64,000 nucleotides of DNA, taken from contig BPGU01000001.1 in NCBI GenBank assembly GCA_026003195.1, forward strand, positions 729,398 to 793,397, written 5' to 3'. The notes beneath the pieces are model-generated. The model worked only from the letters and a program-made list of their open reading frames with translations. It was not told the DNA's origin and ran no database searches. This DNA comes from Armatimonadota bacterium (lineage in GTDB: Bacteria; Armatimonadota; HRBIN16). A program made the translations under genes and the position numbers. Positions 1 through 64,000 of this stretch are shown piece by piece. Each line of letters starts with the position of its first letter. The first letter of the stretch is position 1.

Positions 1-588
1 CTCACTTCCCCGCTGATAGCGGGATACGGTGTACGCATTATACGCGACATTCGCCTGGAGCCATCGGGTGCACGAGTGCGTATCCTTACGAGGTTGGAGA
101 AGGTGCGCGACGGGGCGAATTTCCCCGTAGCGGCGTGGGTGGTGGCGCAGCTGCCTCTGCCCGATGTGATGTTAGCGCGCCTCTATCCGGGCTCCTCATT
201 GCGTGAGGGGTTCAAACTTTTCCGTGAGGAACCCTGGAAGGCGATTCGTCGGCTGGGGGACGACATTCTGGTGCCAGAGCGCCCCTCGGATGTGCCAGTG
301 AAGCTGGGCTGTGATGCGGACATTTTAGCTTGGTTCAAATCGCCCTATCTGGTGGTGCATCGTTCTCCCATCGCGAATCTGGCGGACTTTCAGCCGGGCG
401 ACCACGCACAAATCTTTTCCAACACCGATGAGATACCCTACATCGAACTGGAGTTCACCTCGCCCTTGAAAGTGCTGCGCAAGGGGGAAAGTGTATCGCT
501 GGAGGTCACCTGGGAGCTGTATCGCCTTCCGCCTGAAAAAGGGACTCCTGAGGCACTGGCGGAGTTTTTGAGGGCATACGGGCGTTAG
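1..588 (+). CDS. DUF4380-like protein, 3' part (truncated by window edge)
   Basis: The frame is open from the first base to the stop at 586-588; the GTG at 76 is only an internal candidate start, so this is the C-terminal part of a longer gene. The visible ~195 residues show a beta-rich pattern: a segment reading GYGVRIIRDIRLEP, then a block ending AAWVVAQLPLP, and near the end an ELEFTSPLKVLRKGES / LEVTWELYRLP strand pair. This resembles DUF4380 proteins, which look like galactose-mutarotase-type sugar-binding folds and are frequent in Armatimonadota and Planctomycetes. No catalytic residue can be named. Function unknown; the family assignment is from memory of the pattern and is only moderately secure. 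No partner gene is visible because the left flank is missing. Confidence 0.55.
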   Translation, partial: LTSPLIAGYGVRIIRDIRLEPSGARVRILTRLEKVRDGANFPVAAWVVAQLPLPDVMLARLYPGSSLREGFKLFREEPWKAIRRLGDDILVPERPSDVPVKLGCDADILAWFKSPYLVVHRSPIANLADFQPGDHAQIFSNTDEIPYIELEFTSPLKVLRKGESVSLEVTWELYRLPPEKGTPEALAEFLRAYGR

Positions 589-604
589 GGGTAAACCTCA
601 CCCC

Positions 605-930
605 CTTGCCCCCTTCCCTGCGAGGGAAGGGGGAACAGACATACCCCTCTGCCATGCGAAGCTTCAGCGAAGCCATCCCCCCATGTTGTTGCAGGAGATT
701 GCTTGGCACTGCGTGCCTCGCAATGACACGGGGAAACGGCTCGGCGGGAGCCTCGCCCTCTGGTGCGGTGTCATGGCGAGCGTTAGCCCCGTTACCTCGT
801 TCCTCTCTTACGGCTGAAGCCGTTCCCTCACAAAACCTATTCAGCCAGCGGAGGCTGGCTTCGTCTGAAGGGGTGCGGCTTCAGCCGCAAACGCTCCCGG
901 AGATTCTTCGCTTGCGCTCAGAATGACAGC
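605..930. repeat. Dispersed non-coding repeat, copy 1 (intergenic 589-979)
   Basis: The 391-base gap before secA holds no convincing gene. It contains a block (about 650-780) that recurs in altered form at 25855-25985, 30421-30500 and 59083-59181. The shared pieces are a 14-mer TCGCAATGACACGG (718-731 here, identical at 59165-59178), GGAGATTGCTT, AACGGCTCGGCGGGAGCCT and GTGCGGTGTCATGG. The first copies also share a tail like GAGATTCTTCGCTT. It looks like a miniature, non-autonomous dispersed repeat of the host genome. Confidence 0.7.
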
Positions 931-979
931 GGGGCGAGACAGACTCGGCATCGTCCTCAGATCACATCTCGACAGAGCG

Positions 980-3997
<3,018 letters not shown>

Positions 3998-4094
3998 GGC
4001 GTACTCCTTCGGCGCGTGCGAGGTATTGCCCAACCGATTACGGTGTTATTTTCGGCTTTCTCCTCGTAGGTGAATACGGTATATCCACAGATAG

Positions 4095-4124
4095 ATGTTA
4101 CCAGTCTGAGCCGGTGATTGTCAA
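4095..4124 (-). promoter_or_regulatory. Putative secA sigma70 promoter
   Basis: On the minus strand TTGACA (4119-4124), 18-base spacer, TAACAT (4095-4100), about 100 bases upstream of the secA start. The -35 is consensus and the -10 matches 4 of 6. The rest of the secA to 4431 gap shows only this and the promoter at 4260-4289. Confidence 0.5.
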
Positions 4125-4259
4125 TCTGCACAGCAGGAGGGGATGACACTCCACGAAGTCTGCGGGGCTGGCACAACCCTAAAGGGCACAGGCAGCTCGG
4201 CAGGCACCTCGTCTCTAAGTGGCTGTAGGACGAGAATCACGACATCCTCGTCAAAAGGC

Positions 4260-4289
4260 TTGATTTGGGCGCACGGAGGCGAGTATAAT
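4260..4289 (+). promoter_or_regulatory. Putative sigma70 promoter for HAF/PEP-CTERM gene
   Basis: TTGATT (4260-4265), 18-base spacer, consensus TATAAT (4284-4289). Transcription would begin near 4296, leaving a 5' leader of about 135 bases before the GTG at 4431. Confidence 0.6.
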
Positions 4290-4430
4290 TAGCTTATCAT
4301 ACTATGTCATGCCTGACACTTTCTGAAACCATTTTCCAAATGAGCCTGAATGCGGAGGAGGGGGCGACGCTGCCTGCTTCCGCGTCCAGATAGACAAGCC
4401 AAACACTTTCAGAAAGGAGGTCTGTACGGA

Positions 4431-5585
4431 GTGAAAGCATTTTGGGTTTACCGGATGTTGCTCGCGTTTCTCGTGTTCAGCGTATGGGGGCGGAGCGAGG
4501 CACAGACGTTAACCTGGCTGGGCACGCTGCCAGGCAATAACCCGAGCTATGCGTTCGCCCTCTCTACTGACGGCTCGGTGGTGGTCGGTATGGCACACAA
4601 TGCCAGTAATCATTGGCGTGCCTTTCGCTGGACTTCCGGTGGCGGGATGCAGAATCTGGGCACGCTGGGCGGCGTGTACAGTTATGGGTTAGGTGCATCA
4701 GCAGACGGCTCAGTGGTGGTCGGCTGGTCAAACGACAGCAGCGGGAGACAGCGTGCTATTCGCTGGACCTCTGGTGGCGGAATGCAGGATCTGGGTACGC
4801 TGGGCGGTGCGCATAGTTATGCGTCCGCTGTTTCCGCGAATGGCTTGATGGTCGTCGGTGGAGCAAACAACGCCAGTGGAGCTTGGCGTGCGTTTCTCTG
4901 GACCTCTGGCGGCGGGATGCAGGATCTGGGCACGCTACCGGGTGGTTCGTGGAGCTATGCGTATGGTGTCTCTGCGGACGGCTCGGTGGTTGCTGGTAGA
5001 GCAAACAACGCCGGTGGGCAACAGCGTGCCTTTCGCTGGACTTCCGGTGGCGGGATGCAGGATCTGGGCACGCTACCGGGTGGTTCGTGGAGCTATGCGT
5101 ATGGTGTCTCTGCGGACGGCTCAGCGGTGGTCGGCTGGGCAGACATTGCCGGTGGGCAACAGCGTGCGTTTCGCTGGACCTCTGGTGGCGGGATGCAGGA
5201 TCTGGGCACGCTACCCGGATACAATTCGTTCTTGGGCATAGGTGTCTCCGCGAATGGTTCGGTGGTGGTCGGTAGGGCAGACAATGCCAGTTATACAGCT
5301 GCCTTCCGCTGGACACCCGGAGGGGGCATGGAAGACCTGAACTTTGCCTATGCCAGCCTGCTGGCCAATGGCTCTTGGCTTTATGGAGCCTACTCCATCT
5401 CACCCAACGGACGCTATATTGTGGGCAATGGCTACAATGCCGCTACGGGGCGCTTTGAAGCGTATCTGCTAGATACATTGGTGGTGCCGGAGCCCGCCAG
5501 CTGGCTGTTGTTTAGTGCAGGATTAGTGGGTTTCCTGCGCCTCCGGCGGGTGAAGCCTTCATATCGTTGCCTGTCTCGCCAGTAG
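4431..5585 (+). CDS. HAF-repeat secreted protein with PEP-CTERM sorting signal
   Basis: Start GTG at 4431 because AAAGGAGG lies at 4413-4420, 10 bases upstream; an ATG at 4350 in frame has no ribosome site. About 384 residues. N-terminal signal peptide (MLLAFLVFSVWGRSEAQ cleavage region), then six or so repeats of about 46 residues with the pattern AFRWTSGGGMQDLGTLPGG...SADGSVVVG, typical of extracellular HAF-repeat (beta-propeller-like) proteins. The C-terminus carries VPEPASWLLFSAGLVGFLRLRR, a PEP-CTERM sorting signal (PEP motif, membrane segment, Arg cluster) recognised by exosortase. Two adjacent repeats (about 4905-5040 and 5043-5178) are almost identical in DNA, so the repeat number could change by recombination. 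Exported, probably surface attached; ligand unknown. Confidence 0.88.
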   Translation: MKAFWVYRMLLAFLVFSVWGRSEAQTLTWLGTLPGNNPSYAFALSTDGSVVVGMAHNASNHWRAFRWTSGGGMQNLGTLGGVYSYGLGASADGSVVVGWSNDSSGRQRAIRWTSGGGMQDLGTLGGAHSYASAVSANGLMVVGGANNASGAWRAFLWTSGGGMQDLGTLPGGSWSYAYGVSADGSVVAGRANNAGGQQRAFRWTSGGGMQDLGTLPGGSWSYAYGVSADGSAVVGWADIAGGQQRAFRWTSGGGMQDLGTLPGYNSFLGIGVSANGSVVVGRADNASYTAAFRWTPGGGMEDLNFAYASLLANGSWLYGAYSISPNGRYIVGNGYNAATGRFEAYLLDTLVVPEPASWLLFSAGLVGFLRLRRVKPSYRCLSRQ

Positions 5586-5597
5586 CGAAGAAAAGAA

Positions 5598-5621
5598 GGG
5601 GCGCACGGGTGCGTGCGCCCC
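5598..5621. terminator. Bidirectional intrinsic terminator
   Basis: Perfect 9-bp stem GGGGCGCAC / GTGCGCCCC with a 6-base loop sits between the convergent HAF gene and glycosyltransferase. The minus-strand side is followed by TTCTTTT, the plus side by GGTTTC, so it is stronger for the leftward transcript. Confidence 0.65.
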
Positions 5622-5625
5622 GGTT

Positions 5626-6750
5626 TCACACTTCCTCCAGCACGCGGGCATAGCGTTCCACCATTTCACGCAGGTCGAAGTGCGCTTCGGCGTGCTGGCG
5701 GGCGCGTTCGCCCATGCGCTTGCGTTCGTCAGGGTGTTGCAGGAGATACAGGATGCGCTCTGCAAGCGTATACTCCTCCTCCGGCGGTACCACGAAACCC
5801 GTCTCGCCATCTACCACCACATCATGCACCGCTCCTACGTCAGTGCTTACCGCCGGTACGCCGCAGGCAGCGGCTTCGATAAGGGTCATCGGCAACACTT
5901 CGGTATCGGAGGTGAGTACCGCCACGTCCAGACTACGCCACACGGCGGGAATGTCTTGCAACGCTCCTGTAAAGGTAATGCGCGAGGCGCAGTCCAGCTG
6001 CTGGCTGAACGCTTGCAGGTCCCGGCGCAGTTCTCCGTCTCCCACCACAAACGCTCGCGCGTCCGGCAGGGTGGAAAGCACCTGCTGAGCCGCTCGCAGA
6101 AAGCGAAACAAGTTCTTCTCCGGGCGCAGCCCTGCGACCACGCCAAAGGCAGGAGTTTGAGACGATAAGCCCCATTCCGCTCGCAAGTGATGACCTTCGG
6201 GGGTAAAGCGATGCAGGTCCACGCCGTTGGGAATAGCGATAACTGCGCGTGCTTTCCATCCCTCTTGTTCCAGCAGAAACCGTTGGTGCGCCTCGCTGAG
6301 CGCGATCAGCACATCGGTGACACCAGATGCCAGACGGCGGGCAATCGCCATTTCGCGAGTGCGTTTTGTCTTGCCAAAGGAATGTACGGCGATGACCAGC
6401 TTCCGGGCGAGCCCCGTCCTTTTCGCCAGAGCGGCGTACAGCACTGCGTAGGGTGCGTCGACCGTGAGCAGAACCTCTGGACGAATCTGTCGGATCAGGC
6501 TCACGAAGCGCGGCAACACGCGCCAGTCCGTCCGGGACCGTCCGTACAGTGCGTGGAAAGGTATGCCCGCTTCTCGTATCTGCTCGCCGATTTCGCCGGG
6601 CTGGTACAGCGAGCAAACATGCAGGTCCAAACGCGAGCGCAGTTGCAGCGCGAGCCATTGCAGAACCCGCTCCGCGCCTCCTACGGTATAAGTCGCGTTC
6701 AGTATGAGCACCCTCCGACGACTGGAGACCGAATCCGTATCTGCTTTCAT
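5626..6750 (-). CDS. Glycosyltransferase family 4 (GT-B fold)
   Basis: 374 residues. N-terminal Rossmann half with the acceptor-domain loop TYTVGGAERVLQWLA near residue 20. The C-terminal donor domain has GVVAGLRPEKNLFRFLRAA, VGDGELR and the nucleotide-sugar binding EX7E stretch PMTLIEAAACGVPAVSTDVG. These are hallmarks of retaining GT4 enzymes that transfer a sugar from an NDP-sugar to glycans, lipids or polysaccharide precursors. No signal peptide or membrane segment: cytoplasmic or peripheral. Its start overlaps the stop of the preceding glycosidase-like gene by 4 bases (ATGA), so the two are translationally coupled. Exact donor and acceptor cannot be told from sequence. Confidence 0.88.
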   Translation of the reverse strand: MKADTDSVSSRRRVLILNATYTVGGAERVLQWLALQLRSRLDLHVCSLYQPGEIGEQIREAGIPFHALYGRSRTDWRVLPRFVSLIRQIRPEVLLTVDAPYAVLYAALAKRTGLARKLVIAVHSFGKTKRTREMAIARRLASGVTDVLIALSEAHQRFLLEQEGWKARAVIAIPNGVDLHRFTPEGHHLRAEWGLSSQTPAFGVVAGLRPEKNLFRFLRAAQQVLSTLPDARAFVVGDGELRRDLQAFSQQLDCASRITFTGALQDIPAVWRSLDVAVLTSDTEVLPMTLIEAAACGVPAVSTDVGAVHDVVVDGETGFVVPPEEEYTLAERILYLLQHPDERKRMGERARQHAEAHFDLREMVERYARVLEEV

Positions 6751-8051
6751 AAGGTGACCGTTTGCTCTTGAAGAGTGAGTGCGGGAGTATCGGTTAGCCA
6801 GCGTGTAGATGGATCATCAGAAATATTCCGTACCGTCAGGCGATAACGCTGTCCTGTGCGCATGGGTGCAGTGTGCAGGCGCACCAGATTGCCGTCCACT
6901 TCCACGCGACGTATCTCCAGAGAAGGAGCCAGGGTGTATCGGCTCTTTTCTCCTGCGCTCTGAGCGTCCAGCCTTTTGTGGAACACCAGCAGGATGGTAT
7001 TCTTGCCCGTACGTGTTACCTTCACCACCCTGGGCGGTTCGGTGTAGATGTACATGCCCAGCATGTACTCGTAGAGCGTCGTGCTCTGCACCCCGATACT
7101 GCGGCATGCTTCGCGGAACGCCTCAATCCACTGCCACGAGCGGCGGTTTTGCGGTTGCGAGCCGATGTCTGCCTGCATCATGATCGGCAAATCGGGGCGA
7201 ACGGCACGCGCTGCCTGCACCAGAGGCTGATAGGCGCGCACATAATCGGGGGGAAGAGCCGCTTTCATCCAGTCGGGCCAGTGGGTTTGTAGGCAGACGG
7301 CATCAGGACGAACCTGTCGAACCACCTCCGCGATGTCCTGACCATGTACTTCTCGTACAAAGCGCACCGGGTCGGGTACGCTGATGGCGAGTATCCAGAC
7401 GGTGACCGGCACGCGGGGGTGTGTTTTGCGGATGCCTCCCTCGCCGTTCAGCAGGTCGTTCAGGAAGTGGGTGTGGCTCTGGGCGCGGAAGTCCACCCAC
7501 TTTGCATACAGTTCTGGTTGTTTGCGCCAGAAACGTGGGTGTGTTTCGTCGTTGAAATCCGGCGGTTGCTCGCCGGAATATTTTTGCGCAAAGAGCGAAA
7601 GGCATCGCTCGCACAGGCAGGCGTATGCAGGGGCAGTGGGGCCCGGGTACTCGGGCCAGAACGGCTCCATAATGTGCACGCCGTCGAAGGGATACCGATG
7701 GAGTACTGAGGCGATTTGCGCCTTCTTCCAGCGGCGATATTCGGGATGGTTCAGGCACAGCCTGGTATAGCCATCGTTCATCGGCTGACGGGTGACCATA
7801 CGCCACTCCTGCCAGCCATCGGGCAGGTCTTGTGTGTCGTATGTGCCGTTGCCGAAGGTGGTGTAGTCCACGTGTATTTTGCGCCTGCGCAGAGCGTCCA
7901 GCACTTCGCGGTGTACGCGGCTGTCTCGGGTGACAATCATCTGTACACCGTCGAAGCCATGCACGGCAATCTCCTCGGCGATACTTTCTGCGCTTCGGTT
8001 GGCGTAGTATCGCCCCAGGAACGGGTCTATTTGCACGCAGCGAGGGGTCAT
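6747..8051 (-). CDS. Putative glycoside hydrolase-like TIM-barrel protein with C-terminal Ig-like domain
   Basis: 434 residues, no signal peptide. The N-terminal ~340 residues alternate strand and helix like a TIM barrel: FDGVQMIVTRDSRVH, FDGVHIMEPFWPEYPG (with a candidate catalytic Glu at the end of a strand), VTVWILAISVPDP, PDAVCLQTHWPDW, LPIMMQADIGSQ. A four-Cys-like ACLCERCLSLF loop follows the EPFWPEYPG strand. The last ~90 residues (from RVVKVTRTGKNTILLVF) look like a bacterial Ig-like domain. The pattern resembles uncharacterised glycosyl-hydrolase-like families with putative polysaccharide roles, but I cannot name the family. First gene of a two-gene operon with the glycosyltransferase, suggesting a shared glycan pathway. 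Confidence 0.6.
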   Translation of the reverse strand: MTPRCVQIDPFLGRYYANRSAESIAEEIAVHGFDGVQMIVTRDSRVHREVLDALRRRKIHVDYTTFGNGTYDTQDLPDGWQEWRMVTRQPMNDGYTRLCLNHPEYRRWKKAQIASVLHRYPFDGVHIMEPFWPEYPGPTAPAYACLCERCLSLFAQKYSGEQPPDFNDETHPRFWRKQPELYAKWVDFRAQSHTHFLNDLLNGEGGIRKTHPRVPVTVWILAISVPDPVRFVREVHGQDIAEVVRQVRPDAVCLQTHWPDWMKAALPPDYVRAYQPLVQAARAVRPDLPIMMQADIGSQPQNRRSWQWIEAFREACRSIGVQSTTLYEYMLGMYIYTEPPRVVKVTRTGKNTILLVFHKRLDAQSAGEKSRYTLAPSLEIRRVEVDGNLVRLHTAPMRTGQRYRLTVRNISDDPSTRWLTDTPALTLQEQTVTL

Positions 8052-8074
8052 GTTCCTGTTTCTGTTGTACCCTC

Positions 8075-8080
8075 ATTATA
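8075..8080 (-). promoter_or_regulatory. Putative -10 element for the glycosidase/glycosyltransferase operon
   Basis: On the minus strand a perfect TATAAT preceded by GTGA, 24 bases upstream of the start at 8051. No good -35 at 17 bases, so weaker evidence. It overlaps the end region of the pseudogene fragment at 8092-8255. Confidence 0.4.
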
Positions 8081-8091
8081 TCACGTCTCGA

Positions 8092-8255
8092 TCAGCGGGT
8101 AGGAGCATCTCCCCTGTATGCTTGTAGCACTTTTACAGGAGATGCCGTTCTGATAACCGGCTCCCCCCACGACGCCCAGTCGGCGGTGGAATCGTCTTTG
8201 GGACCCACGTCCGCAATCAGGCGCAGGCGGACGGTCTGCCCGGCAAAGGGGGAAA
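8092..8255 (-). pseudogene. Orphan C-terminal fragment, paralogous end of the large secreted protein gene
   Basis: Translating 8255 down to the TGA at 8092-8094 gives FAGQTVRLRLIADVG, DWASWGEP, then a divergent tail IRTASPVKVLQAYRGD. The first 97 bases are identical to codons near the 3' end of the large gene at 8969-12940 (positions 9018-9114), in the corresponding frame. The last ~65 bases match only at protein level (SPVKV versus SPVKM). The fragment has no start. It is the stump of either the original end of the large gene or a lost tandem paralogue, now separated from it by the vapBC pair. Confidence 0.75.
8159..8255. repeat. 97-bp direct repeat, left copy
   Basis: Identical base for base to 9018-9114. 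The two copies bracket vapC, vapB and the last 49 bases of the large secreted gene. The left copy abuts the vapC stop codon with only two bases between. Confidence 0.95.
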
Positions 8256-8257
8256 TA

Positions 8258-8650
8258 TCAATACCAGTCTACTACAGAGAGGTCGGGCACGCGCGCGAAC
8301 TCGCTGACATTATGAGTGACTAATGTGGCACCGTGAGCAAGAGCTATGCCTGCAATCAGATTATCCAGTGCTCCTATGGGAAAACCTGATTGTTCCAGCA
8401 GTGACCGCACTCGCGCGGCGGCTCGCGCTGCTTCTGTGTTCAACGGTAACACTGAAACCGTTTCAAGCAAGCGGTTCAATTGGGCACGGCGAAGGTCAGG
8501 AGATGCCGACCGGGCGATGCCGACTTCCAGCTCATATACGGTGACTGTTGACAGAGCAACCTCAGATGGCGGCACGCTAAACAGATGTTCTGCTACACGT
8601 CCTTGCCCCTTGAAAAAGTATATAACGATGTTGGTGTCTAGCAAGAACAT
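8258..8650 (-). CDS. vapC: VapC-type PIN-domain ribonuclease toxin
   Basis: 130 residues from ATG 8650 (MFLLDTNIVIYFF); a GTG at 8665 would add five residues and overlap vapB by 14 bases. PIN acidic residues are in place: Asp in LLDTN, Glu in VYELEVG, Asp in GALDNLIAG and the later THNVSEF segment. VapC toxins cleave RNA (initiator tRNA, rRNA or other tRNAs) and are neutralised by VapB. The gene follows vapB directly (TAAG/ATG junction), forming the usual two-gene operon. It sits between two 97-bp direct repeats derived from the neighbouring large gene, so it is probably a recent acquisition. Confidence 0.88.
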   Translation of the reverse strand: MFLLDTNIVIYFFKGQGRVAEHLFSVPPSEVALSTVTVYELEVGIARSASPDLRRAQLNRLLETVSVLPLNTEAARAAARVRSLLEQSGFPIGALDNLIAGIALAHGATLVTHNVSEFARVPDLSVVDWY

Positions 8651-8651
8651 C

Positions 8652-8888
8652 TTACAAAGCCTCACGAGGCGACTGTTTTGTGAGTGATGCTCTCAGCTCC
8701 TCTGGGTCGGGGAAATCAGTCCACGTCCCTGCGAAGCAAAGAAGGTCTTCCGGCCACTCTATTAGAGCACGATGACGTAACAGCTCTGTAATGTACTGGG
8801 ACAAAGTGACCCCTTTTTTGTCTGCTTGCCTGCGCAGACGCGCTTCCGTTTCGGCATCGATCTCGATAACAATGCTACGCGCCGCCAT
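8652..8888 (-). CDS. vapB: VapB-type antitoxin
   Basis: 78 residues from ATG 8888 (MAARSIVIEID), chosen because AAGGGGG lies 9 bases upstream; an ATG at 8897 would abut that site. The N-terminal part reads as a ribbon-helix-helix DNA-binding fold (IVIEIDAETEARLRRQADKK, then TLSQYITELLRHR). The C-terminal part (CFAGTWTDFPDPEELRASL) is likely the toxin-wrapping tail. It would bind VapC and autoregulate the operon. Located immediately upstream of vapC on the same strand. Confidence 0.82.
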   Translation of the reverse strand: MAARSIVIEIDAETEARLRRQADKKGVTLSQYITELLRHRALIEWPEDLLCFAGTWTDFPDPEELRASLTKQSPREAL

Positions 8889-8968
8889 CGTGTTCATCCC
8901 CCTTTTCGCTTGCCTCGTCTCATTATAGCACAAATGCCACATGGCTACAGCGATGAAAGCTTTTCTCT

Positions 8969-11900
8969 CTACCTCAACGTTTCCACCATCTTCACCGGCG
9001 AAGCCCACTTGATAGTGGGCTCCCCCCACGACGCCCAGTCGGCGGTGGAATCGTCTTTGGGACCCACGTCCGCAATCAGGCGCAGGCGGACGGTCTGCCC
9101 GGCAAAGGGGGAAAGGTCGGCTTGAATCTCGCGCCATGCGCCCTGCACACCGGTTGCTTCCGCCAGACGATGAATCCTGCCCTGTGCGTCTATCAACTCC
9201 ACGCGGAACAGCACGCCGTCGCTGGCATCTCCGCCATCGCGCAGTCCGATGAAAGAATGGAACAAACACGGCGCGTCAGGCAGTTGCAGAGGCTTCAGCT
9301 CTGCCCATGCATAGCCCACGCCGCCGATGTATGGTGGGTGCATGAAGATGCCCTTTTTGCTGACGCCGCCTACAGGCAGGTCGCCCGTGTAGTACAGTGC
9401 TCCGGTGCCGCCCGGGTCGGGTATCTCCTTCTCACCACGCCGCGCAATGCCCCATATTGCCACTGCATGGGTTAACTCCGCCACTACGGGCTGTGTCTCG
9501 ACGAGGCGCAAGCGCAGTACGGTACGGTGGGGTGAGATGCCGTTGCGCAGGGCAATGCCCAGCGTAGCTTCCGAGCCAGTCGGTGCGTCGCTCTCCACCC
9601 GGAGGTCTATGTGCGAGGGCAGTCTGCCGCCTTCTACGCTGAGTAACTGAGGTGAGATGCGCCAGCCTTCTGAGAGGGTGAACTCCAGCGTGAGTTTTTC
9701 GTTGCCTTTGGGCAGGATACGCCATGCGGGTATCAGGCGCAGAAGGTTTGGGTTCTGCCAGCCGCCTGTTTGCCATCGCCAGCGTACGGGCTCCACGATG
9801 CGCAGCAGGGCTTCTCGTGCCTCATTGCCCGCTTGGGCGCGTACCAGCACCGTGTCGCCGGGGCGCAAATCGGTGTCTATGCGCACGACTCCCTCTGCGT
9901 ACTTGCCGTTTTCCACCTGCCACTGCGCCTGTGCGACGCCCTGCAGTTTGACCGCCACCGTGCTGCCCGCGACGACTTCTGCCCGTTCTGGCGCGATGCT
10001 CCACGTTCGTTTGCCGGAGAATTCCAGCACATAGCGTATCGCCCCGGGCACGGGTTCTATCCAGGTGCTTTCTCCACTGTCGTGGGTGGTTGGTCTGGCG
10101 AGTTGCTTGCCTTCCACGTCGTACGCCCGGCATGACACCAGCGCACCCTGCACGCCAAATGGGCGACCGATGCGAAACCGCTCTTTGCCGCTGATATGGA
10201 TCACCTGTAAGCGGTTGGGAGCGAGGCGCGTGATCGCCAGACCGCCGTCCGAATCTGCCTCTGGCGTGCTGAACAGGACGCCGCGTCCATCCAGGTAAAC
10301 ATAAGCGTCACTGCGCAGGTAGTCCACCTTGCGTCCGTCCACGAGCGCAGAATAGCTCAGCAGTTGCCCTTTCTGGTACGCCAGCCATCCCGCAGGAGGC
10401 AGCACGAACGTGCGCGAGCCAATAGCCACCTTCCATTCTTCGGAGGGATGGTCGTTGAGCCAGAGCTTGAGTCCGTTGGGGTACTCCACATACAGCTGAC
10501 GGCGCGTGCGCGGCAGGTCGCGAACCACCGCTTCGGACACGCTCACCAGCTTCACACCGTCCCAGTAGGCGATTCGGGCAGGGGGTAGCAGTCCATATCG
10601 TGCCTGCACCTGCTGCAGCATGTAGTAGGAACGGCAGGTGCGTTCGATGCCGTGTTCTTCCTCCACCAGCCAGCCGATATGCCCGTAGGCGAGAGTGTGC
10701 AGCAGGAAACGGTCTATGGCACGGTCGATGTTCTCCGGCGCGCGCCAGTTGGGGATGGCGTCACAGAAGAACGAGGTCCATGCCATGCCGATATCGCACT
10801 CTCTGGTGTGAATCTGGTACAGGTCGAACACAGGCAGTAACGGCTCTATCGCCAGCGGACGCCCGTTGTACGCCAGCGCGTAGTTGCCGTCCGCCAAGCC
10901 CGCGTACATCCACTGATAGGTGCCTTCCGAGAAGATGGGACCGCCGTACACGCGCGAGTCGTTGCGCAGCAACTCGCCGTAGGCATAGAAGGTTTGCGCA
11001 AAGGTTCCCGCGCCGGGTACACGGGCGTCGTAATCGGTGTATCCCCATGGTGACACAGCGGTGTGTACGTCGGTGTACGCACTGTTCGAGTTGTACTTTG
11101 CCTTGATTTGCGGGGCGAGCAAGGCGTCGAACTCCACCGCCTTCAGCGGTTTCAACGCCCAGTTGCGCGGCCAGGCGGGACGCCAGTTGCCGTCCGGCTG
11201 GCGTTGCACGAAGTCGGGGTTCCAGTGCTCGTTCACTGGGGCGAAGTCGCAGTAGTTGGTGTACAACCCGCTGAGCCAGCCCAGCGAACGCTGGTGTGCC
11301 ACATAACGTTTCAGTGCCTCGTCGCCGCCTTTACCGGGAGCCGCGCGGGTGCGCAGGGTAAAACTCTCGCCTCCATCGCGCCACGAGATTTCGTGGTTGC
11401 ACTGGATGAGCTTTTCAATACCGTACGCACGCAACATGCGGCTGCGTTTCATCTGTTTCTCGTAATCATCAGGTCCCCACGATTCCTGCCAGAGCCTGTC
11501 TGTTGCCATCTTCGCGTGCAGACCAACAGGGTTGGCGATGGTAGGCAACACCTCTTCAAGGGTTGGCGAGACGGTGAGGAACAGCCGTTCGAACATCGGG
11601 TTGCGCGTGCCGTCGGTTTTGGGGTGGTAGCGTATGCCGCCGTGGATACGGGCGACCTCCCCAGCGGCGTACTCCGCGCCGTACGGTTCCGAGCCGTTGG
11701 AGCGATACCAGTCCAGCCAGAGCGAGGTGAACAGCCAGCGGTTGCCCGCGCGGGACAGCAACACCGTCGGGTGTGAGCCTCCGTAGGTGATGTAGGGGAT
11801 ATACATCGCACGCGGCTGCTGTACGCCCACGAACTGTCCAATCTGCAGTTCGGTCGCCTGAGCCGTGCGGTTGATGACATCGATGATGAGCGACTTCTGC

Positions 11901-12940
11901 TTCATCTGCAGGCGTAACTGCGTGCCATCATTGTACTCGGCGGTGACGACCCCTGCTTGCTGGCGTACGCTCTTCAACGTGCTCGGCGCGTTTTCCCCAC
12001 CGAATCGCACGCCCGCTTCCGCGATTTGCCACACCTTTTTGCCGTTCCACTCCGCGTGGATGCCGTTTAAACCCTTTGTGGCATCGAAGCGGTACACCAG
12101 TTTGCCATCCTTGCCCTCATAGACGAAGGCGGAGCGGTTTTGTCCTTCCGCAGTGATACGGTTCTTGTGTTCGCCGCTGAGGTGCATCGGCAGGATGGTG
12201 AGTTCACGGGTAGGGAAGGGGAGCCGCCCCGGTCCGGTGTTCGCGCCGGGCGACTGCCCCTCGAACAGGGTTAGATTGCGCTGTGGACGCGGGGCGAACT
12301 GCAGGGGGCGAAGTTCCTCGCGGTAGAAGCGCACCGAATCGAGGAAAATCTCTCGCCACTCACTTTGCCAGCCTCCCGCGACCTCAATACGCACCATCTG
12401 CGCCGGGAAGCGAATGCCTGCGGGCAGTTTGCGGTGCAGGAGCCACCACTCTTTCCACTCTACGCTGGCAACCGGCACAGGGTACTCCGTGCCCGCGCTA
12501 TCGCGTACGACCACAGTGATATGCACGGGCGGCGTATCGGGCGGATTTTCCCAGCTCCACCGGTTGCCATATACCCATAGCTCCACGCAATCTGCGCCGT
12601 CCGGTATCGGCACGGGGGCAGGCGGGGTCATCACAATACGCGGTGCGGAGTTACTCTGTCCGTTGCCCTTATAACGCAACTTGGCAACGGGGCGGTTCCA
12701 TACGTTCTGGGCGCGGCTGAGTTGTAAGATGGCTTCCGCGCCGTGCAGAACCTCCATCCTCCAGCCGTGCAGGTTTTCAAAGGTCAGGCTGGGTGGGGCA
12801 GGTTCCTGCCGATTTGCCCATACCATCTCGTAGGGGCGTTCTCCCGGCTTTTCATTGGGGTCCGGTTCAGGAATGACGGTTTGGCTCATGGCAGAGGCTC
12901 CTGTACAGAATAAGAGTGCAAGGGTACACCAGCCTTTCAT
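8969..12940 (-). CDS. Very large secreted glycosidase-like protein
   Basis: About 1323 residues from ATG 12940 (MKGWCTLALLFCTGASAMSQ), selected because GGAGG ends 6 bases upstream; the ATG at 12946 would leave no spacing. Signal peptide ends near ASAMSQ, so exported. The middle has a long barrel-like part: WGPDDYEKQMKRSRML, LGWLSGLYTNYCDFAPVN, NSAYTDVHTAVSPWGY, GGPIFSEGTYQWMYAGLADG and DIGMAWTSFFCDAIP. These read like a GH catalytic domain with Asp/Glu after strands. Downstream are Ig-like modules, and a C-terminal jelly-roll resembling NPCBM-type carbohydrate-binding domains (YYTGDLPVGGVSKKGIFMHP, LFHSFIGLRDGG). Probably degrades or binds a polysaccharide. I do not recognise the GH family. 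Its 3' end is duplicated at 8092-8255. Confidence 0.6.
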   Translation of the reverse strand: MKGWCTLALLFCTGASAMSQTVIPEPDPNEKPGERPYEMVWANRQEPAPPSLTFENLHGWRMEVLHGAEAILQLSRAQNVWNRPVAKLRYKGNGQSNSAPRIVMTPPAPVPIPDGADCVELWVYGNRWSWENPPDTPPVHITVVVRDSAGTEYPVPVASVEWKEWWLLHRKLPAGIRFPAQMVRIEVAGGWQSEWREIFLDSVRFYREELRPLQFAPRPQRNLTLFEGQSPGANTGPGRLPFPTRELTILPMHLSGEHKNRITAEGQNRSAFVYEGKDGKLVYRFDATKGLNGIHAEWNGKKVWQIAEAGVRFGGENAPSTLKSVRQQAGVVTAEYNDGTQLRLQMKQKSLIIDVINRTAQATELQIGQFVGVQQPRAMYIPYITYGGSHPTVLLSRAGNRWLFTSLWLDWYRSNGSEPYGAEYAAGEVARIHGGIRYHPKTDGTRNPMFERLFLTVSPTLEEVLPTIANPVGLHAKMATDRLWQESWGPDDYEKQMKRSRMLRAYGIEKLIQCNHEISWRDGGESFTLRTRAAPGKGGDEALKRYVAHQRSLGWLSGLYTNYCDFAPVNEHWNPDFVQRQPDGNWRPAWPRNWALKPLKAVEFDALLAPQIKAKYNSNSAYTDVHTAVSPWGYTDYDARVPGAGTFAQTFYAYGELLRNDSRVYGGPIFSEGTYQWMYAGLADGNYALAYNGRPLAIEPLLPVFDLYQIHTRECDIGMAWTSFFCDAIPNWRAPENIDRAIDRFLLHTLAYGHIGWLVEEEHGIERTCRSYYMLQQVQARYGLLPPARIAYWDGVKLVSVSEAVVRDLPRTRRQLYVEYPNGLKLWLNDHPSEEWKVAIGSRTFVLPPAGWLAYQKGQLLSYSALVDGRKVDYLRSDAYVYLDGRGVLFSTPEADSDGGLAITRLAPNRLQVIHISGKERFRIGRPFGVQGALVSCRAYDVEGKQLARPTTHDSGESTWIEPVPGAIRYVLEFSGKRTWSIAPERAEVVAGSTVAVKLQGVAQAQWQVENGKYAEGVVRIDTDLRPGDTVLVRAQAGNEAREALLRIVEPVRWRWQTGGWQNPNLLRLIPAWRILPKGNEKLTLEFTLSEGWRISPQLLSVEGGRLPSHIDLRVESDAPTGSEATLGIALRNGISPHRTVLRLRLVETQPVVAELTHAVAIWGIARRGEKEIPDPGGTGALYYTGDLPVGGVSKKGIFMHPPYIGGVGYAWAELKPLQLPDAPCLFHSFIGLRDGGDASDGVLFRVELIDAQGRIHRLAEATGVQGAWREIQADLSPFAGQTVRLRLIADVGPKDDSTADWASWGEPTIKWASPVKMVETLR
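9018..9114. repeat. 97-bp direct repeat, right copy
   Basis: Within the 3' end of the large secreted gene; identical to 8159-8255. See the left copy. Confidence 0.95.
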
Positions 12941-13004
12941 GCCCATCCTCCGTACACGTTGGCTGAGGTATAGTTCGCGGGTAGGGCAAGAGTTCCTACA
13001 GCCT

Positions 13005-13046
13005 CTTGACCCTCGTGCCCGCATACGGTAAACTGGAAGCACAGTT
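13005..13046 (+). promoter_or_regulatory. Promoter repeat, copy A (before PIN gene)
   Basis: TTGACC (13006-13011), 17-base spacer, TAAACT (13029-13034). The whole 42-base segment reappears at 13725-13766 with a single mismatch (G at 13036, A at 13756). Weaker similarity continues beyond into the ribosome-site region. Confidence 0.75.
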
Positions 13047-13049
13047 CAG

Positions 13050-13511
13050 GTGGTGCGCGGGTTTCAAGGCGTGAGGATATATCTCGATGTGTGTGCCATC
13101 CAGAGACCGCTGGATACTCCAGACCAGATTCGGATTGTTCTGGAAGCAGAAGCTGTCCTGGGTATCATTAGCCTGTGTGAAACAGGACGGATAGAGGTCG
13201 TCTCGTCTGACGCGCTGCTGTACGAGGTGGAAAGAAACCCATTACCTGTCCGAAGGGAACACGCTAGGGCTATCCTGTCCGGGGCGAAAAGTCATGTGGG
13301 GTTATCTGAAGTAGTAAAGAGTCGGGCAGAGCAATTAGCGGCTGCGGGCATTGCACCGCTGGATGCATTGCATCTGGCGTTTGCCGAGGCTGGAGATGCA
13401 GAATACTTCTGTACCTGTGATGACCGATTGCTCAGAAAGGCGAAACAGGTAGCGGATTTGCGGGTGAAGGTAGTCTCGCCTTTGGATCTGGTTCGGGAGA
13501 TAGAGCGATGA
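13050..13511 (+). CDS. PIN-domain protein, probable toxin
   Basis: Up to 153 residues. The GTG at 13050 is the longest start; a GTG at 13071 (protein then begins RIYLDVCAIQRPLD) fits PIN families better because the fold usually starts at the first strand. PIN acidic residues: Asp in YLDVC, Glu in LLYEVERNP, Asp in APLDALHLA and Asp in CTCDDRLL. Likely a metal-dependent RNase. The ATG of the next small gene overlaps its end by 4 bases, giving a bicistronic, TA-like arrangement with the order toxin then partner, the reverse of vapBC. The pair lies between two near-identical promoter repeats, one of which still serves the HIT gene downstream. Confidence 0.75.
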   Translation: MVRGFQGVRIYLDVCAIQRPLDTPDQIRIVLEAEAVLGIISLCETGRIEVVSSDALLYEVERNPLPVRREHARAILSGAKSHVGLSEVVKSRAEQLAAAGIAPLDALHLAFAEAGDAEYFCTCDDRLLRKAKQVADLRVKVVSPLDLVREIER

Positions 13512-13729
13512 GTATGATGATCAAGCCTTTAGCGGAGATCAATCAGCAGGCGCTGAGGGTGCTATATAAGGAACTGGGCGTCGCGGATGCGGTGCGTTTC
13601 CTGAGGCAGTTCACCACAGGTTTCGGCAACTACACTCAGGAGCGAGATATTTTGTTTGCCGACAAGAGTCTACAGGAGATTATCGCTGAGATGCAGGAGC
13701 AAAAGGAATACCCCACCAACACCCCTTGA
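13508..13729 (+). CDS. Small partner of the PIN protein, possible antitoxin
   Basis: 73 residues, start ATG 13508 overlapping the PIN stop (ATGA); a second ATG follows at 13514. Charged and probably helical: ALRVLYKELGVADAVRFLRQF, then NYTQERDILFADKSLQEII and a polar tail. No DNA-binding motif is recognised. Size, coupling and pairing with a PIN gene suggest an antitoxin or accessory factor; this is inferred from context only. The stop codon lies within the first bases of the second promoter repeat. Confidence 0.6.
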   Translation: MSMMIKPLAEINQQALRVLYKELGVADAVRFLRQFTTGFGNYTQERDILFADKSLQEIIAEMQEQKEYPTNTP

Positions 13730-13766
13730 CCCTCGTGCCCGCATACGGTAAACTGAAAGCACAGTT
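13725..13766 (+). promoter_or_regulatory. Promoter repeat, copy B (before HIT gene)
   Basis: TTGACC (13726-13731), 17-base spacer, TAAACT (13749-13754), followed by AAGGAG at 13769-13774 upstream of the HIT start. Near-identical to copy A at 13005-13046. This is probably the ancestral copy, because it drives a conserved gene. Confidence 0.75.
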
Positions 13767-13784
13767 GCAAGGAGTTGTGCGGGC

Positions 13785-14321
13785 ATGACCGAACGTCTGT
13801 GGGCACCCTGGAGAATGCAATACGTCTCTTCCGCACGGAAGCAACCGGAAGAGTGCCTCTTCTGCACGAAGGCGAAGGAGTCTTGTTCTGCCGAGAGCAT
13901 GGTGCTGGTAAGGAATGAACACGCCTTTGTGATGCTCAACGCTTTCCCCTATACCAACGGTCACCTGATGGTTGCTCCGGTGCGCCATACCGCCGACATG
14001 AACGACCTTTCCGATGAGGAGCTGCTGGAGGTGATGCGTCTGGTACGCGAAAGCGTCAACCTTTTGCAGGAGGCGTACCATCCAGACGGCTTCAACATCG
14101 GCGTCAACCTCGGCAGGGCAGCTGGGGCTGGCATCGTAGACCACATCCACTGGCATATCGTGCCGCGCTGGAACGGCGACACCAACTTTATGCCGGTGCT
14201 GGCAGATGTGCGTGTCATCCCCGACAGTCTGGAAAACACCTACGCGAAACTCTGTGAAGTGCTGAGACGGCGTGATGGAGATGGAACTGACGCTGGATCT
14301 GTGGGGTGTGGAGAACCCTGA
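13785..14321 (+). CDS. HIT-family nucleotide hydrolase/phosphorylase
   Basis: 178 residues. Begins MTERLWAPWRMQYVSS, typical of the Ap4A phosphorylase-like HIT subgroup of bacteria. The catalytic HIT motif H-I-H-W-H (residues 120-124, followed by IVPRWNGD) provides the nucleophilic histidine for attack on the alpha-phosphate. CLFC near residue 24 may bind zinc with downstream His. Likely acts on dinucleoside polyphosphates or AMP-conjugates in the cytosol. Good ribosome site and a clear promoter in the repeat just upstream. The last 50 bases overlap the start region of the uracil-DNA glycosylase gene, so the two are probably co-expressed. Confidence 0.92.
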   Translation: MTERLWAPWRMQYVSSARKQPEECLFCTKAKESCSAESMVLVRNEHAFVMLNAFPYTNGHLMVAPVRHTADMNDLSDEELLEVMRLVRESVNLLQEAYHPDGFNIGVNLGRAAGAGIVDHIHWHIVPRWNGDTNFMPVLADVRVIPDSLENTYAKLCEVLRRRDGDGTDAGSVGCGEP

Positions 14322-14937
14322 GGAAGAATTAGAGAAGGTGCGCCAGCAGGCGTTACAATGCACTGCCTGTCGGCTGGCGGAGACGCGCACGAACGTCGTT
14401 TTCGGCGAGGGCAACCCGCGAGCGCCGCTGGTGTTTGTCGGCGAGGGACCGGGTGAACACGAAGATGCCACCGGACGCCCCTTCGTCGGGCGAGCAGGCG
14501 CACTGCTGGACCAGGCGCTGCGCGAGAACGGTCTCAGCCGAAAGCATGTGTATATCTGCAACGTGATTAAATGCCGCGCCTCGGTGGTGGAAAACGGGCG
14601 CGTGCGCAACCGTCCTCCGTACGCGGATGAAATCGCTGCCTGCCATCCCTGGCTGGATAAGCAGCTGACTATTATTCAGCCTCTGGTGATTGTTTGCCTG
14701 GGTGCGCCCGCTGCCAATACCCTCATCCACAAGAACTTCAAGATGACCCAGGAGCGGGGTATCTGGTTCCCCTGCAACTACGCGCGCTATGCGATGGCAA
14801 CACTTCACCCGGCATACATCCTCCGACAGGAGGGCGAGAGCTACCAGCAGAACTACCGTCTGCTCGTTCAGGACATCGCCGCTGCGCGACAGAAGGTGAT
14901 TGAAGCCAAAAAGGAACCCAAAACCACCCTGTTTTAG
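14275..14937 (+). CDS. Uracil-DNA glycosylase, family 4/5-type with Fe-S cluster
   Basis: About 220 residues. Removes uracil from DNA (deaminated cytosine), beginning base-excision repair. Seen: CTACRLAETR with two of the four cluster cysteines, GEGPGEHEDATGRPFVG (uracil pocket and catalytic region), NVIKCRAS, a further Cys in AACHPWLDKQL, and the late HPAYILRQ motif. Fe-S UDGs of this kind are common in thermophiles, where cytosine deaminates fast. Start uncertain: GTG 14272, ATG 14275 or ATG 14281, all lying inside the HIT gene end, with no strong ribosome site, so translational coupling is likely. Confidence 0.92.
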   Translation: MEMELTLDLWGVENPEEELEKVRQQALQCTACRLAETRTNVVFGEGNPRAPLVFVGEGPGEHEDATGRPFVGRAGALLDQALRENGLSRKHVYICNVIKCRASVVENGRVRNRPPYADEIAACHPWLDKQLTIIQPLVIVCLGAPAANTLIHKNFKMTQERGIWFPCNYARYAMATLHPAYILRQEGESYQQNYRLLVQDIAAARQKVIEAKKEPKTTLF

Positions 14938-14973
14938 TCTAAGAAATCGTAGTACTATTGGGGGGAACGTAGT

Positions 14974-15204
14974 ATGACCAAATTGCTGGAACAGGCAATC
15001 GCTGAGATCCAGAAGCTGCCTCCCGAGGTGCAGGATGCTATCGCTTCTCGTCTCATGGAAGACCTCGTGGATGAGATGTGGTGGGAGAAGCAATTTGCAT
15101 CTACTTCGAACGAGGAGTGGGACAGAATAGTGAAGGAGGTAAAGGCAGAAATCGCTCGCGGAGCGACGATAGATTTGGACACTTTTCTAGAAGAGGCTGG
15201 GTAG
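14974..15204 (+). CDS. Antitoxin-like protein of a RelE/ParE-type module
   Basis: 76 residues, GGGGGG ribosome site at 14959-14964. Helical, charged: LEQAIAEIQKLPPEVQDAI, then LMEDLVDEMWWEKQFAST and a C-terminal DLDTFLEEAG. This resembles addiction-module component antitoxins that pair with RelE-like toxins. The next frame, 3 bases after its stop, encodes a RelE/ParE-like protein that is now frameshifted, supporting the assignment. Confidence 0.72.
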   Translation: MTKLLEQAIAEIQKLPPEVQDAIASRLMEDLVDEMWWEKQFASTSNEEWDRIVKEVKAEIARGATIDLDTFLEEAG

Positions 15205-15206
15205 AG

Positions 15207-15481
15207 GTGCTCTCTATAGTCACCGAGGGTTTCCGTAATCTCTTTGCTGCATTGCCACCAGAGGTGCAAAAACAAGCGGTACGATGCTATAAGCTGTGGC
15301 GAAGGAACCCATACCACCCAGCCTGCAATTCAAACAGGTTAGCCCTAGCCAGCCGGTTTATTCGGTGCGTATTGGGTTGAATTATCGTGCACTTGGGTTG
15401 TGGGAGGGAAACCGTGTGACGTGGTTCTGGATAGGCTCCCACAGCGATTACGATCAGATTGTTCGACGTAAGCGAAGTTAA
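15207..15481 (+). pseudogene. RelE/ParE-type toxin, frameshifted
   Basis: Reading from GTG 15207 gives LSIVTEGFRNLFAALPPEV, then CYKLWRRNPYHP. The frame then fails, and the rest continues in the next frame from about 15320 as LQFKQVSPSQPVYSVRIGLN, RALGLWEGNRVTWFWIGSH, DYDQIVRR. The whole is a normal ~90-residue RelE/ParE mRNA-interferase fold (core strands VYSVRIGLNYRALG and VTWFWIGSH). Adding one C in the run CACCCAGCC near 15320 restores it. So the toxin is inactivated by a 1-base deletion, while the antitoxin is intact. Confidence 0.75.
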
Positions 15482-15519
15482 AGACGACATAATAAGAAAA
15501 CTGCTTTTGGGGGCGAGAT

Positions 15520-16869
15520 ATGGATGCAACGCAGCGCATAGACCCATTGGGGGCACAGCCGACACAACAGATTTCCCCGACTTCCGACCGCACCCAGCAG
15601 GTGGCAACGGGGGTTCCCACTGTAATGGGCGTGCCCACCCGTGCTTTGCAGATGGAGTGTATGCTGGGACGTGAGGTGGGCAATGCCTACGGTGGACGCG
15701 AGCACCTGCTGGTGGAGATTACAGGCACAAGCATGGGCATCGGCAGGAGGCTACCGCTCAACTTGTGCCTGGTGATTGACCGTAGCGGTTCGATGGAGGG
15801 CGAACCGATTGACTACGTGAAACGCGCCTGCGGGTACGTGGTAGACCTGCTGGACCAGAACGACATCCTCTCGATCATCACTTTCTCGGATAGCGTGGAC
15901 GTGGTCATGCCTGCGCGCCGCGTAGTGAACAAGACGCTCATCAAAGAGCATATCCAGCGCATCGAAATCGGCAACACCACCAACCTGTACGATGGGATGC
16001 TGGTCGGCTGTCAGCAGGTGGCAGCGGTGATGAGCGAGCAGGTACTCACGCGCGTGCTGGTGTTCACCGACGGAGAACCGACGTCTGGCATTAAGGATTT
16101 CGCCTCTATCGTGCAGCTGGCAGCGGAGCAGAAGGCGCGCGGCATCACCATCACCGTGCTGGGTTTTGGTCCCGAGTTCAACGAGGAGCTGCTGGCGGGC
16201 ATCGCGCGGCGCAGTGGAGGCAACTACTACTACATCCAGCGCCCCGAACTCATCCCCGAAGTATTCCGTCGCGAGCTGGAACTCCTGATGACCGTTGTGG
16301 CGAAGAACGTACGGCTGATCCTCACTCTGCCCCGATTCACAGGTATACGACAGGTGTACGGCGCACAGCCCAACCTGCAAGGCAGAGTGGTGGAGATCCC
16401 ACAGGTGGATATCGAGCGCGGTGCGGTGGTGACGCAGCTGGTGGAACTGGAGTTGCAGATGCGTCCGCCGGGCAAGTATCGAGTGGCGAAGGTGGCACTG
16501 GCTTATGACGACACCATCACCGGCAGGGTGGAGCGCATTGAGGCGGATGCGGTGATGGAGTTCACGCAGGACGTATCGCGTATTCCGCAGACCATCCACC
16601 CGCGCGTGCAGCGCGAGATAGAGATACAGCAGTTGTCGCGCAATCTGGAGCGCACCGTGATGGGCTTGAAGACGCAACAGCTCTCCGCCGCCGAGGTACG
16701 CCAGGAGCTGGAGCGCACCATGGCGATGCTCACCCGACAGGGCAGGCTACAGGAGGCGCAGGAGATACGGCAGGCTCTCACCGCGCTCGGCTCCGATGAC
16801 ACGGTGGTGGAGAAGACGCTGATGGGAACCGCTTACTCGCTGGAGGTGGGAAAGAGTAAACAGCCATGA
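15520..16869 (+). CDS. VWA-domain protein, first gene of a phospho-signalling operon
   Basis: 449 residues, no signal peptide. A von Willebrand A domain (about residues 78-260) with MIDAS motif DRSGSM at 87-92, the downstream Thr in NTTNLYDG and Asp in VFTDGEPT: metal-dependent protein binding. It is followed by a beta-rich region and a helical C-terminus (LSRNLERTVMGLKTQQLSA, LERTMAMLTRQGRLQEAQ). Overlaps the next gene by 4 bases (ATGA). With the J/FHA, PP2C and kinase genes it resembles TerY-type triads in which a VWA protein is regulated by phosphorylation. Substrate or partner unknown. Confidence 0.85.
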   Translation: MDATQRIDPLGAQPTQQISPTSDRTQQVATGVPTVMGVPTRALQMECMLGREVGNAYGGREHLLVEITGTSMGIGRRLPLNLCLVIDRSGSMEGEPIDYVKRACGYVVDLLDQNDILSIITFSDSVDVVMPARRVVNKTLIKEHIQRIEIGNTTNLYDGMLVGCQQVAAVMSEQVLTRVLVFTDGEPTSGIKDFASIVQLAAEQKARGITITVLGFGPEFNEELLAGIARRSGGNYYYIQRPELIPEVFRRELELLMTVVAKNVRLILTLPRFTGIRQVYGAQPNLQGRVVEIPQVDIERGAVVTQLVELELQMRPPGKYRVAKVALAYDDTITGRVERIEADAVMEFTQDVSRIPQTIHPRVQREIEIQQLSRNLERTVMGLKTQQLSAAEVRQELERTMAMLTRQGRLQEAQEIRQALTALGSDDTVVEKTLMGTAYSLEVGKSKQP

Positions 16870-18125
16870 GTACCTTTGACCCGCACGAAGACCTGTATGC
16901 GCTACTGGAAGTGCCCCCCGATGCTTCGGACGAGCTGATACGGGAGCAGTACCGCAAGCTGGTGCAGCAGTACCTGTGGGACCGTGAGAAGTTTGCGAGG
17001 CTCAACCACGCTTTCGAGGTGCTCAGCAACCCCGAGCTGCGCGCGGAGTACGACAAGCAGGCGGCCATCGCTCGCCCTCGCCCCAGCCCCGACGTGCTGG
17101 CAACTGCCACGCCAGCACCACCTGCTGCCGAAGTGGCTCCAACGGTCATCGGCGCACCTGCGCAGGACCTGCTGGCAACCCAGCAGATAGCCGACCTGCA
17201 ACGTACCCAGATGGGGGTGCGGGTGACCTGTCCGGTATGCAAAACCGAGACCTCCGCGATAGATGGCTACTGTGAGGAGTGCGGTTTCGCTTTGGAGGGG
17301 GCAGAGGCGGTGCAGGAAGTGCCCTCGCTGCAGGTGTCGGAACTGCCCATGCTGGTAGACACAGCAGGCAACGTGTACACTCTGCGACCGGGCGTGAACA
17401 CGGTAGGGCGACTGAACGCCGACGTGCTGCTCAGTGACCCCAGCGTGTCGCGAAGTCATGCCCGCATCATCGTGCAGAACGGCGCCGTGACCATCGAGGA
17501 CGTAGGCAGCACCAACGGCACGTTCGTCAACGGGCAAAAGCTCACTCCGCAGGTGGCGGTTCCTCTGAGCGATGGGGCAGAGGTCGCCTTCGGCGGCACG
17601 AAACTCACCGTGCGGATACCGGGGGCTGCTGCTCCACCAGTGACAGAGCCAACCCTTGCTGCCTCTGCGCCCGTGACTCAGACGTTGACGGTGACGGCAG
17701 AGGAGGAGGCTGCTGCGGGCTCGGCGCAGGAAGAAGAAGCGAAGGTAGTGGCTTACTGGTGCAGTGACGACGGCACGATGCGGGTGCCCCTGTCGCCGGG
17801 CATGTACACCATCGGGCGCAGACCAAGCAACCACATCGTCATTCCCGACCCCTACGTCTCCGGCAATCACGCTATCTTGCTGGTGGAACCCGACCTGGTG
17901 AATATCGAGGATGTCGGTAGCACCAACGGCACGTTCGTGGACGATACCAAGCTCATTGCACATGTTGCTGCACCCTTGCCGTTTGGGGTGAAGGTGCAAA
18001 TCGGGCAGGGGACTTACCATCTGGAGCAGGCGGAAAATCTCCCTGAAGAGGAACCGACCCCAGAAAGTACGGGCGAAGAGGAGAAGACAGTCGAAGAGAG
18101 GGAGGGCGATGCAGAGCAACCGTAG
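16866..18125 (+). CDS. DnaJ-like/zinc-ribbon/tandem FHA-domain protein
   Basis: 419 residues. N-terminal J-like helix set (YALLEVPPDASDELIREQYR, FARLNHAFEVLSNPELRAEY) but without the HPD signature, so it probably does not stimulate DnaK. Next comes a Pro/Ala linker, a zinc ribbon (CPVCKTETSA...CEECGF), FHA1 (VGRLNADVLLSDPSVSRSHA, STNGTFVNGQKL) and FHA2 (IGRRPSNHIVIPDPYVSGNH, STNGTFVDDTKL). Both FHA domains keep the Arg, Ser/Gly-x-His and Asn-Gly residues that bind phospho-threonine. An acidic tail follows. Likely the adaptor that reads the phosphorylation state set by the kinase and phosphatase encoded next. Its stop overlaps the PP2C gene by 17 bases. Confidence 0.87.
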   Translation: MSTFDPHEDLYALLEVPPDASDELIREQYRKLVQQYLWDREKFARLNHAFEVLSNPELRAEYDKQAAIARPRPSPDVLATATPAPPAAEVAPTVIGAPAQDLLATQQIADLQRTQMGVRVTCPVCKTETSAIDGYCEECGFALEGAEAVQEVPSLQVSELPMLVDTAGNVYTLRPGVNTVGRLNADVLLSDPSVSRSHARIIVQNGAVTIEDVGSTNGTFVNGQKLTPQVAVPLSDGAEVAFGGTKLTVRIPGAAAPPVTEPTLAASAPVTQTLTVTAEEEAAAGSAQEEEAKVVAYWCSDDGTMRVPLSPGMYTIGRRPSNHIVIPDPYVSGNHAILLVEPDLVNIEDVGSTNGTFVDDTKLIAHVAAPLPFGVKVQIGQGTYHLEQAENLPEEEPTPESTGEEEKTVEEREGDAEQP

Positions 18126-19008
18126 CGATGCACAGGTCAACGAGGAGATAGAGATTACCGCCAAGTTCCGGCGTAACGAACTACTGGCGACGCCCCGGCG
18201 CGAGCCGAAAGCACAGCCGGAAGTGGTGCCGTTTGTGCGCTTTGGGGCAAAGACCGACCTCGGCAATGTGCGCGAGAACAACGAGGACAAGTTCGATTTC
18301 TTTGAGCCTACCGAGCCGACCCTGCTGGCGGAGCGTGGAAGCGTGTACGCCGTATGCGATGGCATGGGTGGGCATAGTGCTGGGCAAATCGCCAGCGAAC
18401 TGGCTCTGAAGACGTTCCTGAAAGCGTATTATGATCTGGAAACGCCCGATATCGACACCGCCCTGACGGTGGCGGTGCAGGCGGCAAACGCGCTGGTGCG
18501 CGAGGTGGCACAATCCATCCCCGGCAGGCGTGGCATGGGCACGACGCTTACCGCCGCCGCGTTATGCGAAGGAGATGCGCATATCGTGCACGTCGGGGAT
18601 AGTCGATGCTACCTGGTACGCGGCGAGGTGATAGAACAGGTCACCGAGGATCACTCGTATGTGATGGAGCAAGTGCGGCAGGGGCTATTGACGCTGGAAG
18701 AAGCGCAGTATTCGCCCTACCGCAATGTGATTACCCGCTCCATCGGCATGGATGCGGTAGAACCCGATATCTACCGGGTGCCGCTGCAGGCAGGCGACAG
18801 GTTGGTGCTCTGCACGGATGGGTTGACCACGCACGTCTCCGATGAACAGATTGCGGAGGTGGTGCGCACCCATTCGCCTTCCGCCGCCGCGCAGCGGCTG
18901 GTGGAGATGGCACTGGAAGAGGGTGGTTCGGACAATGTGACGGTGATGGTGGTGCAGGTGCTGGAGCTGCTCACATGGGAAAAGGCGCAGCAGATTGGCT
19001 GGGTGTAA
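18109..19008 (+). CDS. PP2C-family Ser/Thr protein phosphatase
   Basis: 299 residues. PP2C/Stp motifs in order: GAKTDLGNVRENNEDKF (metal-site Asp and Arg), VCDGMGGHSAG, GMGTTLTAA, HVGDSRCYLVR, EDHSYV, LCTDGLTTHVSD and DNVTVMVV. All metal-binding Asp residues are present, so it should be active. A ~40-residue N-terminal extension precedes the domain. It reverses phosphorylation by the kinase immediately downstream (3 bases between genes), presumably on the FHA and VWA proteins and the kinase itself. Cytosolic. Confidence 0.94.
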   Translation: MQSNRSDAQVNEEIEITAKFRRNELLATPRREPKAQPEVVPFVRFGAKTDLGNVRENNEDKFDFFEPTEPTLLAERGSVYAVCDGMGGHSAGQIASELALKTFLKAYYDLETPDIDTALTVAVQAANALVREVAQSIPGRRGMGTTLTAAALCEGDAHIVHVGDSRCYLVRGEVIEQVTEDHSYVMEQVRQGLLTLEEAQYSPYRNVITRSIGMDAVEPDIYRVPLQAGDRLVLCTDGLTTHVSDEQIAEVVRTHSPSAAAQRLVEMALEEGGSDNVTVMVVQVLELLTWEKAQQIGWV

Positions 19009-19011
19009 GGG

Positions 19012-20685
19012 ATGACCTCTTCGGTGAATACGCTGGGCAAATATCAGATTGTGCGCGAAATCGCCCGCAGCAACGACATCGTGTGGGAAGCAGTGGACCC
19101 CGAGCTGGGTCGGCGCGTGGCGATTAAGGAGCTGAATCTGCCCGAAGGCGTCACCGAAGCGCAAAAACAGGAGCGTATCCACCGCTTCCTGCGTGAGGCA
19201 AAGGCGGCGGGGAGGCTCAGTCACCCCAATATCGTGACCATCCACGAGGTAGGCATCGACAACGGGCGGCACTACATCGTGATGGAGTATCTAGAGGGGG
19301 AAAACCTGCGCGAACGCCTGCAAAGGCAGGGCGCCATCCCTCTGAAAGAAGCGGTAGATATCACTCTGCAGGTGCTGGCGGCACTGGAGCACGCGCACCG
19401 AATGGGCGTGGTGCATCGGGACATCAAGCCTGAAAACATCCACCTCCTGCCTGATGGACTGGTGAAGCTCACCGACTTCGGCATCGCCCGCATTGTGTTC
19501 GAGCCAAATATCACCATGGACGGACAGATTTTTGGCACCCCCAGCTATATGTCTCCGGAGCAGATAGAAGGCGGTGAGATAGACCATCGCACGGACATCT
19601 TCTCGGTGGGGGTGGTGCTGTACGAGATGCTTACCGGGCGCAAACCTTTTACCGGTGAGAGCATCGTGACCATCACCTACAATATCATGAACAAGGAACC
19701 CACGCCGCCGCCCGGCGTGCCATACGGTATTGAACGGGTGTTGATGCGCGCGATGGCGAAGCGACCGAGTGACCGTTACAACTCTGCCCGCGAGATGGCA
19801 GAGGATTTGAAGCGGGCGATGGAACCGGGTGCACTGGTCATGCCCGTGCCGCCTCCAGTGGTCGCTTCTCCCCCTCCTGCAGCACCGTCCAGTGCATCTT
19901 CGTTGCCGCCCTTGCTGAACCCTGTGCCGAACCCTGCGCCAGTCGGGGGGCAAGCTTCTTCGCTCCCTCAGATACAGAAGAAGCCTCCACCTCCGCTGCC
20001 CAAGCCGCGCGAGCCGCTTCTGTCCCCCAGGGAGAGTGAAGCCATGAAGCAGATGATACTGGTCTTGTTTCTCGGTTTGCTCATTGTGCTGATTGCCTAC
20101 GGTATCAATATCGCCTACGAGCGCTACGCCGAGTTACAGCGCATGCAGGCGCTCAGCACGCAGATGAGTGACGGGGTGAAGCTGGCGGAGGCGGGCAACT
20201 ACCGCGAGGCGCTGGCTCGTTTTGTCAACGTCTACCAGCATGCGAAATCTGCGGAAATTCGGGCGATAGCCGCTCGCAACGCCGCCGTGTGCCTGGTGCA
20301 CCTGGGAGACGAGGCACTGCGAACAGGACGAGCCGACCTGGCTTTGCAGTACTATCAGCAGGCGCTGGAGTATGACCCTAACTCCGCTGCCGCCCGCCAG
20401 AGGGTAGACCAGGTTTCCCGAATGTACTCGGGCAATGTGGATGTCGTGCCGCCGATTGCCCCACCTCCTGCCATGCGCTCGAACGGCTCTTCGCACGAAC
20501 CTCCTCCGCGTCCACGCGGCAACGAGCCGCTGGCGGTGGAGCTGTATATGCGTGGGCTGGAAGCCTATCAACGCGGCGACCGCCTCACAGCGGTAGACCT
20601 GTGGCAGAGAGCGATACAGGCTGCGCCCGGCTCCGAAACAGCGCGCCTGGCAATGGAGTCTATTCAACAGCTGACGGCGAGATAA
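19012..20685 (+). CDS. Membrane-anchored Ser/Thr protein kinase with C-terminal TPR-like domain
   Basis: 557 residues. Kinase domain about 11-270: ATP lysine Lys39 in VAIKEL, catalytic HRDIKPEN, metal-binding DFG in LTDFGIAR, GTPSYMSPEQ activation segment. Unusually the P-loop reads REIARSNDIVWEAV and has no Gly-x-Gly motif. A Pro-rich juxtamembrane linker follows, then a membrane segment (MILVLFLGLLIVLIAYGINI, near residue 350). An external part has two TPR-like helical repeats (ALARFVNVYQHAKSAEIRA, ALQYYQQALEYDPNSAAAR, AVDLWQRAIQAAPGSETAR). The extracytoplasmic TPRs may sense a signal. Last gene of the VWA-FHA-PP2C-kinase operon. Confidence 0.92.
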   Translation: MTSSVNTLGKYQIVREIARSNDIVWEAVDPELGRRVAIKELNLPEGVTEAQKQERIHRFLREAKAAGRLSHPNIVTIHEVGIDNGRHYIVMEYLEGENLRERLQRQGAIPLKEAVDITLQVLAALEHAHRMGVVHRDIKPENIHLLPDGLVKLTDFGIARIVFEPNITMDGQIFGTPSYMSPEQIEGGEIDHRTDIFSVGVVLYEMLTGRKPFTGESIVTITYNIMNKEPTPPPGVPYGIERVLMRAMAKRPSDRYNSAREMAEDLKRAMEPGALVMPVPPPVVASPPPAAPSSASSLPPLLNPVPNPAPVGGQASSLPQIQKKPPPPLPKPREPLLSPRESEAMKQMILVLFLGLLIVLIAYGINIAYERYAELQRMQALSTQMSDGVKLAEAGNYREALARFVNVYQHAKSAEIRAIAARNAAVCLVHLGDEALRTGRADLALQYYQQALEYDPNSAAARQRVDQVSRMYSGNVDVVPPIAPPPAMRSNGSSHEPPPRPRGNEPLAVELYMRGLEAYQRGDRLTAVDLWQRAIQAAPGSETARLAMESIQQLTAR

Positions 20686-20716
20686 AGGGGATGGATGGAA
20701 ACGCCGATGTGCCCGA

Positions 20717-21685
20717 TTACACCTTCACCGCCTCTCCCGTCTCCGCAGAGCGGAACGCCGCTTCGATAATCTGAAGCGCCTTGCGCACTTCTTCCGGTTT
20801 GACCGCCAGCTCTGCGCCCTCGTTCAGCACGGCAGAGATGTTCTGGTAGTAGCTCTGCCACGAGGAGGGGAGCTTGTCAAAGCGCATTTCGGTCTTGATG
20901 CCGTTGACTTCAGTGCGCAGGCGGAACTGGTCCTCCCAGCCTTCCAGCAGCAACGCGCCTTTCTCGCCGCGCACGTGCCAGCGCGGACGGGGTATCCAGG
21001 AGATACATCCGACCTCTATCTCGCCGACCATGCCGTTCTGGAAGCGCACCATCACTTTCGCGAAGGTGTCCACATCCACGTTCCACACGCGGTTTTCTAT
21101 CTGCGCGAATACGGTATCCGGGTCGCTTTTCGCCAGCTGCACCATCTGGTCGGTCAGGTGTGCGCCCCAGTCGTATAACATCCCGCCACCGTGCTTCTTG
21201 TGAGCACGCCATCCACCAGGGCGCCCGTACCCGTCCACACAGCTGGCAACCTGGAAGACCTCCCCCAGCATCCCTTGCTCCACAACGTATTTCACCGTGA
21301 CGTAATCGCTGTCCCAGCGGCGGTTCTGGAACACCGAGAGCATCTTGCCCGCTTTCTTTGCAGCAGCAATCATCGCATCTGCTTCCGCCACATTGAGGCA
21401 CATCACTTTCTCGGTCACCACATGTTTGCCTGCCTCCAGCGCGGCAATCGCCATGGGGGCATGGGTGTCGTGAGGGGTGACCAGAACCACCAGGTCTACC
21501 TCTTTATCCGCCAGCACTTCCTCATAACTGGCGAAAGTTTTCACGCCCCAGTCTTCCTGCGCTGCTTTGCGCTTTGCCGGATCGATATCACAGACGGCGT
21601 ACAGCTGCAAGCCCGATGTTTTGCTGATGTCTGAGCAGTGGTATTTGCCCATACCGTAGCCGACTACTGCCACCCGAACACTCAT
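20717..21685 (-). CDS. Gfo/Idh/MocA-family NAD(P)-dependent oxidoreductase
   Basis: 322 residues. N-terminal Rossmann fold with VAVVGYGMGKYH nucleotide loop; VVLVTPHDTHAPMAIAALEAGKHVVTEK is the family signature, with Val where most members have the Pro of EKP. C-terminal alpha/beta substrate domain (GEVFQVASCVDGYG, GGGMLYDWGAHLTDQMVQL with the conserved Asp/His of the active site). Probably dehydrogenates or isomerises a sugar or cyclitol; the exact substrate is not predictable. Convergent with the kinase operon, divergent from cdd. The ribosome site GAGGAGGC before ATG 21685 is strong. Confidence 0.9.
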   Translation of the reverse strand: MSVRVAVVGYGMGKYHCSDISKTSGLQLYAVCDIDPAKRKAAQEDWGVKTFASYEEVLADKEVDLVVLVTPHDTHAPMAIAALEAGKHVVTEKVMCLNVAEADAMIAAAKKAGKMLSVFQNRRWDSDYVTVKYVVEQGMLGEVFQVASCVDGYGRPGGWRAHKKHGGGMLYDWGAHLTDQMVQLAKSDPDTVFAQIENRVWNVDVDTFAKVMVRFQNGMVGEIEVGCISWIPRPRWHVRGEKGALLLEGWEDQFRLRTEVNGIKTEMRFDKLPSSWQSYYQNISAVLNEGAELAVKPEEVRKALQIIEAAFRSAETGEAVKV

Positions 21686-21733
21686 CGTTTTGCCTCCTCA
21701 AAGAGTGACTACACTGTTTTTCGAGCAACAGGG

Positions 21734-21762
21734 TAAACATCCTCTCAGGGCTAAAGTATAAT
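21734..21762 (+). promoter_or_regulatory. Putative promoter of the cdd-mtlD operon
   Basis: TAAACA (21734-21739, 4 of 6), 17-base spacer, consensus TATAAT (21757-21762). Transcription would start near 21769, only 7 bases before the upstream in-frame ATG at 21776. This favours the GTG at 21806 as the cdd start. Confidence 0.55.
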
Positions 21763-21805
21763 AGCAGGTGAAGCGATGCGAGATCGGAGAGCGACAGGAG
21801 GAGCC

Positions 21806-22246
21806 GTGAGCCACACGAAGAACATACGCGAGCAGCTGCTAACGGCGGCGCGGGAAGCTCGCCATCATGCGTATGCGCCGTACTCGGGTTACGCGGTGGG
21901 TGCAGCGGTGTGCGACGAGGACGGGCGTATCTTCGCAGGCGCGAATGTGGAAAACGCCAGCTACGGTCTCACCGTTTGTGCCGAGAGAGTAGCGATATTT
22001 CGTGCGGTCAGCGAAGGCGTACGTGGCATCTGCGCGCTGGCAGTGGTGACACAGGATGGTGGTGCCCCCTGCGGGGCGTGCAGGCAGGTGCTGGCGGAGT
22101 TTGCTGATGGGGATGCCCTCGTATGGTGTGCGTCAGAGGAGAACGCATCGTTGACGGAGTATCGTTTAGCAGATTTGCTGCCGGATGCTTTTCGGTTGCC
22201 GTCACAACCGTCTCACAAGGATGAACTGATACTGGGAGGGATATAG
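21806..22246 (+). CDS. cdd: Cytidine deaminase
   Basis: About 146 residues from GTG 21806 (protein SHTKNIREQLL), with GGAGG 4 bases upstream and the predicted transcription start too close to ATG 21776. Converts cytidine/deoxycytidine to uridine/deoxyuridine in pyrimidine salvage. Motifs: AYAPYSGYAVGAAV, ANVENASYGLTVCAERVA (zinc Cys and catalytic Glu in CAE) and PCGACRQVLAEF (two zinc cysteines). All catalytic residues present. The mtlD gene starts 2 bases after its stop. Confidence 0.96.
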   Translation: MSHTKNIREQLLTAAREARHHAYAPYSGYAVGAAVCDEDGRIFAGANVENASYGLTVCAERVAIFRAVSEGVRGICALAVVTQDGGAPCGACRQVLAEFADGDALVWCASEENASLTEYRLADLLPDAFRLPSQPSHKDELILGGI

Positions 22247-22248
22247 AA

Positions 22249-23424
22249 ATGGAGCGTATCGCTGTGCAGTTCGGCGCGGGTAATATCGGGCGTGGTTTCA
22301 TCGCGCAGCTTTTTCACGAGTCGGGTTACGAGGTGGTTTTCGTGGAGGCTGTGCCTGCCCTTGTGGACGAGATCAATCGCCGCGGCAGGTACACGATCCA
22401 CATTGTGGGTGATGGTGCGCGGGAAGTGGAAATCACAAATATCCGCGCGATACACAGTGGGCAGGCGGAACAGGTTGCACAAGAGATTGCACGGGCGGAG
22501 ATTGCCTGCACCGCAGTGGGGGTGAACGTACTGAAGCAAGTGGCGCCGTCGCTGGCGCGAGGCATCGCCCTGCGAAGCCAGAACCCGAACGCGCCCGCGC
22601 TGAACATCCTCATTGGCGAGAATCAGATAGATGCCGACCAGATACTGCGCCACGCGGTGCTGGAACACCTACCCGCTGAACTGCGTCCGTATATGGAGTC
22701 GCACATTGGCTTTGTGCTGTGCGTTGTGAGCCGGATGGTGCCTCTCATGACTGCTGAGGAGAGGAAGAATGACCCCCTGGGTATCAAGGTAGAAGCGTAC
22801 AAGCGGTTGCCTGTAGACGCGAAAGCCATCAAGGGTGAGCTACCTCCCATTGTGGGAGTAGAGCCGGTAGAAAACTTTATGGGGCATGTAGAGCGCAAGC
22901 TGTTCGTGCATAACGCGGCGCATGCGATACTGGGCTACCTCGGCTGGTTGAAGGGATATACCTACGTGCACGAGGCGATGGCGGATGAACAGATACGCTC
23001 GATGCTGGACGAATCGATGCAGGAAGTGAGCGAGGCACTGGTGCGTAAACATGGCTTCACACGTGAGGAGATGCAAGAGCACTTGAGCGATCTGTATCGC
23101 CGCTTTGAAAACGCGGCGTTAGGTGATACCATCGCGCGGGTGGCACGTGACCCGGAGCGCAAGCTGAGTCCCGGTGACCGATTGGTGGGGGCGGCACGTC
23201 TGCTGCTGCAGAACGGTTTGGAACCCAAAGGTTTTTGCACGGCGATTGCGGCGGCGCTGCTTTATGACAATCCCGAGGATGTGTCAGCGGTTGCGTTACA
23301 GAGGCGCATCGAGCAGGAGGGCGTTTCTACGGTGCTGGAAAAGGTGTGCAAAATCCCTCCCGATATGCCGATGCATCAGTGCATCCTGAGCGCATACTCT
23401 CAGCTGAAAAACCGGTTACTGTAG
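22249..23424 (+). CDS. mtlD: Mannitol-1-phosphate 5-dehydrogenase
   Basis: 391 residues. Interconverts mannitol-1-phosphate and fructose-6-phosphate with NAD. N-terminal Rossmann loop QFGAGNIGRGFIAQLF is diagnostic for this polyol dehydrogenase subgroup. TAVGVNVLKQVAP, LNILIGENQIDAD and the C-terminal helical domain with VEPVENFMGHVERKLFVHNA (catalytic Lys/His-Asn region) follow. In an operon with cdd; no mannitol PTS is nearby, so it may make rather than use mannitol, e.g. as a compatible solute (inference). Its end overlaps the convergent HesB-type gene by 9 bases. Confidence 0.93.
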   Translation: MERIAVQFGAGNIGRGFIAQLFHESGYEVVFVEAVPALVDEINRRGRYTIHIVGDGAREVEITNIRAIHSGQAEQVAQEIARAEIACTAVGVNVLKQVAPSLARGIALRSQNPNAPALNILIGENQIDADQILRHAVLEHLPAELRPYMESHIGFVLCVVSRMVPLMTAEERKNDPLGIKVEAYKRLPVDAKAIKGELPPIVGVEPVENFMGHVERKLFVHNAAHAILGYLGWLKGYTYVHEAMADEQIRSMLDESMQEVSEALVRKHGFTREEMQEHLSDLYRRFENAALGDTIARVARDPERKLSPGDRLVGAARLLLQNGLEPKGFCTAIAAALLYDNPEDVSAVALQRRIEQEGVSTVLEKVCKIPPDMPMHQCILSAYSQLKNRLL

Positions 23425-23781
23425 TCTAGGCGAGAAGGAGGTGCCACATCCGCACGACCGCTCTGCGTTCGGGTTGTGAAAGGTGAAGCCCGCTAACAGG
23501 TTCTGAAAGGAATAATCGATAACGGTTCCTTCCAGAAAGTGTCGGCTTTTGCGATCGATCACGACCGGAATGCCTTCTACCTCGTACAGCTCGTCCCTAT
23601 CAGTGATGCGTGTGTCTACGTCCAGCACGTAGGTTAACCCATGGCAGCCACCACCGCGCACACCCACGCGCACGCGCACCTCTGGCGAGTTGCCGTGTTT
23701 GGCGAGCACAGCTCGCAACCGCTTCAGTGCGTTCTCCGTAAACTGCACAGGACAGGCAGGGGTCTCCGTCATGCGCTTCAC
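23416..23781 (-). CDS. HesB/IscA-type (A-type) iron-sulfur carrier, last gene of the suf operon
   Basis: 121 residues. A-type carriers receive an Fe-S cluster from the SUF scaffold and deliver it to apoproteins. The three ligand cysteines are present: Cys46 in RGGGCHGLTY, Cys110 and Cys112 in the C-terminal SCGCGTSF. The FLEGTVIDY...GFTFHNPNA block is typical of the family. Could be called SufA or ErpA; sequence alone does not separate them. Six bases separate its start from the sufT stop, so it belongs to the suf operon. Confidence 0.92.
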   Translation of the reverse strand: MKRMTETPACPVQFTENALKRLRAVLAKHGNSPEVRVRVGVRGGGCHGLTYVLDVDTRITDRDELYEVEGIPVVIDRKSRHFLEGTVIDYSFQNLLAGFTFHNPNAERSCGCGTSFSPRLQ

Positions 23782-23787
23782 CTCCTG

Positions 23788-24108
23788 TTACTCCCAGATG
23801 CCCAGTTCCATTTTAGCTTCCTCGCTGCAGTGGATACGTGGGTCCCAGCGAGGCTGCCACACCAGCTGCACGTAGGTTTCCTTCACAAAGGGCAATTCGG
23901 ACAACCGTTCGCGAATCATTTCCTCCAGCATCGGTCCGATAGGACACCCAGGACTGGTAAGGGTCATGGTAATCAACACGTTGCCTTCCTCGTCCATATC
24001 GATGCCGTACACCAGACCCAGGTTGACGATGTCGATGCCCAGTTCGGGGTCGTATACGGTCATCAGCCGTTCACGAATCTGTGTTTCTTGTTCTGCCGTC
24101 AGTGCCAT
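23788..24108 (-). CDS. sufT: SufT, MIP18/DUF59-type Fe-S maturation factor
   Basis: 106 residues. DUF59 motifs: VYDPELGIDIVNLGLVYG and TLTSPGCPIGPMLEEMI with the conserved Cys. SufT helps mature Fe-S proteins under high demand. Encoded within the suf gene cluster, between sufU and the HesB-type carrier, all on the minus strand with 6-12 base gaps. Complete compared with the family (about 100 residues). Confidence 0.92.
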   Translation of the reverse strand: MALTAEQETQIRERLMTVYDPELGIDIVNLGLVYGIDMDEEGNVLITMTLTSPGCPIGPMLEEMIRERLSELPFVKETYVQLVWQPRWDPRIHCSEEAKMELGIWE

Positions 24109-24120
24109 ATCACGCTCCTC

Positions 24121-24540
24121 TTATTCGCCCAAAATCTCCTCCAGCGTTGTCCACGCCAGCAAGGCGCACTTGATACGCACCGGGTAGTTCTTCACCCCTT
24201 CTAACGCGCTCAGGTCGTCATCTTCGTCGAAGGGTTCGTGCGGTGCGCCGGTGAGCATCGCTTTGACCCGTTCCTGCAGTGCCTTCGCTTCTTCCAGAGT
24301 CAGTCCGCGTATTGCTTCCGTCAGCATGGAGGCAGACGCCTGGCTGATGGAACAGCCTCGCCCATCGAACCGTGCCTCCACAATGCGGTCGCCGTCCGTC
24401 TTGAGGTAAAGAGTGAGTTCGTCGCCGCACAGGGGATTCATTCCCTCGGCGGTCAGGTTCGCATCGGGCAGCGCACCCTTGTAGCGTGGGTGATGGTAAT
24501 GCTCCAGAATAATCTCCCGATACAGCTCATCGTCCACCAT
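24121..24540 (-). CDS. sufU: SufU, sulfur-transfer partner of SufS
   Basis: 139 residues. Zinc-containing IscU-like protein that accepts persulfide sulfur from SufS. Ligands Cys38 and Asp40 (NPLCGDEL), Cys63 (GRGCSISQAS) and Cys125 (VRIKCALLAW) are all visible. The ~18-residue insertion before the last Cys (HEPFDEDDDL) is typical of SufU rather than IscU. Overlaps the sufS end by 14 bases, indicating translational coupling. Confidence 0.95.
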   Translation of the reverse strand: MVDDELYREIILEHYHHPRYKGALPDANLTAEGMNPLCGDELTLYLKTDGDRIVEARFDGRGCSISQASASMLTEAIRGLTLEEAKALQERVKAMLTGAPHEPFDEDDDLSALEGVKNYPVRIKCALLAWTTLEEILGE

Positions 24541-25786
24541 ACTTGCCGAAGACCTTCCTCACATCGTCTAACGCCTCCACGAAGGCGTGTATCTCCTCTA
24601 TCGTATTATACAGGTAAAAACTGGCGCGTGCCGTAGCGGTCACATCCAGTCGGCGCATGATCAGCTGGCAACAGTGGTGTCCAGCACGGATGGCGATGCC
24701 GCGCTTGTCCAGAATCTGTGCCACGTCGTGCGGATGCACATGCTTGAAGTTGAAGGAGACCAGTCCACAACGACGCCTGGGGTCGCGCGGTCCATAAATC
24801 ACGATGTCCTCCTCTGCCTCCAGCAAACGTAATGCTTCCGCTATTAAGCGTTGTTCGTGTTGCTGGATGGCTTCTATGCCTACCTGCTGCAAGTAGTCCA
24901 CCGCCGCGCCGAAAGCGACGCCGTCAGCGATGTTGGGCGTTCCGGCTTCGAACTTGGTGGGTATATCTGCCCAGGTGCTGTAATCATGCGTCACGCGACG
25001 TATCATGCTTCCGCCGCCCAGGAACGGAGGCATCTCTTCCAGCAGTTCGCGCCGGGCATATAGCGCACCGATTCCGGTGGGTGCAAGCATCTTATGTCCC
25101 GAGAAAGCGTAGAAGTCGCAGCCTATTTGGGTCACATCGACCGGCTTATGTGGCACTGCCTGTGCGCCGTCAATCAGCACCTTTGCTCCGACCTCGTGCG
25201 CTCTGCGGGTGATTTCCTCCACAGGGTTTATCGTGCCGAGCACGTTAGACACATGTGTGATGGCTACCAGCCTGGGTTCCTGGCGCAGTGCCTCTTCCAG
25301 AGCCTCCATGTCCAGCTCGCCTTCCGGGGTGAAAGGTACATAGTGCAGTTTGGCACCTGTCAGGCGAGCCACCAGCTGCCAGGGCACGACGTTGGAGTGG
25401 TGTTCCATTTCGGAAAGCACCACCACCTCGCCCGCCTTGAGATTTGCTAGCCCCCAGGCGTACGCCACGAGGTTAATTGCCTCGGTAGTGTTGCGGGTGA
25501 ACACGACGCTCTCCGGCTCTGCGCCGATAAAGCGGGCAACCTTCGCGCGAGCGGACTCGTATGCCTCGGTGGCTTCTTCCGCCAGTGTGTGCAGCCCGCG
25601 GTGCACGTTGGCGTTGGTGAACTCATAGTATCGCACCAGCGCGTCGATGACCTGACGCGGCTTCTGGGAAGTGGCAGCATTGTCCAGGTACACGAGCGGA
25701 TGACCGTTCACCCGCCGCTGCAGGATAGGAAAATCGGCGCGTATTGCCTGCACGTCGTATGTCAACTCTGTTTGCAGGGATGTCAT
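24527..25786 (-). CDS. sufS: SufS cysteine desulfurase
   Basis: 419 residues from ATG 25786 (MTSLQTELTYDVQAIRADFP), with GGAGG 8 bases upstream; the longer frame to 25885 reads into the dispersed repeat and is rejected. PLP enzyme that takes sulfur from cysteine. Motifs: LVYLDNAATSQKPRQVIDAL, NVHRGLHTLAEEAT, PLP-lysine in FYAFSGHKMLAPTGIG, active-site cysteine loop RAGHHCCQ. Group II (SufS-like). A 206-base repeat-filled gap separates it from the upstream Rieske gene, so it may rely partly on read-through. Confidence 0.97.
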   Translation of the reverse strand: MTSLQTELTYDVQAIRADFPILQRRVNGHPLVYLDNAATSQKPRQVIDALVRYYEFTNANVHRGLHTLAEEATEAYESARAKVARFIGAEPESVVFTRNTTEAINLVAYAWGLANLKAGEVVVLSEMEHHSNVVPWQLVARLTGAKLHYVPFTPEGELDMEALEEALRQEPRLVAITHVSNVLGTINPVEEITRRAHEVGAKVLIDGAQAVPHKPVDVTQIGCDFYAFSGHKMLAPTGIGALYARRELLEEMPPFLGGGSMIRRVTHDYSTWADIPTKFEAGTPNIADGVAFGAAVDYLQQVGIEAIQQHEQRLIAEALRLLEAEEDIVIYGPRDPRRRCGLVSFNFKHVHPHDVAQILDKRGIAIRAGHHCCQLIMRRLDVTATARASFYLYNTIEEIHAFVEALDDVRKVFGKYGGR

Positions 25787-25854
25787 TTTTCGCCTCCTCC
25801 CTGTTGCGGACGCGACGGAGCACGTCCTGCCAAATATGACCTCTGTTTCAGCAG

Positions 25855-25985
25855 ATTGCTTCGGCGCTGCGAGCCTCGCAATCACACCAGAAAACGGCTC
25901 GGCAGGAGCCTTGCCCTCCAGTGCGGTGTCATGGAGAGCGTCAGCGAAGCATCTCAGAGTGCCATTACAACGAGACTCTTCGCTT
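25855..25985. repeat. Dispersed non-coding repeat, copy 2, inside the suf operon
   Basis: Fills the 206-base gap between the Rieske gene and sufS. Aligns with copy 1 (about 698-930) through AGATTGCTT, GCCTCGCAAT, AACGGCTCGGC, GTGCGGTGTCATGG and a GAGACTCTTCGCTTCG tail. Confidence 0.75.
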
Positions 25986-25992
25986 CGCTCTG

Positions 25993-26304
25993 CTACTCCG
26001 GTAGTTCGATGAACACCTCGCCGTTGTCGAGGAGCACGTTATACGTCTGCACCGGCTTGGTGGCGGGCAGCGTCAACGCCTCACCCGTACGGATATCGAA
26101 GTGCGCCCCGTGTCGGGGGCACTCGATCTCGTATTCTGTTAGCTCGCCTTCACTCAGCGAGGCGAGGGCATGCGAACATGTGTCGTCTATCGCGTAGAAC
26201 TCTTCGGGAGCAGGTCGGCAGAGCGCGACCTGCCTGCCGTTTACCTGAACAGCAATCGCTCTGCCGACCTCCACATCTGCAACACTGGCTACCCGCACAC
26301 GCAT
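25993..26304 (-). CDS. Rieske-type [2Fe-2S] ferredoxin in the suf operon
   Basis: 103 residues. Ligands Cys43/His45 (DTCSHALASL) and Cys62/His65 (ECPRHGAHFDI) form a Rieske cluster of the non-haem oxygenase ferredoxin type (NirD/BphF-like). Soluble, no signal. Such genes recur between sufD and sufS in several phyla; the protein may supply electrons for cluster assembly (inference from conserved position). Eight bases after the sufD stop, minus strand. Confidence 0.93.
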   Translation of the reverse strand: MRVRVASVADVEVGRAIAVQVNGRQVALCRPAPEEFYAIDDTCSHALASLSEGELTEYEIECPRHGAHFDIRTGEALTLPATKPVQTYNVLLDNGEVFIELPE

Positions 26305-26312
26305 CGCTCCCT

Positions 26313-27641
26313 TTACAACCTCCTGCGAGCGATTTTCTCATCCACCTTCGCGCTCACCATTTCGCGCAGGCTTTTGGCTGGAATACGGTCCAGCACCGGC
26401 TGCAGGAAGCCCTCCACGATGAGGCGATTGGCATCACGAGGTGCCATGCCGCGGCTCATCAGGTAGAACATCTGTTCTTCGTCCACCGGCGCGACCGTAG
26501 CACCGTGAGTGCAGCGCACGTCGTTTGCCTCGATCTCCAGGTTAGGCAGCGTCTCGGCGTGTGCGCTGCTGCTCAGCACCAGGTTTTCGTTGCGCTGGTA
26601 GGCATTTGCCTTCTGTGCGCCCGGCTCGATACGTATCAAGCCGCTGTAAGCCGAATACGCCTGCTCGTCCAGAGCCACCTTGAACAGCAGGTCGCTGGTG
26701 GTATTGCCCACCGTGTGCATCTGCACCGTGTGGTGGTCAAAGTGCTGGTTGCCGTCGCCAAACACCACGCCCAGCATATCGCTCACCGCACCGGACGAAC
26801 AGAGCACCGATTCAATGGTCACTTTACTGAGCGAAGCTCCCAGCGCGACGGTAATCGTGGTCAGGTGCGAATCGCGCCCCAGCACCGCCCGCTGGTGGTG
26901 GAAGTACTCCATGCCCTGTCCCCACTGCTGGAAGAGCACGTAGGTAAGCTCCGCGCCCTCGCCCAGAATCAGGTCGGCGACGCCGCTGCCGAAGGCGCGC
27001 CCCGGCAGGTCGGGCGAGAGCATCCCGTCCAGAAGGGTTACCTGTGCGCCTTCCTCGAGGAGGACCAGCGTGTGGGGAAAGACCGCCCGCGCCTCTTCCG
27101 CTGCAAAGAAGGCTTGCAGGGGCAGGCTCACGCGCACGCCGGCAGGCACGATGAGTACCGTACCACCTGTGGCATACGCACGTGCCATCGTGGTGAACTT
27201 CTCATCGGCGGGGTCGTGGTCTATTCCCTCCAGCACCTGTCGGATGCGATCAGGATGTTGCTGGATCGCCTGCGACCAGCTGGTCAACACGACACCGCTT
27301 TTGCGTACGCTCTCGGAGAGATGCTCATGTACCAGCGTGCCATCCACGAACGCCACTGTGCCACCGACGCGCCGCGTGCCTGTGCGAATCATCGCCTGCA
27401 GCCAATCGGGCAGGGGACGATGCTCCGCGGGTATGGCGGGCACAATCTCTTCCAGCACCAGGTGGCTGATGTCGGTGCGTCGCCAGTGTTCGTGGGTACG
27501 AGGGGGCGTGGGGGTCTGCATGAAGCGGTTCCACGCCTCCTTACGATAGGCGTACGCCCACTCTGGTTCTGCCAGGTGCCGACCGATATCTTTTATCAGC
27601 TCCAGCCCTGTCGAACTGGTTGTGGTCAATGTGTTCCCCAT
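26313..27641 (-). CDS. sufD: SufD, Fe-S scaffold subunit
   Basis: 442 residues. Partner of SufB in the SufBC2D scaffold that builds Fe-S clusters. The C-terminal half is the SufBD beta-helix core: GSGVADLILGEGAELTYVLF, FHHQRAVLGRDSHLTTI, VVFGDGNQHFDHHTVQMHT and the C-terminal YLMSRGMAPRDANRLIVEGF shared with SufB. Its ATG overlaps the last base of the sufB stop region (TAATG type), so the subunits are translationally coupled. Confidence 0.95.
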   Translation of the reverse strand: MGNTLTTTSSTGLELIKDIGRHLAEPEWAYAYRKEAWNRFMQTPTPPRTHEHWRRTDISHLVLEEIVPAIPAEHRPLPDWLQAMIRTGTRRVGGTVAFVDGTLVHEHLSESVRKSGVVLTSWSQAIQQHPDRIRQVLEGIDHDPADEKFTTMARAYATGGTVLIVPAGVRVSLPLQAFFAAEEARAVFPHTLVLLEEGAQVTLLDGMLSPDLPGRAFGSGVADLILGEGAELTYVLFQQWGQGMEYFHHQRAVLGRDSHLTTITVALGASLSKVTIESVLCSSGAVSDMLGVVFGDGNQHFDHHTVQMHTVGNTTSDLLFKVALDEQAYSAYSGLIRIEPGAQKANAYQRNENLVLSSSAHAETLPNLEIEANDVRCTHGATVAPVDEEQMFYLMSRGMAPRDANRLIVEGFLQPVLDRIPAKSLREMVSAKVDEKIARRRL

Positions 27642-29053
27642 TAGCCCACCGAACCCTCCATCTCCAGAGCGATGAGGCGGTTCAACTCCACCGCGTACTC
27701 CAGCGGTAGCTCCTTGGCGAACGGCTCGAAAAAGCCATTGATAATCATCGTGGTGGCTTCCTGTTCGCTGAGCCCCCGGCTCATCAGGTAGAACAGCTGC
27801 TCCTCGCCCACCTTGCTGACGGTGGCTTCGTGCTCGATGCGCACGTCGTCCTCTTTGACGTTCATGGTGGGGTAGGTATCGGAGCGAGAGTACTCATCCA
27901 GCAACAGCGCGTCACAGCGCACATTGCATTTGACGCCCACCGCGCCCTCGTCCACCTGCACCAAACCGCGATAGGTGGTGCGTCCGCCGCCCTTGCTGAT
28001 GGACTTGGAGACGATAGTGGAGGTGGTATACGGCGCGGCATGGATCACCTTTGCACCGGCGTCTTGATGCTGTCCCGGTCCCGCGAAAGCCACGGACAGA
28101 ATGTCCCCTCGTGCGCCTTTGCCCACCATGTAGACACTCGGGTATTTCATCGTGAGCTTAGAGCCGAGATTGCCGTCCACCCACTCCACCGTAGCGTCCT
28201 CGTAAGCCACCGCGCGCTTGGTCACCAGGTTGTACACGTTCTTCGACCAGTTCTGTACGGTGGTGTAGCGGATGTGTGCGCCCTTCAGTGCGACCAGCTC
28301 CACCACCGCCGAGTGCAGCGAATCGGTGGAGTAGATAGGCGCGGTGCAACCTTCGATGTAGTGCACGCGGCTCCCTTCGTCGGCAATGATCAGGGTACGC
28401 TCGAACTGCCCCATGTTCTCGGCGTTGATGCGGAAGTACGCCTGCAGAGGGATCTCCACGTGCACCCCCGGTGGCACGTAGATAAACGACCCGCCCGACC
28501 ACACCGCCGAGTTCAGCGCGGCGAACTTGTTGTCCGCGGGGGGGATCACCTTGCCGAACCAGCGGCGCACCAGGTCGGGATATTCGCGCAATCCCGAGTC
28601 CATGTCGAGGAAAATCACGCCCTGCCGCTCGAGGTCTTCGCGGATGCTGTGGTAGACCACCTCGGATTCGTATTGCGCCGAGACGCCTGCCAGGAACTTG
28701 CGCTCCGCCTCCGGGATGCCCAGCTTCTCAAAGGTATTCTTGATGGTCTCAGGCACCTCTTCCCACGTCTTGCCCTGCTTCTCTGCGGGCTTGATGTAGT
28801 AGTAGATGTCGTCGAAATCGATCTCGTTGAGCAGCTGGGTGTTGCCCCAGGTGGGCATCGGCTTCTTCAAGAATATCTCCAGAGCACGCAGGCGGAACTC
28901 GCGCATCCAGTCAGGCTCGCTCTTGAAGTACGAAATCATCTCCACCACGCGGCGGTTGAGCCCCTTTTCCGCCTTATACACGTACTCTATCTCATCACGG
29001 AAACCGTACTGGTATTCGGTGCCGACATCCAGCAACGACTGTGGTGCTGCCAT
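27641..29053 (-). CDS. sufB: SufB, Fe-S scaffold subunit
   Basis: 470 residues. Carries the cluster-building cysteine and beta-helix core of the SufBC2D complex. Seen: [100 protein letters not shown], and C-terminal [20 protein letters not shown]. Strong conservation makes this certain. Directly follows sufC with no gap. Confidence 0.98.
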
Positions 29054-29839
<786 letters not shown>

Positions 29840-29846
29840 GGTTGTT

Positions 29847-30365
29847 TTATCTCCCCTCCAAGGATGTCTCGGTCGCCGATGCAGTCTGGCGTTCGGCGAG
29901 CGGTATGGTTTGCTCGTGACGCAGCGCAATGGGAGGCACCAGCGGACGTGCCTCACCCTCCGCTAGATGCTTCAGCGTGATGCGGTTGAAAACCACCGAG
30001 AGGTAGTCTGCGACAAAGCTCCACACGGAGTGCAGTTCGCATCCGCCGTGGTGCACGCAGATTTCGCGGTCGCCTGAGAACTGGCTGCACAGGGAATCGG
30101 TTGTCAGCAAGCCCCCTAATGCCTCCAGCACCTGCCTCAGGGTAATTTGTTCGGCAGGATAAGCAAGCCGGTAGCCACCCTGTGCCCCGCGCACGCTCTC
30201 GGTCAACCCGGCGCGGTTAAGCAGGTACAGCAGCTTCTCCACATAGGCGACCGACAGCCCTTCGTGCTCGGCTATCTGGCGCACGTTCACCGTATCGCCG
30301 AAAGGCACACGGGCAAGGTGCATGATACAGCGCAGACCGTATTCCTCTTGTGCGGTGATTTTCAT
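29847..30365 (-). CDS. Rrf2-family regulator, likely Fe-S sensor of the suf operon (SufR/IscR-like)
   Basis: 172 residues. N-terminal winged helix ([46 protein letters not shown]). Three cysteines at 93, 103 and 109 with nearby histidines occupy the position of the IscR cluster ligands (Cys92/98/104, His107). It should bind a [2Fe-2S] cluster and repress its own operon when clusters suffice. First gene of the suf operon, 7 bases before sufC; an IscR-like operator overlaps its promoter. The long C-terminal tail after residue 135 is poorly conserved. Confidence 0.9.
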
Positions 30366-30386
30366 CCCGTTTCTCCTCTACGCTAT

Positions 30387-30420
30387 ATTATGCTCAATCC
30401 TTACAAAAAAGTCAAGTATC
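30387..30420 (-). promoter_or_regulatory. suf operon promoter overlapped by IscR-like operator
   Basis: Minus strand: TTGACT (30410-30415), 17-base spacer, CATAAT (30387-30392). The stretch ATACTTGACT...GTAAGGAT (about 30397-30419) resembles the E. coli IscR type-1 site in both the ATAxTTGACY half and the later GG, by eye at about 19 of 25 positions. A repressor bound here would cover the -35 element. Confidence 0.6.
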
Positions 30421-30500
30421 CCGGAGGCACGCCAGCAGGAAATTGTCTCGGCACGGCGTGCTTAACTATGAAACGAAAAAAACGGCTCGGCGGTCACCTT
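30421..30500. repeat. Degenerate copy of the dispersed repeat
   Basis: Shares AACGGCTCGGCGG, GGCACGGCGTGC and the general order with copy 1 at 698-760, but is heavily diverged. It lies between the suf promoter and the RHS promoter. Confidence 0.45.
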
Positions 30501-30527
30501 GCGTTCTTAACAAAAATTTTATAAAAT
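30499..30527 (+). promoter_or_regulatory. Putative promoter of the RHS toxin gene
   Basis: TTGCGT (30499-30504), 17-base AT-rich spacer, TAAAAT (30522-30527, 5 of 6). It would give a ~100-base leader before the ATG at 30637. Confidence 0.5.
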
Positions 30528-30636
30528 TTTCCCTTTCAGACCCGCAAAACCCCCGTCTGTGGTACGATTCTTGCAATATATATAGGGCGGGTGATAAGCC
30601 TGTAGAACAAGCAAGCTGGAGGGGAGGTTTTTCTTC

Positions 30637-30723
30637 ATGCACACTGTTCTCAAACCTATCAACTTTAATACAATGAAAGAGAAATTTATTTGTCACTTTA
30701 CTAGCAAAAAAGGGGGGGGGTAG
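30637..30723 (+). CDS. 28-codon leader reading into a poly-G tract (likely true start of the RHS gene)
   Basis: ATG 30637 is preceded by GGAGGGGAGG, the only strong ribosome site before the RHS body. It reads MHTVLKPINFNTMKEKF... through an A6G9 run and stops at TAG 30721. Loss of one G would carry translation into the RHS frame, giving a ~43-residue polar N-region in front of the hydrophobic YLLLVVFALLLPSAYAQ signal core. So this is probably the 5' end of the RHS gene in its OFF state, not a separate peptide. A homopolymer sequencing error would give the same picture. Confidence 0.65.
   Translation: MHTVLKPINFNTMKEKFICHFTSKKGGG
30706..30720 (+). repeat. A6G9 homopolymer tract
   Basis: Six A (30706-30711) then nine G (30712-30720), 35 bases before the first possible in-frame start of the RHS body. 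It is slippage-prone and positioned like contingency-locus tracts in surface-protein genes. Confidence 0.9.
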
Positions 30724-30754
30724 AAGTGATGTCATAGTAAGCAAACTCGCCAGC

Positions 30755-33700
30755 GTGTACCTCCTGCTTGTAGTCTTCGCGCTTCTACTACCCTCTGCTT
30801 ATGCCCAATATAACCCTGCATCTTTGTGGAGCGTAGAGTACTGGTTTGAAACAGAATCTGGAACTCAGCCCGGGCACCTGAACGTCACCCTGCAATGGCC
30901 TCCACTGTTTACTGAGAGCTACCAGAACCCTCCTTATGTGTACAGGAACTGCTGGCATCAAGTACGTATCGACAACAACTCACAAGGGCGGGAGTATCAC
31001 GCGGTAGCAAGCGGCGTCCTTAACGACCGGTTTGAATCTAACGTCGGTTTGGTATCCAGCGTCATCGAATCTACCGACCATCCTGTCTACTATGACGCTA
31101 GCCACGGCTGCATTACCGGAGAAGGGTTCAGCGTTATCAAACTGGTTTGGCAAGGTTCTGGAGACCCTCCTCCGCAGGTAACTGTATACACCAGGCTCAA
31201 GGTCACCGCTGTGGCGAGCGGTTGGGAAAACTCCGGCAGCCCACCGCGAGGTATTGTGTATGCCGATGCGGTAGCAATTGCTGGTGCACTGAGGGAAGAA
31301 GCTCATGCCAGTGCTCCATCAGGTAGTGCTAGCGACATGCGCAGCAGCGATTGGGTATTCGTGAAGCAGGTGCCTGTGCAGTATGAGCAACGTACAGGGC
31401 GTTACGTAGCGGTGGTAGTTTTCCCCGTTCGCTTGTGGGAACAGGTTTTGATGACCCCGTCCGGTGTCATTTACCGATCGCCTTCCGACCCACGCACGCA
31501 CGGTACTCGCATGGGATACGCCGCTGCCAGCTTCTCGCGGCTGGTGGACGTGTATCAAGCCGGAAACGTGGTGCTTCTGGATATGGGGGTCAGCCTGACA
31601 GATGGCGCGGGCTGGTTCTGTGACCCTGCTCTCTGTCGTTTGCGTCCGGCAACCGGGCAGACTGCTTATACAATACCCTTCGCAGCAGTAGATGTTCCTC
31701 ATACGGGCTACACACGCACCTCTGCCCCCAAGGAGGTCGATTACAATACGATGCAGCCTCTGGCAAACCCGGATGGCTGGTTCGGACTGGAGCGGATATG
31801 TGTGGTCGTGCGTTCCACAGGGCAGGACGACAACAGTATGCTGTTAGACCCTGGGCAGGACAGACCTGTTTCGTTAACGGCATTCTGGGGACGAATAGGC
31901 GACCCCAACGCGGCAAAGGGTATCCTCTGGCCGAGGAGACGCGAGGTGGTAGTATACGATGCCAACGGGGTGTCTTTGCGCTTCTGGAGAGTGACAGAAA
32001 ACGGTTCGCCAGTTTACAGAAGCGCACGGGGGGTATACAGCAGGCTGGAAGAGCCTACAACCGGTAACTTTATCCTGCGAGGCGGACCTCCCGGCGCGAT
32101 GCACGCGAAAGGCAACTGGATATATCAGTTCTCAGCCTCACAGTATCAGCCTCGCGTCGCTTATATCAACACCATCACCGACCCGCTAGGCAACACTATC
32201 ACCGTCACGCGCGATGCGACAGGCGTCACGTTGGTCGACTCGCTGTCCGGAAGTAAACTGCGCTGGCAATACGGCACGGTGTCGCACCAGCTGGCAAACT
32301 CCAGCACGTGGAATAGCGTGGGTAGCATGTCCAGCACCTCTATCTCGTGGGGAGGCGTCAGCTTCTCTACCAGTGGCTCCTCGCTGAGCATCATGGGCGG
32401 TGGGTCACCACCCTACTATTACGGCCCGTTCTGGCAGGAGTCATGGACATGGACGAACGCTACCATGAACAACCAAACAGCACCGGAGGTACCCTACTAC
32501 TCGTACAATGCTTTACGGCTGGGTTCGTACCGCATCGGTTCGCTCAACAGCACTACTTATCAATACCAGTACCTGGAAAGGCAAAACGGAGAACCACGCA
32601 AGCTGCGCATCACCATCCAGCCGCAGGGCAAGCCCGCATCCACCCTAACGTACTTCTTCGCCACGAAGACAGAACCGCCTTATGAAGAAACTGGCATGTT
32701 CTCTAAAGTGGAGTACGTTCGCCCGTCTCTGTCGCATTCAGGCAACGAGCGCACAGTGTACCAGTTTGATGCCGATGGGCGGGTGATCAGCGTTGCTTAC
32801 TACCGCTACGAAAACGATACTCAGCCGGCGTGGACGGAAAACTACACGTACCTCCCCGATGATGCTGACAAAGTCACTCAGTACACCGACCGTGGGGGTA
32901 ACGTATGGCAGTTTGGCTACACGACCGTTGGTGAGGCAAACCTGCTTAACAGTATTACCGACCCGACAGGCGTGCAGACCACTATCGTATACAATGGTAG
33001 CGAACTGCCCACCGCTATCCGCGACGGTGCCAACCACGAGTGGAGTTTCGGGTATCTGCCCGATGGACGGTTGCTCTCCTTTACCGAACCGGGACGCACT
33101 CCATGGGTGTTCAACTACTATCCTTCGGACCACCAGTGGCGCAATAAGCTGAGTGCCTTGTGGGATCCCACCGGCAGGGTGGTACGCATTACCGCCTATG
33201 ACCTGTACGGCAGGGCAAAGCGATGGGAGGTGTACCCCAATGGAGAAGGGCAACCCTCTCTCTGGCAGGAAGTTACACTGAACAATTTCGGCTTACCCAC
33301 GCAGATACGCTACAGCGACAACTCCTCCGTAACGCTGAACTGGAACGGCGTCGCCCTGAGCAACCTCGTGGACGCACGCGGACGAACGGTGTGGTTCAAC
33401 TACAACGAGCAAACCAGCCTGGGGGCAGCCGGGCTCTTGACCAGCATCCGCTTTGGTGCATACTCGTACAACTTCGCCACCTTGCAGTATGACCTGTATG
33501 GCAGGTTGACGCGCGTACAGGGAGGGAACAACATCGGCATCAGCTATACCTACGGCAACCGCGATGAACTTCGCACCTTGCAGGTAGACGGGCTGAACGC
33601 GGAGAGATTCGACTACACCTGCTGTGGACGGGTGAAGCAATGGACCAAATCGGACGGCACGCAGGTAGAGTTCACCTACCGCCCCACCGGCGAGGTAACG

Positions 33701-34504
33701 CAAATCAAGGTCAACGGCAACGTATACAGCAGTTACAGCTACGACGCCGCTGGTAGACTGTTGACCGCTTCCAGCTTTGCTGGTAACGCGCAGTTCCTGT
33801 ACGACCAACAGACAGGTAGACTGACGCAAGAGTCGGGAGATGCAGCGGGCACGCTATATACGCTCAATTACCAGTACTTGCCCAGTGGCGAAGTGAGCAC
33901 TCTGTCCACCTCCTGGGGCATCACTTTGCAATACCTCTACGACCAGGCAGGGCGTCTGACCGGCATCCTTTACAACGGCGTGACGCTTGCGCAGTATACC
34001 TACGATGGTGCAGGAAGACTTCTCACCCAGCAGGTGTACCCCCTGGGAACGAACAACACCTTGCTCACCACCATCCAGTACGCAGACAGCCAGTCGGTGG
34101 GCGCGGTAGGACTGATACAGCACTACTTCAACGGCAATCTCGTTGCACAATATGACTATCGTGGCACAGACGCCAACGACCGCGGCTACTACCCCGACGG
34201 CACCCTGCGCAAAGCGATGGAGCAGGTGAGCGGTGCACCTTACCGTGAGTGGATATGGGACTACAACCCTGACGGTTCCCTGCAGTATGAACGCCTGAAC
34301 GGCGCAACCACCAGCTTCGCCTACGACACAGGAGGCAACCTGACCAGTTGGGGCAACGCGACGGGCTGGCAATACACCCAAAACCGCCTGACCGCCGTGA
34401 CCTCGCGCAACTGGACGTTCACCTACGACCTCAACGGCAATCGCGAACCGCGAACTGGAACGGTACGGTGCATGGCTACGCCTACGACCCGTTCGGTAAC
34501 CTGA
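30755..34504 (+). CDS. RHS/YD-repeat polymorphic toxin, N-terminal and repeat part
   Basis: 1249 codons from GTG 30755, which has no ribosome site; the real start is probably ATG 30637 in another frame. The hydrophobic signal segment YLLLVVFALLLPSAYAQ directs export. About 450 residues of beta-rich N-terminal domain follow, then a long series of YD repeats (YQFDADGRVISVAYY, YDLYGRLTRVQGG, YDAAGRLLTASS, YDQAGRLTGI, YDGAGRLLTQQ) that form the hollow shell around the toxin in RHS/Tc proteins. Frame is lost near 34442-34455, where it runs on to a false stop. The continuation lies in the +2 frame to 35568. If both shifts are restored the protein would be near 1650 residues. Confidence 0.85.
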   Translation: MYLLLVVFALLLPSAYAQYNPASLWSVEYWFETESGTQPGHLNVTLQWPPLFTESYQNPPYVYRNCWHQVRIDNNSQGREYHAVASGVLNDRFESNVGLVSSVIESTDHPVYYDASHGCITGEGFSVIKLVWQGSGDPPPQVTVYTRLKVTAVASGWENSGSPPRGIVYADAVAIAGALREEAHASAPSGSASDMRSSDWVFVKQVPVQYEQRTGRYVAVVVFPVRLWEQVLMTPSGVIYRSPSDPRTHGTRMGYAAASFSRLVDVYQAGNVVLLDMGVSLTDGAGWFCDPALCRLRPATGQTAYTIPFAAVDVPHTGYTRTSAPKEVDYNTMQPLANPDGWFGLERICVVVRSTGQDDNSMLLDPGQDRPVSLTAFWGRIGDPNAAKGILWPRRREVVVYDANGVSLRFWRVTENGSPVYRSARGVYSRLEEPTTGNFILRGGPPGAMHAKGNWIYQFSASQYQPRVAYINTITDPLGNTITVTRDATGVTLVDSLSGSKLRWQYGTVSHQLANSSTWNSVGSMSSTSISWGGVSFSTSGSSLSIMGGGSPPYYYGPFWQESWTWTNATMNNQTAPEVPYYSYNALRLGSYRIGSLNSTTYQYQYLERQNGEPRKLRITIQPQGKPASTLTYFFATKTEPPYEETGMFSKVEYVRPSLSHSGNERTVYQFDADGRVISVAYYRYENDTQPAWTENYTYLPDDADKVTQYTDRGGNVWQFGYTTVGEANLLNSITDPTGVQTTIVYNGSELPTAIRDGANHEWSFGYLPDGRLLSFTEPGRTPWVFNYYPSDHQWRNKLSALWDPTGRVVRITAYDLYGRAKRWEVYPNGEGQPSLWQEVTLNNFGLPTQIRYSDNSSVTLNWNGVALSNLVDARGRTVWFNYNEQTSLGAAGLLTSIRFGAYSYNFATLQYDLYGRLTRVQGGNNIGISYTYGNRDELRTLQVDGLNAERFDYTCCGRVKQWTKSDGTQVEFTYRPTGEVTQIKVNGNVYSSYSYDAAGRLLTASSFAGNAQFLYDQQTGRLTQESGDAAGTLYTLNYQYLPSGEVSTLSTSWGITLQYLYDQAGRLTGILYNGVTLAQYTYDGAGRLLTQQVYPLGTNNTLLTTIQYADSQSVGAVGLIQHYFNGNLVAQYDYRGTDANDRGYYPDGTLRKAMEQVSGAPYREWIWDYNPDGSLQYERLNGATTSFAYDTGGNLTSWGNATGWQYTQNRLTAVTSRNWTFTYDLNGNREPRTGTVRCMATPTTRSVT
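34442..34455 (+). repeat. Tandem heptamer (CGCGAAC)x2 at the RHS frameshift
   Basis: Two perfect copies of CGCGAAC lie exactly where the reading frame of the RHS gene breaks. Three copies would restore the frame (…GNRE-PRT-ANWNGTVHGYAYD…). Confidence 0.85.
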
Positions 34505-35568
34505 TTGTGGTATCGGGACCCACCAGCTACCGAGCGGTGTATGACGCCTTTGGGCGGCGCACGTGGTATGAAACGCCCGACGGCGAGCTAACATTCATCT
34601 ATGACGGCGACACTTTGCTTGGGGAAGCCGACCTGGATGGCTATCGCGCGGTGTACATCTGGGGCTTGCTGGGTCCGATTGCCCGCGTCGACTTGCGCTC
34701 CCCAGCCGGAACGCGGTACTATGTGATTGATGGTCTGGGTCACACCCGTTTGCTCCTTGACAGTTCAGGTGGTATCACCGACCGCTACAGCTACGACGCC
34801 TGGGGCAACCCGATAGAGCAGACCGGCACCACCTTCAACCCCTTCCGCTGGAACGGGGCAGCGGGTTATGAGTGGACGCCTGCGACAGGTTTATACCATG
34901 TCGGCGCACGGGAGTACGACCCGCGTACGGCAAGATGGCTGCAGCCCGACCCGATTGATGCCGCCTCCGGCGACCCGAACCTGTATCGGTATTGCGGGAA
35001 TGACCCGATTAATGCGGTAGACCCGTCGGGATTGGATTGGTTAGACACTATGGCGAACTTCTGGGCAGGTGTTGGGGACTCGCTCACTTTCGGCGCGACC
35101 GATTGGCTTCGGGAACGGTTAGGGGTGAACGAGGTAGTAGACAAGTGTTCTACGGCATACCGAGTAGGCGAATATACCGAAGTGGCTGCTGAGGTTGCTC
35201 TGACAGGCGGTTCAAAACTGCTTCTTCGTCTAGCCACTAAAAAAGGGGCAAAGGTCGCACGTGGAGAGGGGTTAAAATACTATCAACACTTGAAGCACAC
35301 AGGGAAATTCGTGCACCATCGCAACCCCCTGGTTGGACATCCAGGCGGGTTTCAGGCGCTGTTCCCCCTTGGGGGGCTAAGTCCCCACATCCACTCGTCC
35401 CGATGGAATTTAGAAGTGGTGGATGCTGCAACTCATTTGAAGAGACACCACCGCATGCGCAGGCTGGAGACAGTGCTGCAGTGGAACACCAATAGATACA
35501 CAACCTCCGCGCGTTCTCTTAACAATCTTAGAAGGGATTGCTCCAACGGCTTCGAAGATGGAGGATAA
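34450..35568 (+). CDS. RHS core end and native C-terminal toxin 1 (HNH-like nuclease candidate)
   Basis: Continuation of the RHS protein in the shifted frame. Residues: last YD repeats (YAYDPFGNLIVV, VYDAFGRRTWYETPDG); the RHS-associated core (YVIDGLGHTRLLLDSSG, YSYDAWGNPIEQ, GLYHVGAREYDPRTARWLQ, PIDAASGDPNLYRYCGNDPI, DPSGLDW), which normally ends the shell. A ~170-residue variable tip follows: a hydrophobic pre-toxin stretch (YTEVAAEVALTGGSKLLL), then a His-rich end (FVHHRNPLVGHPGGFQ, HIHSSRWNLEVV, HLKRHHRMRR) that looks like an HNH/metal nuclease. Stop overlaps the start region of the immunity gene. Confidence 0.8.
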   Translation, partial: ANWNGTVHGYAYDPFGNLIVVSGPTSYRAVYDAFGRRTWYETPDGELTFIYDGDTLLGEADLDGYRAVYIWGLLGPIARVDLRSPAGTRYYVIDGLGHTRLLLDSSGGITDRYSYDAWGNPIEQTGTTFNPFRWNGAAGYEWTPATGLYHVGAREYDPRTARWLQPDPIDAASGDPNLYRYCGNDPINAVDPSGLDWLDTMANFWAGVGDSLTFGATDWLRERLGVNEVVDKCSTAYRVGEYTEVAAEVALTGGSKLLLRLATKKGAKVARGEGLKYYQHLKHTGKFVHHRNPLVGHPGGFQALFPLGGLSPHIHSSRWNLEVVDAATHLKRHHRMRRLETVLQWNTNRYTTSARSLNNLRRDCSNGFEDGG

Positions 35569-35569
35569 G

Positions 35570-36127
35570 ATGCTCGAGTACGTCTTGGTAGGAGTAAGTT
35601 TGTTCATAGCAGGGGGATTGACCTGGTTTTTGGTACGGGCTTGGCGACGTTATGAGACAAAGTTGGAACAGCAGCGATTACAGTTTGAACAGATAGTTCG
35701 CCAAACTAAAGAACAGATAGCTCAACTTCCTTTGGAAGCAGTACAGGCCTTAGCATGGGAAGTACTCCGTTCAGAGTGGGTGCTTGAGTGCGAGGAAGCA
35801 GACACTTCATTGCCAGCCGAGTTGACATACTTTCCTCCCACATTTCGGAATTTGGCAGCGCGGTATAAAAGGATTGTTTTTGTGGGGGGCGCAGAACTCG
35901 ATTTGTGGGGGATACAGCCGAGCCAATGGCGAAGTGGGTGTTATCGCATAGGTCAGAGTGATGAGGATGCGACAATAGAGTTGGTAATCTGCCCCGATAC
36001 AGAAACCGTATATGAGATTTACTTGTTCGATAGTGATGCTTTGGGCAGACCGAAGGTGGAATCCTACCCAACGATTTATCACTGGATCGTGGTTGAGAAT
36101 AAGGTCATGTCGGATCTACCCGCATAA
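35570..36127 (+). CDS. Membrane-anchored immunity protein 1 (putative)
   Basis: 185 residues from ATG 35570 (MLEYVLVGVSLFIAGGLTWF), chosen because GGAGG sits 5 bases upstream; the ATG at 35558 lies inside the toxin gene. One N-terminal membrane helix, a short coiled coil (YETKLEQQRLQFEQIVRQTK), then a soluble domain with WGIQPSQWRSGCYRIG. No family recognised. Position immediately after toxin tip 1 is the usual site of the cognate immunity gene. Followed 8 bases later by the next RHS tip. Confidence 0.65.
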   Translation: MLEYVLVGVSLFIAGGLTWFLVRAWRRYETKLEQQRLQFEQIVRQTKEQIAQLPLEAVQALAWEVLRSEWVLECEEADTSLPAELTYFPPTFRNLAARYKRIVFVGGAELDLWGIQPSQWRSGCYRIGQSDEDATIELVICPDTETVYEIYLFDSDALGRPKVESYPTIYHWIVVENKVMSDLPA

Positions 36128-36135
36128 GCCAGAGG

Positions 36136-36813
36136 TTGACACCCATATCCCCGCGCACGGCAAGGTGGCTGCAGCGAGACCCGATTGATGCCGCCAGTGG
36201 CGACCCGAACCTGTATCGGTATGCAGGCAATGACCCGATTAACGCGTTCGACGACGGAATGCGTGGAGACACGAAGCGGCAGGTCAACAGCGGCAGAAAA
36301 TCATCCTTTATCGCTCATCGTAAAATCGCTTTTATTGCAGTTGGTGATATCAAAGATAAATGGTGGAGCCAGTGGGCTGTGAACTGGGGAGTACGTCGCG
36401 ACGTTGCTCTTCTCAGGCGTAAATTCTCCGCTGCAGGTTATGAGGTCAGAGTGGATTGGCGATGTAATAAGCAGGAGATGCTTTCTGCCCTACGTAGCCG
36501 AGAAGTCCATGCGTTCGCCTTTGTTGGGCATAATGCTTTTGAAGGTGCTCTTGCCCCTTACGGTGGAAAGGAAGGTGAAGAAAGTAGCTTTGTCGACGCA
36601 TCCGATATATCCCAAGCGCTCGGCAATCGCCGATTAGATTGGGCAATCATCCATGCCTGTTACACCGACACATCCGAGTTGCGTCGGGCACTGGTTGGTG
36701 ATGGAGGGCACTGGGAAGCGGCGAAAGGACTATGGAACCCCGTCATCGGAGTAGATTTGGGAGACTTTGGGTGGTGGAAAGGCAAGTGGCAGCGCAAGCA
36801 ACAGAGCAGGTGA
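36136..36813 (+). CDS. Orphan RHS tip 2 with caspase-like (C14/CHAT-type) toxin domain
   Basis: Starts abruptly in the RHS core (RTARWLQRDPIDAASGDPN, LYRYAGNDPINAFDDG) after a possible TTG at 36136. The upstream core is missing, so it is a displaced C-terminal cassette. The ~190-residue effector reads IAFIAVGDIKDKWWSQWAVN, LLRRKFSAAGYEVRVDWRCN, VHAFAFVGHNAFEGALAPYG and LDWAIIHACYTDTSELRRAL. The strand-VGH and strand-IHAC order matches the His/Cys dyad of caspase-fold peptidases. Would become active only if recombined onto the full RHS shell. Protease toxin is an inference. Confidence 0.65.
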   Translation: MTPISPRTARWLQRDPIDAASGDPNLYRYAGNDPINAFDDGMRGDTKRQVNSGRKSSFIAHRKIAFIAVGDIKDKWWSQWAVNWGVRRDVALLRRKFSAAGYEVRVDWRCNKQEMLSALRSREVHAFAFVGHNAFEGALAPYGGKEGEESSFVDASDISQALGNRRLDWAIIHACYTDTSELRRALVGDGGHWEAAKGLWNPVIGVDLGDFGWWKGKWQRKQQSR

Positions 36814-36836
36814 TGTTCAGCGAGGAAGTGTAAAGG

Positions 36837-37967
36837 ATGAGGCTTACAGTGCTCAAAACGTACAATCTTGTTGCCTTTATATTGGTAGTTGCTATCATGG
36901 GTTTTAGCATTTTGCTGCTACTGCGGGACCAATACCGTTCTGTTCAACAGCGACATGTTCGTGCTGCAAAAGTCTACCCTGATGTTCTCAGAGCAGTGGC
37001 TTTGTGCACAGCTGCCGAACAAGTCTACGAACGGACGGGATTGCTTTTCACCAACCGTCCTGCCTTGGAGCGATCCGCTTTCTATCCATTCCTAGATCCC
37101 TACGAACGAGGTTGCGCAGGTAGTTACTTGGACATAGCATACGTGGAAGGAGAAAGGTCTTTCTGGGTTGTCCTCATATGGGATAACGAACACACACGCG
37201 TTGTGTGTCGAAGAAACGTACCGACAGAGGCGACAGAGAAGCGGACACAGCGTCTTTTGAACTTTTACCTATCTGGCGTGCGGGGCATCTTGAATGTTGT
37301 CAACAATATCAGGCAGCACTTCCTGGAGCGGCACCGGGAAGCGGTTAAGATAAGTAAAGGAACCTGCGCACTACAATGGCAAGTTAGACCGCTTCTTATT
37401 GCCCCGCGTCTCAAAGACGATCTGCCAACGAACGAAAGTGAGCTTCGCGAGTATGTTCAGTGGCTGTCCCACAAGGTGGTGGGCGGTCCTTTAAGCGATG
37501 GATGGGGTCGCCCGATAGCTGTATCCTTGAAACACGGTTACTTTTCACTCCGTAGTGCGGGCGAGGATGGACAGCTGTATACGAATGACGATATTGTAGT
37601 GAGGAGACGCGCTATGCTGAGAGCGGAATACCCGTCCGTGCAAAACACAGTGCGCACTGCTACCTGCCCGCCACCTATGTCCCGCTGTCAACTCCTGCGC
37701 CATTTGCACTCCCCAGCCGCAACGCGGTATGATGTGATCGATGGTCTGGGTCACACCCGTTTGCTCCTTGACAGTTCAGGCAATATCACCGACCGCTACA
37801 GCTACGATGCCTGGGGCAACCCGATAGAGCAGGTCGGCACCACCTTCAACCCCTTCTGCTGGAACAGGGCGTATGGGTATGAGTGGACGCCAGCCACTGG
37901 CTTATACCATATCGGCGCTCGCGAGTACGCCTCACACAGGCAGGTGGCTGCAGCGAGACCCGATTGA
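36837..37967 (+). CDS. Membrane immunity-type protein fused in frame to an RHS tip (cassette 2/3 junction)
   Basis: 376 codons. N-terminal membrane helix (LVAFILVVAIMGFSILLLL), a ~240-residue soluble part ending in LSDGWGRPIAVSLKHGYFSL, AGEDGQLYTNDDIVV, which resembles the C-terminal pattern of GspG-like pseudopilins. From about codon 290 it reads into RHS core: TRYDVIDGLGHTRLLLDSSG, YSYDAWGNPIEQVG, GYEWTPATGLYHIGAREY. So the original gene (probable immunity 2) has lost its own end and is joined to RHS tip 3. The RHS part then goes out of frame at a (CA)n run near 37930. Confidence 0.6.
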   Translation: MRLTVLKTYNLVAFILVVAIMGFSILLLLRDQYRSVQQRHVRAAKVYPDVLRAVALCTAAEQVYERTGLLFTNRPALERSAFYPFLDPYERGCAGSYLDIAYVEGERSFWVVLIWDNEHTRVVCRRNVPTEATEKRTQRLLNFYLSGVRGILNVVNNIRQHFLERHREAVKISKGTCALQWQVRPLLIAPRLKDDLPTNESELREYVQWLSHKVVGGPLSDGWGRPIAVSLKHGYFSLRSAGEDGQLYTNDDIVVRRRAMLRAEYPSVQNTVRTATCPPPMSRCQLLRHLHSPAATRYDVIDGLGHTRLLLDSSGNITDRYSYDAWGNPIEQVGTTFNPFCWNRAYGYEWTPATGLYHIGAREYASHRQVAAARPD

Positions 37968-38607
37968 TGTTGCAGGGGGACATCCCAACCTCTACCTTTA
38001 TTGCCTGAATAACCCCGTCCACATCGCCGACCCCACCGGCACTGCCCCCGAATGGCTTCATGGGGTACTGGACATTGCGGGGTGTGTGCCTGCTATTGGA
38101 GAACTGGCAGACCTTACCAATGCGGTGCTGTCTCTGACCGAAGGCGATCCGCTTAATGCAGGTATCTCCGCTGCATCAGTCATCCCTGTCGTTGGCGATA
38201 CGGCGAAAGGCGGACGCATCATCGCCAGAGCAGCCAAACTGGTTGCCCGCGGTGGCGTAGCGGTAGACCTCAGGAGAACCCTGCCCTACAAGGAATGGGT
38301 GAAAGAGAGAAAGAAAATCAGCAACAGAGGCGCGTATGAAATTCAGCACTTGATAGAGAAGCGGTTCGCTACAGATCTGGAGCTGAATCAAAAGGAGATA
38401 CCCTCGGTGCCTCTGGAATGCAGTGAACATCGGAAAATTACCAATCGGTGGCGCGAGCGACAACCCTACCGGAAGAAAGGTGCCCAAGGACCCTATGGCG
38501 TTACGGCAGAGAAGATACTGGATTGGGCACGTAAAATCTACGCAGACCATCCCGAATGGGTGGAACAGATAGAAAAGTTCTTACGAGAGAGGGGGAAGTT
38601 ACGCTGA
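37873..38607 (+). CDS. Orphan RHS tip 3: pre-toxin plus HLIEKR-type nuclease candidate
   Basis: RHS core homology starts at about 37704. At 37930 the run reads CTCACACAGG where the other copies have CTCACACACAGG, so two bases are missing and the first part of the tip is in another frame. The open frame continues RWLQRDPIDVAGGHPNLYLY, then a hydrophobic pre-toxin (LDIAGCVPAIGELADLTNAV, SAASVIPVVGDTAKGG). The toxin domain reads KISNRGAYEIQHLIEKRF, then NQKEIPSVPLECSEHRKITN and WRERQPYRKK. This His/Glu-rich end recurs in many RHS toxins and is probably a nuclease. Duplicated at 41033-41772, where the motif is IHHLIEKR. Confidence 0.68.
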   Translation: MGMSGRQPLAYTISALASTPHTGRWLQRDPIDVAGGHPNLYLYCLNNPVHIADPTGTAPEWLHGVLDIAGCVPAIGELADLTNAVLSLTEGDPLNAGISAASVIPVVGDTAKGGRIIARAAKLVARGGVAVDLRRTLPYKEWVKERKKISNRGAYEIQHLIEKRFATDLELNQKEIPSVPLECSEHRKITNRWRERQPYRKKGAQGPYGVTAEKILDWARKIYADHPEWVEQIEKFLRERGKLR

Positions 38608-39461
38608 TGCGCATGTGGCAAAGTGTTTACATCCAGAACCCAACTGAAGAGCAGAAGCAGTTCCTGCAATCGCTGCCCAAGCGGGGCAAAAAACTGCGAT
38701 GGCATTGTAGCCTTTACCCCATATCAGGAAAAGAGGATTGCTTCGTGGACATCGCAGATGACCACCCGCAGTTTGAGCAGTTGATAGAGAAACTGCTACA
38801 GTGGGGCGATTTGGAATCCGGTCGTGCCTACCCAGAATTCGACCCAGAAGAGTTGGACAGTGCCCAGTATCTGAATCTGAACATGATAGAGCACGGATAC
38901 CCCCAGCCCGAGGACGACTTCGCATACATCAAGATCACCTACGACCTGAGCGACTACTGCTCGGAGTGCGGTATCGGCAGGAGGCAGAAAGCGCCGTTCC
39001 GCCTGGCTGGCGAACCCAGATGTCGTGCCGAGATTTTCACCGTGCTATGGGAACACGACCCGGTGTTTGTGCGTCCTCGCGTGTGGGAGGCGGTGTTTGC
39101 GCCTCGCGGTTTTCGCTGTTTGCCCGTGTTGAACCGTCGTGGTCAGGAGTTGCAGAGCGTGGTTCAGGTGGTGATAGAGGAGGAGGTGGGCTTGGACACG
39201 ACGGGGTTGTATGGCAGGCAGTGCTGGGAGTGCGGTCGGTTGAAGTTTTTGCTACGTCCCGAGCGGGAGGAGCGTTTCGATCGGTATAAACTGCCTGTAT
39301 TGGTAGAGAAGCCGGTTTCTGGTTTGGCGTATACGCGGGAGTGGTTTGGTTGGGGTCACGGTGCGCACAAGTTGGTGGTGGTCTCTCAGGAGATATACCG
39401 TGCCCTGAAGGAGGCGAAGGTGGACGTTTATGGTTTCCCCTTGCCAGTTCGGTTTGAGTAG
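38607..39461 (+). CDS. Immunity protein 3 (putative), duplicated downstream
   Basis: 284 residues from ATG 38607, which overlaps the tip 3 stop (TGATG). N-terminal domain with WQSVYIQNPTEEQKQFLQSL and FVDIADDHPQFEQLIEKLLQ, a zinc-ribbon-like pair (YCSECGIGRRQK ... CWECGRLKF) and a C-terminal strand pair. The immunity role is inferred from the one-base overlap with the toxin and from co-duplication with it. The copy at 41772-42632 is about 95 percent identical, with a divergent patch SLYPISGKED here versus TDYGEGEFGG there. No known family recognised. Confidence 0.65.
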   Translation: MRMWQSVYIQNPTEEQKQFLQSLPKRGKKLRWHCSLYPISGKEDCFVDIADDHPQFEQLIEKLLQWGDLESGRAYPEFDPEELDSAQYLNLNMIEHGYPQPEDDFAYIKITYDLSDYCSECGIGRRQKAPFRLAGEPRCRAEIFTVLWEHDPVFVRPRVWEAVFAPRGFRCLPVLNRRGQELQSVVQVVIEEEVGLDTTGLYGRQCWECGRLKFLLRPEREERFDRYKLPVLVEKPVSGLAYTREWFGWGHGAHKLVVVSQEIYRALKEAKVDVYGFPLPVRFE

Positions 39462-39522
39462 GGGGTGGTGTAGTGATGCAGTAGCAGTGGAGAGCAGGCT
39501 GGCAGTAGCTTCGTCTCCTCGC

Positions 39523-39779
39523 TCTGGAACGCGGCGATAGGCTTATACCATATCGGCGCTCGCGAGTACGCCTCACACACAGGCAGGTGGCTGCAGCGAG
39601 ACCCGATAGACGCCGCCAGTGGCGACCCGAACCTGTATCGGTATTGCGGGAATGACCCGATTAACGCGGTAGACCCGTCGGGATTGGATTGGCTGGATGA
39701 CGCCGCGAACTTCTTTGCAGATAGAATACAAAGCGCGAGTGTATCTGGTGGAAGGACACCTGTTCAGCATCGAGTATAG
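39523..39779 (+). pseudogene. RHS tip 4 remnant, toxin lost
   Basis: Reads GLYHIGAREYASHTGRWLQR, DPIDAASGDPNLYRYCGNDP, DPSGLDWLDDAANFFA, then leaves RHS homology and stops at TAG 39777-39779. The toxin domain has been deleted; sequence joins directly to the SUKH-type gene in another frame. The upstream ~70 bases are identical to those before tip 6. Confidence 0.75.
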
Positions 39780-40296
39780 CAAGGATGTGCGTCGCATCCG
39801 ACGACGTGAGGATGTGGAGATACTTTCTGTGGAACTGCACTCGGACCCCATGCAGCCTGCAACCCCGCCTCCCGAACTGCAGGTGGTCACTGACTTGAAC
39901 TCTTTGGCTCCACTCAAAGGGTGGCTCGCGGATTGGGTGGCTGAGCACGGCGTCATGGAGATAGTCTCTCCTCTGAACCCCAAAGAGTGTGAGGCTCTGC
40001 TGCGTCAGCGCCGACTGCGCTTACCCGCTGACTATCTGGAACTGCTGGAGCAATGCGATGGCTTCTCCAGCCATGAGCACGCCGTGCTTGGCGTCGCCTC
40101 CATGTATGAGGTAAGTATCGAGGAGGAGGTGTACTGGCTACTTGCCGAGCGTGGTGGCGCATCCCTTGTTGCCAAAGAGGGAGATACCCAGCCCCGCGTC
40201 TACTACATCCACCATGAGGATGGAGTGCCTACTGAAGAGTGCACCTCCTTCCGCGAGGCGCTGCAGTACCTGCTAGTACAACCGAACTTGCCCTGA
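39697..40296 (+). CDS. SMI1/KNR4 (SUKH)-like immunity protein, orphan
   Basis: Up to 199 codons. The first ~12 read through RHS tip 4 in another frame, so the true start is probably later (for example GTG 39740) or has been lost at the recombination joint. The C-terminal ~130 residues show the SUKH pattern: SPLNPKECEALLRQRRLRLP, ADYLELLEQCDGFSSHEHAV, LGVASMYEVS and a final REALQYLLVQ helix. SUKH proteins neutralise many different polymorphic toxins. Here no toxin remains upstream, so it is an orphan immunity gene. Confidence 0.7.
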   Translation: MTPRTSLQIEYKARVYLVEGHLFSIEYSKDVRRIRRREDVEILSVELHSDPMQPATPPPELQVVTDLNSLAPLKGWLADWVAEHGVMEIVSPLNPKECEALLRQRRLRLPADYLELLEQCDGFSSHEHAVLGVASMYEVSIEEEVYWLLAERGGASLVAKEGDTQPRVYYIHHEDGVPTEECTSFREALQYLLVQPNLP

Positions 40297-40345
40297 TGGT
40301 TGTCAGCAGAGATGCCCATACGGTATGATAGAGACAGGGGAGGTG

Positions 40346-40603
40346 ATGATGGTGACCATCCGCGTGCGCTTTCACAAGGGAGTGTTCATTCCCGAAGAGC
40401 CTGTTGACGTGCCTGAGGGACAGGCAGGAGTGGTCATGGTAGAAACGCCCTCAGAGGAGAAGGCAGATGACGCCACCGAACAGGCTTGGCAAGAGCTGTT
40501 GTCGCTGGTGGAGCGGTATGGGCTACAGACAGGGATATCAGATTTAGCCCAGCACCATGACTACTACCTGTACGGAACCCTACGTGACGAGGCGCCTCAG
40601 TGA
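40346..40603 (+). CDS. DUF104/AF2212-type antitoxin
   Basis: About 85 residues from ATG 40346 or 40349, after GGGGAGG. MVTIRVRFHKGVFIPEEPVD, VPEGQAGVVMVE is the compact N-terminal beta-strand pattern of DUF104 antitoxins. The C-terminal part (QAWQELLSLVERYGLQTGIS, DLAQHHDYYLYG) is a helix plus tail that would occupy the PIN active site. Overlaps the PIN gene by 4 bases. Sits inside the RHS cassette array, unrelated to the toxin-immunity pairs. Confidence 0.8.
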   Translation: MMVTIRVRFHKGVFIPEEPVDVPEGQAGVVMVETPSEEKADDATEQAWQELLSLVERYGLQTGISDLAQHHDYYLYGTLRDEAPQ

Positions 40604-41004
40604 AGGTGTTTGTAGACACAGTAGCGTGGATTGCTCTGGTCAATCGGGACGACAACCTGCACGAACCAGCCCGCCAGCGGTTGCAGAGCCTGTTCACCGA
40701 AAGGGCGCAACTGGTGACCACTGAGCTGGTGCTGATAGAGTTAGCGAACGCGCTGGCGATGCCTGGCAGGCGGTCGCAGGCTTATCAGTTCGTCCAATCG
40801 CTGAGGCAGTTGTCGATGATACAAATCGTTGGCATGGCAGAAGAGCTCTTAGCGGAAGGATGGCAGCTGTATGGGGCACGCGAGGATAAAGCATGGAGTC
40901 TGGTAGATTGTGTGAGTTTTGTGGTGATGCAACGAGAAGGTATTCGTGAGGCGTTCACAGCAGACCATCATTTTCGTCAGGCGGGCTTTGTGACAATATT
41001 CTAA
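40600..41004 (+). CDS. PIN-domain toxin (VapC-like)
   Basis: 134 residues from ATG-like GTG 40600 (KVFVDTVAWIALVNRDDNLH). Acidic PIN residues: Asp in FVDTVAW, Glu in LVLIELANAL, Asp in SLVDCVSFVVM, Asp in TADHHFRQAGF. Probable RNase paired with the antitoxin just upstream. Complete, and a different subgroup from the vapC at 8.3 kb. Confidence 0.87.
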   Translation: MKVFVDTVAWIALVNRDDNLHEPARQRLQSLFTERAQLVTTELVLIELANALAMPGRRSQAYQFVQSLRQLSMIQIVGMAEELLAEGWQLYGAREDKAWSLVDCVSFVVMQREGIREAFTADHHFRQAGFVTIF

Positions 41005-41032
41005 AGGACGCACGTGCTGTTTGCTCCCTGAC

Positions 41033-41772
41033 AGCCCGGTGATGCATGGACGCCAGCGACGGTTCTGTATCACGTAGGCGCACGGGAGTACGACCCGTGC
41101 ACGGCAAGATGGCTGCAGCGAGACCCGATTGATGTTGCAGGGGGACATCCCAACCTCTACCTTTATTGCCTGAATAACCCCGTCCACATCGCTGACCCCA
41201 CCGGCACTGCCCCCGAATGGCTTCATGGGCTACTGGACATTGCGGGGTGTGTGCCTGCTATTGGAGAACTGGCAGACCTTACCAATGCGGTGCTGTATCT
41301 GACCGAAGGCGATCCGCTTAATGCAGGTATCTCCGCTGCATCAGTCATCCCTGGCGTTGGCGATACGGCGAAAGGCGGACGCATCATCGCCAGAGCAGCC
41401 CAACTGGTTGCCCGCGGTGGCGTAGCGGTAGACCTCAGGAGAACCCTGCCCTACAAGGAATGGGTGAAAGAGAGAAAGAAAATCAGCAACAGAGGCGCAT
41501 ATGAAATTCACCACCTGATAGAGAAGCGGTTCGCTACAGATCTGGAGCTGAATCAAAACGAGATACCCTCGGTGCCTCTGGAATGCAGTGAACATCGGGA
41601 AATTACCAATCAGTGGCGCGAGCGACAACCCTACCGGAAGAAAGGTGCCCAAAGCCGCTATGGCGTTACGGCAGAGAAGATACTGGATTGGGCACGTAAA
41701 ATCTACGCAGACCATCCCGAATGGGTGGAACAGATAGAAAAGTTCTTACGAGAGAGGGGGAAGTTACGCTGA
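41033..41772 (+). pseudogene. Orphan RHS tip 5: duplicate of tip 3 toxin, no start codon
   Basis: Open from just after a TGA near 41030: WTPATVLYHVGAREYDPCTA, RWLQRDPIDVAGGHPNLYLY, pre-toxin ADLTNAVLYLTEGDPLNAG, toxin YEIHHLIEKRFATDLELNQN. From about 41095 it is almost identical to tip 3. Differences include His for Gln in IHHLIEKR, Gly for Val in VIPGVGD, and Asn for Lys near IPSVP. It has no credible start of its own; the reading frame is intact through the stop shared with the immunity start. A silent donor cassette. Confidence 0.7.
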
Positions 41773-42632
41773 TGCGCATGTGGCAAAGTGTTTACATTAA
41801 GAACCCAACTGAAGAGCAGAAGCAGTTCCTGCAATCGCTGCCCAAGCGGGGCAAAAAACTGCGATGGCACTGTACCGACTACGGAGAAGGAGAATTCGGA
41901 GGTGTAGATTGCTTCGTGGACATCGCAGATGACCATCCGCAGTTTGAGCAGTTGATAGAGAAACTGCTGCAGTGGGGCGATTTGGAATCCGGTCGTGCCT
42001 ACGCAGAATTCGACCCAGAAGAGTTGGACAGTGCCCAGTATCTGAATCTGAACATGATAGAGCACGGATACCCCCAGCCCGAGGACGACTTCGCATACAT
42101 CAAGATCACCTACGACCTGAGCGACTACTGCGAGGAGTGTGGTATCGGCAGGAAGCAGAAAGCGCCGTTCCGCCTGGCTGGCGAACCCAGATGTCGTGCC
42201 GAGATTTTCACCGTGCTATGGGAACACGACCCGGTGTTTGTGCGTCCTCGCGTGTGGGAGGCGGTGTTTGCGCCTCGCGGTTTTCGCTGTTTGCCCGTGT
42301 TGAACCGTCGTGGTCAGGAGTTGCAGAGCGTGGTTCAGGTGGTGATAGAGGAGGAGGTGGGCTTGGACACGACGGGGTTGTATGGCAGGCAGTGCTGGGA
42401 GTGCGGTCGGTTGAAGTTTATGCTACGTCCCGAGCGGGAGGAGCGTTTCGTTCGGTATAAACTGCCTGTATTGGTAGAGAAGCCGGTTTCTGGTTTGGCG
42501 TATACGCGGGAGTGGTTTGGTTGGGGTCACGGTGCGCACAAGTTGGTGGTGGTCTCTCAGGAGATATACCGTGCCCTGAAGGAGGCGAAGGTGGACGTTT
42601 ATGGTTTCCCCTTGCCAGTTCGGTTTGAGTAG
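41772..42632 (+). CDS. Immunity protein 5 (putative), near-copy of immunity 3
   Basis: 286 residues from ATG 41772 overlapping the toxin stop (TGATG). About 95 percent identical to the protein at 38607-39461, keeping both CxxC pairs (YCEECGIGRKQK, CWECGRLKFM). The only patch of divergence is residues ~30-42. Intact, although its toxin has no start. Confidence 0.65.
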   Translation: MRMWQSVYIKNPTEEQKQFLQSLPKRGKKLRWHCTDYGEGEFGGVDCFVDIADDHPQFEQLIEKLLQWGDLESGRAYAEFDPEELDSAQYLNLNMIEHGYPQPEDDFAYIKITYDLSDYCEECGIGRKQKAPFRLAGEPRCRAEIFTVLWEHDPVFVRPRVWEAVFAPRGFRCLPVLNRRGQELQSVVQVVIEEEVGLDTTGLYGRQCWECGRLKFMLRPEREERFVRYKLPVLVEKPVSGLAYTREWFGWGHGAHKLVVVSQEIYRALKEAKVDVYGFPLPVRFE

Positions 42633-42689
42633 GGGGTGGTGTAGTGATGCAGTAGCAGTGGAGAGCAGGCTGGCAGTAGCTTCGTCTCC

Positions 42690-43448
42690 TCGCTCTGGAA
42701 CGCGGCGATAGGCTTATACCATATCGGCGCTCGCGAGTACGCCTCACACACAGGCAGGTGGCTGCAGAGAGACCCGATTGACGCCGCCAGTGGCGACCCG
42801 AACCTGTATCGGTATGCAGGGAATGATCCTATCAACCAAGTAGACCCCAGCGGGCTTTGGGCAACTGGCTCCTATTTAGGTGATGTGGGTCAAGTCTTCG
42901 CGGGCTATGGCGACTGCCTGTGGAGCATTTTCACTTCACCAGTGACCATCTATGACTATTTTCGTCAAAACGGACTCTCTTGGGGAAGTGCATGGGACCT
43001 TCTTAAGGGAGGTTTTCGCTCGTGGTGGGAGGGCTTGACGGGTACCGATCCGCGGGCGTTCGGGAACTCCTTCTGTGGTTTGTTATTGGCAACGGCGCCC
43101 GTAGTGGGTAAAGTGCCTTCCGCTAAATGGCGTGTGGGGGCAGCGGCTTCTCGGAGCACCGCGGTTTCGGCACGTATCCCCATAGGACATCGTGGCTTTG
43201 AGTGGCCTGTGCCTGAGGGTACTAATCCACCAGGTCGGGTTTGTGGAAGATGGTATTCAGGCCGTGCATTTGATCGCATGCAACAACGAGGTATAATGCC
43301 ATCGGTGGTGGACAATACCGTTCGGTACGGGCAAAAATTGCCTGGTAAATACCCAGGTACCACTGCTTATTATGACCCGGTAAACAATATTACGGTTATA
43401 CTGAACCGTAGAGGTGGTGTGGTAACTGTGCACTATGGTGAGCCATAG
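42690..43448 (+). CDS. Orphan RHS tip 6 with BECR/DUF4258-like RNase candidate
   Basis: The frame is open through the RHS core (GLYHIGAREYASHTGRWLQR, LYRYAGNDPINQVDPSGLWA) without a good start; GTG 42885 is the first possible internal one. A hydrophobic pre-toxin follows (AFGNSFCGLLLATAPVVG). The C-terminal ~65 residues read YSGRAFDRMQQRGIMPSVVD, TVRYGQKLPGKYPGTTAYYD, ITVILNRRGGVVTVHYGEP. His/Arg at a helix, then strand-turn-strand ending in T-V-x-Y is the outline of BECR-fold RNases (RelE/colicin E5-like, DUF4258). Followed 14 bases later by immunity 6. Confidence 0.65.
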   Translation, partial: SLWNAAIGLYHIGAREYASHTGRWLQRDPIDAASGDPNLYRYAGNDPINQVDPSGLWATGSYLGDVGQVFAGYGDCLWSIFTSPVTIYDYFRQNGLSWGSAWDLLKGGFRSWWEGLTGTDPRAFGNSFCGLLLATAPVVGKVPSAKWRVGAAASRSTAVSARIPIGHRGFEWPVPEGTNPPGRVCGRWYSGRAFDRMQQRGIMPSVVDNTVRYGQKLPGKYPGTTAYYDPVNNITVILNRRGGVVTVHYGEP

Positions 43449-43462
43449 GGAGGATATCCAGC

Positions 43463-43852
43463 ATGCTTTACGAGGAGTTTGATAGTCCGCGAGCTTATGA
43501 TCTACGCCAGCTACGGCGAATGCAGGCTCTCCTGCGGTCACATCTTACTGAGCGAGGATCACTCGTTTCCACAAAAGAATTGAGGGAATTGATAGATGAA
43601 TTGATGTTTTTAAAAAACAATCTACAGCAGATGCCACATGATTGGCTACAGAGATTTCATAGGGAGTGGGCAGTTCTTGAGGGGTGGTATTCTTGGGTGG
43701 TAGTATGTAACTCTTCACGATGGACGCAAGAAAGTCGTAAAGCTATTCAGAATGCTCTTCAATCTGTTTGTGAAATAGTAGAAAGCGCCATTAAGCAACT
43801 TGAACCAATAGTGTTAGAGGAGGAACTACGGTTCTATTCCGTTGACAAATAG
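43463..43852 (+). CDS. Immunity protein 6 (putative)
   Basis: 129 residues, GGAGG upstream of ATG 43463. All-helical, no membrane segment: YDLRQLRRMQALLRSHLTER, ELRELIDELMFLKNNLQQMP, RKAIQNALQSVCEIVESAIK. More AT-rich than the chromosome on either side, consistent with lateral origin. Role inferred from its place directly after the tip 6 toxin. Confidence 0.6.
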   Translation: MLYEEFDSPRAYDLRQLRRMQALLRSHLTERGSLVSTKELRELIDELMFLKNNLQQMPHDWLQRFHREWAVLEGWYSWVVVCNSSRWTQESRKAIQNALQSVCEIVESAIKQLEPIVLEEELRFYSVDK

Positions 43853-44151
43853 GAGCAGTTGTTTTTCAGCTTTCACGAGGTACGATAAGATATGAGGGTA
43901 ACGATGCAGTGGTTGTGACGAACTTGCATGGTGAGGTTGTTTCGGTTTTGTGTCCCTTGCCTTCAATCACTTTTGTCAGATGCATAGGCGCACGAACTTG
44001 CCAACGTTCTCATAGATGAGTTTTGTGCCAATGGGCTGGTTGAAAACGGCGAACCCAACAACTACGGCAAACAGTTGGACGCGACCATGGCATGTTGTAT
44101 TTCCGCGAGTAGCGGGAAGCTAATAATCCTTTCCTCTCCGCCTCGCAGCCC
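43853..44151. other. Recombination scar with decayed immunity-like fragment
   Basis: No intact gene in these 299 bases. In one plus frame about 43993-44090 reads HELANVLIDEFCANGLVENG, EPNNYGKQLDATMACC, a pattern (EPNxYGxxLD) like the start of immunity proteins in polymorphic toxin loci. It is interrupted and then joins the next RHS tip. Confidence 0.45.
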
Positions 44152-44895
44152 TTCACTTGGAATGGGGCGTACGGATATGAGTATATCCCAGCGACGGGCT
44201 TGTACCATGTCGGCGCCCGCGAGTATGACCCGCGTACGGCAAGGTGGCTGCAGAGAGATCCGATTGACGCCGCCAGTGGCGAACCGAACCTGTATCGGTA
44301 TGCGGGGAATGACCCCATCAACCAGGTAGACCCATCGGGCTATGCACCACAGTGGATACACGGCGGGTTAGACCTGATCGGGTTGTATCCAGGCATCGGC
44401 GAACTGGCTGACCTCCTCAACGCTGGGCTGTATGCGCTGGAAGGTGACTGGACGAACGCCGCCCTCTCTGGTGTAGGCGTTATTCCGAATATTGGGCGAT
44501 ATTGCCAAAGCCGGTCGGTGGGTCAAGCGCGCCCGGGATATCTCTCAGGTGGTATTATATGAGCGCACAGGCAGCAAAGCACTCAGGGCATTACGTCCTT
44601 CCGAAGAGGCGATTTGTGAGACATCCCGCGCTGCGCGTCGTGAGGCGATGAGACAGGCGGGGATACCCACGTGTCACAGCCTGCATTCCAGAGCAAAACG
44701 CATGGCGAATATAGGTGGTATGTGTATGAAAAGCCGGGTAGCTCTCCCGTCGTTGTTCAGCACCATCCAGCCGATGCTTTGCATCCTCTGCCTCACTGGG
44801 AGGTGGGAGTGATCAAGGAGGGTCAGACAGTAAATCCTTATGGTATGCGCTCTCCGAAATACGGAGGTGGTCGCCACAAAATAAAGGTACCATAA
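44152..44895 (+). pseudogene. RHS tip 7, toxin domain with two frameshifts
   Basis: Starts FTWNGAYGYEYIPATGLYHV, RWLQRDPIDAASGEPNLYRY, then pre-toxin LDLIGLYPGIGELADLLNAG. The frame breaks at about 44495 (an extra G in ATTGGGCGAT). It resumes as GDIAKAGRWVKRARDISQVV, AARREAMRQAGIPT, then breaks again near 44668 and ends SQPAFQSKTHGEYRWYVYEK, VVVQHHPADALHPLPHWEVG, YGMRSPKYGGGRHKIKV. The REAMRQAGIPTSQ...HP...PHW pattern belongs to a widespread RHS/LXG toxin tip, probably a nuclease. Inactive now; its immunity gene follows and is intact. Confidence 0.75.
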
Positions 44896-44908
44896 AGAGG
44901 TAGGGACG

Positions 44909-45523
44909 ATGCGATCTGAAAGATTGCAACGATTGGTCGAGCGGGCCACGTTCAAAAGACAGGAAATGAACATCCGCCATCAGATAGCGGATGCACTACG
45001 GGTACCCCATGATGATATCGCGTTTTCTAACTGGGAGAGCCATGAGTCGCTGGTGGAGACTCTCCGAAAGCGTCAGGCGGAGGTTGAACAAGGCAAGCGA
45101 GCATGGTTGCGCTACGAGTGGGAACAATCTCAACAACAGGAGTTTGCTCAGTTTATCAAAGCCGTGGGCGAGCAGATAGGGCACAGGCGAGGATGGTTGT
45201 ATCTGCCGAGTTATTCTGCTTTCACTCCATACAAAGGCTGGCAATCCTGTCCCGTCCCACCTATTGCGGTAAAGGATATAAACGACTTGTTGGAAAAGGC
45301 AATGCAGTTACTGCAACTGGTCAATGACTTTGTTGTGGTTTTGGACGAAGATGCTGACGACTTCATAGGGATTGAGGAGAGCCGCTCCTACTGGGAGGGC
45401 AAAGGTATACTCACAACTTACACTTTGCTGGCTGTGGGAGAAAGAGTTGTCGCCAACATTCAGTCATTGCCTCCCCCTGTCGCATGGGCACATCGCGAAG
45501 GAACAATCTTTTCACCAGAATGA
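44909..45523 (+). CDS. Immunity protein 7 (putative)
   Basis: 204 residues, AAAGAGG ribosome site before ATG 44909. Soluble, mostly helical N-terminus (LQRLVERATFKRQEMNIRHQ, SQQQEFAQFIKAVGEQIG), then a beta-rich half with LLQLVNDFVVVLDEDADDFI. No family recognised. Follows the ruined tip 7 toxin by 13 bases. An intact frame after a dead toxin gene suggests either recent toxin loss or selection to keep immunity. Confidence 0.6.
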   Translation: MRSERLQRLVERATFKRQEMNIRHQIADALRVPHDDIAFSNWESHESLVETLRKRQAEVEQGKRAWLRYEWEQSQQQEFAQFIKAVGEQIGHRRGWLYLPSYSAFTPYKGWQSCPVPPIAVKDINDLLEKAMQLLQLVNDFVVVLDEDADDFIGIEESRSYWEGKGILTTYTLLAVGERVVANIQSLPPPVAWAHREGTIFSPE

Positions 45524-45668
45524 CTGTTTGATACAGAGCCGTGTGTACCTGTTGCTCTCTTTTTTCACCTGACGAATGGTAAGAAGTTTCCGCGGAGAAC
45601 GATGAAGGCAACGGATAAGGTTCACTTGGAACGGGGCGTACGGGTACGAATACATCCCAGCGACCGGT

Positions 45669-46085
45669 TTGTACCATGTCGGCGCCCGGGAGTATGACCC
45701 GCGCACGGCAAGGTGGCTGCAGAGAGACCCGATTGACACCGCCTCCGGCGACCCGAACCTGTATCGGTATTGCGGGAATGACCCGATTAATGCGGTAGAC
45801 CAGGACGGTCAGTTCGCCTTCATCCCCGTCATCGTTGGAGGGGCTGCAATCGAGGCATTGTCAGGAACCCTGATTAGTGGCTTATAGGAACTTCACGGCT
45901 ACTTGCAGGGGCAAAGTTGGGATTGGCGTCATATCGGACGTGGCGCTGTTCTGGGAGCAATTGGAGGTGCTGTGGCAGCACCGGTTATTTCCCTGCTGAC
46001 TCCGGTTCTACCTGTAGGGCTGTCCGGTGGCATCATTGGCGGAGCGGTGGGGGCAGTACCTGCTAACCTGGTACAACAAGGTTTC
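45669..46085 (+). pseudogene. RHS tip 8, nonsense-interrupted and truncated
   Basis: RHS core begins upstream near 45620. YHVGAREYDPRTARWLQRDP, TASGDPNLYRYCGNDPINAV, then a Gly-rich pre-toxin (FAFIPVIVGGAAIEALSGTL). A TAG at 45885-45887 interrupts it, after which the same frame continues ELHGYLQGQSWDWRHIGRGA, VLGAIGGAVAAPVISLLTPV, GGIIGGAVGAVPANLVQQG. Homology ends around 46085, where a leftward STN-domain gene begins; no toxin or immunity gene follows. Confidence 0.72.
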
Positions 46086-46505
46086 AGCTGCGTAGTAGGC
46101 TGGCAAGCTGATGCTCAGTGCACCTTCGGTTGCCCACCGCGCGCCATAGTGTGCCTGTGCAAAGGCATCTTGCTGACGGCGCAGGGCTCCGTTCTTCGCT
46201 CTCAGTACGTATGTTTTGCCTATCTGCACAACCTCTCGCTGGTAAGTTTGGGCAAGTTTTTGAACGGCTTGCTCCAGCGACAGTCCGCGAATCTGCCATT
46301 GAGTCACAGGAGGGTCACCCGTAAGGTAAACGTCGCCCAGGATATTGACCTGGTATTGCTGTGCCAGCTTTTCGCAGGCGGCAGCGAAAGGGACAACGTC
46401 CTTCTGGGGTGTGTCCGCACCGTTCTGCTGAGCGAAGATGCCAGCGGTAGCAAGCCAGTACACAATGATGTGAATTGTAAACATGACACGAGTGTTTAAG
46501 TGCAT
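46008..46505 (-). CDS. Secreted STN (secretin/TonB short N-terminal) domain protein, 3' truncated
   Basis: Start ATG 46505 with GGAGG 7 bases upstream. Signal peptide (FTIHIIVYWLATAGIFAQQ), then an STN-like domain: VVPFAAACEKLAQQYQVNIL, WQIRGLSLEQAVQKLAQTYQ, VVQIGKTYVLRAKN. After about codon 140 the frame reads antisense through the end of RHS tip 8, so the original C-terminus has been cut off by the array. STN domains occur at the N-terminus of secretins and TonB receptors, and in DUF-type proteins of this phylum. Confidence 0.62.
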   Translation of the reverse strand: MHLNTRVMFTIHIIVYWLATAGIFAQQNGADTPQKDVVPFAAACEKLAQQYQVNILGDVYLTGDPPVTQWQIRGLSLEQAVQKLAQTYQREVVQIGKTYVLRAKNGALRRQQDAFAQAHYGARWATEGALSISLPAYYAAETLLYQVSRYCPHRSANDATGQPYR

Positions 46506-46612
46506 CGTTTACCTCCGTCTGACATTTCGGGAAGATACGATTGTGCGTACACGGGTGCCGCAGTGAAGCAAGCGACTGCTACCGCAGCAATAATAATGTG
46601 TTTCATGCTCAT
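46496..46612 (-). CDS. Small exported peptide gene
   Basis: 38 codons. ATG 46612 follows GGGAGG with 6 bases between. MSMKHIIIAAVAVACFTAAP VYAQ is a clean signal peptide; the mature part would be only ~14 residues. Its stop overlaps the start of the STN gene, so it may couple translation of that gene or be the remnant of a longer secreted protein. Confidence 0.5.
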   Translation of the reverse strand: MSMKHIIIAAVAVACFTAAPVYAQSYLPEMSDGGKRCT

Positions 46613-46747
46613 TTCACACCTCCCTGTAGACTTTATGATAAGAGTATACATCGAAAAAAAAAGTGCAACCCCCAGCTTTGGACGAATCGTAGAAAAGGAA
46701 TCAGAGTGCGTTCACTGAGTATTACAACAAGTGGGAGATAGAAACCG

Positions 46748-47389
46748 ATGCGCGTTGTGATCATGCTCAACGGTCAACCGCCGCGGTGGGAGCTGCTTCG
46801 ATCCGTCGTGGAGGGAGCGGATGTGCTTGTCGGCGCGGATGCGGGGGCGATGCGCCTGCGGGAGGCGGGGTTGCGCATCGACTACGTGGTGGGAGATTTC
46901 GATTCCGTGTCCGCCGAACTGTTGCAATCTTTGCCTGCCGAAAGCGTGGTGCACGACCCCGGACAGGAGGATACCGACCTAGAGAAGGCACTGCGCTTTG
47001 CGGTCACGCGCTGGAACCAGCCGCAGGTGGTGGTAGTGGGCACTACAGGCGACCGCATCGACCACGTGCTGGGCAACGTGTGCGGCGCGGTGCGGTACGC
47101 CGATCGAGCCTTCATCCGCTTTGTGGAAGACCATTCCATCATCTACTTTGCCCATCGGCGGCTGCAGTTTGATGCGTCTGTGGGAACGACCGTCTCGTTG
47201 CTGCCTTTGGGAGAGACTGAGGGCGTGCGCACGCACGGGCTGAAGTGGGCATTGCATGGGGAGACGCTGACCCTTGGCACGCGTGGGGTGAGTAACGTCG
47301 TGGAGAGTTCACCGGTGAGCGTGGAGTGGGAGCGAGGACATCTGGTGGTGGTCAGACTGCTGGGTGAAGGGGAGCTGTTCCGGTGGTAG
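46748..47389 (+). CDS. thiN: Thiamine pyrophosphokinase
   Basis: 213 residues. Converts thiamine plus ATP to thiamine diphosphate and AMP. Motifs: ADAGAMRLREAG, VGDFDSVS, QEDTDLEKALRFA (Asp residues for Mg-ATP) and VGTTGDRIDHVLGN, then the C-terminal beta-sandwich with VSLLPLGETEGVRTHGLKW. Complete. First gene to the right of the RHS array; the symporter gene overlaps its end by 7 bases. Confidence 0.95.
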   Translation: MRVVIMLNGQPPRWELLRSVVEGADVLVGADAGAMRLREAGLRIDYVVGDFDSVSAELLQSLPAESVVHDPGQEDTDLEKALRFAVTRWNQPQVVVVGTTGDRIDHVLGNVCGAVRYADRAFIRFVEDHSIIYFAHRRLQFDASVGTTVSLLPLGETEGVRTHGLKWALHGETLTLGTRGVSNVVESSPVSVEWERGHLVVVRLLGEGELFRW

Positions 47390-48819
47390 GCGCGCTGGTG
47401 CATTTCTCAGCAGGTGATGTGCTGGTTTTGTGCGCTTTCCTGCTCGCCGTGTTGTGGGTGGGCTATTCCGCTCGGCGTAGCCTGCACGAAGGCGATGCGG
47501 CAGGCTATCTGGTCGCGGGGCGCACTGTCAGCCTGCCCGCGTTCGTCGCCACACTGGTGGCTACGTGGTACGGCGGCATTCTGGGGGTCGGGGAGTTTAG
47601 CTACTCCTACGGCGTGTCCAACTGGGTGGTGTTCGGGCTGCCATACTATGTTTTCGCTCTGCTGTTCGCGTGGCTGCTGGCACCTCGGGTACGCGAGGCA
47701 GAGCTGTACACCATCCCCGACAGGTTATACGGCATTTACGGGCGCGCCTGTGGGGTGTTTGGCTCTTTGTTGACCTTCTGTATGACCACTCCTGCTCCCT
47801 ACACGCTGATTCTGGGGGTGCTGTTCCAGCTGCTGTTCGGGGGAAACCTGCTGGTCTGGCTGATAGTGGGCACGGTACTCAGCACCATTTACCTGTATCG
47901 CGGCGGTCTGCACGCCGACGTGCGGGTGAACATCCTGGAGTTCCTGATGATGTTCGGCGGTTTTGCGATTATTATCCCGTTTGTCATCAGCCGGTATGGC
48001 GGACTGGATTTCCTGCGCCAGAACCTGCCCCCGCTGCACCTGACATGGCACGGCGGGAACACGGTGCAGTATATCGTGGTGTGGTTCTTCATCGCGCTGT
48101 GGACGCTCATTGACCCCGGTTTTCACCAGAGGTGCTACGCCGCGCGCTCGCCACAGGTAGCGAGATGGGGGATTGTGGTGAGTGTGTGTTGCTGGTTCGT
48201 GTTTGACCTGATGACCACCACTGCCGGGCTGTATGCGCGCGCGGTGCTGGGCGATAGCCTTCAGGACCCGAAGTTCGCCTATCCCGTGCTGGCGGAGCGA
48301 GTGCTGCCCCCTGTGGCCAAAGGCGTTTTCTTCGTGGGCATGTTCGCGACGGTGATGTCCACGGTGGTGAGCTACACCTTCCTCTCGGCGGTGACCTTCG
48401 GGCGTGACCTGCTCTGGCGGTGGCGTGGCGGTGAGGAGGCAGACGCCCTGCGCTACACCCGCTGGGGCATTACGCTGGTAGGTGTTCTGGCGATTGTGCT
48501 GGCGTGGAAGGTGCAGTCGGTGGTGAACTTGTGGTATCTCATCGGCTCGCTGTTTATCCCGGGCTTGTTATTGCCGCTGATGGGCAGTTATACGAGGCGG
48601 TTTCGGGTGTCTGCGCCCTTCGCGCTGGCGACGATGGTTCTGGGCTTTGGCACCTCACTGGGCTGGATGGTGTACGGAGCGATTGCTGGCAGGTTGCAGG
48701 ACCCCACTTTTCTGCAGCCGATGTATCCGGGGCTAGTGGTAGCGGTGGCGATATACACAGTGGGATGGATCGGGACGGGGCGAAAACTTGCTTCTGGGAT
48801 GCCCAATCCGGTATCATAA
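47383..48819 (+). CDS. Sodium:solute symporter (SSS family)
   Basis: 478 residues, about 13 hydrophobic segments. GTG 47383 overlaps the thiN stop. SSS motifs: DAAGYLVAGRTVSLPAFVAT (helix 1-2 region), ATWYGGILGVGEFSYSYGVS, LYTIPDRLYGIYGRACG, TLIDPGFHQRCYAARSP. Co-transcription with thiN suggests that it could bring in a vitamin or precursor, but SSS proteins also carry sugars, amino acids and organic acids. Substrate unassigned. Confidence 0.9.
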   Translation: MVGALVHFSAGDVLVLCAFLLAVLWVGYSARRSLHEGDAAGYLVAGRTVSLPAFVATLVATWYGGILGVGEFSYSYGVSNWVVFGLPYYVFALLFAWLLAPRVREAELYTIPDRLYGIYGRACGVFGSLLTFCMTTPAPYTLILGVLFQLLFGGNLLVWLIVGTVLSTIYLYRGGLHADVRVNILEFLMMFGGFAIIIPFVISRYGGLDFLRQNLPPLHLTWHGGNTVQYIVVWFFIALWTLIDPGFHQRCYAARSPQVARWGIVVSVCCWFVFDLMTTTAGLYARAVLGDSLQDPKFAYPVLAERVLPPVAKGVFFVGMFATVMSTVVSYTFLSAVTFGRDLLWRWRGGEEADALRYTRWGITLVGVLAIVLAWKVQSVVNLWYLIGSLFIPGLLLPLMGSYTRRFRVSAPFALATMVLGFGTSLGWMVYGAIAGRLQDPTFLQPMYPGLVVAVAIYTVGWIGTGRKLASGMPNPVS

Positions 48820-48883
48820 AGTTGGAAAAACACTCTGCATCACGCCGTAATCGGCAGGAGGGAAAAGAGTCTCTACGGACTGC

Positions 48884-50499
<1,616 letters not shown>

Positions 50500-50500
<1 letters not shown>

Positions 50501-51135
50501 TGAACGCGCTGTTTCTCACCTTTGAAGGCATCGAAGGAGCGGGCAAGAGCACTCTTGCCCGCTGGCTCTCCGAACGTCTTCTGCAAGAAGGTATCCCCAA
50601 CTGGTTGACTTATGAACCATGGGAGCCGCGCCTGCGACAGGTGTTACTGGAGCACAGTGACCTGCAGCGCGAAGAGGAACTCCTGCTGTTTCTTGCCGAC
50701 CGCGCCATCCACACCCGTCACATCCGCCAGGCTCTCGCTGAAGGAAAGACGGTCATCTGCGACCGCTATGCCGATTCCACGCTGGTCTATCAGGGCTACG
50801 CGCGCGGACTGGACATTGAGTGGGTACGCCACCTCAACCACTTTGCCACAGGCGGTCTTCAGCCTGTGCGTACCTATCTACTGGACTTGCCGGTGGAATT
50901 GGGACTGCAGCGCCAGCGCGAGCGCAACCGCATCGGTGCAGAAGAGATAGTCTTTCACGAAAGGGTACGCAAGGGTTTTTTGACGGAAGCGAGGCGGGAA
51001 CCCCAGCGATATCTGATCCTCGACGCCACCCGAACTCTGGAAGAACTTCAGGGGACGTTGTGGGAGGATGTCTGCAGGCTGCTGAGTACTGGCGCATCCG
51101 CACATGCCGAGCCACCATCGTGCAGGTCGGTTTGA
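50500..51135 (+). CDS. tmk: Thymidylate kinase
   Basis: 211 residues. Phosphorylates dTMP to dTDP. P-loop FEGIEGAGKSTLARWL, DRYADSTLVYQGYARGL (DRY/DRH motif), LLDLPVELGLQRQRERNR (LID arginines), C-terminal ILDATRTLEELQ. The FEGIEGAGKST loop lacks the usual Asp of DGxGKS, a common variant. It lies before darA and rnc; tmk followed by a DarA-type gene is a conserved pair in Gram-positives. Confidence 0.96.
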
Positions 51136-51161
51136 ACCTCCCGCAACACTTCCTGTATAAT
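51132..51161 (+). promoter_or_regulatory. Putative promoter of darA-rnc
   Basis: TTGAAC (51132-51137), 18-base spacer, TATAAT (51156-51161); AGGAGGGAAGG ribosome site of darA follows at 51180-51190. Confidence 0.65.
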
Positions 51162-51193
51162 AGAGGCGTCCCGTAGGGCAGGAGGGAAGGACG

Positions 51194-51523
51194 ATGAAAC
51201 TGGTCATCGCTGTCGTGCATGACCGCGACAAGAACAAGATTTCGGACACGTTGCTGCGCAACGGCTTCAAGTTCACCAAGGTAGCCAGCACGGGAGGGTT
51301 TCTGCGCGAAGGCAATGTGACGCTCTTCATCGGCGTAGAGGATGAGGACCTCGAACAGGTGCTGAGGCTCATCGGTGAAAGCTGCAAGACACGCGAGCAG
51401 TACGTGAACGTACTTCCGCCGGATGCCGCGCCGGTAGGGGCTTTCGTGCCGAACCCCGTGAAAGTGCTGGTGGGAGGGGCGATCGTCTTTGTGGTAAACG
51501 TGGAACGCTTCGAACGTTTCTAA
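51194..51523 (+). CDS. darA: Cyclic-di-AMP receptor, DarA/PstA (PII-like) family
   Basis: 109 residues. KLVIAVVHDRDKNKISDTLL, FKFTKVASTGGFLREGNVTL and FIGVEDEDLEQVLRLIGE are the PII-like ferredoxin fold and the c-di-AMP pocket (the TGGFLR loop). Trimeric signal protein of unknown output; its presence implies c-di-AMP signalling in the organism. Own promoter; the rnc start follows its stop by one base. Confidence 0.92.
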   Translation: MKLVIAVVHDRDKNKISDTLLRNGFKFTKVASTGGFLREGNVTLFIGVEDEDLEQVLRLIGESCKTREQYVNVLPPDAAPVGAFVPNPVKVLVGGAIVFVVNVERFERF

Positions 51524-51524
51524 C

Positions 51525-52238
51525 ATGTCTCCGCAGGAGTTCTGCCGGAAAATCCAGATTCCGGAACGATGCGCCCCGCTGGTGGAGCAGGCGTTGACGC
51601 ACCGCTCCGCGCTGGCAGAGGGAGCAGAAACCAGCAACGAACGGCTGGAGTTCCTCGGCGATGCGGTGCTGGGATTGATTGTCACCGAATATCTGTACAC
51701 CCTTTTCCCCGACTGCACCGAGGGTGATTTATCCCGTGCCCGTGCGCTGGTAGTCAGCCGACGCACGCTGGCTCAGGTGGCGAAACAGCTGGGCGTGGAA
51801 CAGGTATTGCGTCTGAGTGCGGGCGAGGAGGCACAGGGCGGGCGCCAGCGCAGCAGTATTCTGGCGGATGCCGTAGAGGCGTTGATCGCTGCAGTCTATC
51901 TACAGGCAGGCATGGAAGAGGCACGACGGTTTGTCTGGCGGATACTGGGCGATATCATCCAGAGAGCGCCTGGTGCGGCACGTGCCCACGACTATAAATC
52001 ACGCCTGCAGGAGAAGACACATGCCCTGCTTCGCCAGACCCCTGAATACGAGGTTATCTCTGAAAGCGGAGCAGACCACGACAAAACCTTCTGGGTGCAA
52101 GTGCGTCTGGGTGAGTTGGTATTGGGCGCGGGAACGGGCAAGAGCAAAAAAGAGGCGGAGCAAGCAGCGGCGCGTGAGGCGCTGGAGAAAATGGCATCGC
52201 TGGAAGGCTTGCCACGTGAAGCACAGAAATCAACCTAG
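51525..52238 (+). CDS. rnc: Ribonuclease III
   Basis: 237 residues. Cleaves double-stranded RNA (rRNA precursors and others). RNase III signature NERLEFLGDAVLGLIVTEYL (catalytic Glu/Asp), ILADAVEALIAAVYLQAG (second Asp/Glu pair), then a double-stranded RNA binding domain (DYKSRLQEKTHALLRQTPEY, GTGKSKKEAEQAAAREALEK). Complete. Start ATG 51525, translationally close to darA. Confidence 0.97.
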   Translation: MSPQEFCRKIQIPERCAPLVEQALTHRSALAEGAETSNERLEFLGDAVLGLIVTEYLYTLFPDCTEGDLSRARALVVSRRTLAQVAKQLGVEQVLRLSAGEEAQGGRQRSSILADAVEALIAAVYLQAGMEEARRFVWRILGDIIQRAPGAARAHDYKSRLQEKTHALLRQTPEYEVISESGADHDKTFWVQVRLGELVLGAGTGKSKKEAEQAAAREALEKMASLEGLPREAQKST

Positions 52239-52255
52239 AATCGTGCGAGAATGTA

Positions 52256-52284
52256 TTGACACATTGGGAGCAACGTTCTATAAT
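52256..52284 (+). promoter_or_regulatory. Consensus sigma70 promoter of the pseudopilin gene
   Basis: TTGACA (52256-52261), exactly 17 bases, TATAAT (52279-52284), both perfect. AAAGGAG at 52307-52313 serves the ATG at 52325. Predicts very strong expression. Confidence 0.88.
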
Positions 52285-52324
52285 GGGAATGAAGACAACC
52301 CTCTAGAAAGGAGCCTGAAGAACG

Positions 52325-53194
52325 ATGTTACGTCGTGCATTTACCCTGATCGAGCTGCTCGTGGTTATCGCGATTATCGCGATACTGGCAGCCATTCTGT
52401 TCCCCGTCTTCGCGCAGGCGCGCGAGAAGGCGCGGCAGTCCAACTGCATCTCCAACGTGAAGCAGATTCTGCTGGGCGCGCTGATGTACACGCAGGACTA
52501 CGATGAGAAGTTCCACCGACTGCTGGTGTGGAACCCTACCTGCTTTACCAACCCCAGTGCGTGTTCTTCCGGATGCCCTTCTCGGTGCTGGAACAACGAT
52601 CCCAATGGGCCCGACCAGACCATCGGTCCCGAGGATATGTTGAACCCGTACATCAAGAACACTGGTATTTGGGGTTGCCCCAGCGACGGCATTCCGCGTG
52701 ATGACTGCACCGGTCCGAACGGTACCTGGTACAAGATCAGCTACTCGTTCACTCACTTCCAGCCGGGTAGCTGGGAGAACACCGCTACCTTTGGGGTATG
52801 CGCCTACTATCCCATCAGTACGGCAGCAGGTGCCGCCAGCGCAGAATCCAAAACACAGTCCGAGATTGGACGACCGGGCGAAACAGCCATCATGTACGAG
52901 CTATGGACGACAGTGAGCTACGGGCGGAACTTCACCCACTGGCGCTGGGACAACCGCAACATCGCCGACCCTGCCTGGCCCGAAGCCCCCAACTACCTGA
53001 CGGTCAACTGGTGCGGACAGGGGGATGGACGTTTCGCAATGGGCAACCATAATAAGCTGATGACTCTCGGCTGGGCAGACGGTCACGCGAAAGCAATGCG
53101 GCGCAGCCAGATTATGTACTGGCCCTGGAATGACCAGGCAGTCGCGGAGCGACGTTTCAACTATCTGCACTGGAACGAAGCATTCAAACCCTGA
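52325..53194 (+). CDS. DUF1559-type pseudopilin with prepilin N-terminus
   Basis: 289 residues. [20 protein letters not shown] is a type IV prepilin/pseudopilin leader with the conserved Glu5; the residue before the cleavage site is Ala instead of Gly. The next stretch [19 protein letters not shown] and [18 protein letters not shown] is highly typical of Armatimonadota. The C-terminal [20 protein letters not shown] is the H-X9-DG motif region of the family. The protein probably forms or decorates surface fibres; function unknown. The perfect promoter suggests it is abundant. Confidence 0.9.
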
Positions 53195-53208
53195 GGAGTG
53201 CAAAAACC

Positions 53209-53430
53209 ATGTCTCAAGTACCTGCTAAATCCAACAAAGCCCTCATCTGGGTGATTATCGCAGTGGTCGCTGTTGCCATCGCGGCGTTCTCCGCGTACAA
53301 GTCGCTCATCCAGCCCCAGCAGGGCAAGAACGTCGGCTTTGTGGACATGTTCCCCGGCGGCAAGGCTGGCTTGATGAAAGGCGGTGAGTCGGCGGAGACG
53401 CAAGGCGGCGCGCCTGCAGACATGCGTTAA
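53209..53430 (+). CDS. Small single-pass membrane protein downstream of pseudopilin
   Basis: 73 residues. One membrane segment near the N-terminus (ALIWVIIAVVAVAIAAFSAY), then a Gly/Lys-rich polar tail (GFVDMFPGGKAGLMKGGES). It starts 15 bases after the pseudopilin stop and ends before a terminator, so the two form an operon. Similar short proteins often follow DUF1559 genes in this phylum and in Planctomycetes; function unknown. Confidence 0.75.
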   Translation: MSQVPAKSNKALIWVIIAVVAVAIAAFSAYKSLIQPQQGKNVGFVDMFPGGKAGLMKGGESAETQGGAPADMR

Positions 53431-53462
53431 GCGAAACCGCGACACGCTGTCGCAACGAGAGA

Positions 53463-53522
53463 GCGGAGGGACCTGCTGAAGGTGTGTGCGATCCCTGTGA
53501 GTCGGTCCCTCCTGCTTTTTTT
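53463..53522 (+). terminator. Intrinsic terminator after the pseudopilin operon
   Basis: Stem GCGGAGGGACC (53463-53473) with GGTCCCTCCTGC (53504-53515), about 30-base loop, then seven T (53516-53522). Confidence 0.85.
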
Positions 53523-53600
53523 GCCCTCTTCACAAAAGCCCCGTTTTAGCCAACATACTTATTGACACCCTTTTGCATGAATTCACAGGAGGTCGGTTAG

Positions 53601-54473
53601 ATGTTTGTGCTGATTGGGCTGGCGGTGGTGTTTGGCTCCATTCTGGTGGGCTACATCATGCATGGAGGCAAGGTGGCAGCGCTCATCCAGATTTCGGAGT
53701 TCATCATCATCGGCGGCGCGGCTTTTGGTGGCGTGATTATTGGCAATGGTATCTCCGGGGTGCAAACACTGATCAAAGCGGTGCTGGGGTTGTTAAAGCC
53801 GCCCCCGGTGAGCAAAGAGGGCTACATGGAGCTGTTACAGATGCTGTTTGCGCTCTTCACCCTGGCGCGCAAAGAAGGGTTGCTCGCGCTGGAACGGCAC
53901 GTGGAAAACCCCGAATCGAGCGAACTGTTTGCCCAGTACCCGGGCATCATGGCGAACCACCACGCAATGGAGTTTCTGTGTGATACGGTGAAGGTCATCC
54001 TGACGGGCGCGGTGGGGCATTACGAACTCTCCGACCTGATGGAGATAGACCTGGAGACGCACAAAGAGGAGGCACTGAAGCCCGCAAACATGCTTGCGAA
54101 GGTTGGTGACGCCATGCCGGGCTTCGGTATTGTGGCGGCGGTGCTGGGCGTGGTCATTACCATGCAGGCGATTAACGGTCCCCCGGAACAGATTGGCCAC
54201 AAGGTCGCAGCGGCTCTGGTAGGCACTTTCCTGGGTGTTTTGATGGCATATGGTATCTTCCAGCCTCTATCGCAGGCGGTGGAGGGGCGCGTGCACGCGG
54301 AGGAGGAGTACCTGCAGTGCATCCGCCATGCGTTGCTCTCGTTTGCACGTGGCGAATCGCCCATTACCTGTGTGGAGTTCGCCCGTCGGCAGATACCTCC
54401 AGCCTATCGCCCCAGCTTCCGCGAGATGGAAGAGAGCGTGAAGGGCACCGGTCGGCAGGCAGCGGCGGCATAG
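53601..54473 (+). CDS. motA: Flagellar motor stator protein MotA
   Basis: 290 residues, AGGAGG before ATG 53601. Four membrane helices as in MotA: FVLIGLAVVFGSILVGYIMH, ISEFIIIGGAAFGGVIIGNG, the late MPGFGIVAAVLGVVITMQAI and HKVAAALVGTFLGVLMAYGI. The cytoplasmic loop carries the rotor-contact region (ELLQMLFALFTLARKEGLLA, LERHVENPE). Forms the proton channel with MotB (gene 11 bases downstream). No other flagellar gene is in the window. Confidence 0.95.
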   Translation: MFVLIGLAVVFGSILVGYIMHGGKVAALIQISEFIIIGGAAFGGVIIGNGISGVQTLIKAVLGLLKPPPVSKEGYMELLQMLFALFTLARKEGLLALERHVENPESSELFAQYPGIMANHHAMEFLCDTVKVILTGAVGHYELSDLMEIDLETHKEEALKPANMLAKVGDAMPGFGIVAAVLGVVITMQAINGPPEQIGHKVAAALVGTFLGVLMAYGIFQPLSQAVEGRVHAEEEYLQCIRHALLSFARGESPITCVEFARRQIPPAYRPSFREMEESVKGTGRQAAAA

Positions 54474-54483
54474 GAGGTGAGCC

Positions 54484-55269
54484 ATGGCGGGCAGTGAAAA
54501 AGGCGGCGACATCCGCATCGTTAAGAAAAAGCATGGTGGGCACGGTCATCATGGCGGAGCATGGAAAGTGGCTTACGCTGACTTCGTGACCGCCATGATG
54601 GCGTTCTTCCTGGTGATGTGGATTATCGGGCTAAGCAAAGACATCAAAGAAGCCATCGCGGCGTATTTCAAGGACCCCGTCGGCTTCATGAAGGCGGTCA
54701 ACGAAGGGAAGCTGGCATTCAGTATATCACCGGATGACGGGGCAGCAAAAGCGTCCGAGAAGGACCAGCCTCAGCCCGGCGAGATCTCCGAGAAGCAGCG
54801 CATGGAGCTGGCAAAGAAGGAGATCGAAAAGATGGTAGAGGGTATGCCCGAGTTCAAGCACCTGAAGCCGTATGTGCAGATACAGATTGTGGATGAAGGG
54901 CTTCGGGTGGAGCTGCTGGAGAGCTCGCAGTCAGTGTTTTTCATGACGGGGAGTGCCGACCTCAATCCGCAGGCACGCCAGCTGCTGACACGCATGGCCA
55001 GATATCTTGCAAAATTGCCCAACCGCATCATCATCGAAGGGCATACCGATAGTCGTCCGTTTTCGGGCGGCGGGATGACCAACTGGGAACTTTCGGTGAA
55101 CCGGGCAAACAGCGCGCGGCGCATTTTAGAGGCGAGCGGCTTGCGTAAGGGGCAGATTTACGAAGTGCGCGGTTACGCCGACAACAAGCTGCGCGTGCCC
55201 AGCGACCCGTACCACTACTCCAACCGCCGCATCAGCCTGCTGATTGCGTACAGCAAGCAGCTCCAGTAA
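54484..55269 (+). CDS. motB: Flagellar motor stator protein MotB
   Basis: 261 residues. Single N-terminal membrane helix with the proton-carrying Asp33 in YADFVTAMMAFFLVMWIIGL, a plug/linker, and a C-terminal OmpA-like peptidoglycan-binding domain (FFMTGSADLNPQARQLLTRM, IIIEGHTDSRPF, NWELSVNRANSARRILEASG, NRRISLLI). Anchors the stator to the cell wall. Complete; Asp33 implies a working ion channel. The His/Lys-rich N-terminus (KKKHGGHGHHGGAWK) is unusual. Confidence 0.96.
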   Translation: MAGSEKGGDIRIVKKKHGGHGHHGGAWKVAYADFVTAMMAFFLVMWIIGLSKDIKEAIAAYFKDPVGFMKAVNEGKLAFSISPDDGAAKASEKDQPQPGEISEKQRMELAKKEIEKMVEGMPEFKHLKPYVQIQIVDEGLRVELLESSQSVFFMTGSADLNPQARQLLTRMARYLAKLPNRIIIEGHTDSRPFSGGGMTNWELSVNRANSARRILEASGLRKGQIYEVRGYADNKLRVPSDPYHYSNRRISLLIAYSKQLQ

Positions 55270-55295
55270 GGAGGTCTCTTTTGGTATTCTTGCGA

Positions 55296-55325
55296 TTGAC
55301 TTTACGCCCCGGCGGGTGCTATAAT
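55296..55325 (+). promoter_or_regulatory. Putative promoter of the S41 protease pair
   Basis: TTGACT (55296-55301), 18-base spacer, TATAAT (55320-55325). Excludes the long upstream start at 55281 and fits GTG 55398. Confidence 0.75.
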
Positions 55326-55397
55326 ACCTCTACGGGACAGATATATCACTTCGCCCGCCGGCGTCTACAAACCGGTATACGAAACGGAGGTTCATCA

Positions 55398-56783
55398 GTG
55401 ACTGTTCGTGCCTCTTGGCGTGTTGTGCCCTGGTTCCTGCTGGCAATCTCTGCGTTCACGATAGGCTGGTGGTTGCGCCAGCAGATGGCCACCCTGCCTG
55501 TCGCAACGGCGAGCCCCGGCACCCGTTTGACGTCACTGCAGGAGTACTCACCCAAACAAAACTACACTATGGCGATCGTTCCCGGCGACAATGCCTCTCC
55601 GGTCAGTATGGACCTGATGCAGCTTTTCTACAGCGTGTTCAAGTACGTCGAAAAGCAACATGTAGAGTACACGTCGGAGATGGCGAAACCCATGGCGTAC
55701 AGTGCCGTGCGGGCGATGCTTCAGTCGCTCAATGACCCCAACACTCGTTTTCTGGAGCCGGAGGAAGCCCGGCTGTTGCAAGAAGCAGCACAGGGCAATT
55801 ACTATGGCATCGGCGCAGTGATGACGGTCGTTCGCAAGGTCACACAGGACATCGAACGGCGCGAGCTCACGGTGATCGCTCCTCTACCCGGTAGTCCGGC
55901 GGAACGAGCCGGTTTACAACCGGGCGATGTCATCACCGAGATTGACGGCAAGTGGGTCATTGCGTATGACCCGTTCCGGCAGGTTCAACGGTCGGGAGTG
56001 CGCGGCAACGAGCTGGTGAAGGCGCTGGAAGATGCCCGCAAAAGGGTGCTGGCGGGGCTGGACCTGCGCAAGGCGATGAAGGCTCTGACCAACAAGGACC
56101 AGGGCGCGATGACACTCACCATCCGTCGGGGCAACGCCACTCTCAAGGTGAAGGTGACGCCGGGCGTGCTCCATGTGGACCCGGTGGTGTATCGGCTGCT
56201 GCCGGGTGGTGTAGGGTATCTGCGCATTGTGCAGTTCAACGCACGGGCACCGGAGAAGTTGAAGACTGCTCTGGCAGGGTTGGGCGCTTCGCTGCAGGGA
56301 CTGATTATTGATCTGCGCAATAACCCCGGCGGTTCTGTGGAATCGGCGTCGCAGGTGGCGGCGATGCTGGTGAAAAGCCCTGTGCTGGCGCTGATGGAAA
56401 TGCGCTCCGGCGAGAGCAAACGTCGCCAGCCAGTAAGCATCAGTGCGAACCCACGGGTGAAGGCGCCGGTGGTAGTGCTGGTCAATCGGGGCACGGCGAA
56501 TGTGGCAGAGGTGTTGGCAGTAGCCCTGCGCGACAAGGCAGGAGCGAAGCTGGTGGGCGAGCACACTTTTGGCGACGGGCTGGTGCAGACCTTTGTGCCT
56601 TTGCCAGATGGTTCTGCTTTCACGATGACTACCGGCAAGTTCTTGACATGGAGTGGTGGCGACTTTCACGGCAAAGGGATTTACCCCACCGTCGCTGCTC
56701 CGACAGTCCCTCAACAGGGACATGACCTGGCGCTGGAGAAAGCGGTGAGCCTCCTCACACAGCGCACGACCACACGGGCATAG
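55398..56783 (+). CDS. S41/CtpA-like protein without catalytic residues (probable pseudoprotease)
   Basis: About 461 residues from GTG 55398, after GGAGG. N-terminal membrane anchor (FLLAISAFTIGWWL), a helical region (LMQLFYSVFKYVEKQHVEYT), PDZ (IAPLPGSPAERAGLQPGDVI), and an S41 fold (GVGYLRIVQFNARAPEKLKT, GLIIDLRNNPGGSVESASQV). Where active C-terminal proteases have S-A-S-A-S-E and F-G-K-G, this protein has GTANVAEVLAVALRD and HTFGDGLVQTF, so neither the Ser nor the Lys of the dyad is present. Likely a scaffold or regulator of the active CtpA encoded 18 bases downstream. Confidence 0.85.
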   Translation: MTVRASWRVVPWFLLAISAFTIGWWLRQQMATLPVATASPGTRLTSLQEYSPKQNYTMAIVPGDNASPVSMDLMQLFYSVFKYVEKQHVEYTSEMAKPMAYSAVRAMLQSLNDPNTRFLEPEEARLLQEAAQGNYYGIGAVMTVVRKVTQDIERRELTVIAPLPGSPAERAGLQPGDVITEIDGKWVIAYDPFRQVQRSGVRGNELVKALEDARKRVLAGLDLRKAMKALTNKDQGAMTLTIRRGNATLKVKVTPGVLHVDPVVYRLLPGGVGYLRIVQFNARAPEKLKTALAGLGASLQGLIIDLRNNPGGSVESASQVAAMLVKSPVLALMEMRSGESKRRQPVSISANPRVKAPVVVLVNRGTANVAEVLAVALRDKAGAKLVGEHTFGDGLVQTFVPLPDGSAFTMTTGKFLTWSGGDFHGKGIYPTVAAPTVPQQGHDLALEKAVSLLTQRTTTRA

Positions 56784-56801
56784 CAGGAAGGGAAAGGGAC
56801 C

Positions 56802-58115
56802 ATGCGGAAAAAGCGTTTGTCGTTTTCGGGATTTGCCCCGCTTCTCATCACACTAGCCTTTCTGGCGGGCTTTTTCTATTCCGACCTGAGAACGGGGGGC
56901 ATTCGGCGTGCACTGTACGCCGCGCAGACCGTTCCACAACGGGTGAACCTTGCTTTGCAGATAGAGCAGGATGCTCAACAGGGATACCTCTGGCCCGTGG
57001 GGTTGTACTGGGACGTTCTCTCGCGCCTGCGCAGCCACTATTACCAGCCGGTCAACGAAAAGCAGCTCACCTATGCTGCTATCCGCGGGATGCTGGCAGC
57101 TCTTCATGACCCCTATACCCGCTTTATGGACCCCGCCGAGTACCGCAGTATGCAGGAAGATACGCGCGGTGACTTCTTCGGCATTGGCGCGCAGCTGCAG
57201 GAAAAGGAGGGGCAGATCGTGATCTATCGCCCGATTGAGGGAAGTCCTGCAGATAAGGCGGGGATTAAGGCGGGGGATGTGATTGTGGAGGTGGACCGCA
57301 AGCCGGTGGCCGGTATGCGCGTGGACGATGTAGTGAAGAAAATCCGTGGACCACGCGGCACGAAGGTGGAGCTCACCATCCGGCGCAAGGGAGAGGCAAA
57401 GCTGCTGCATATCAGCATTGTGCGCGACCTGATTACCTCGCCCGTGGTGTATTCCTACATGGAGGACGAGAAACTCGGCATCGGGCGCATCCGACTGGAG
57501 CAGTTCAACGAGAAGTGCGACCAGCTGCTGGTGCAAAAGGTGCGCGAGCTGGAAGGGAAGGGGTTGCGTGCGCTGATTCTGGACCTGCGCTATAACCCCG
57601 GCGGCTTGCTGAATGTCGCGGTAGATGTGGCCAGTCGGTTTATCGACAACGGTGTCGTGGTGCTCATCCAGGAGAAAAACGGTCAGATAACCAAGCTGCA
57701 TACCGAGCGAGGACGCGCCCTCAAGCCTTACCCGCTGGTGGTTCTGGTGAACGAGTGGAGTGCCAGCGCGTCGGAGATCGTGGCGGGAGCCATCCGGGAC
57801 AACAAGCGAGGCGTCATTATCGGTGAGACCACCTTTGGTAAAGGGCTGGTGCAAACTATCTTCCAGCTGCAGGACAGCTCGGCAGTTGCCATCACGACAG
57901 CGAAGTATCTCACCCCCAGCGGATACGACCTGAACCGCAAGGTAGACCCGGACGGCAATGAGATCAAACGCGGAGGTATTCAGCCGGACATCGTGGTCAA
58001 GCAAAGCGAGGAGATGACTGATATCGACGACCGCGCCCATGATGTGCAGTTACAGAAGGCGATAGAGTACCTGCGCGAAAAGTTGACGGCACCCAAGGTG
58101 GCATCCATACCATAG
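56802..58115 (+). CDS. C-terminal processing protease (S41/CtpA)
   Basis: 437 residues. Membrane anchor (PLLITLAFLAGFFYS), helical region, PDZ (IEGSPADKAGIKAGDVIVEV) and S41 catalytic domain with the complete dyad: NEWSASASEIVAGAIRD and TTFGKGLVQTIF. Extracytoplasmic, trims C-termini of exported proteins or processes envelope proteins and cell-wall enzymes. AGGAAGGGAAAGGG precedes ATG 56802. In one operon with the inactive paralogue before it and the polysaccharide deacetylase after it (5-base gap), pointing to cell-wall remodelling. Confidence 0.95.
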   Translation: MRKKRLSFSGFAPLLITLAFLAGFFYSDLRTGGIRRALYAAQTVPQRVNLALQIEQDAQQGYLWPVGLYWDVLSRLRSHYYQPVNEKQLTYAAIRGMLAALHDPYTRFMDPAEYRSMQEDTRGDFFGIGAQLQEKEGQIVIYRPIEGSPADKAGIKAGDVIVEVDRKPVAGMRVDDVVKKIRGPRGTKVELTIRRKGEAKLLHISIVRDLITSPVVYSYMEDEKLGIGRIRLEQFNEKCDQLLVQKVRELEGKGLRALILDLRYNPGGLLNVAVDVASRFIDNGVVVLIQEKNGQITKLHTERGRALKPYPLVVLVNEWSASASEIVAGAIRDNKRGVIIGETTFGKGLVQTIFQLQDSSAVAITTAKYLTPSGYDLNRKVDPDGNEIKRGGIQPDIVVKQSEEMTDIDDRAHDVQLQKAIEYLREKLTAPKVASIP

Positions 58116-58119
58116 GGCA

Positions 58120-59073
58120 ATGGCATCCCGTAGGCGAACGACATCTCGGCGGCGACCGCGTAAAACGGCGCGGTTCCTGTGGGCGGTGCTGCAGGTTCTG
58201 CTGGTGGTCGCCGCGACTCTTGCCATAGCTGTCTACGTCTCACGCTTCCTGCCTCCGGCGTCTGAGGGAAACCCATCCGAAAAGGTGGTGGCATCCTCTT
58301 CTAACAGAGCAGAGCATCGCGCTCGTGCTCCTGAATCACCGGGCAAACCCGTATCGGCGGAGCGTGAGAGGGAAGTATTGCAGAGTCCTCAAGACTTATC
58401 CCCCTCACAGAGGTCTGAGCAGATACCTGCTGCACGAGTGCTACTGAGAGTCTCTTCGCGAGAGGTGGATGCGGGCGTGACCTCCGCGAAACTGGTGGCA
58501 TTGACCTTCGATGCGGGCAGTTCTGCTGAGCCTGTTCCCACCATTCTGCGTGCTCTGGCACAGCGTGGGATACACTGCACCTTCTTCCTGACCGGTCAGT
58601 GGATAGAACGCAATCCCGAAGCAGCTCGCCAAATCGCCGAGGCAGGGCACGAGCTGGGTAATCACTCCTGGTCGCATCCGACGTTTACCTCCTTAAGCGA
58701 TGAGCAGATACGGGAGCAGCTCCGCCGCACCGAAGAGATTGCCCTGCAGGTATGCGGGCGCAGTACCAAACCGCTGTTCCGTCCCCCCTTTGGCGCACGT
58801 GACGAGCGGGTGCGTTCGGTGGTTGCGGAGGAGGGGTATCTGACCATCTACTGGACGGTGGACAGCTGGGACAGTGTGAAGAAGGACATCACCCCACAGA
58901 TGATTACCGACCGTGTGATGCGCCATATCCGTCCGGGCGCGATTGTGCTGATGCATTGTGGCAGTGAGGCAACCGCGCAGGCTTTACCTCAACTGCTCAA
59001 CGCCCTGGACGCACAGGGGTATCGTGTGGTGACGGTGAGTGAGCTGTTGCGTTCAAGCGATGGGGAACCGTAG
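58120..59073 (+). CDS. Polysaccharide deacetylase (NodB domain), membrane-anchored
   Basis: 317 residues. Basic N-terminus then a membrane segment (FLWAVLQVLLVVAATLAIAV), a Ser/Pro-rich linker, and a NodB domain. Motif 1 is LTFDAG (Ala at the usual second Asp), then NHSWSHPTF (metal His pair), RPPFGARDERVR (catalytic groove), DSWDS and IVLMHCG (catalytic His). The TFDAG variant is common in a subgroup thought to act on peptidoglycan or chitin-like glycans. Substrate likely cell-wall N-acetyl sugars (inference). Last gene of the S41 operon. Confidence 0.92.
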   Translation: MASRRRTTSRRRPRKTARFLWAVLQVLLVVAATLAIAVYVSRFLPPASEGNPSEKVVASSSNRAEHRARAPESPGKPVSAEREREVLQSPQDLSPSQRSEQIPAARVLLRVSSREVDAGVTSAKLVALTFDAGSSAEPVPTILRALAQRGIHCTFFLTGQWIERNPEAARQIAEAGHELGNHSWSHPTFTSLSDEQIREQLRRTEEIALQVCGRSTKPLFRPPFGARDERVRSVVAEEGYLTIYWTVDSWDSVKKDITPQMITDRVMRHIRPGAIVLMHCGSEATAQALPQLLNALDAQGYRVVTVSELLRSSDGEP

Positions 59074-59082
59074 GGATTGCCC

Positions 59083-59181
59083 TTCCGTGTCATTGCGAGG
59101 GTGCTCTCGCACCCGAAGCCATCCCCTTTATTGTGGGAGGAGATAGCTTCGCCGCTTCGCGGCTTCGCAATGACACGGGGT
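59083..59181. repeat. Dispersed repeat, copy with perfect 14-bp inverted ends
   Basis: Bounded by CCGTGTCATTGCGA (59085-59098) and its exact reverse complement (59165-59178). The interior shares GAAGCCATCCCC and AGGAGATAGCTT with copy 1. It occupies most of the gap between the deacetylase and the convergent barrel gene. Confidence 0.75.
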
Positions 59182-59192
59182 TGGGCGTTCCA

Positions 59193-59699
59193 CTAGAAGC
59201 GCAGCTGGAAATGTACCGCCACGCCGTCCAGCTGGTTCTGGACGTTGGTCATGCCTCTCCACATCACTCCCAGTTCCAGAGGCACTGAAGTGTTACCCAG
59301 CTCGGCACTAACGCCGACGCTATAGGTCATGCCCGTTTTAGCATCGCCATCGGTATTTTTGGCGAAGCCCAAGCCGACGCCCACACTCCACCGGAACCGC
59401 TCGTATGCACTGACCAGGTTCACCTGGACGGGCACGTTGTGCATCGTTTTGTTGCCCATGAAGTCCGCGCTGAGAGTCAGCTTGCCTTCGAATCCCGGGC
59501 TGACCAGTTGCTGAAAGGCGTACTCCACTCCTGCTGTGAACCAGGCTTTATCTGCCTCCTCACGTGTTTCCGACTTCTGCGGGAAGAAAACGCCCGCGCG
59601 AACGCACAGGTTGTTATTCCCGGTTTCCTCCTGCGCGACTGCCGGTAACACGGCGGTGATCGCCACAGCCAGAGCGAGCATTGTCCACCACTTGCGCAT
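59193..59699 (-). CDS. Small outer-membrane-like beta-barrel protein
   Basis: 168 residues, AAGGAGG before ATG 59699. Signal peptide (MLALAVAITAVLPAVAQ). The mature part is made of alternating short strands with Gly and aromatic residues (WFTAGVEYAFQQL, KLTLSADFMGN, VQVNLVSAYERFRWSVGVGL, MTYSVGVSAELG) and ends HFQLRF, a C-terminal Phe as in many outer-membrane barrels. Suggests a diderm envelope. Function unknown. Confidence 0.72.
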   Translation of the reverse strand: MRKWWTMLALAVAITAVLPAVAQEETGNNNLCVRAGVFFPQKSETREEADKAWFTAGVEYAFQQLVSPGFEGKLTLSADFMGNKTMHNVPVQVNLVSAYERFRWSVGVGLGFAKNTDGDAKTGMTYSVGVSAELGNTSVPLELGVMWRGMTNVQNQLDGVAVHFQLRF

Positions 59700-59761
59700 G
59701 GGAAGACCTCCTTAAGTTGAGATTTTTCATGTCTTGGGGCAGGAAAATCGCGTGTACCCCG

Positions 59762-59790
59762 TTGACAAATCGCAAGATTTTTGGAATAAT
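59762..59790 (+). promoter_or_regulatory. Promoter of the tRNA cluster
   Basis: TTGACA (59762-59767), 17-base spacer, AATAAT (59785-59790, 5 of 6), about 34 bases before tRNA-Val. Confidence 0.75.
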
Positions 59791-59823
59791 ATACGGTGCT
59801 GGTGGGAAATGTTCCTGCAAAGA

Positions 59824-59899
59824 GGGCGAATAGCTCAGCTGGAAGAGCGCTTCCCTTACAAGGAAGAGGTCAGAGGTTCGAGCCCTCTTTCGCCCACCA
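59824..59899 (+). tRNA. tRNA-Val (anticodon TAC)
   Basis: Acceptor GGGCGAA pairs with TTCGCCC; D-arm, anticodon stem CTTCC/GGAAG with loop CTTACAA, T-loop TTCGAGC; CCA is encoded. Confidence 0.97.
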
Positions 59900-59916
59900 T
59901 GCCTTACAACCTATGC

Positions 59917-59993
59917 GGGGGCGTAGCTCAGTTGGTTAGAGCGCAGGCCTGTCACGCCTGAGGCCGCGGGTTCGAGCCCCGTCGTCCCCGCCA
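59917..59993 (+). tRNA. tRNA-Asp (anticodon GTC)
   Basis: Acceptor GGGGGCG pairs with CGTCCCC (one G-U); anticodon stem CAGGC/GCCTG with loop CTGTCAC; discriminator G and encoded CCA. Confidence 0.97.
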
Positions 59994-60004
59994 CCTTGCC
60001 AGAT

Positions 60005-60080
60005 GCCGCGGTAGCTCAGTTGGTAGAGCACAGGACTGAAAATCCTGGTGTCGGCAGTTCGATTCTGCCCCGCGGCACCA
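60005..60080 (+). tRNA. tRNA-Phe (anticodon GAA)
   Basis: Acceptor GCCGCGG pairs with CCGCGGC; anticodon stem CAGGA/TCCTG with loop CTGAAAA; encoded CCA. Confidence 0.97.
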
Positions 60081-60090
60081 TTTCTTATGA

Positions 60091-60166
60091 GCCGGCGTAG
60101 CTCAGTCGGTAGAGCGGCGCACTCGTAATGCGTAGGTCGGCGGTTCGAATCCGCCCGTCGGCTCCA
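60091..60166 (+). tRNA. tRNA-Thr (anticodon CGT); candidate integration site
   Basis: Acceptor GCCGGCG pairs with CGTCGGC; anticodon stem GCGCA/TGCGT with loop CTCGTAA; encoded CCA. An integrase gene starts the adjacent element, pointing towards this tRNA, so the attachment site probably lies in its 3' part. Confidence 0.97.
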
Positions 60167-60267
60167 TCATCTTGTACCCTCCCTGCTCTAATACCACTAC
60201 ATCTTGTGGTGCTTAATGGGTGATTCGCTGGCTAACACGCAACCTGATGCCAATTTGATGCCAATTT

Positions 60268-61410
60268 TTAGCCCTCCAGCAACCGCCGAAACAGCGCGTC
60301 CATCTTCTGCGCCGCGTCTTGCAAAAGCGTCGGCATCACGTGGGTGTAGAGGTTCGCGGTCAAACCGACTTGCGAGTGCCCTAGCACCTGCTGCACCGTG
60401 CGAAGGTCGCAACCCATCGCCAGCAGGTAACTGGCTGCCGTGTGCCTCAGCGTGTGGAACGGACGCTTCGGCAGTCCTGCCTTCCTCAGCAAGCTATACC
60501 AAACTCGAAGCAGGTTGCGTGCCGGTACGGGCGTGCCCACCGAAGATGCGAACACCAGCCCGTGCTCACGCCATGATTCGCCTGACTGCGCCTTCTCCAG
60601 CAACTGGTTGGCGAGGTGCTGCTGCAGAACGTCCAGCACAAACTGTGGAAGCTGCAGCGTGCGCCGGCTGCGGGCGGTCTTCGGCTCCACCAGCACCTGC
60701 TTGCCGTCAATGGTTTGCAACTGCACCGCTACCGTGAGCGTGCCTCGTTCAAAATCTACGTCCTGCCACCGCAAACCCAGCAGTTCGCCCTGGCGTAGTC
60801 CTAACGCCACCGCCAGCACGAACAGCGCGTATAACCGGTGACCTCGCGCCACGTCCAGCAGCTTCACCAACTCCTCAACGGTGAACGGTTGCACTTCGCG
60901 GTTCTCCACGCGAGGCGCGTCTACCAGCTTCGCCACGTTGCGCGGTACCAGCTGCCACTTCTCGGCTTCTGAAAGCGCACTGCTTGCCACTCGCAGTATG
61001 CAACGCACCGTCGATGCAGACAAACCAGAAGCCACTTTCTCATTGCGCAGTTTGTTCAGATGCGCGGGGGCAAGTTTGACAAGCGGTAGATGCCCAATCG
61101 CCGGTATGAGATGCTGGTGCACCATGCCGCGGTACAGCTCGTACGTTCTCGGACGTATGCGGGGCTTCGCCACTTCTTCTAGCCAGAAAACCAGAAACTC
61201 GCCAACCGTCTGCTTCTCACTCACGGGTAAAATACCGCGCTGTAAGTCGGCGAGTGCACGCTGAAGCTTCTCCTGCGCCTCTTTGCGCGTTTTGCCGTAG
61301 AATGCTTTGCGCTTGGGGATGCCATTCTCGTAGTAAGTGATGCGTGCTTGCCAGCGTCCGTCCGACAGCTGCGTGATGCTGCCCTCTTGATTGCCACGTC
61401 GCTTTGCCAT
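60268..61410 (-). CDS. Tyrosine-type site-specific integrase
   Basis: 380 residues, GGAGG upstream of ATG 61410. N-terminal AP2-like arm-binding part (GSITQLSDGRWQARITYYEN), core-binding SAM-like domain (TVGEFLVFWLEEVAKPRIRP) and catalytic domain. R-K-H-R-H-Y residues: Arg in ALGLRQGELLGL, Lys region in VEPKTARSRRTL, HTLRH, LGHSQV, and Tyr nucleophile in ANLYTHVM. Complete and probably active. Lies 100 bases downstream of tRNA-Thr on the opposite strand, the usual layout of an element integrated into a tRNA. Phage-like genes follow to the window edge. Confidence 0.95.
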   Translation of the reverse strand: MAKRRGNQEGSITQLSDGRWQARITYYENGIPKRKAFYGKTRKEAQEKLQRALADLQRGILPVSEKQTVGEFLVFWLEEVAKPRIRPRTYELYRGMVHQHLIPAIGHLPLVKLAPAHLNKLRNEKVASGLSASTVRCILRVASSALSEAEKWQLVPRNVAKLVDAPRVENREVQPFTVEELVKLLDVARGHRLYALFVLAVALGLRQGELLGLRWQDVDFERGTLTVAVQLQTIDGKQVLVEPKTARSRRTLQLPQFVLDVLQQHLANQLLEKAQSGESWREHGLVFASSVGTPVPARNLLRVWYSLLRKAGLPKRPFHTLRHTAASYLLAMGCDLRTVQQVLGHSQVGLTANLYTHVMPTLLQDAAQKMDALFRRLLEG

Positions 61411-61906
61411 GATGAACCTCCGTTGCCGTGATGTGTGAGGCGTCCAAAGAGGGCTTGACAGCGGTCAACAGTGGTGTTACAATCTAACCGCGTTCAGCAC
61501 CGCCCCTGCTGGACGCACCGCCAGCTTGGAGTCGCATCTCCGAGCTGGCTTTCTGTGTTTTCGTTGGCGCGGTGCACCCCACCTCACCGAACCACACCAA
61601 ACCACGCCACACCAGAAACTGTTGGCGCACTCGTCGTCTTCGTGTCGGCGTCACCGCGTTGCACACCGCGCCAGTGTCATCATAGCATGCCGTGCAAAAT
61701 ACGTCAACAGGTCATAAAAATTTATGACCTGTTGCAACAATCGTTAGATTGCAAAAATTGCGTCAGGTCGGCGATTTCGCCGACCTCATGCCACAATTGC
61801 AAGACAATCGGATTGTCTTGGATTGCAAAAGTTGCAACAGGTTGGAAATTTTTCCAACGTGTTGCAACAATCGCAAGACAGCAGCAGTGTGGACGGCAAG
61901 CGTTTT
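61411..61906. other. Non-coding region of the integrated element
   Basis: 496 bases with no gene I can support. 61420-61690 shows nothing recognisable apart from a GC-rich stretch with short inverted pieces. From 61700 it is AT-rich and filled by the hairpin cluster annotated separately. Confidence 0.6.
61702..61880. repeat. Cluster of three covarying hairpin units plus a fourth stem
   Basis: Three units each have the form AGGT-N6-NN-N6'-ACCT: 61709-61730 (core CATAAA/TTTATG), 61765-61786 (CGGCGA/TCGCCG), 61839-61860 (TGGAAA/TTTCCA, one mismatch in the closing bases). Core arms differ completely between units but stay complementary. Flanks GATTGCAAAAxTTGC, TTGCAACAATCG and GCAAGACA repeat. 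A further hairpin CAAGACAATCG/GATTGTCTTG lies at 61799-61820. Confidence 0.8.
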
Positions 61907-62704
61907 TTATTCCTCAAGGGGTTCCAGTTTCAAGGCGCGAAGGCGGGTGTCCCACACAACGTGCCGGTGCAGCGATGCCAGCACCTGACGCAAAGGTACG
62001 CAAAGGTATTCAATGCCGTAGAGGACGTGGTTTTCTGTCAGCAACTCAGGAAACCAACCGAGATGCTTCGCCAAATGCGCTCGGGGAACCCACAGGTCGC
62101 CTCCGTCCTGCCTCGCCAGCAGCTTCGTGTCGCCCACGAACACGTTGACGTAGGCTGGCGGTTCTTCGGGTTCACACTGTGGCAGCGGTGCGCTGGCGAC
62201 GGCTTCCCTCAATCGGGCGCCCCACCCCACAAGGTCGTTCGTGTCCGGTTCAAGTTCGCCGTGTGTCAGCACGTCGCGAACATCAAGGTGGTAGCGTGAA
62301 CACAGCACGCGACAGAGGTGCACCAGACCGTTCCATTGGCGGTCGTTGGGCTGTGTGCCCACCACCAGCACGCCTGCGCTGCCAACGTTGAATCTCCTTG
62401 TGTGCCTCGCGTAGCCCTGCCCTCGTTGTGGTGAGGCGTTGTCACCCAGGGTGAACAACCCGCGTGCTACCGCGCCTGACCTGGCAATCAGAAAGTGGTA
62501 GCAAACCCGAAGGTCATCGAGGGGCTCGCAAACCTCTTCGGAGTGCACGACCACACGGCGAAGGCTGCATACAGGAAACCAGTCGTAGGGGAGAAAAAAA
62601 TCCCCCCACGATGACGCTCGACCTTCGTCATCGGAGGGGTTAGGCGAACAACCCACACTATTGGCAGCTAGCCTTGACACCGCGTATTGCTTCTTCCAAC
62701 GCAA
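61907..62704 (-). CDS. N-acetylmuramoyl-L-alanine amidase-like endolysin (phage)
   Basis: Up to 265 codons; start uncertain. The frame runs upstream into the end of the next gene and across a terminator hairpin at 62594-62639, so a start nearer 62580 is likely, though no good ATG is present. Amidase_2-type pattern: zinc His in RRVVVHSEEV, then VCYHFLIARSGAVARGLF, HTRRFNVGSAGVLVVGTQPN, QWNGLVHLCRVLCSRYHLDV, RDVLTHGELEP (second His). The C-terminal ~100 residues (VNVFVGDTKLLARQDGGDLW, VPRAHLAKHLGWFPELL) look like a copper-amine-oxidase-N/SH3-type wall-binding part. Would cleave host peptidoglycan for lysis. Confidence 0.62.
   Translation of the reverse strand: MRWKKQYAVSRLAANSVGCSPNPSDDEGRASSWGDFFLPYDWFPVCSLRRVVVHSEEVCEPLDDLRVCYHFLIARSGAVARGLFTLGDNASPQRGQGYARHTRRFNVGSAGVLVVGTQPNDRQWNGLVHLCRVLCSRYHLDVRDVLTHGELEPDTNDLVGWGARLREAVASAPLPQCEPEEPPAYVNVFVGDTKLLARQDGGDLWVPRAHLAKHLGWFPELLTENHVLYGIEYLCVPLRQVLASLHRHVVWDTRLRALKLEPLEE
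62594..62639 (-). terminator. Intrinsic terminator in the phage-like region
   Basis: Minus strand: CCCCTCCGATGACG (62626-62639), 9-base loop, CGTCATCGTGGGGGGA (62601-62616), then seven T (62594-62600). Strong, 18 bases after the terminase-like stop. Confidence 0.8.
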
Positions 62705-63029
62705 TCAACATCGCCTGCCCAGTGTCGTGTTCTATACGCACGTTGTCGCGGAACTTCTCCGGTCTTCGCGCCTTCAGCAGGAACATCAGCAGCGTGTCGC
62801 TACCGGCAAGCGCACGGCGCACGGCTTCATCTTCCAGCGCGTCTGTGCCCTGTTCCCAAGCGTCCTGCCACGCTTCGGCGAAGGTCGCGCTGCGTGCCCT
62901 GCACCTGTAGGCGTGCTGTCGGGAAACGCCTGCCAGCCTGGCAGCCTGGCTGACACTGCACCCACGCGACAAGGCAGCCAGAAACTTCTCACGCCAATTG
63001 CGCCTTTTTATAGGTGTCACCTCTGTCAC
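62658..63029 (-). CDS. Terminase small subunit-like HTH protein (phage)
   Basis: 123 residues. N-terminal helix-turn-helix (FLAALSRGCSVSQAARLAGV, SRQHAYRCRARSATFAEAW) followed by EDEAVRRALAGSDTLLMFLL and KARRPEKFRDNVRIEH. This is the usual outline of small-terminase or terminase-like packaging proteins that recognise phage DNA. Its start overlaps the stop of the coiled-coil gene upstream (ATGA). The large terminase subunit is not in the window. Confidence 0.75.
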   Translation of the reverse strand: MTEVTPIKRRNWREKFLAALSRGCSVSQAARLAGVSRQHAYRCRARSATFAEAWQDAWEQGTDALEDEAVRRALAGSDTLLMFLLKARRPEKFRDNVRIEHDTGQAMLIALEEAIRGVKASCQ

Positions 63030-63517
63030 CTCTCCGTCATCCGCTGGAACGGCTCCGCTGCTGGTGGCTCCTCACAGGGTGGTAGTTTGGCAAGCCACGT
63101 TTCGGCGTCTTGCGGTGTCTGCACTCTGTCTGGCGAAAGCGAGGTTAGACTGCTGGCGTCGTGTGCGTAACTTTTCAGCGCGGTCAGCCTGTGTTCGTGA
63201 CCGCGCCGTTCGCGCACGAGTGTGTCCACACGCTGCCGAATCTGGTCTAACTCGTGAAGCAGAGGCTGCAACTCAGCGTCCAGCCTGGCGATGCGCTGTT
63301 CTTCGGCTTGCGCCAGCTGCGCGTACCATTGCGCTGCTGCCGTCGCAGCCTGCCGGATGGCTTCAACCGCCCTATGGGGCAACGAGTGCTTGTTCGTCAA
63401 CACGCGAAGCACGGTTCGTTCGTCGCCAGTGGCAAGCAATCGGGCTTCGTTGGCAAGCAGTTCGCGCCACTCGCGAAGCAGCTCGTGGGCTGCTTTCAGT
63501 GCCTCTGTGTAGGTCAT
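63026..63517 (-). CDS. Coiled-coil protein of the integrated element
   Basis: 163 residues, almost wholly helical: LKAAHELLREWRELLANEAR, EEQRIARLDAELQPLLHELD, QIRQRVDTLVRERRGHEH, then a Pro-rich end. No family recognised. Overlaps both neighbours by 4 bases, so it is the middle gene of a three-gene operon with the terminase-like gene. Confidence 0.68.
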   Translation of the reverse strand: MTYTEALKAAHELLREWRELLANEARLLATGDERTVLRVLTNKHSLPHRAVEAIRQAATAAAQWYAQLAQAEEQRIARLDAELQPLLHELDQIRQRVDTLVRERRGHEHRLTALKSYAHDASSLTSLSPDRVQTPQDAETWLAKLPPCEEPPAAEPFQRMTER

Positions 63518-63780
63518 AGCGTCACCCCCTCGGGCATGGGCACGGACACGCCAGCTGCTGCCAGCTGGCGCAACACGTCGCTGAACCGTTTGCGCAACTG
63601 CTGCGCACGCGCCAACGCGAACGGGTCGGGGTCTGTGCCCATCTGCTGCAGTTCGCGTTCAATCTCGCGCACCAACTGCACAACGTCGTTTAGCGCGGAA
63701 AATTTGTCACTCTCTGAGAAAGACGGGTCGAAGCGCGAAGTCTGCGCCTCAAGCACACTGATTGCCGTTGCGACGTCCAT
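63514..63780 (-). CDS. Small helical protein of the integrated element
   Basis: 88 residues, AGGAGG before ATG 63780. Helical and acidic (LNDVVQLVREIERELQQMGT, LARAQQLRKRFSDVLRQLAA). Function unknown. First gene of the short operon behind the promoter at 63810-63839. Confidence 0.68.
   Translation of the reverse strand: MDVATAISVLEAQTSRFDPSFSESDKFSALNDVVQLVREIERELQQMGTDPDPFALARAQQLRKRFSDVLRQLAAAGVSVPMPEGVTL

Positions 63781-64000: not shown

Follow-up and report, generated by a model that had tools for sequence, protein, structure and literature searches.

The hairpins between the integrase and amidase genes of an integrated, satellite-like element form a tandem array, which lies at the same place in related elements of one genus and whose palindrome occurs once more within a phage gene. 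Our preferred reading, which we hold tentatively and as quite possible rather than probable, is that the units may be tandem intrinsic terminators that close off the satellite operon and so insulate the integrase, the palindrome being probably derived from a phage. The evidence comes from comparing the arrays, their surroundings and the phage copy. It also bears on a more general point, namely that the paired changes in the hairpin cores resemble the marks of a copying mechanism.

The satellite and its relatives

The element in the window (the whole stretch of 64,000 nucleotides that was analysed), here called E1, is about 7.5 kb long, is integrated at tRNA-Thr and is bounded by 45-bp direct repeats (Table 1). 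Its integrase and its operon point the same way. Besides the genes in the table, it encodes small proteins and an 829-aa replicase of the PrimPol-D5 type, and no capsid genes could be recognised in it. From its predicted proteins this is the gene make-up of a phage satellite. The first-pass annotation had placed the hairpins between the integrase and lysis genes of an integrated element. The integrated element was borne out as a small satellite, in which the supposed "lysis" gene encodes an Amidase_2-like protein and adjoins the small-terminase gene; close relatives of the amidase-like protein are confined to this genus.

Table 1. Features of E1 and of the control region with the hairpin array, in window positions
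Feature	Position	Strand	Remarks
attL, tRNA-Thr(CGT) 3' end	60122..60166	+	45-bp direct repeat at G000:C1:797021-797065, outside the window
Tyrosine integrase, 380 aa	60268..61410	-	PF00589, PF14659
Antisense small RNA promoter	61455..61483	+	TTGACA-17-TACAAT, TGn ahead of -10
Predicted antisense small RNA, ~70 nt	61490..61558	+	C-rich-loop hairpin, then intrinsic terminator
Leftward promoter	61679..61707	-	TTGACG-17-TATGAT; reads integrase leader; overlaps end of hairpin 1
Hairpin unit 1, promoter-proximal	61697..61742		core CATAAA/TTTATG; palindrome 61705-61734
Hairpin unit 2, 66-nt repeat	61744..61809		core CGGCGA/TCGCCG
Short extra palindrome CAAGACAATCGGATTGTCTTG	61800..61820		between units 2 and 3
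Hairpin unit 3, amidase-proximal, 66-nt repeat	61818..61883		core TGGAAA/TTTCCA
Flank GCAAGACAGCAGCAGTGTGGACGGCAAGCG	61871..61902	+	resembles phage ParB-HTH-methylase coding sequence (..QDSSTGADGKR); non-coding in E1
Amidase_2-like protein, 265 aa	61907..62704	-	last gene in leftward operon
Small terminase subunit (TerS), 123 aa	62658..63029	-	phrog_4044, 5.5e-24
Conserved satellite protein, 163 aa	63026..63517	-	
Conserved small protein, 88 aa	63514..63780	-	

The satellite family numbers nine copies in three genomes of one genus. The host genome (G000) holds three of them, E1 at tRNA-Thr, E2 at tRNA-Met and E3 at tRNA-Gly, with att repeats of 45, 67 and 58 bp respectively, the further satellites of this genome being found at G000:C1:825472-832134 and G000:C2:882306-890053. 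A second species of the genus, G005, has five (contigs C1, C2, C4 and C5) and G003 has one (C6). Three of the G005 satellites are seemingly identical and each lies at a contig end, which suggests recent spread. The satellite on G005:C4 is degraded, with broken replicase and amidase frames, and its four-unit hairpin array is still there. E1 is a mosaic over 61455-62704, being E3-like from the array through TerS and G5d-like in the promoter and antisense-RNA region, with the junction at the array. When 291 genomes of the phylum were searched by profile, the family came up in these three only, and no relatives were found among IMG/VR and GTDB contigs searched with the amidase protein, an amidase profile and the phage methylase described below.

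These elements, of 6.7-8.4 kb, resemble the PICI/SaPI, P4-like and PICMI satellites in their tRNA integration, direct att repeats, tyrosine integrase, primase-helicase, terS, absence of capsid genes and multiple copies per genome. Features by which a PICI-type element is recognised were found, that is, an integrase with att repeats at a tRNA and a primase/replicase with terS in the absence of structural genes. They differ in that integrase and operon are co-directional and in that their satellite-specific protein families turned up in one genus only. PICIs have a divergent regulator pair (PMC6092414), and no such pair of the Stl/Rpr or AlpA style was recognised in these satellites. Several of them carry an opposite-strand gene of 200-270 aa ahead of the replicase, and that of E3, the only one tested, has no PHROGs match.

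The hairpin array and its phage copy

The three palindromes that the first-pass annotation had described in 61702-61880, with a common frame of the AGGT...ACCT type and TTGCAA flanks, were confirmed and are well above chance. Counting perfect arms of at least 9, three were observed against 0.008 expected, and the maximum in 1000 dinucleotide shuffles was one. Unit 1 has perfect 14-bp arms around a 2-nt centre, unit 2 has perfect 10-bp arms (61765-61786) and unit 3 has arms of 16-17 bp with one mismatch (about 61839-61860), while a fourth palindrome with the arms CAAGACAATC/GATTGTCTTG had been missed in the earlier list. As RNA, the minus strand of 61690-61910 had a folding energy of -93.4 kcal/mol (z = -10.9). 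At the Rfam gathering threshold only tRNAs matched in the window, all other matches being weak and far below the gathering score, and on this ground a known RNA family was rejected for the array.

Hairpins occur in seven of the nine satellites, and two (G5d and G3) have none. There are three units in E1, three in E2, one in E3 and four in each of four G005 copies. In all seven the array is bordered by the amidase stop codon on one side and, on the other, by a strong, near-consensus promoter that points towards the integrase, and in G5d the promoter comes directly after the amidase stop. The units are mostly spaced by 64 and 74-75 nt, with a spacing of 56 nt in E1, and this spacing and the copy numbers (1/3/3/4/4) are as for tandem amplification.

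A covariance model was made from 13 units and searched among 10 genomes of the genus, where the only strong matches were the satellite arrays and one further locus, G000:C8:23605-23670. A strict sequence pattern over 291 phylum genomes agreed, finding the satellites and one phage gene only; together, the model and pattern searches covered 10 genomes from the genus and between 201 and 291 from the phylum. A loose palindrome pattern had scattered matches in unrelated taxa and a stricter one had no match in IMG/VR. A dispersed element of the REP, MITE or Rickettsia type was rejected because the genomes searched with the model and the strict pattern gave no other strong matches. The likeness to the Rickettsia palindromic elements is that one palindrome of the family here also lies in frame in a gene, but the array palindromes are confined to these places rather than dispersed.

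The additional locus lies on a 34.6-kb contig that encodes a portal, major capsid protein, head protease, terminase, endolysin and large serine integrase, and that is, judging from these genes, a temperate phage. Its palindrome is in frame in a gene for a ParB_N-HTH-N6/N4 methylase, just past the HTH. The match to this gene continues in the amidase-proximal flank of the satellite units (GGTGCGGATGGCAAG in E2 versus GGCGCAGACGGTAAG in the phage), giving about 80 bp in all. Differences between satellite and phage gene fall mostly at third codon positions, though the satellite flank is non-coding, and therefore the palindrome unit probably comes from a gene of the ParB-HTH-methylase type. From this pattern we infer the direction of capture, that is, that the satellites probably acquired the unit from such a phage gene. 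The palindrome may instead have been inserted into the phage gene, as the linker at this position is shorter in a homologous phage protein. What is new here is a phage-satellite family, seen in one genus, with a link between phage gene and satellite that can be traced. The phage contig also has a VRR-NUC gene in common with satellites (93% DNA identity over 229 bp with E3, 88% with G5a). This phage may be a helper or a mere co-resident. In G005, the genome with the most satellites, its capsid gene was not found. Because the assembly may be a metagenome bin, the assignment of the contig to this host is putative.

That the exchanged cores still pair holds also in the relatives, which carry further cores, nine core types in all. 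Over the 13 units 91.3% of the cells pair and 26 cells are double-changed, with a covariation score of 0.272 as compared to 0.119 in shuffles (0/500) and at most 0.102 when slid. The further step taken in the first-pass annotation, that compensatory change means that selection keeps the structure, is unsafe. Template-switch footprints consist of multiple compensatory changes, stem extension and inverted loops (PMC8794818, PMC8604942), and the pattern here, fast turnover included, matches replication template switching from one palindrome arm to the other, so that the paired changes alone are not proof of selection. Core pairs change by double substitutions, transversions included, with wobble intermediates almost absent. 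The centres are TT or AA in all units but one and flip between otherwise equal hairpins (E1.2 versus G5a.2, and E2.2 versus G5a.3), the core of G5e.4 is an extended stem, and the G5a and G5e arrays are nearly identical apart from one core. E1 and E3 show no difference in the 313 nt ahead of the unit and 21 differences in the following 71 nt, which span the hairpin. However, these two satellites differ throughout past the unit; the array is thus also a recombination joint, and some of the excess may be due to exchange. The strand preference of G-U versus A-C cells, judged by eye, was uninformative. The array shares with the published palindromes the multiple simultaneous paired changes, inverted loop, extended stem and homogenisation of arms, and differs from them in being a tandem array with exchange among units too. 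Perfect pairing may owe as much to arm-to-arm copying errors as to selection. The array can therefore serve as a worked example that textbook hairpin covariation need not mean selection for structure, and that flips and simultaneous changes in both arms point to a copying mechanism.

Termination and other readings of the array

The array lies at the 3' end of the replication/packaging operon, immediately ahead of the integrase promoter, and this position suits insulation. In the mechanism that we propose, an ancestral satellite would have gained about 85 bp of a phage ParB-HTH-methylase gene, palindrome included, and the captured unit would then have multiplied to one to four copies. In the operon transcript (minus strand) each unit would form a strong hairpin with a T-rich run, and the units together would be tandem intrinsic terminators that block operon transcription from entering the integrase and antisense-RNA control region. 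Template switching between arms, together with recombination among units, would account for at least part of the perfect and yet changing cores, and such changes would be tolerated because any stem would serve termination.

Of the 13 satellite units listed, 12 had their better terminator score on the operon-sense strand. On this strand the score was positive for E2 unit 1 (4.3), E2 unit 3 (14.5) and E3 (23.8) and near threshold in E1 (-4.9 and -6.0), whereas it was negative everywhere on the opposite strand and also for the intragenic phage copy, which has no T run. Against termination, the T runs are short (4-5), the four-copy arrays of G005 are below threshold (best -6.0), two of the nine satellites lack a hairpin at this site, and the outer arms (TTGCAA, GCATCAGGT) keep their sequence, a constraint that termination would not impose. 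Known tandem intrinsic (Rho-independent) terminators likewise consist of hairpins, each with a short T run on the strand of the operon, placed where the operon ends and before the next promoter. They are unlike the array in that here the outer arms are conserved, the stems reach 17 bp, the T runs are weak and the origin is apparently a coding palindrome. Terminator-like sites elsewhere in the window numbered 18 versus 15.5 and 15.9 expected; this is no clear excess and does not establish that the genome relies heavily on intrinsic terminators.

The conserved outer arms suggest another reading, in which the palindrome would be a dyad-symmetric protein site from the phage, the satellite would respond to or use a phage protein such as the ParB-HTH-methylase, and the array would be an operator of the abutting integrase promoter. 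We regard this as possible, if rather unlikely. Phage and satellites have in common the arms TTGCAA-N5-GCATCAGGT...ACCTGATGC-N5-TTGCAA and not the cores, and the usual unit spacings correspond to about 6 and 7 helical turns, although the 56-nt spacing in E1 is off whole turns. The centre of the nearest unit is 12.5 bp from the -35 box in E1, 42.5 bp in E2 and in E3 and about 40.5 bp in G5a, distances that are some three turns apart, and the shared VRR-NUC gene indicates that DNA moves between phage and satellites. However, pairing is not required of a spacer between half-sites, the promoter by itself comes near the consensus and is kept in the hairpin-less G5d, and no other strong sites were found near satellite or phage promoters. 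That the phage capsid gene was not found in the genome richest in satellites also speaks against this reading. A more specific proposal, which we consider doubtful, is that the palindrome is a recognition site in the phage's own ParB-HTH-methylase gene, and that the satellites copied it together with a scrap of the gene and multiplied it beside the integrase promoter to sense or exploit such phages; the location of the phage copy is a lead only, towards a putative parS-like site.

The palindromes might also be a passive repeat without function, its copies made by slippage or recombination and its perfect pairing maintained as template switching during replication copies one arm from the other. 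The centre flips, the double substitutions with transversions, the abrupt change between E1 and E3, and the single core that differs between G5a and G5e all agree with the published footprints (PMC8794818, PMC8604942), and two satellites do without hairpins. The position of the array beside the integrase promoter is nevertheless constant in all hairpin-bearing copies and it is always the operon strand that carries the T run, and we think it unlikely, on balance, that the repeat is passive.

Hairpin clusters act as origin, initiation or packaging sites elsewhere, the array adjoins terS, and the phage of the same genome has one copy of the palindrome. A replication origin, single-strand initiation site or packaging (pac/cos) site of the satellite is still very improbable here: the replicase of the hairpin-less G5d shares 83% identity with the E2 replicase over 817 aa, and its TerS 79% with that of E2, and hairpin-bearing satellites use different replicase families (PrimPol-D5 in E1, PrimPol-AAA_25 in E3). 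The replication origin that had been suggested at first is thus disfavoured, and so is an excision site, since the E1 array is 1.5 kb from att with the integrase gene between. In E2 and E3 the array is not adjacent to attP and lies several hundred bp from att, past the promoter and antisense RNA. On distance and on the different integrases, an attP arm or excision site was rejected.

Promoters and a predicted antisense RNA beside the integrase

The region with the array was borne out as a control region. A leftward promoter was found in E1, E2, E3, G5a, G5d and G5e. It would read directly into int in E1 and G5a, and in the circular form of E2, E3, G5d and G5e it is predicted to read across attP into int. 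Equivalents of the rightward promoter are present in E2, G5d and G5e, with weaker ones (9/12) in E3 and G5a. The convergent pair, near consensus in E1, is kept in six satellites, the hairpin-less G5d among them.

The first-pass annotation had considered a structured control RNA. Such an RNA is predicted next door to the hairpins rather than in them, as a small antisense RNA that runs opposite the integrase leader and ends in a terminator (stem 61520-61549, then a T-rich tail). All of its pairs (100%) are kept in six satellites, with six pairs double-changed (0/500 shuffles), although template switching is a possible source of these arm changes too. Promoter, terminator and position are in agreement, which makes this candidate the better-supported structured RNA of the region. 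As a clean prediction that lies over the integrase leader, the antisense RNA is open to direct testing.
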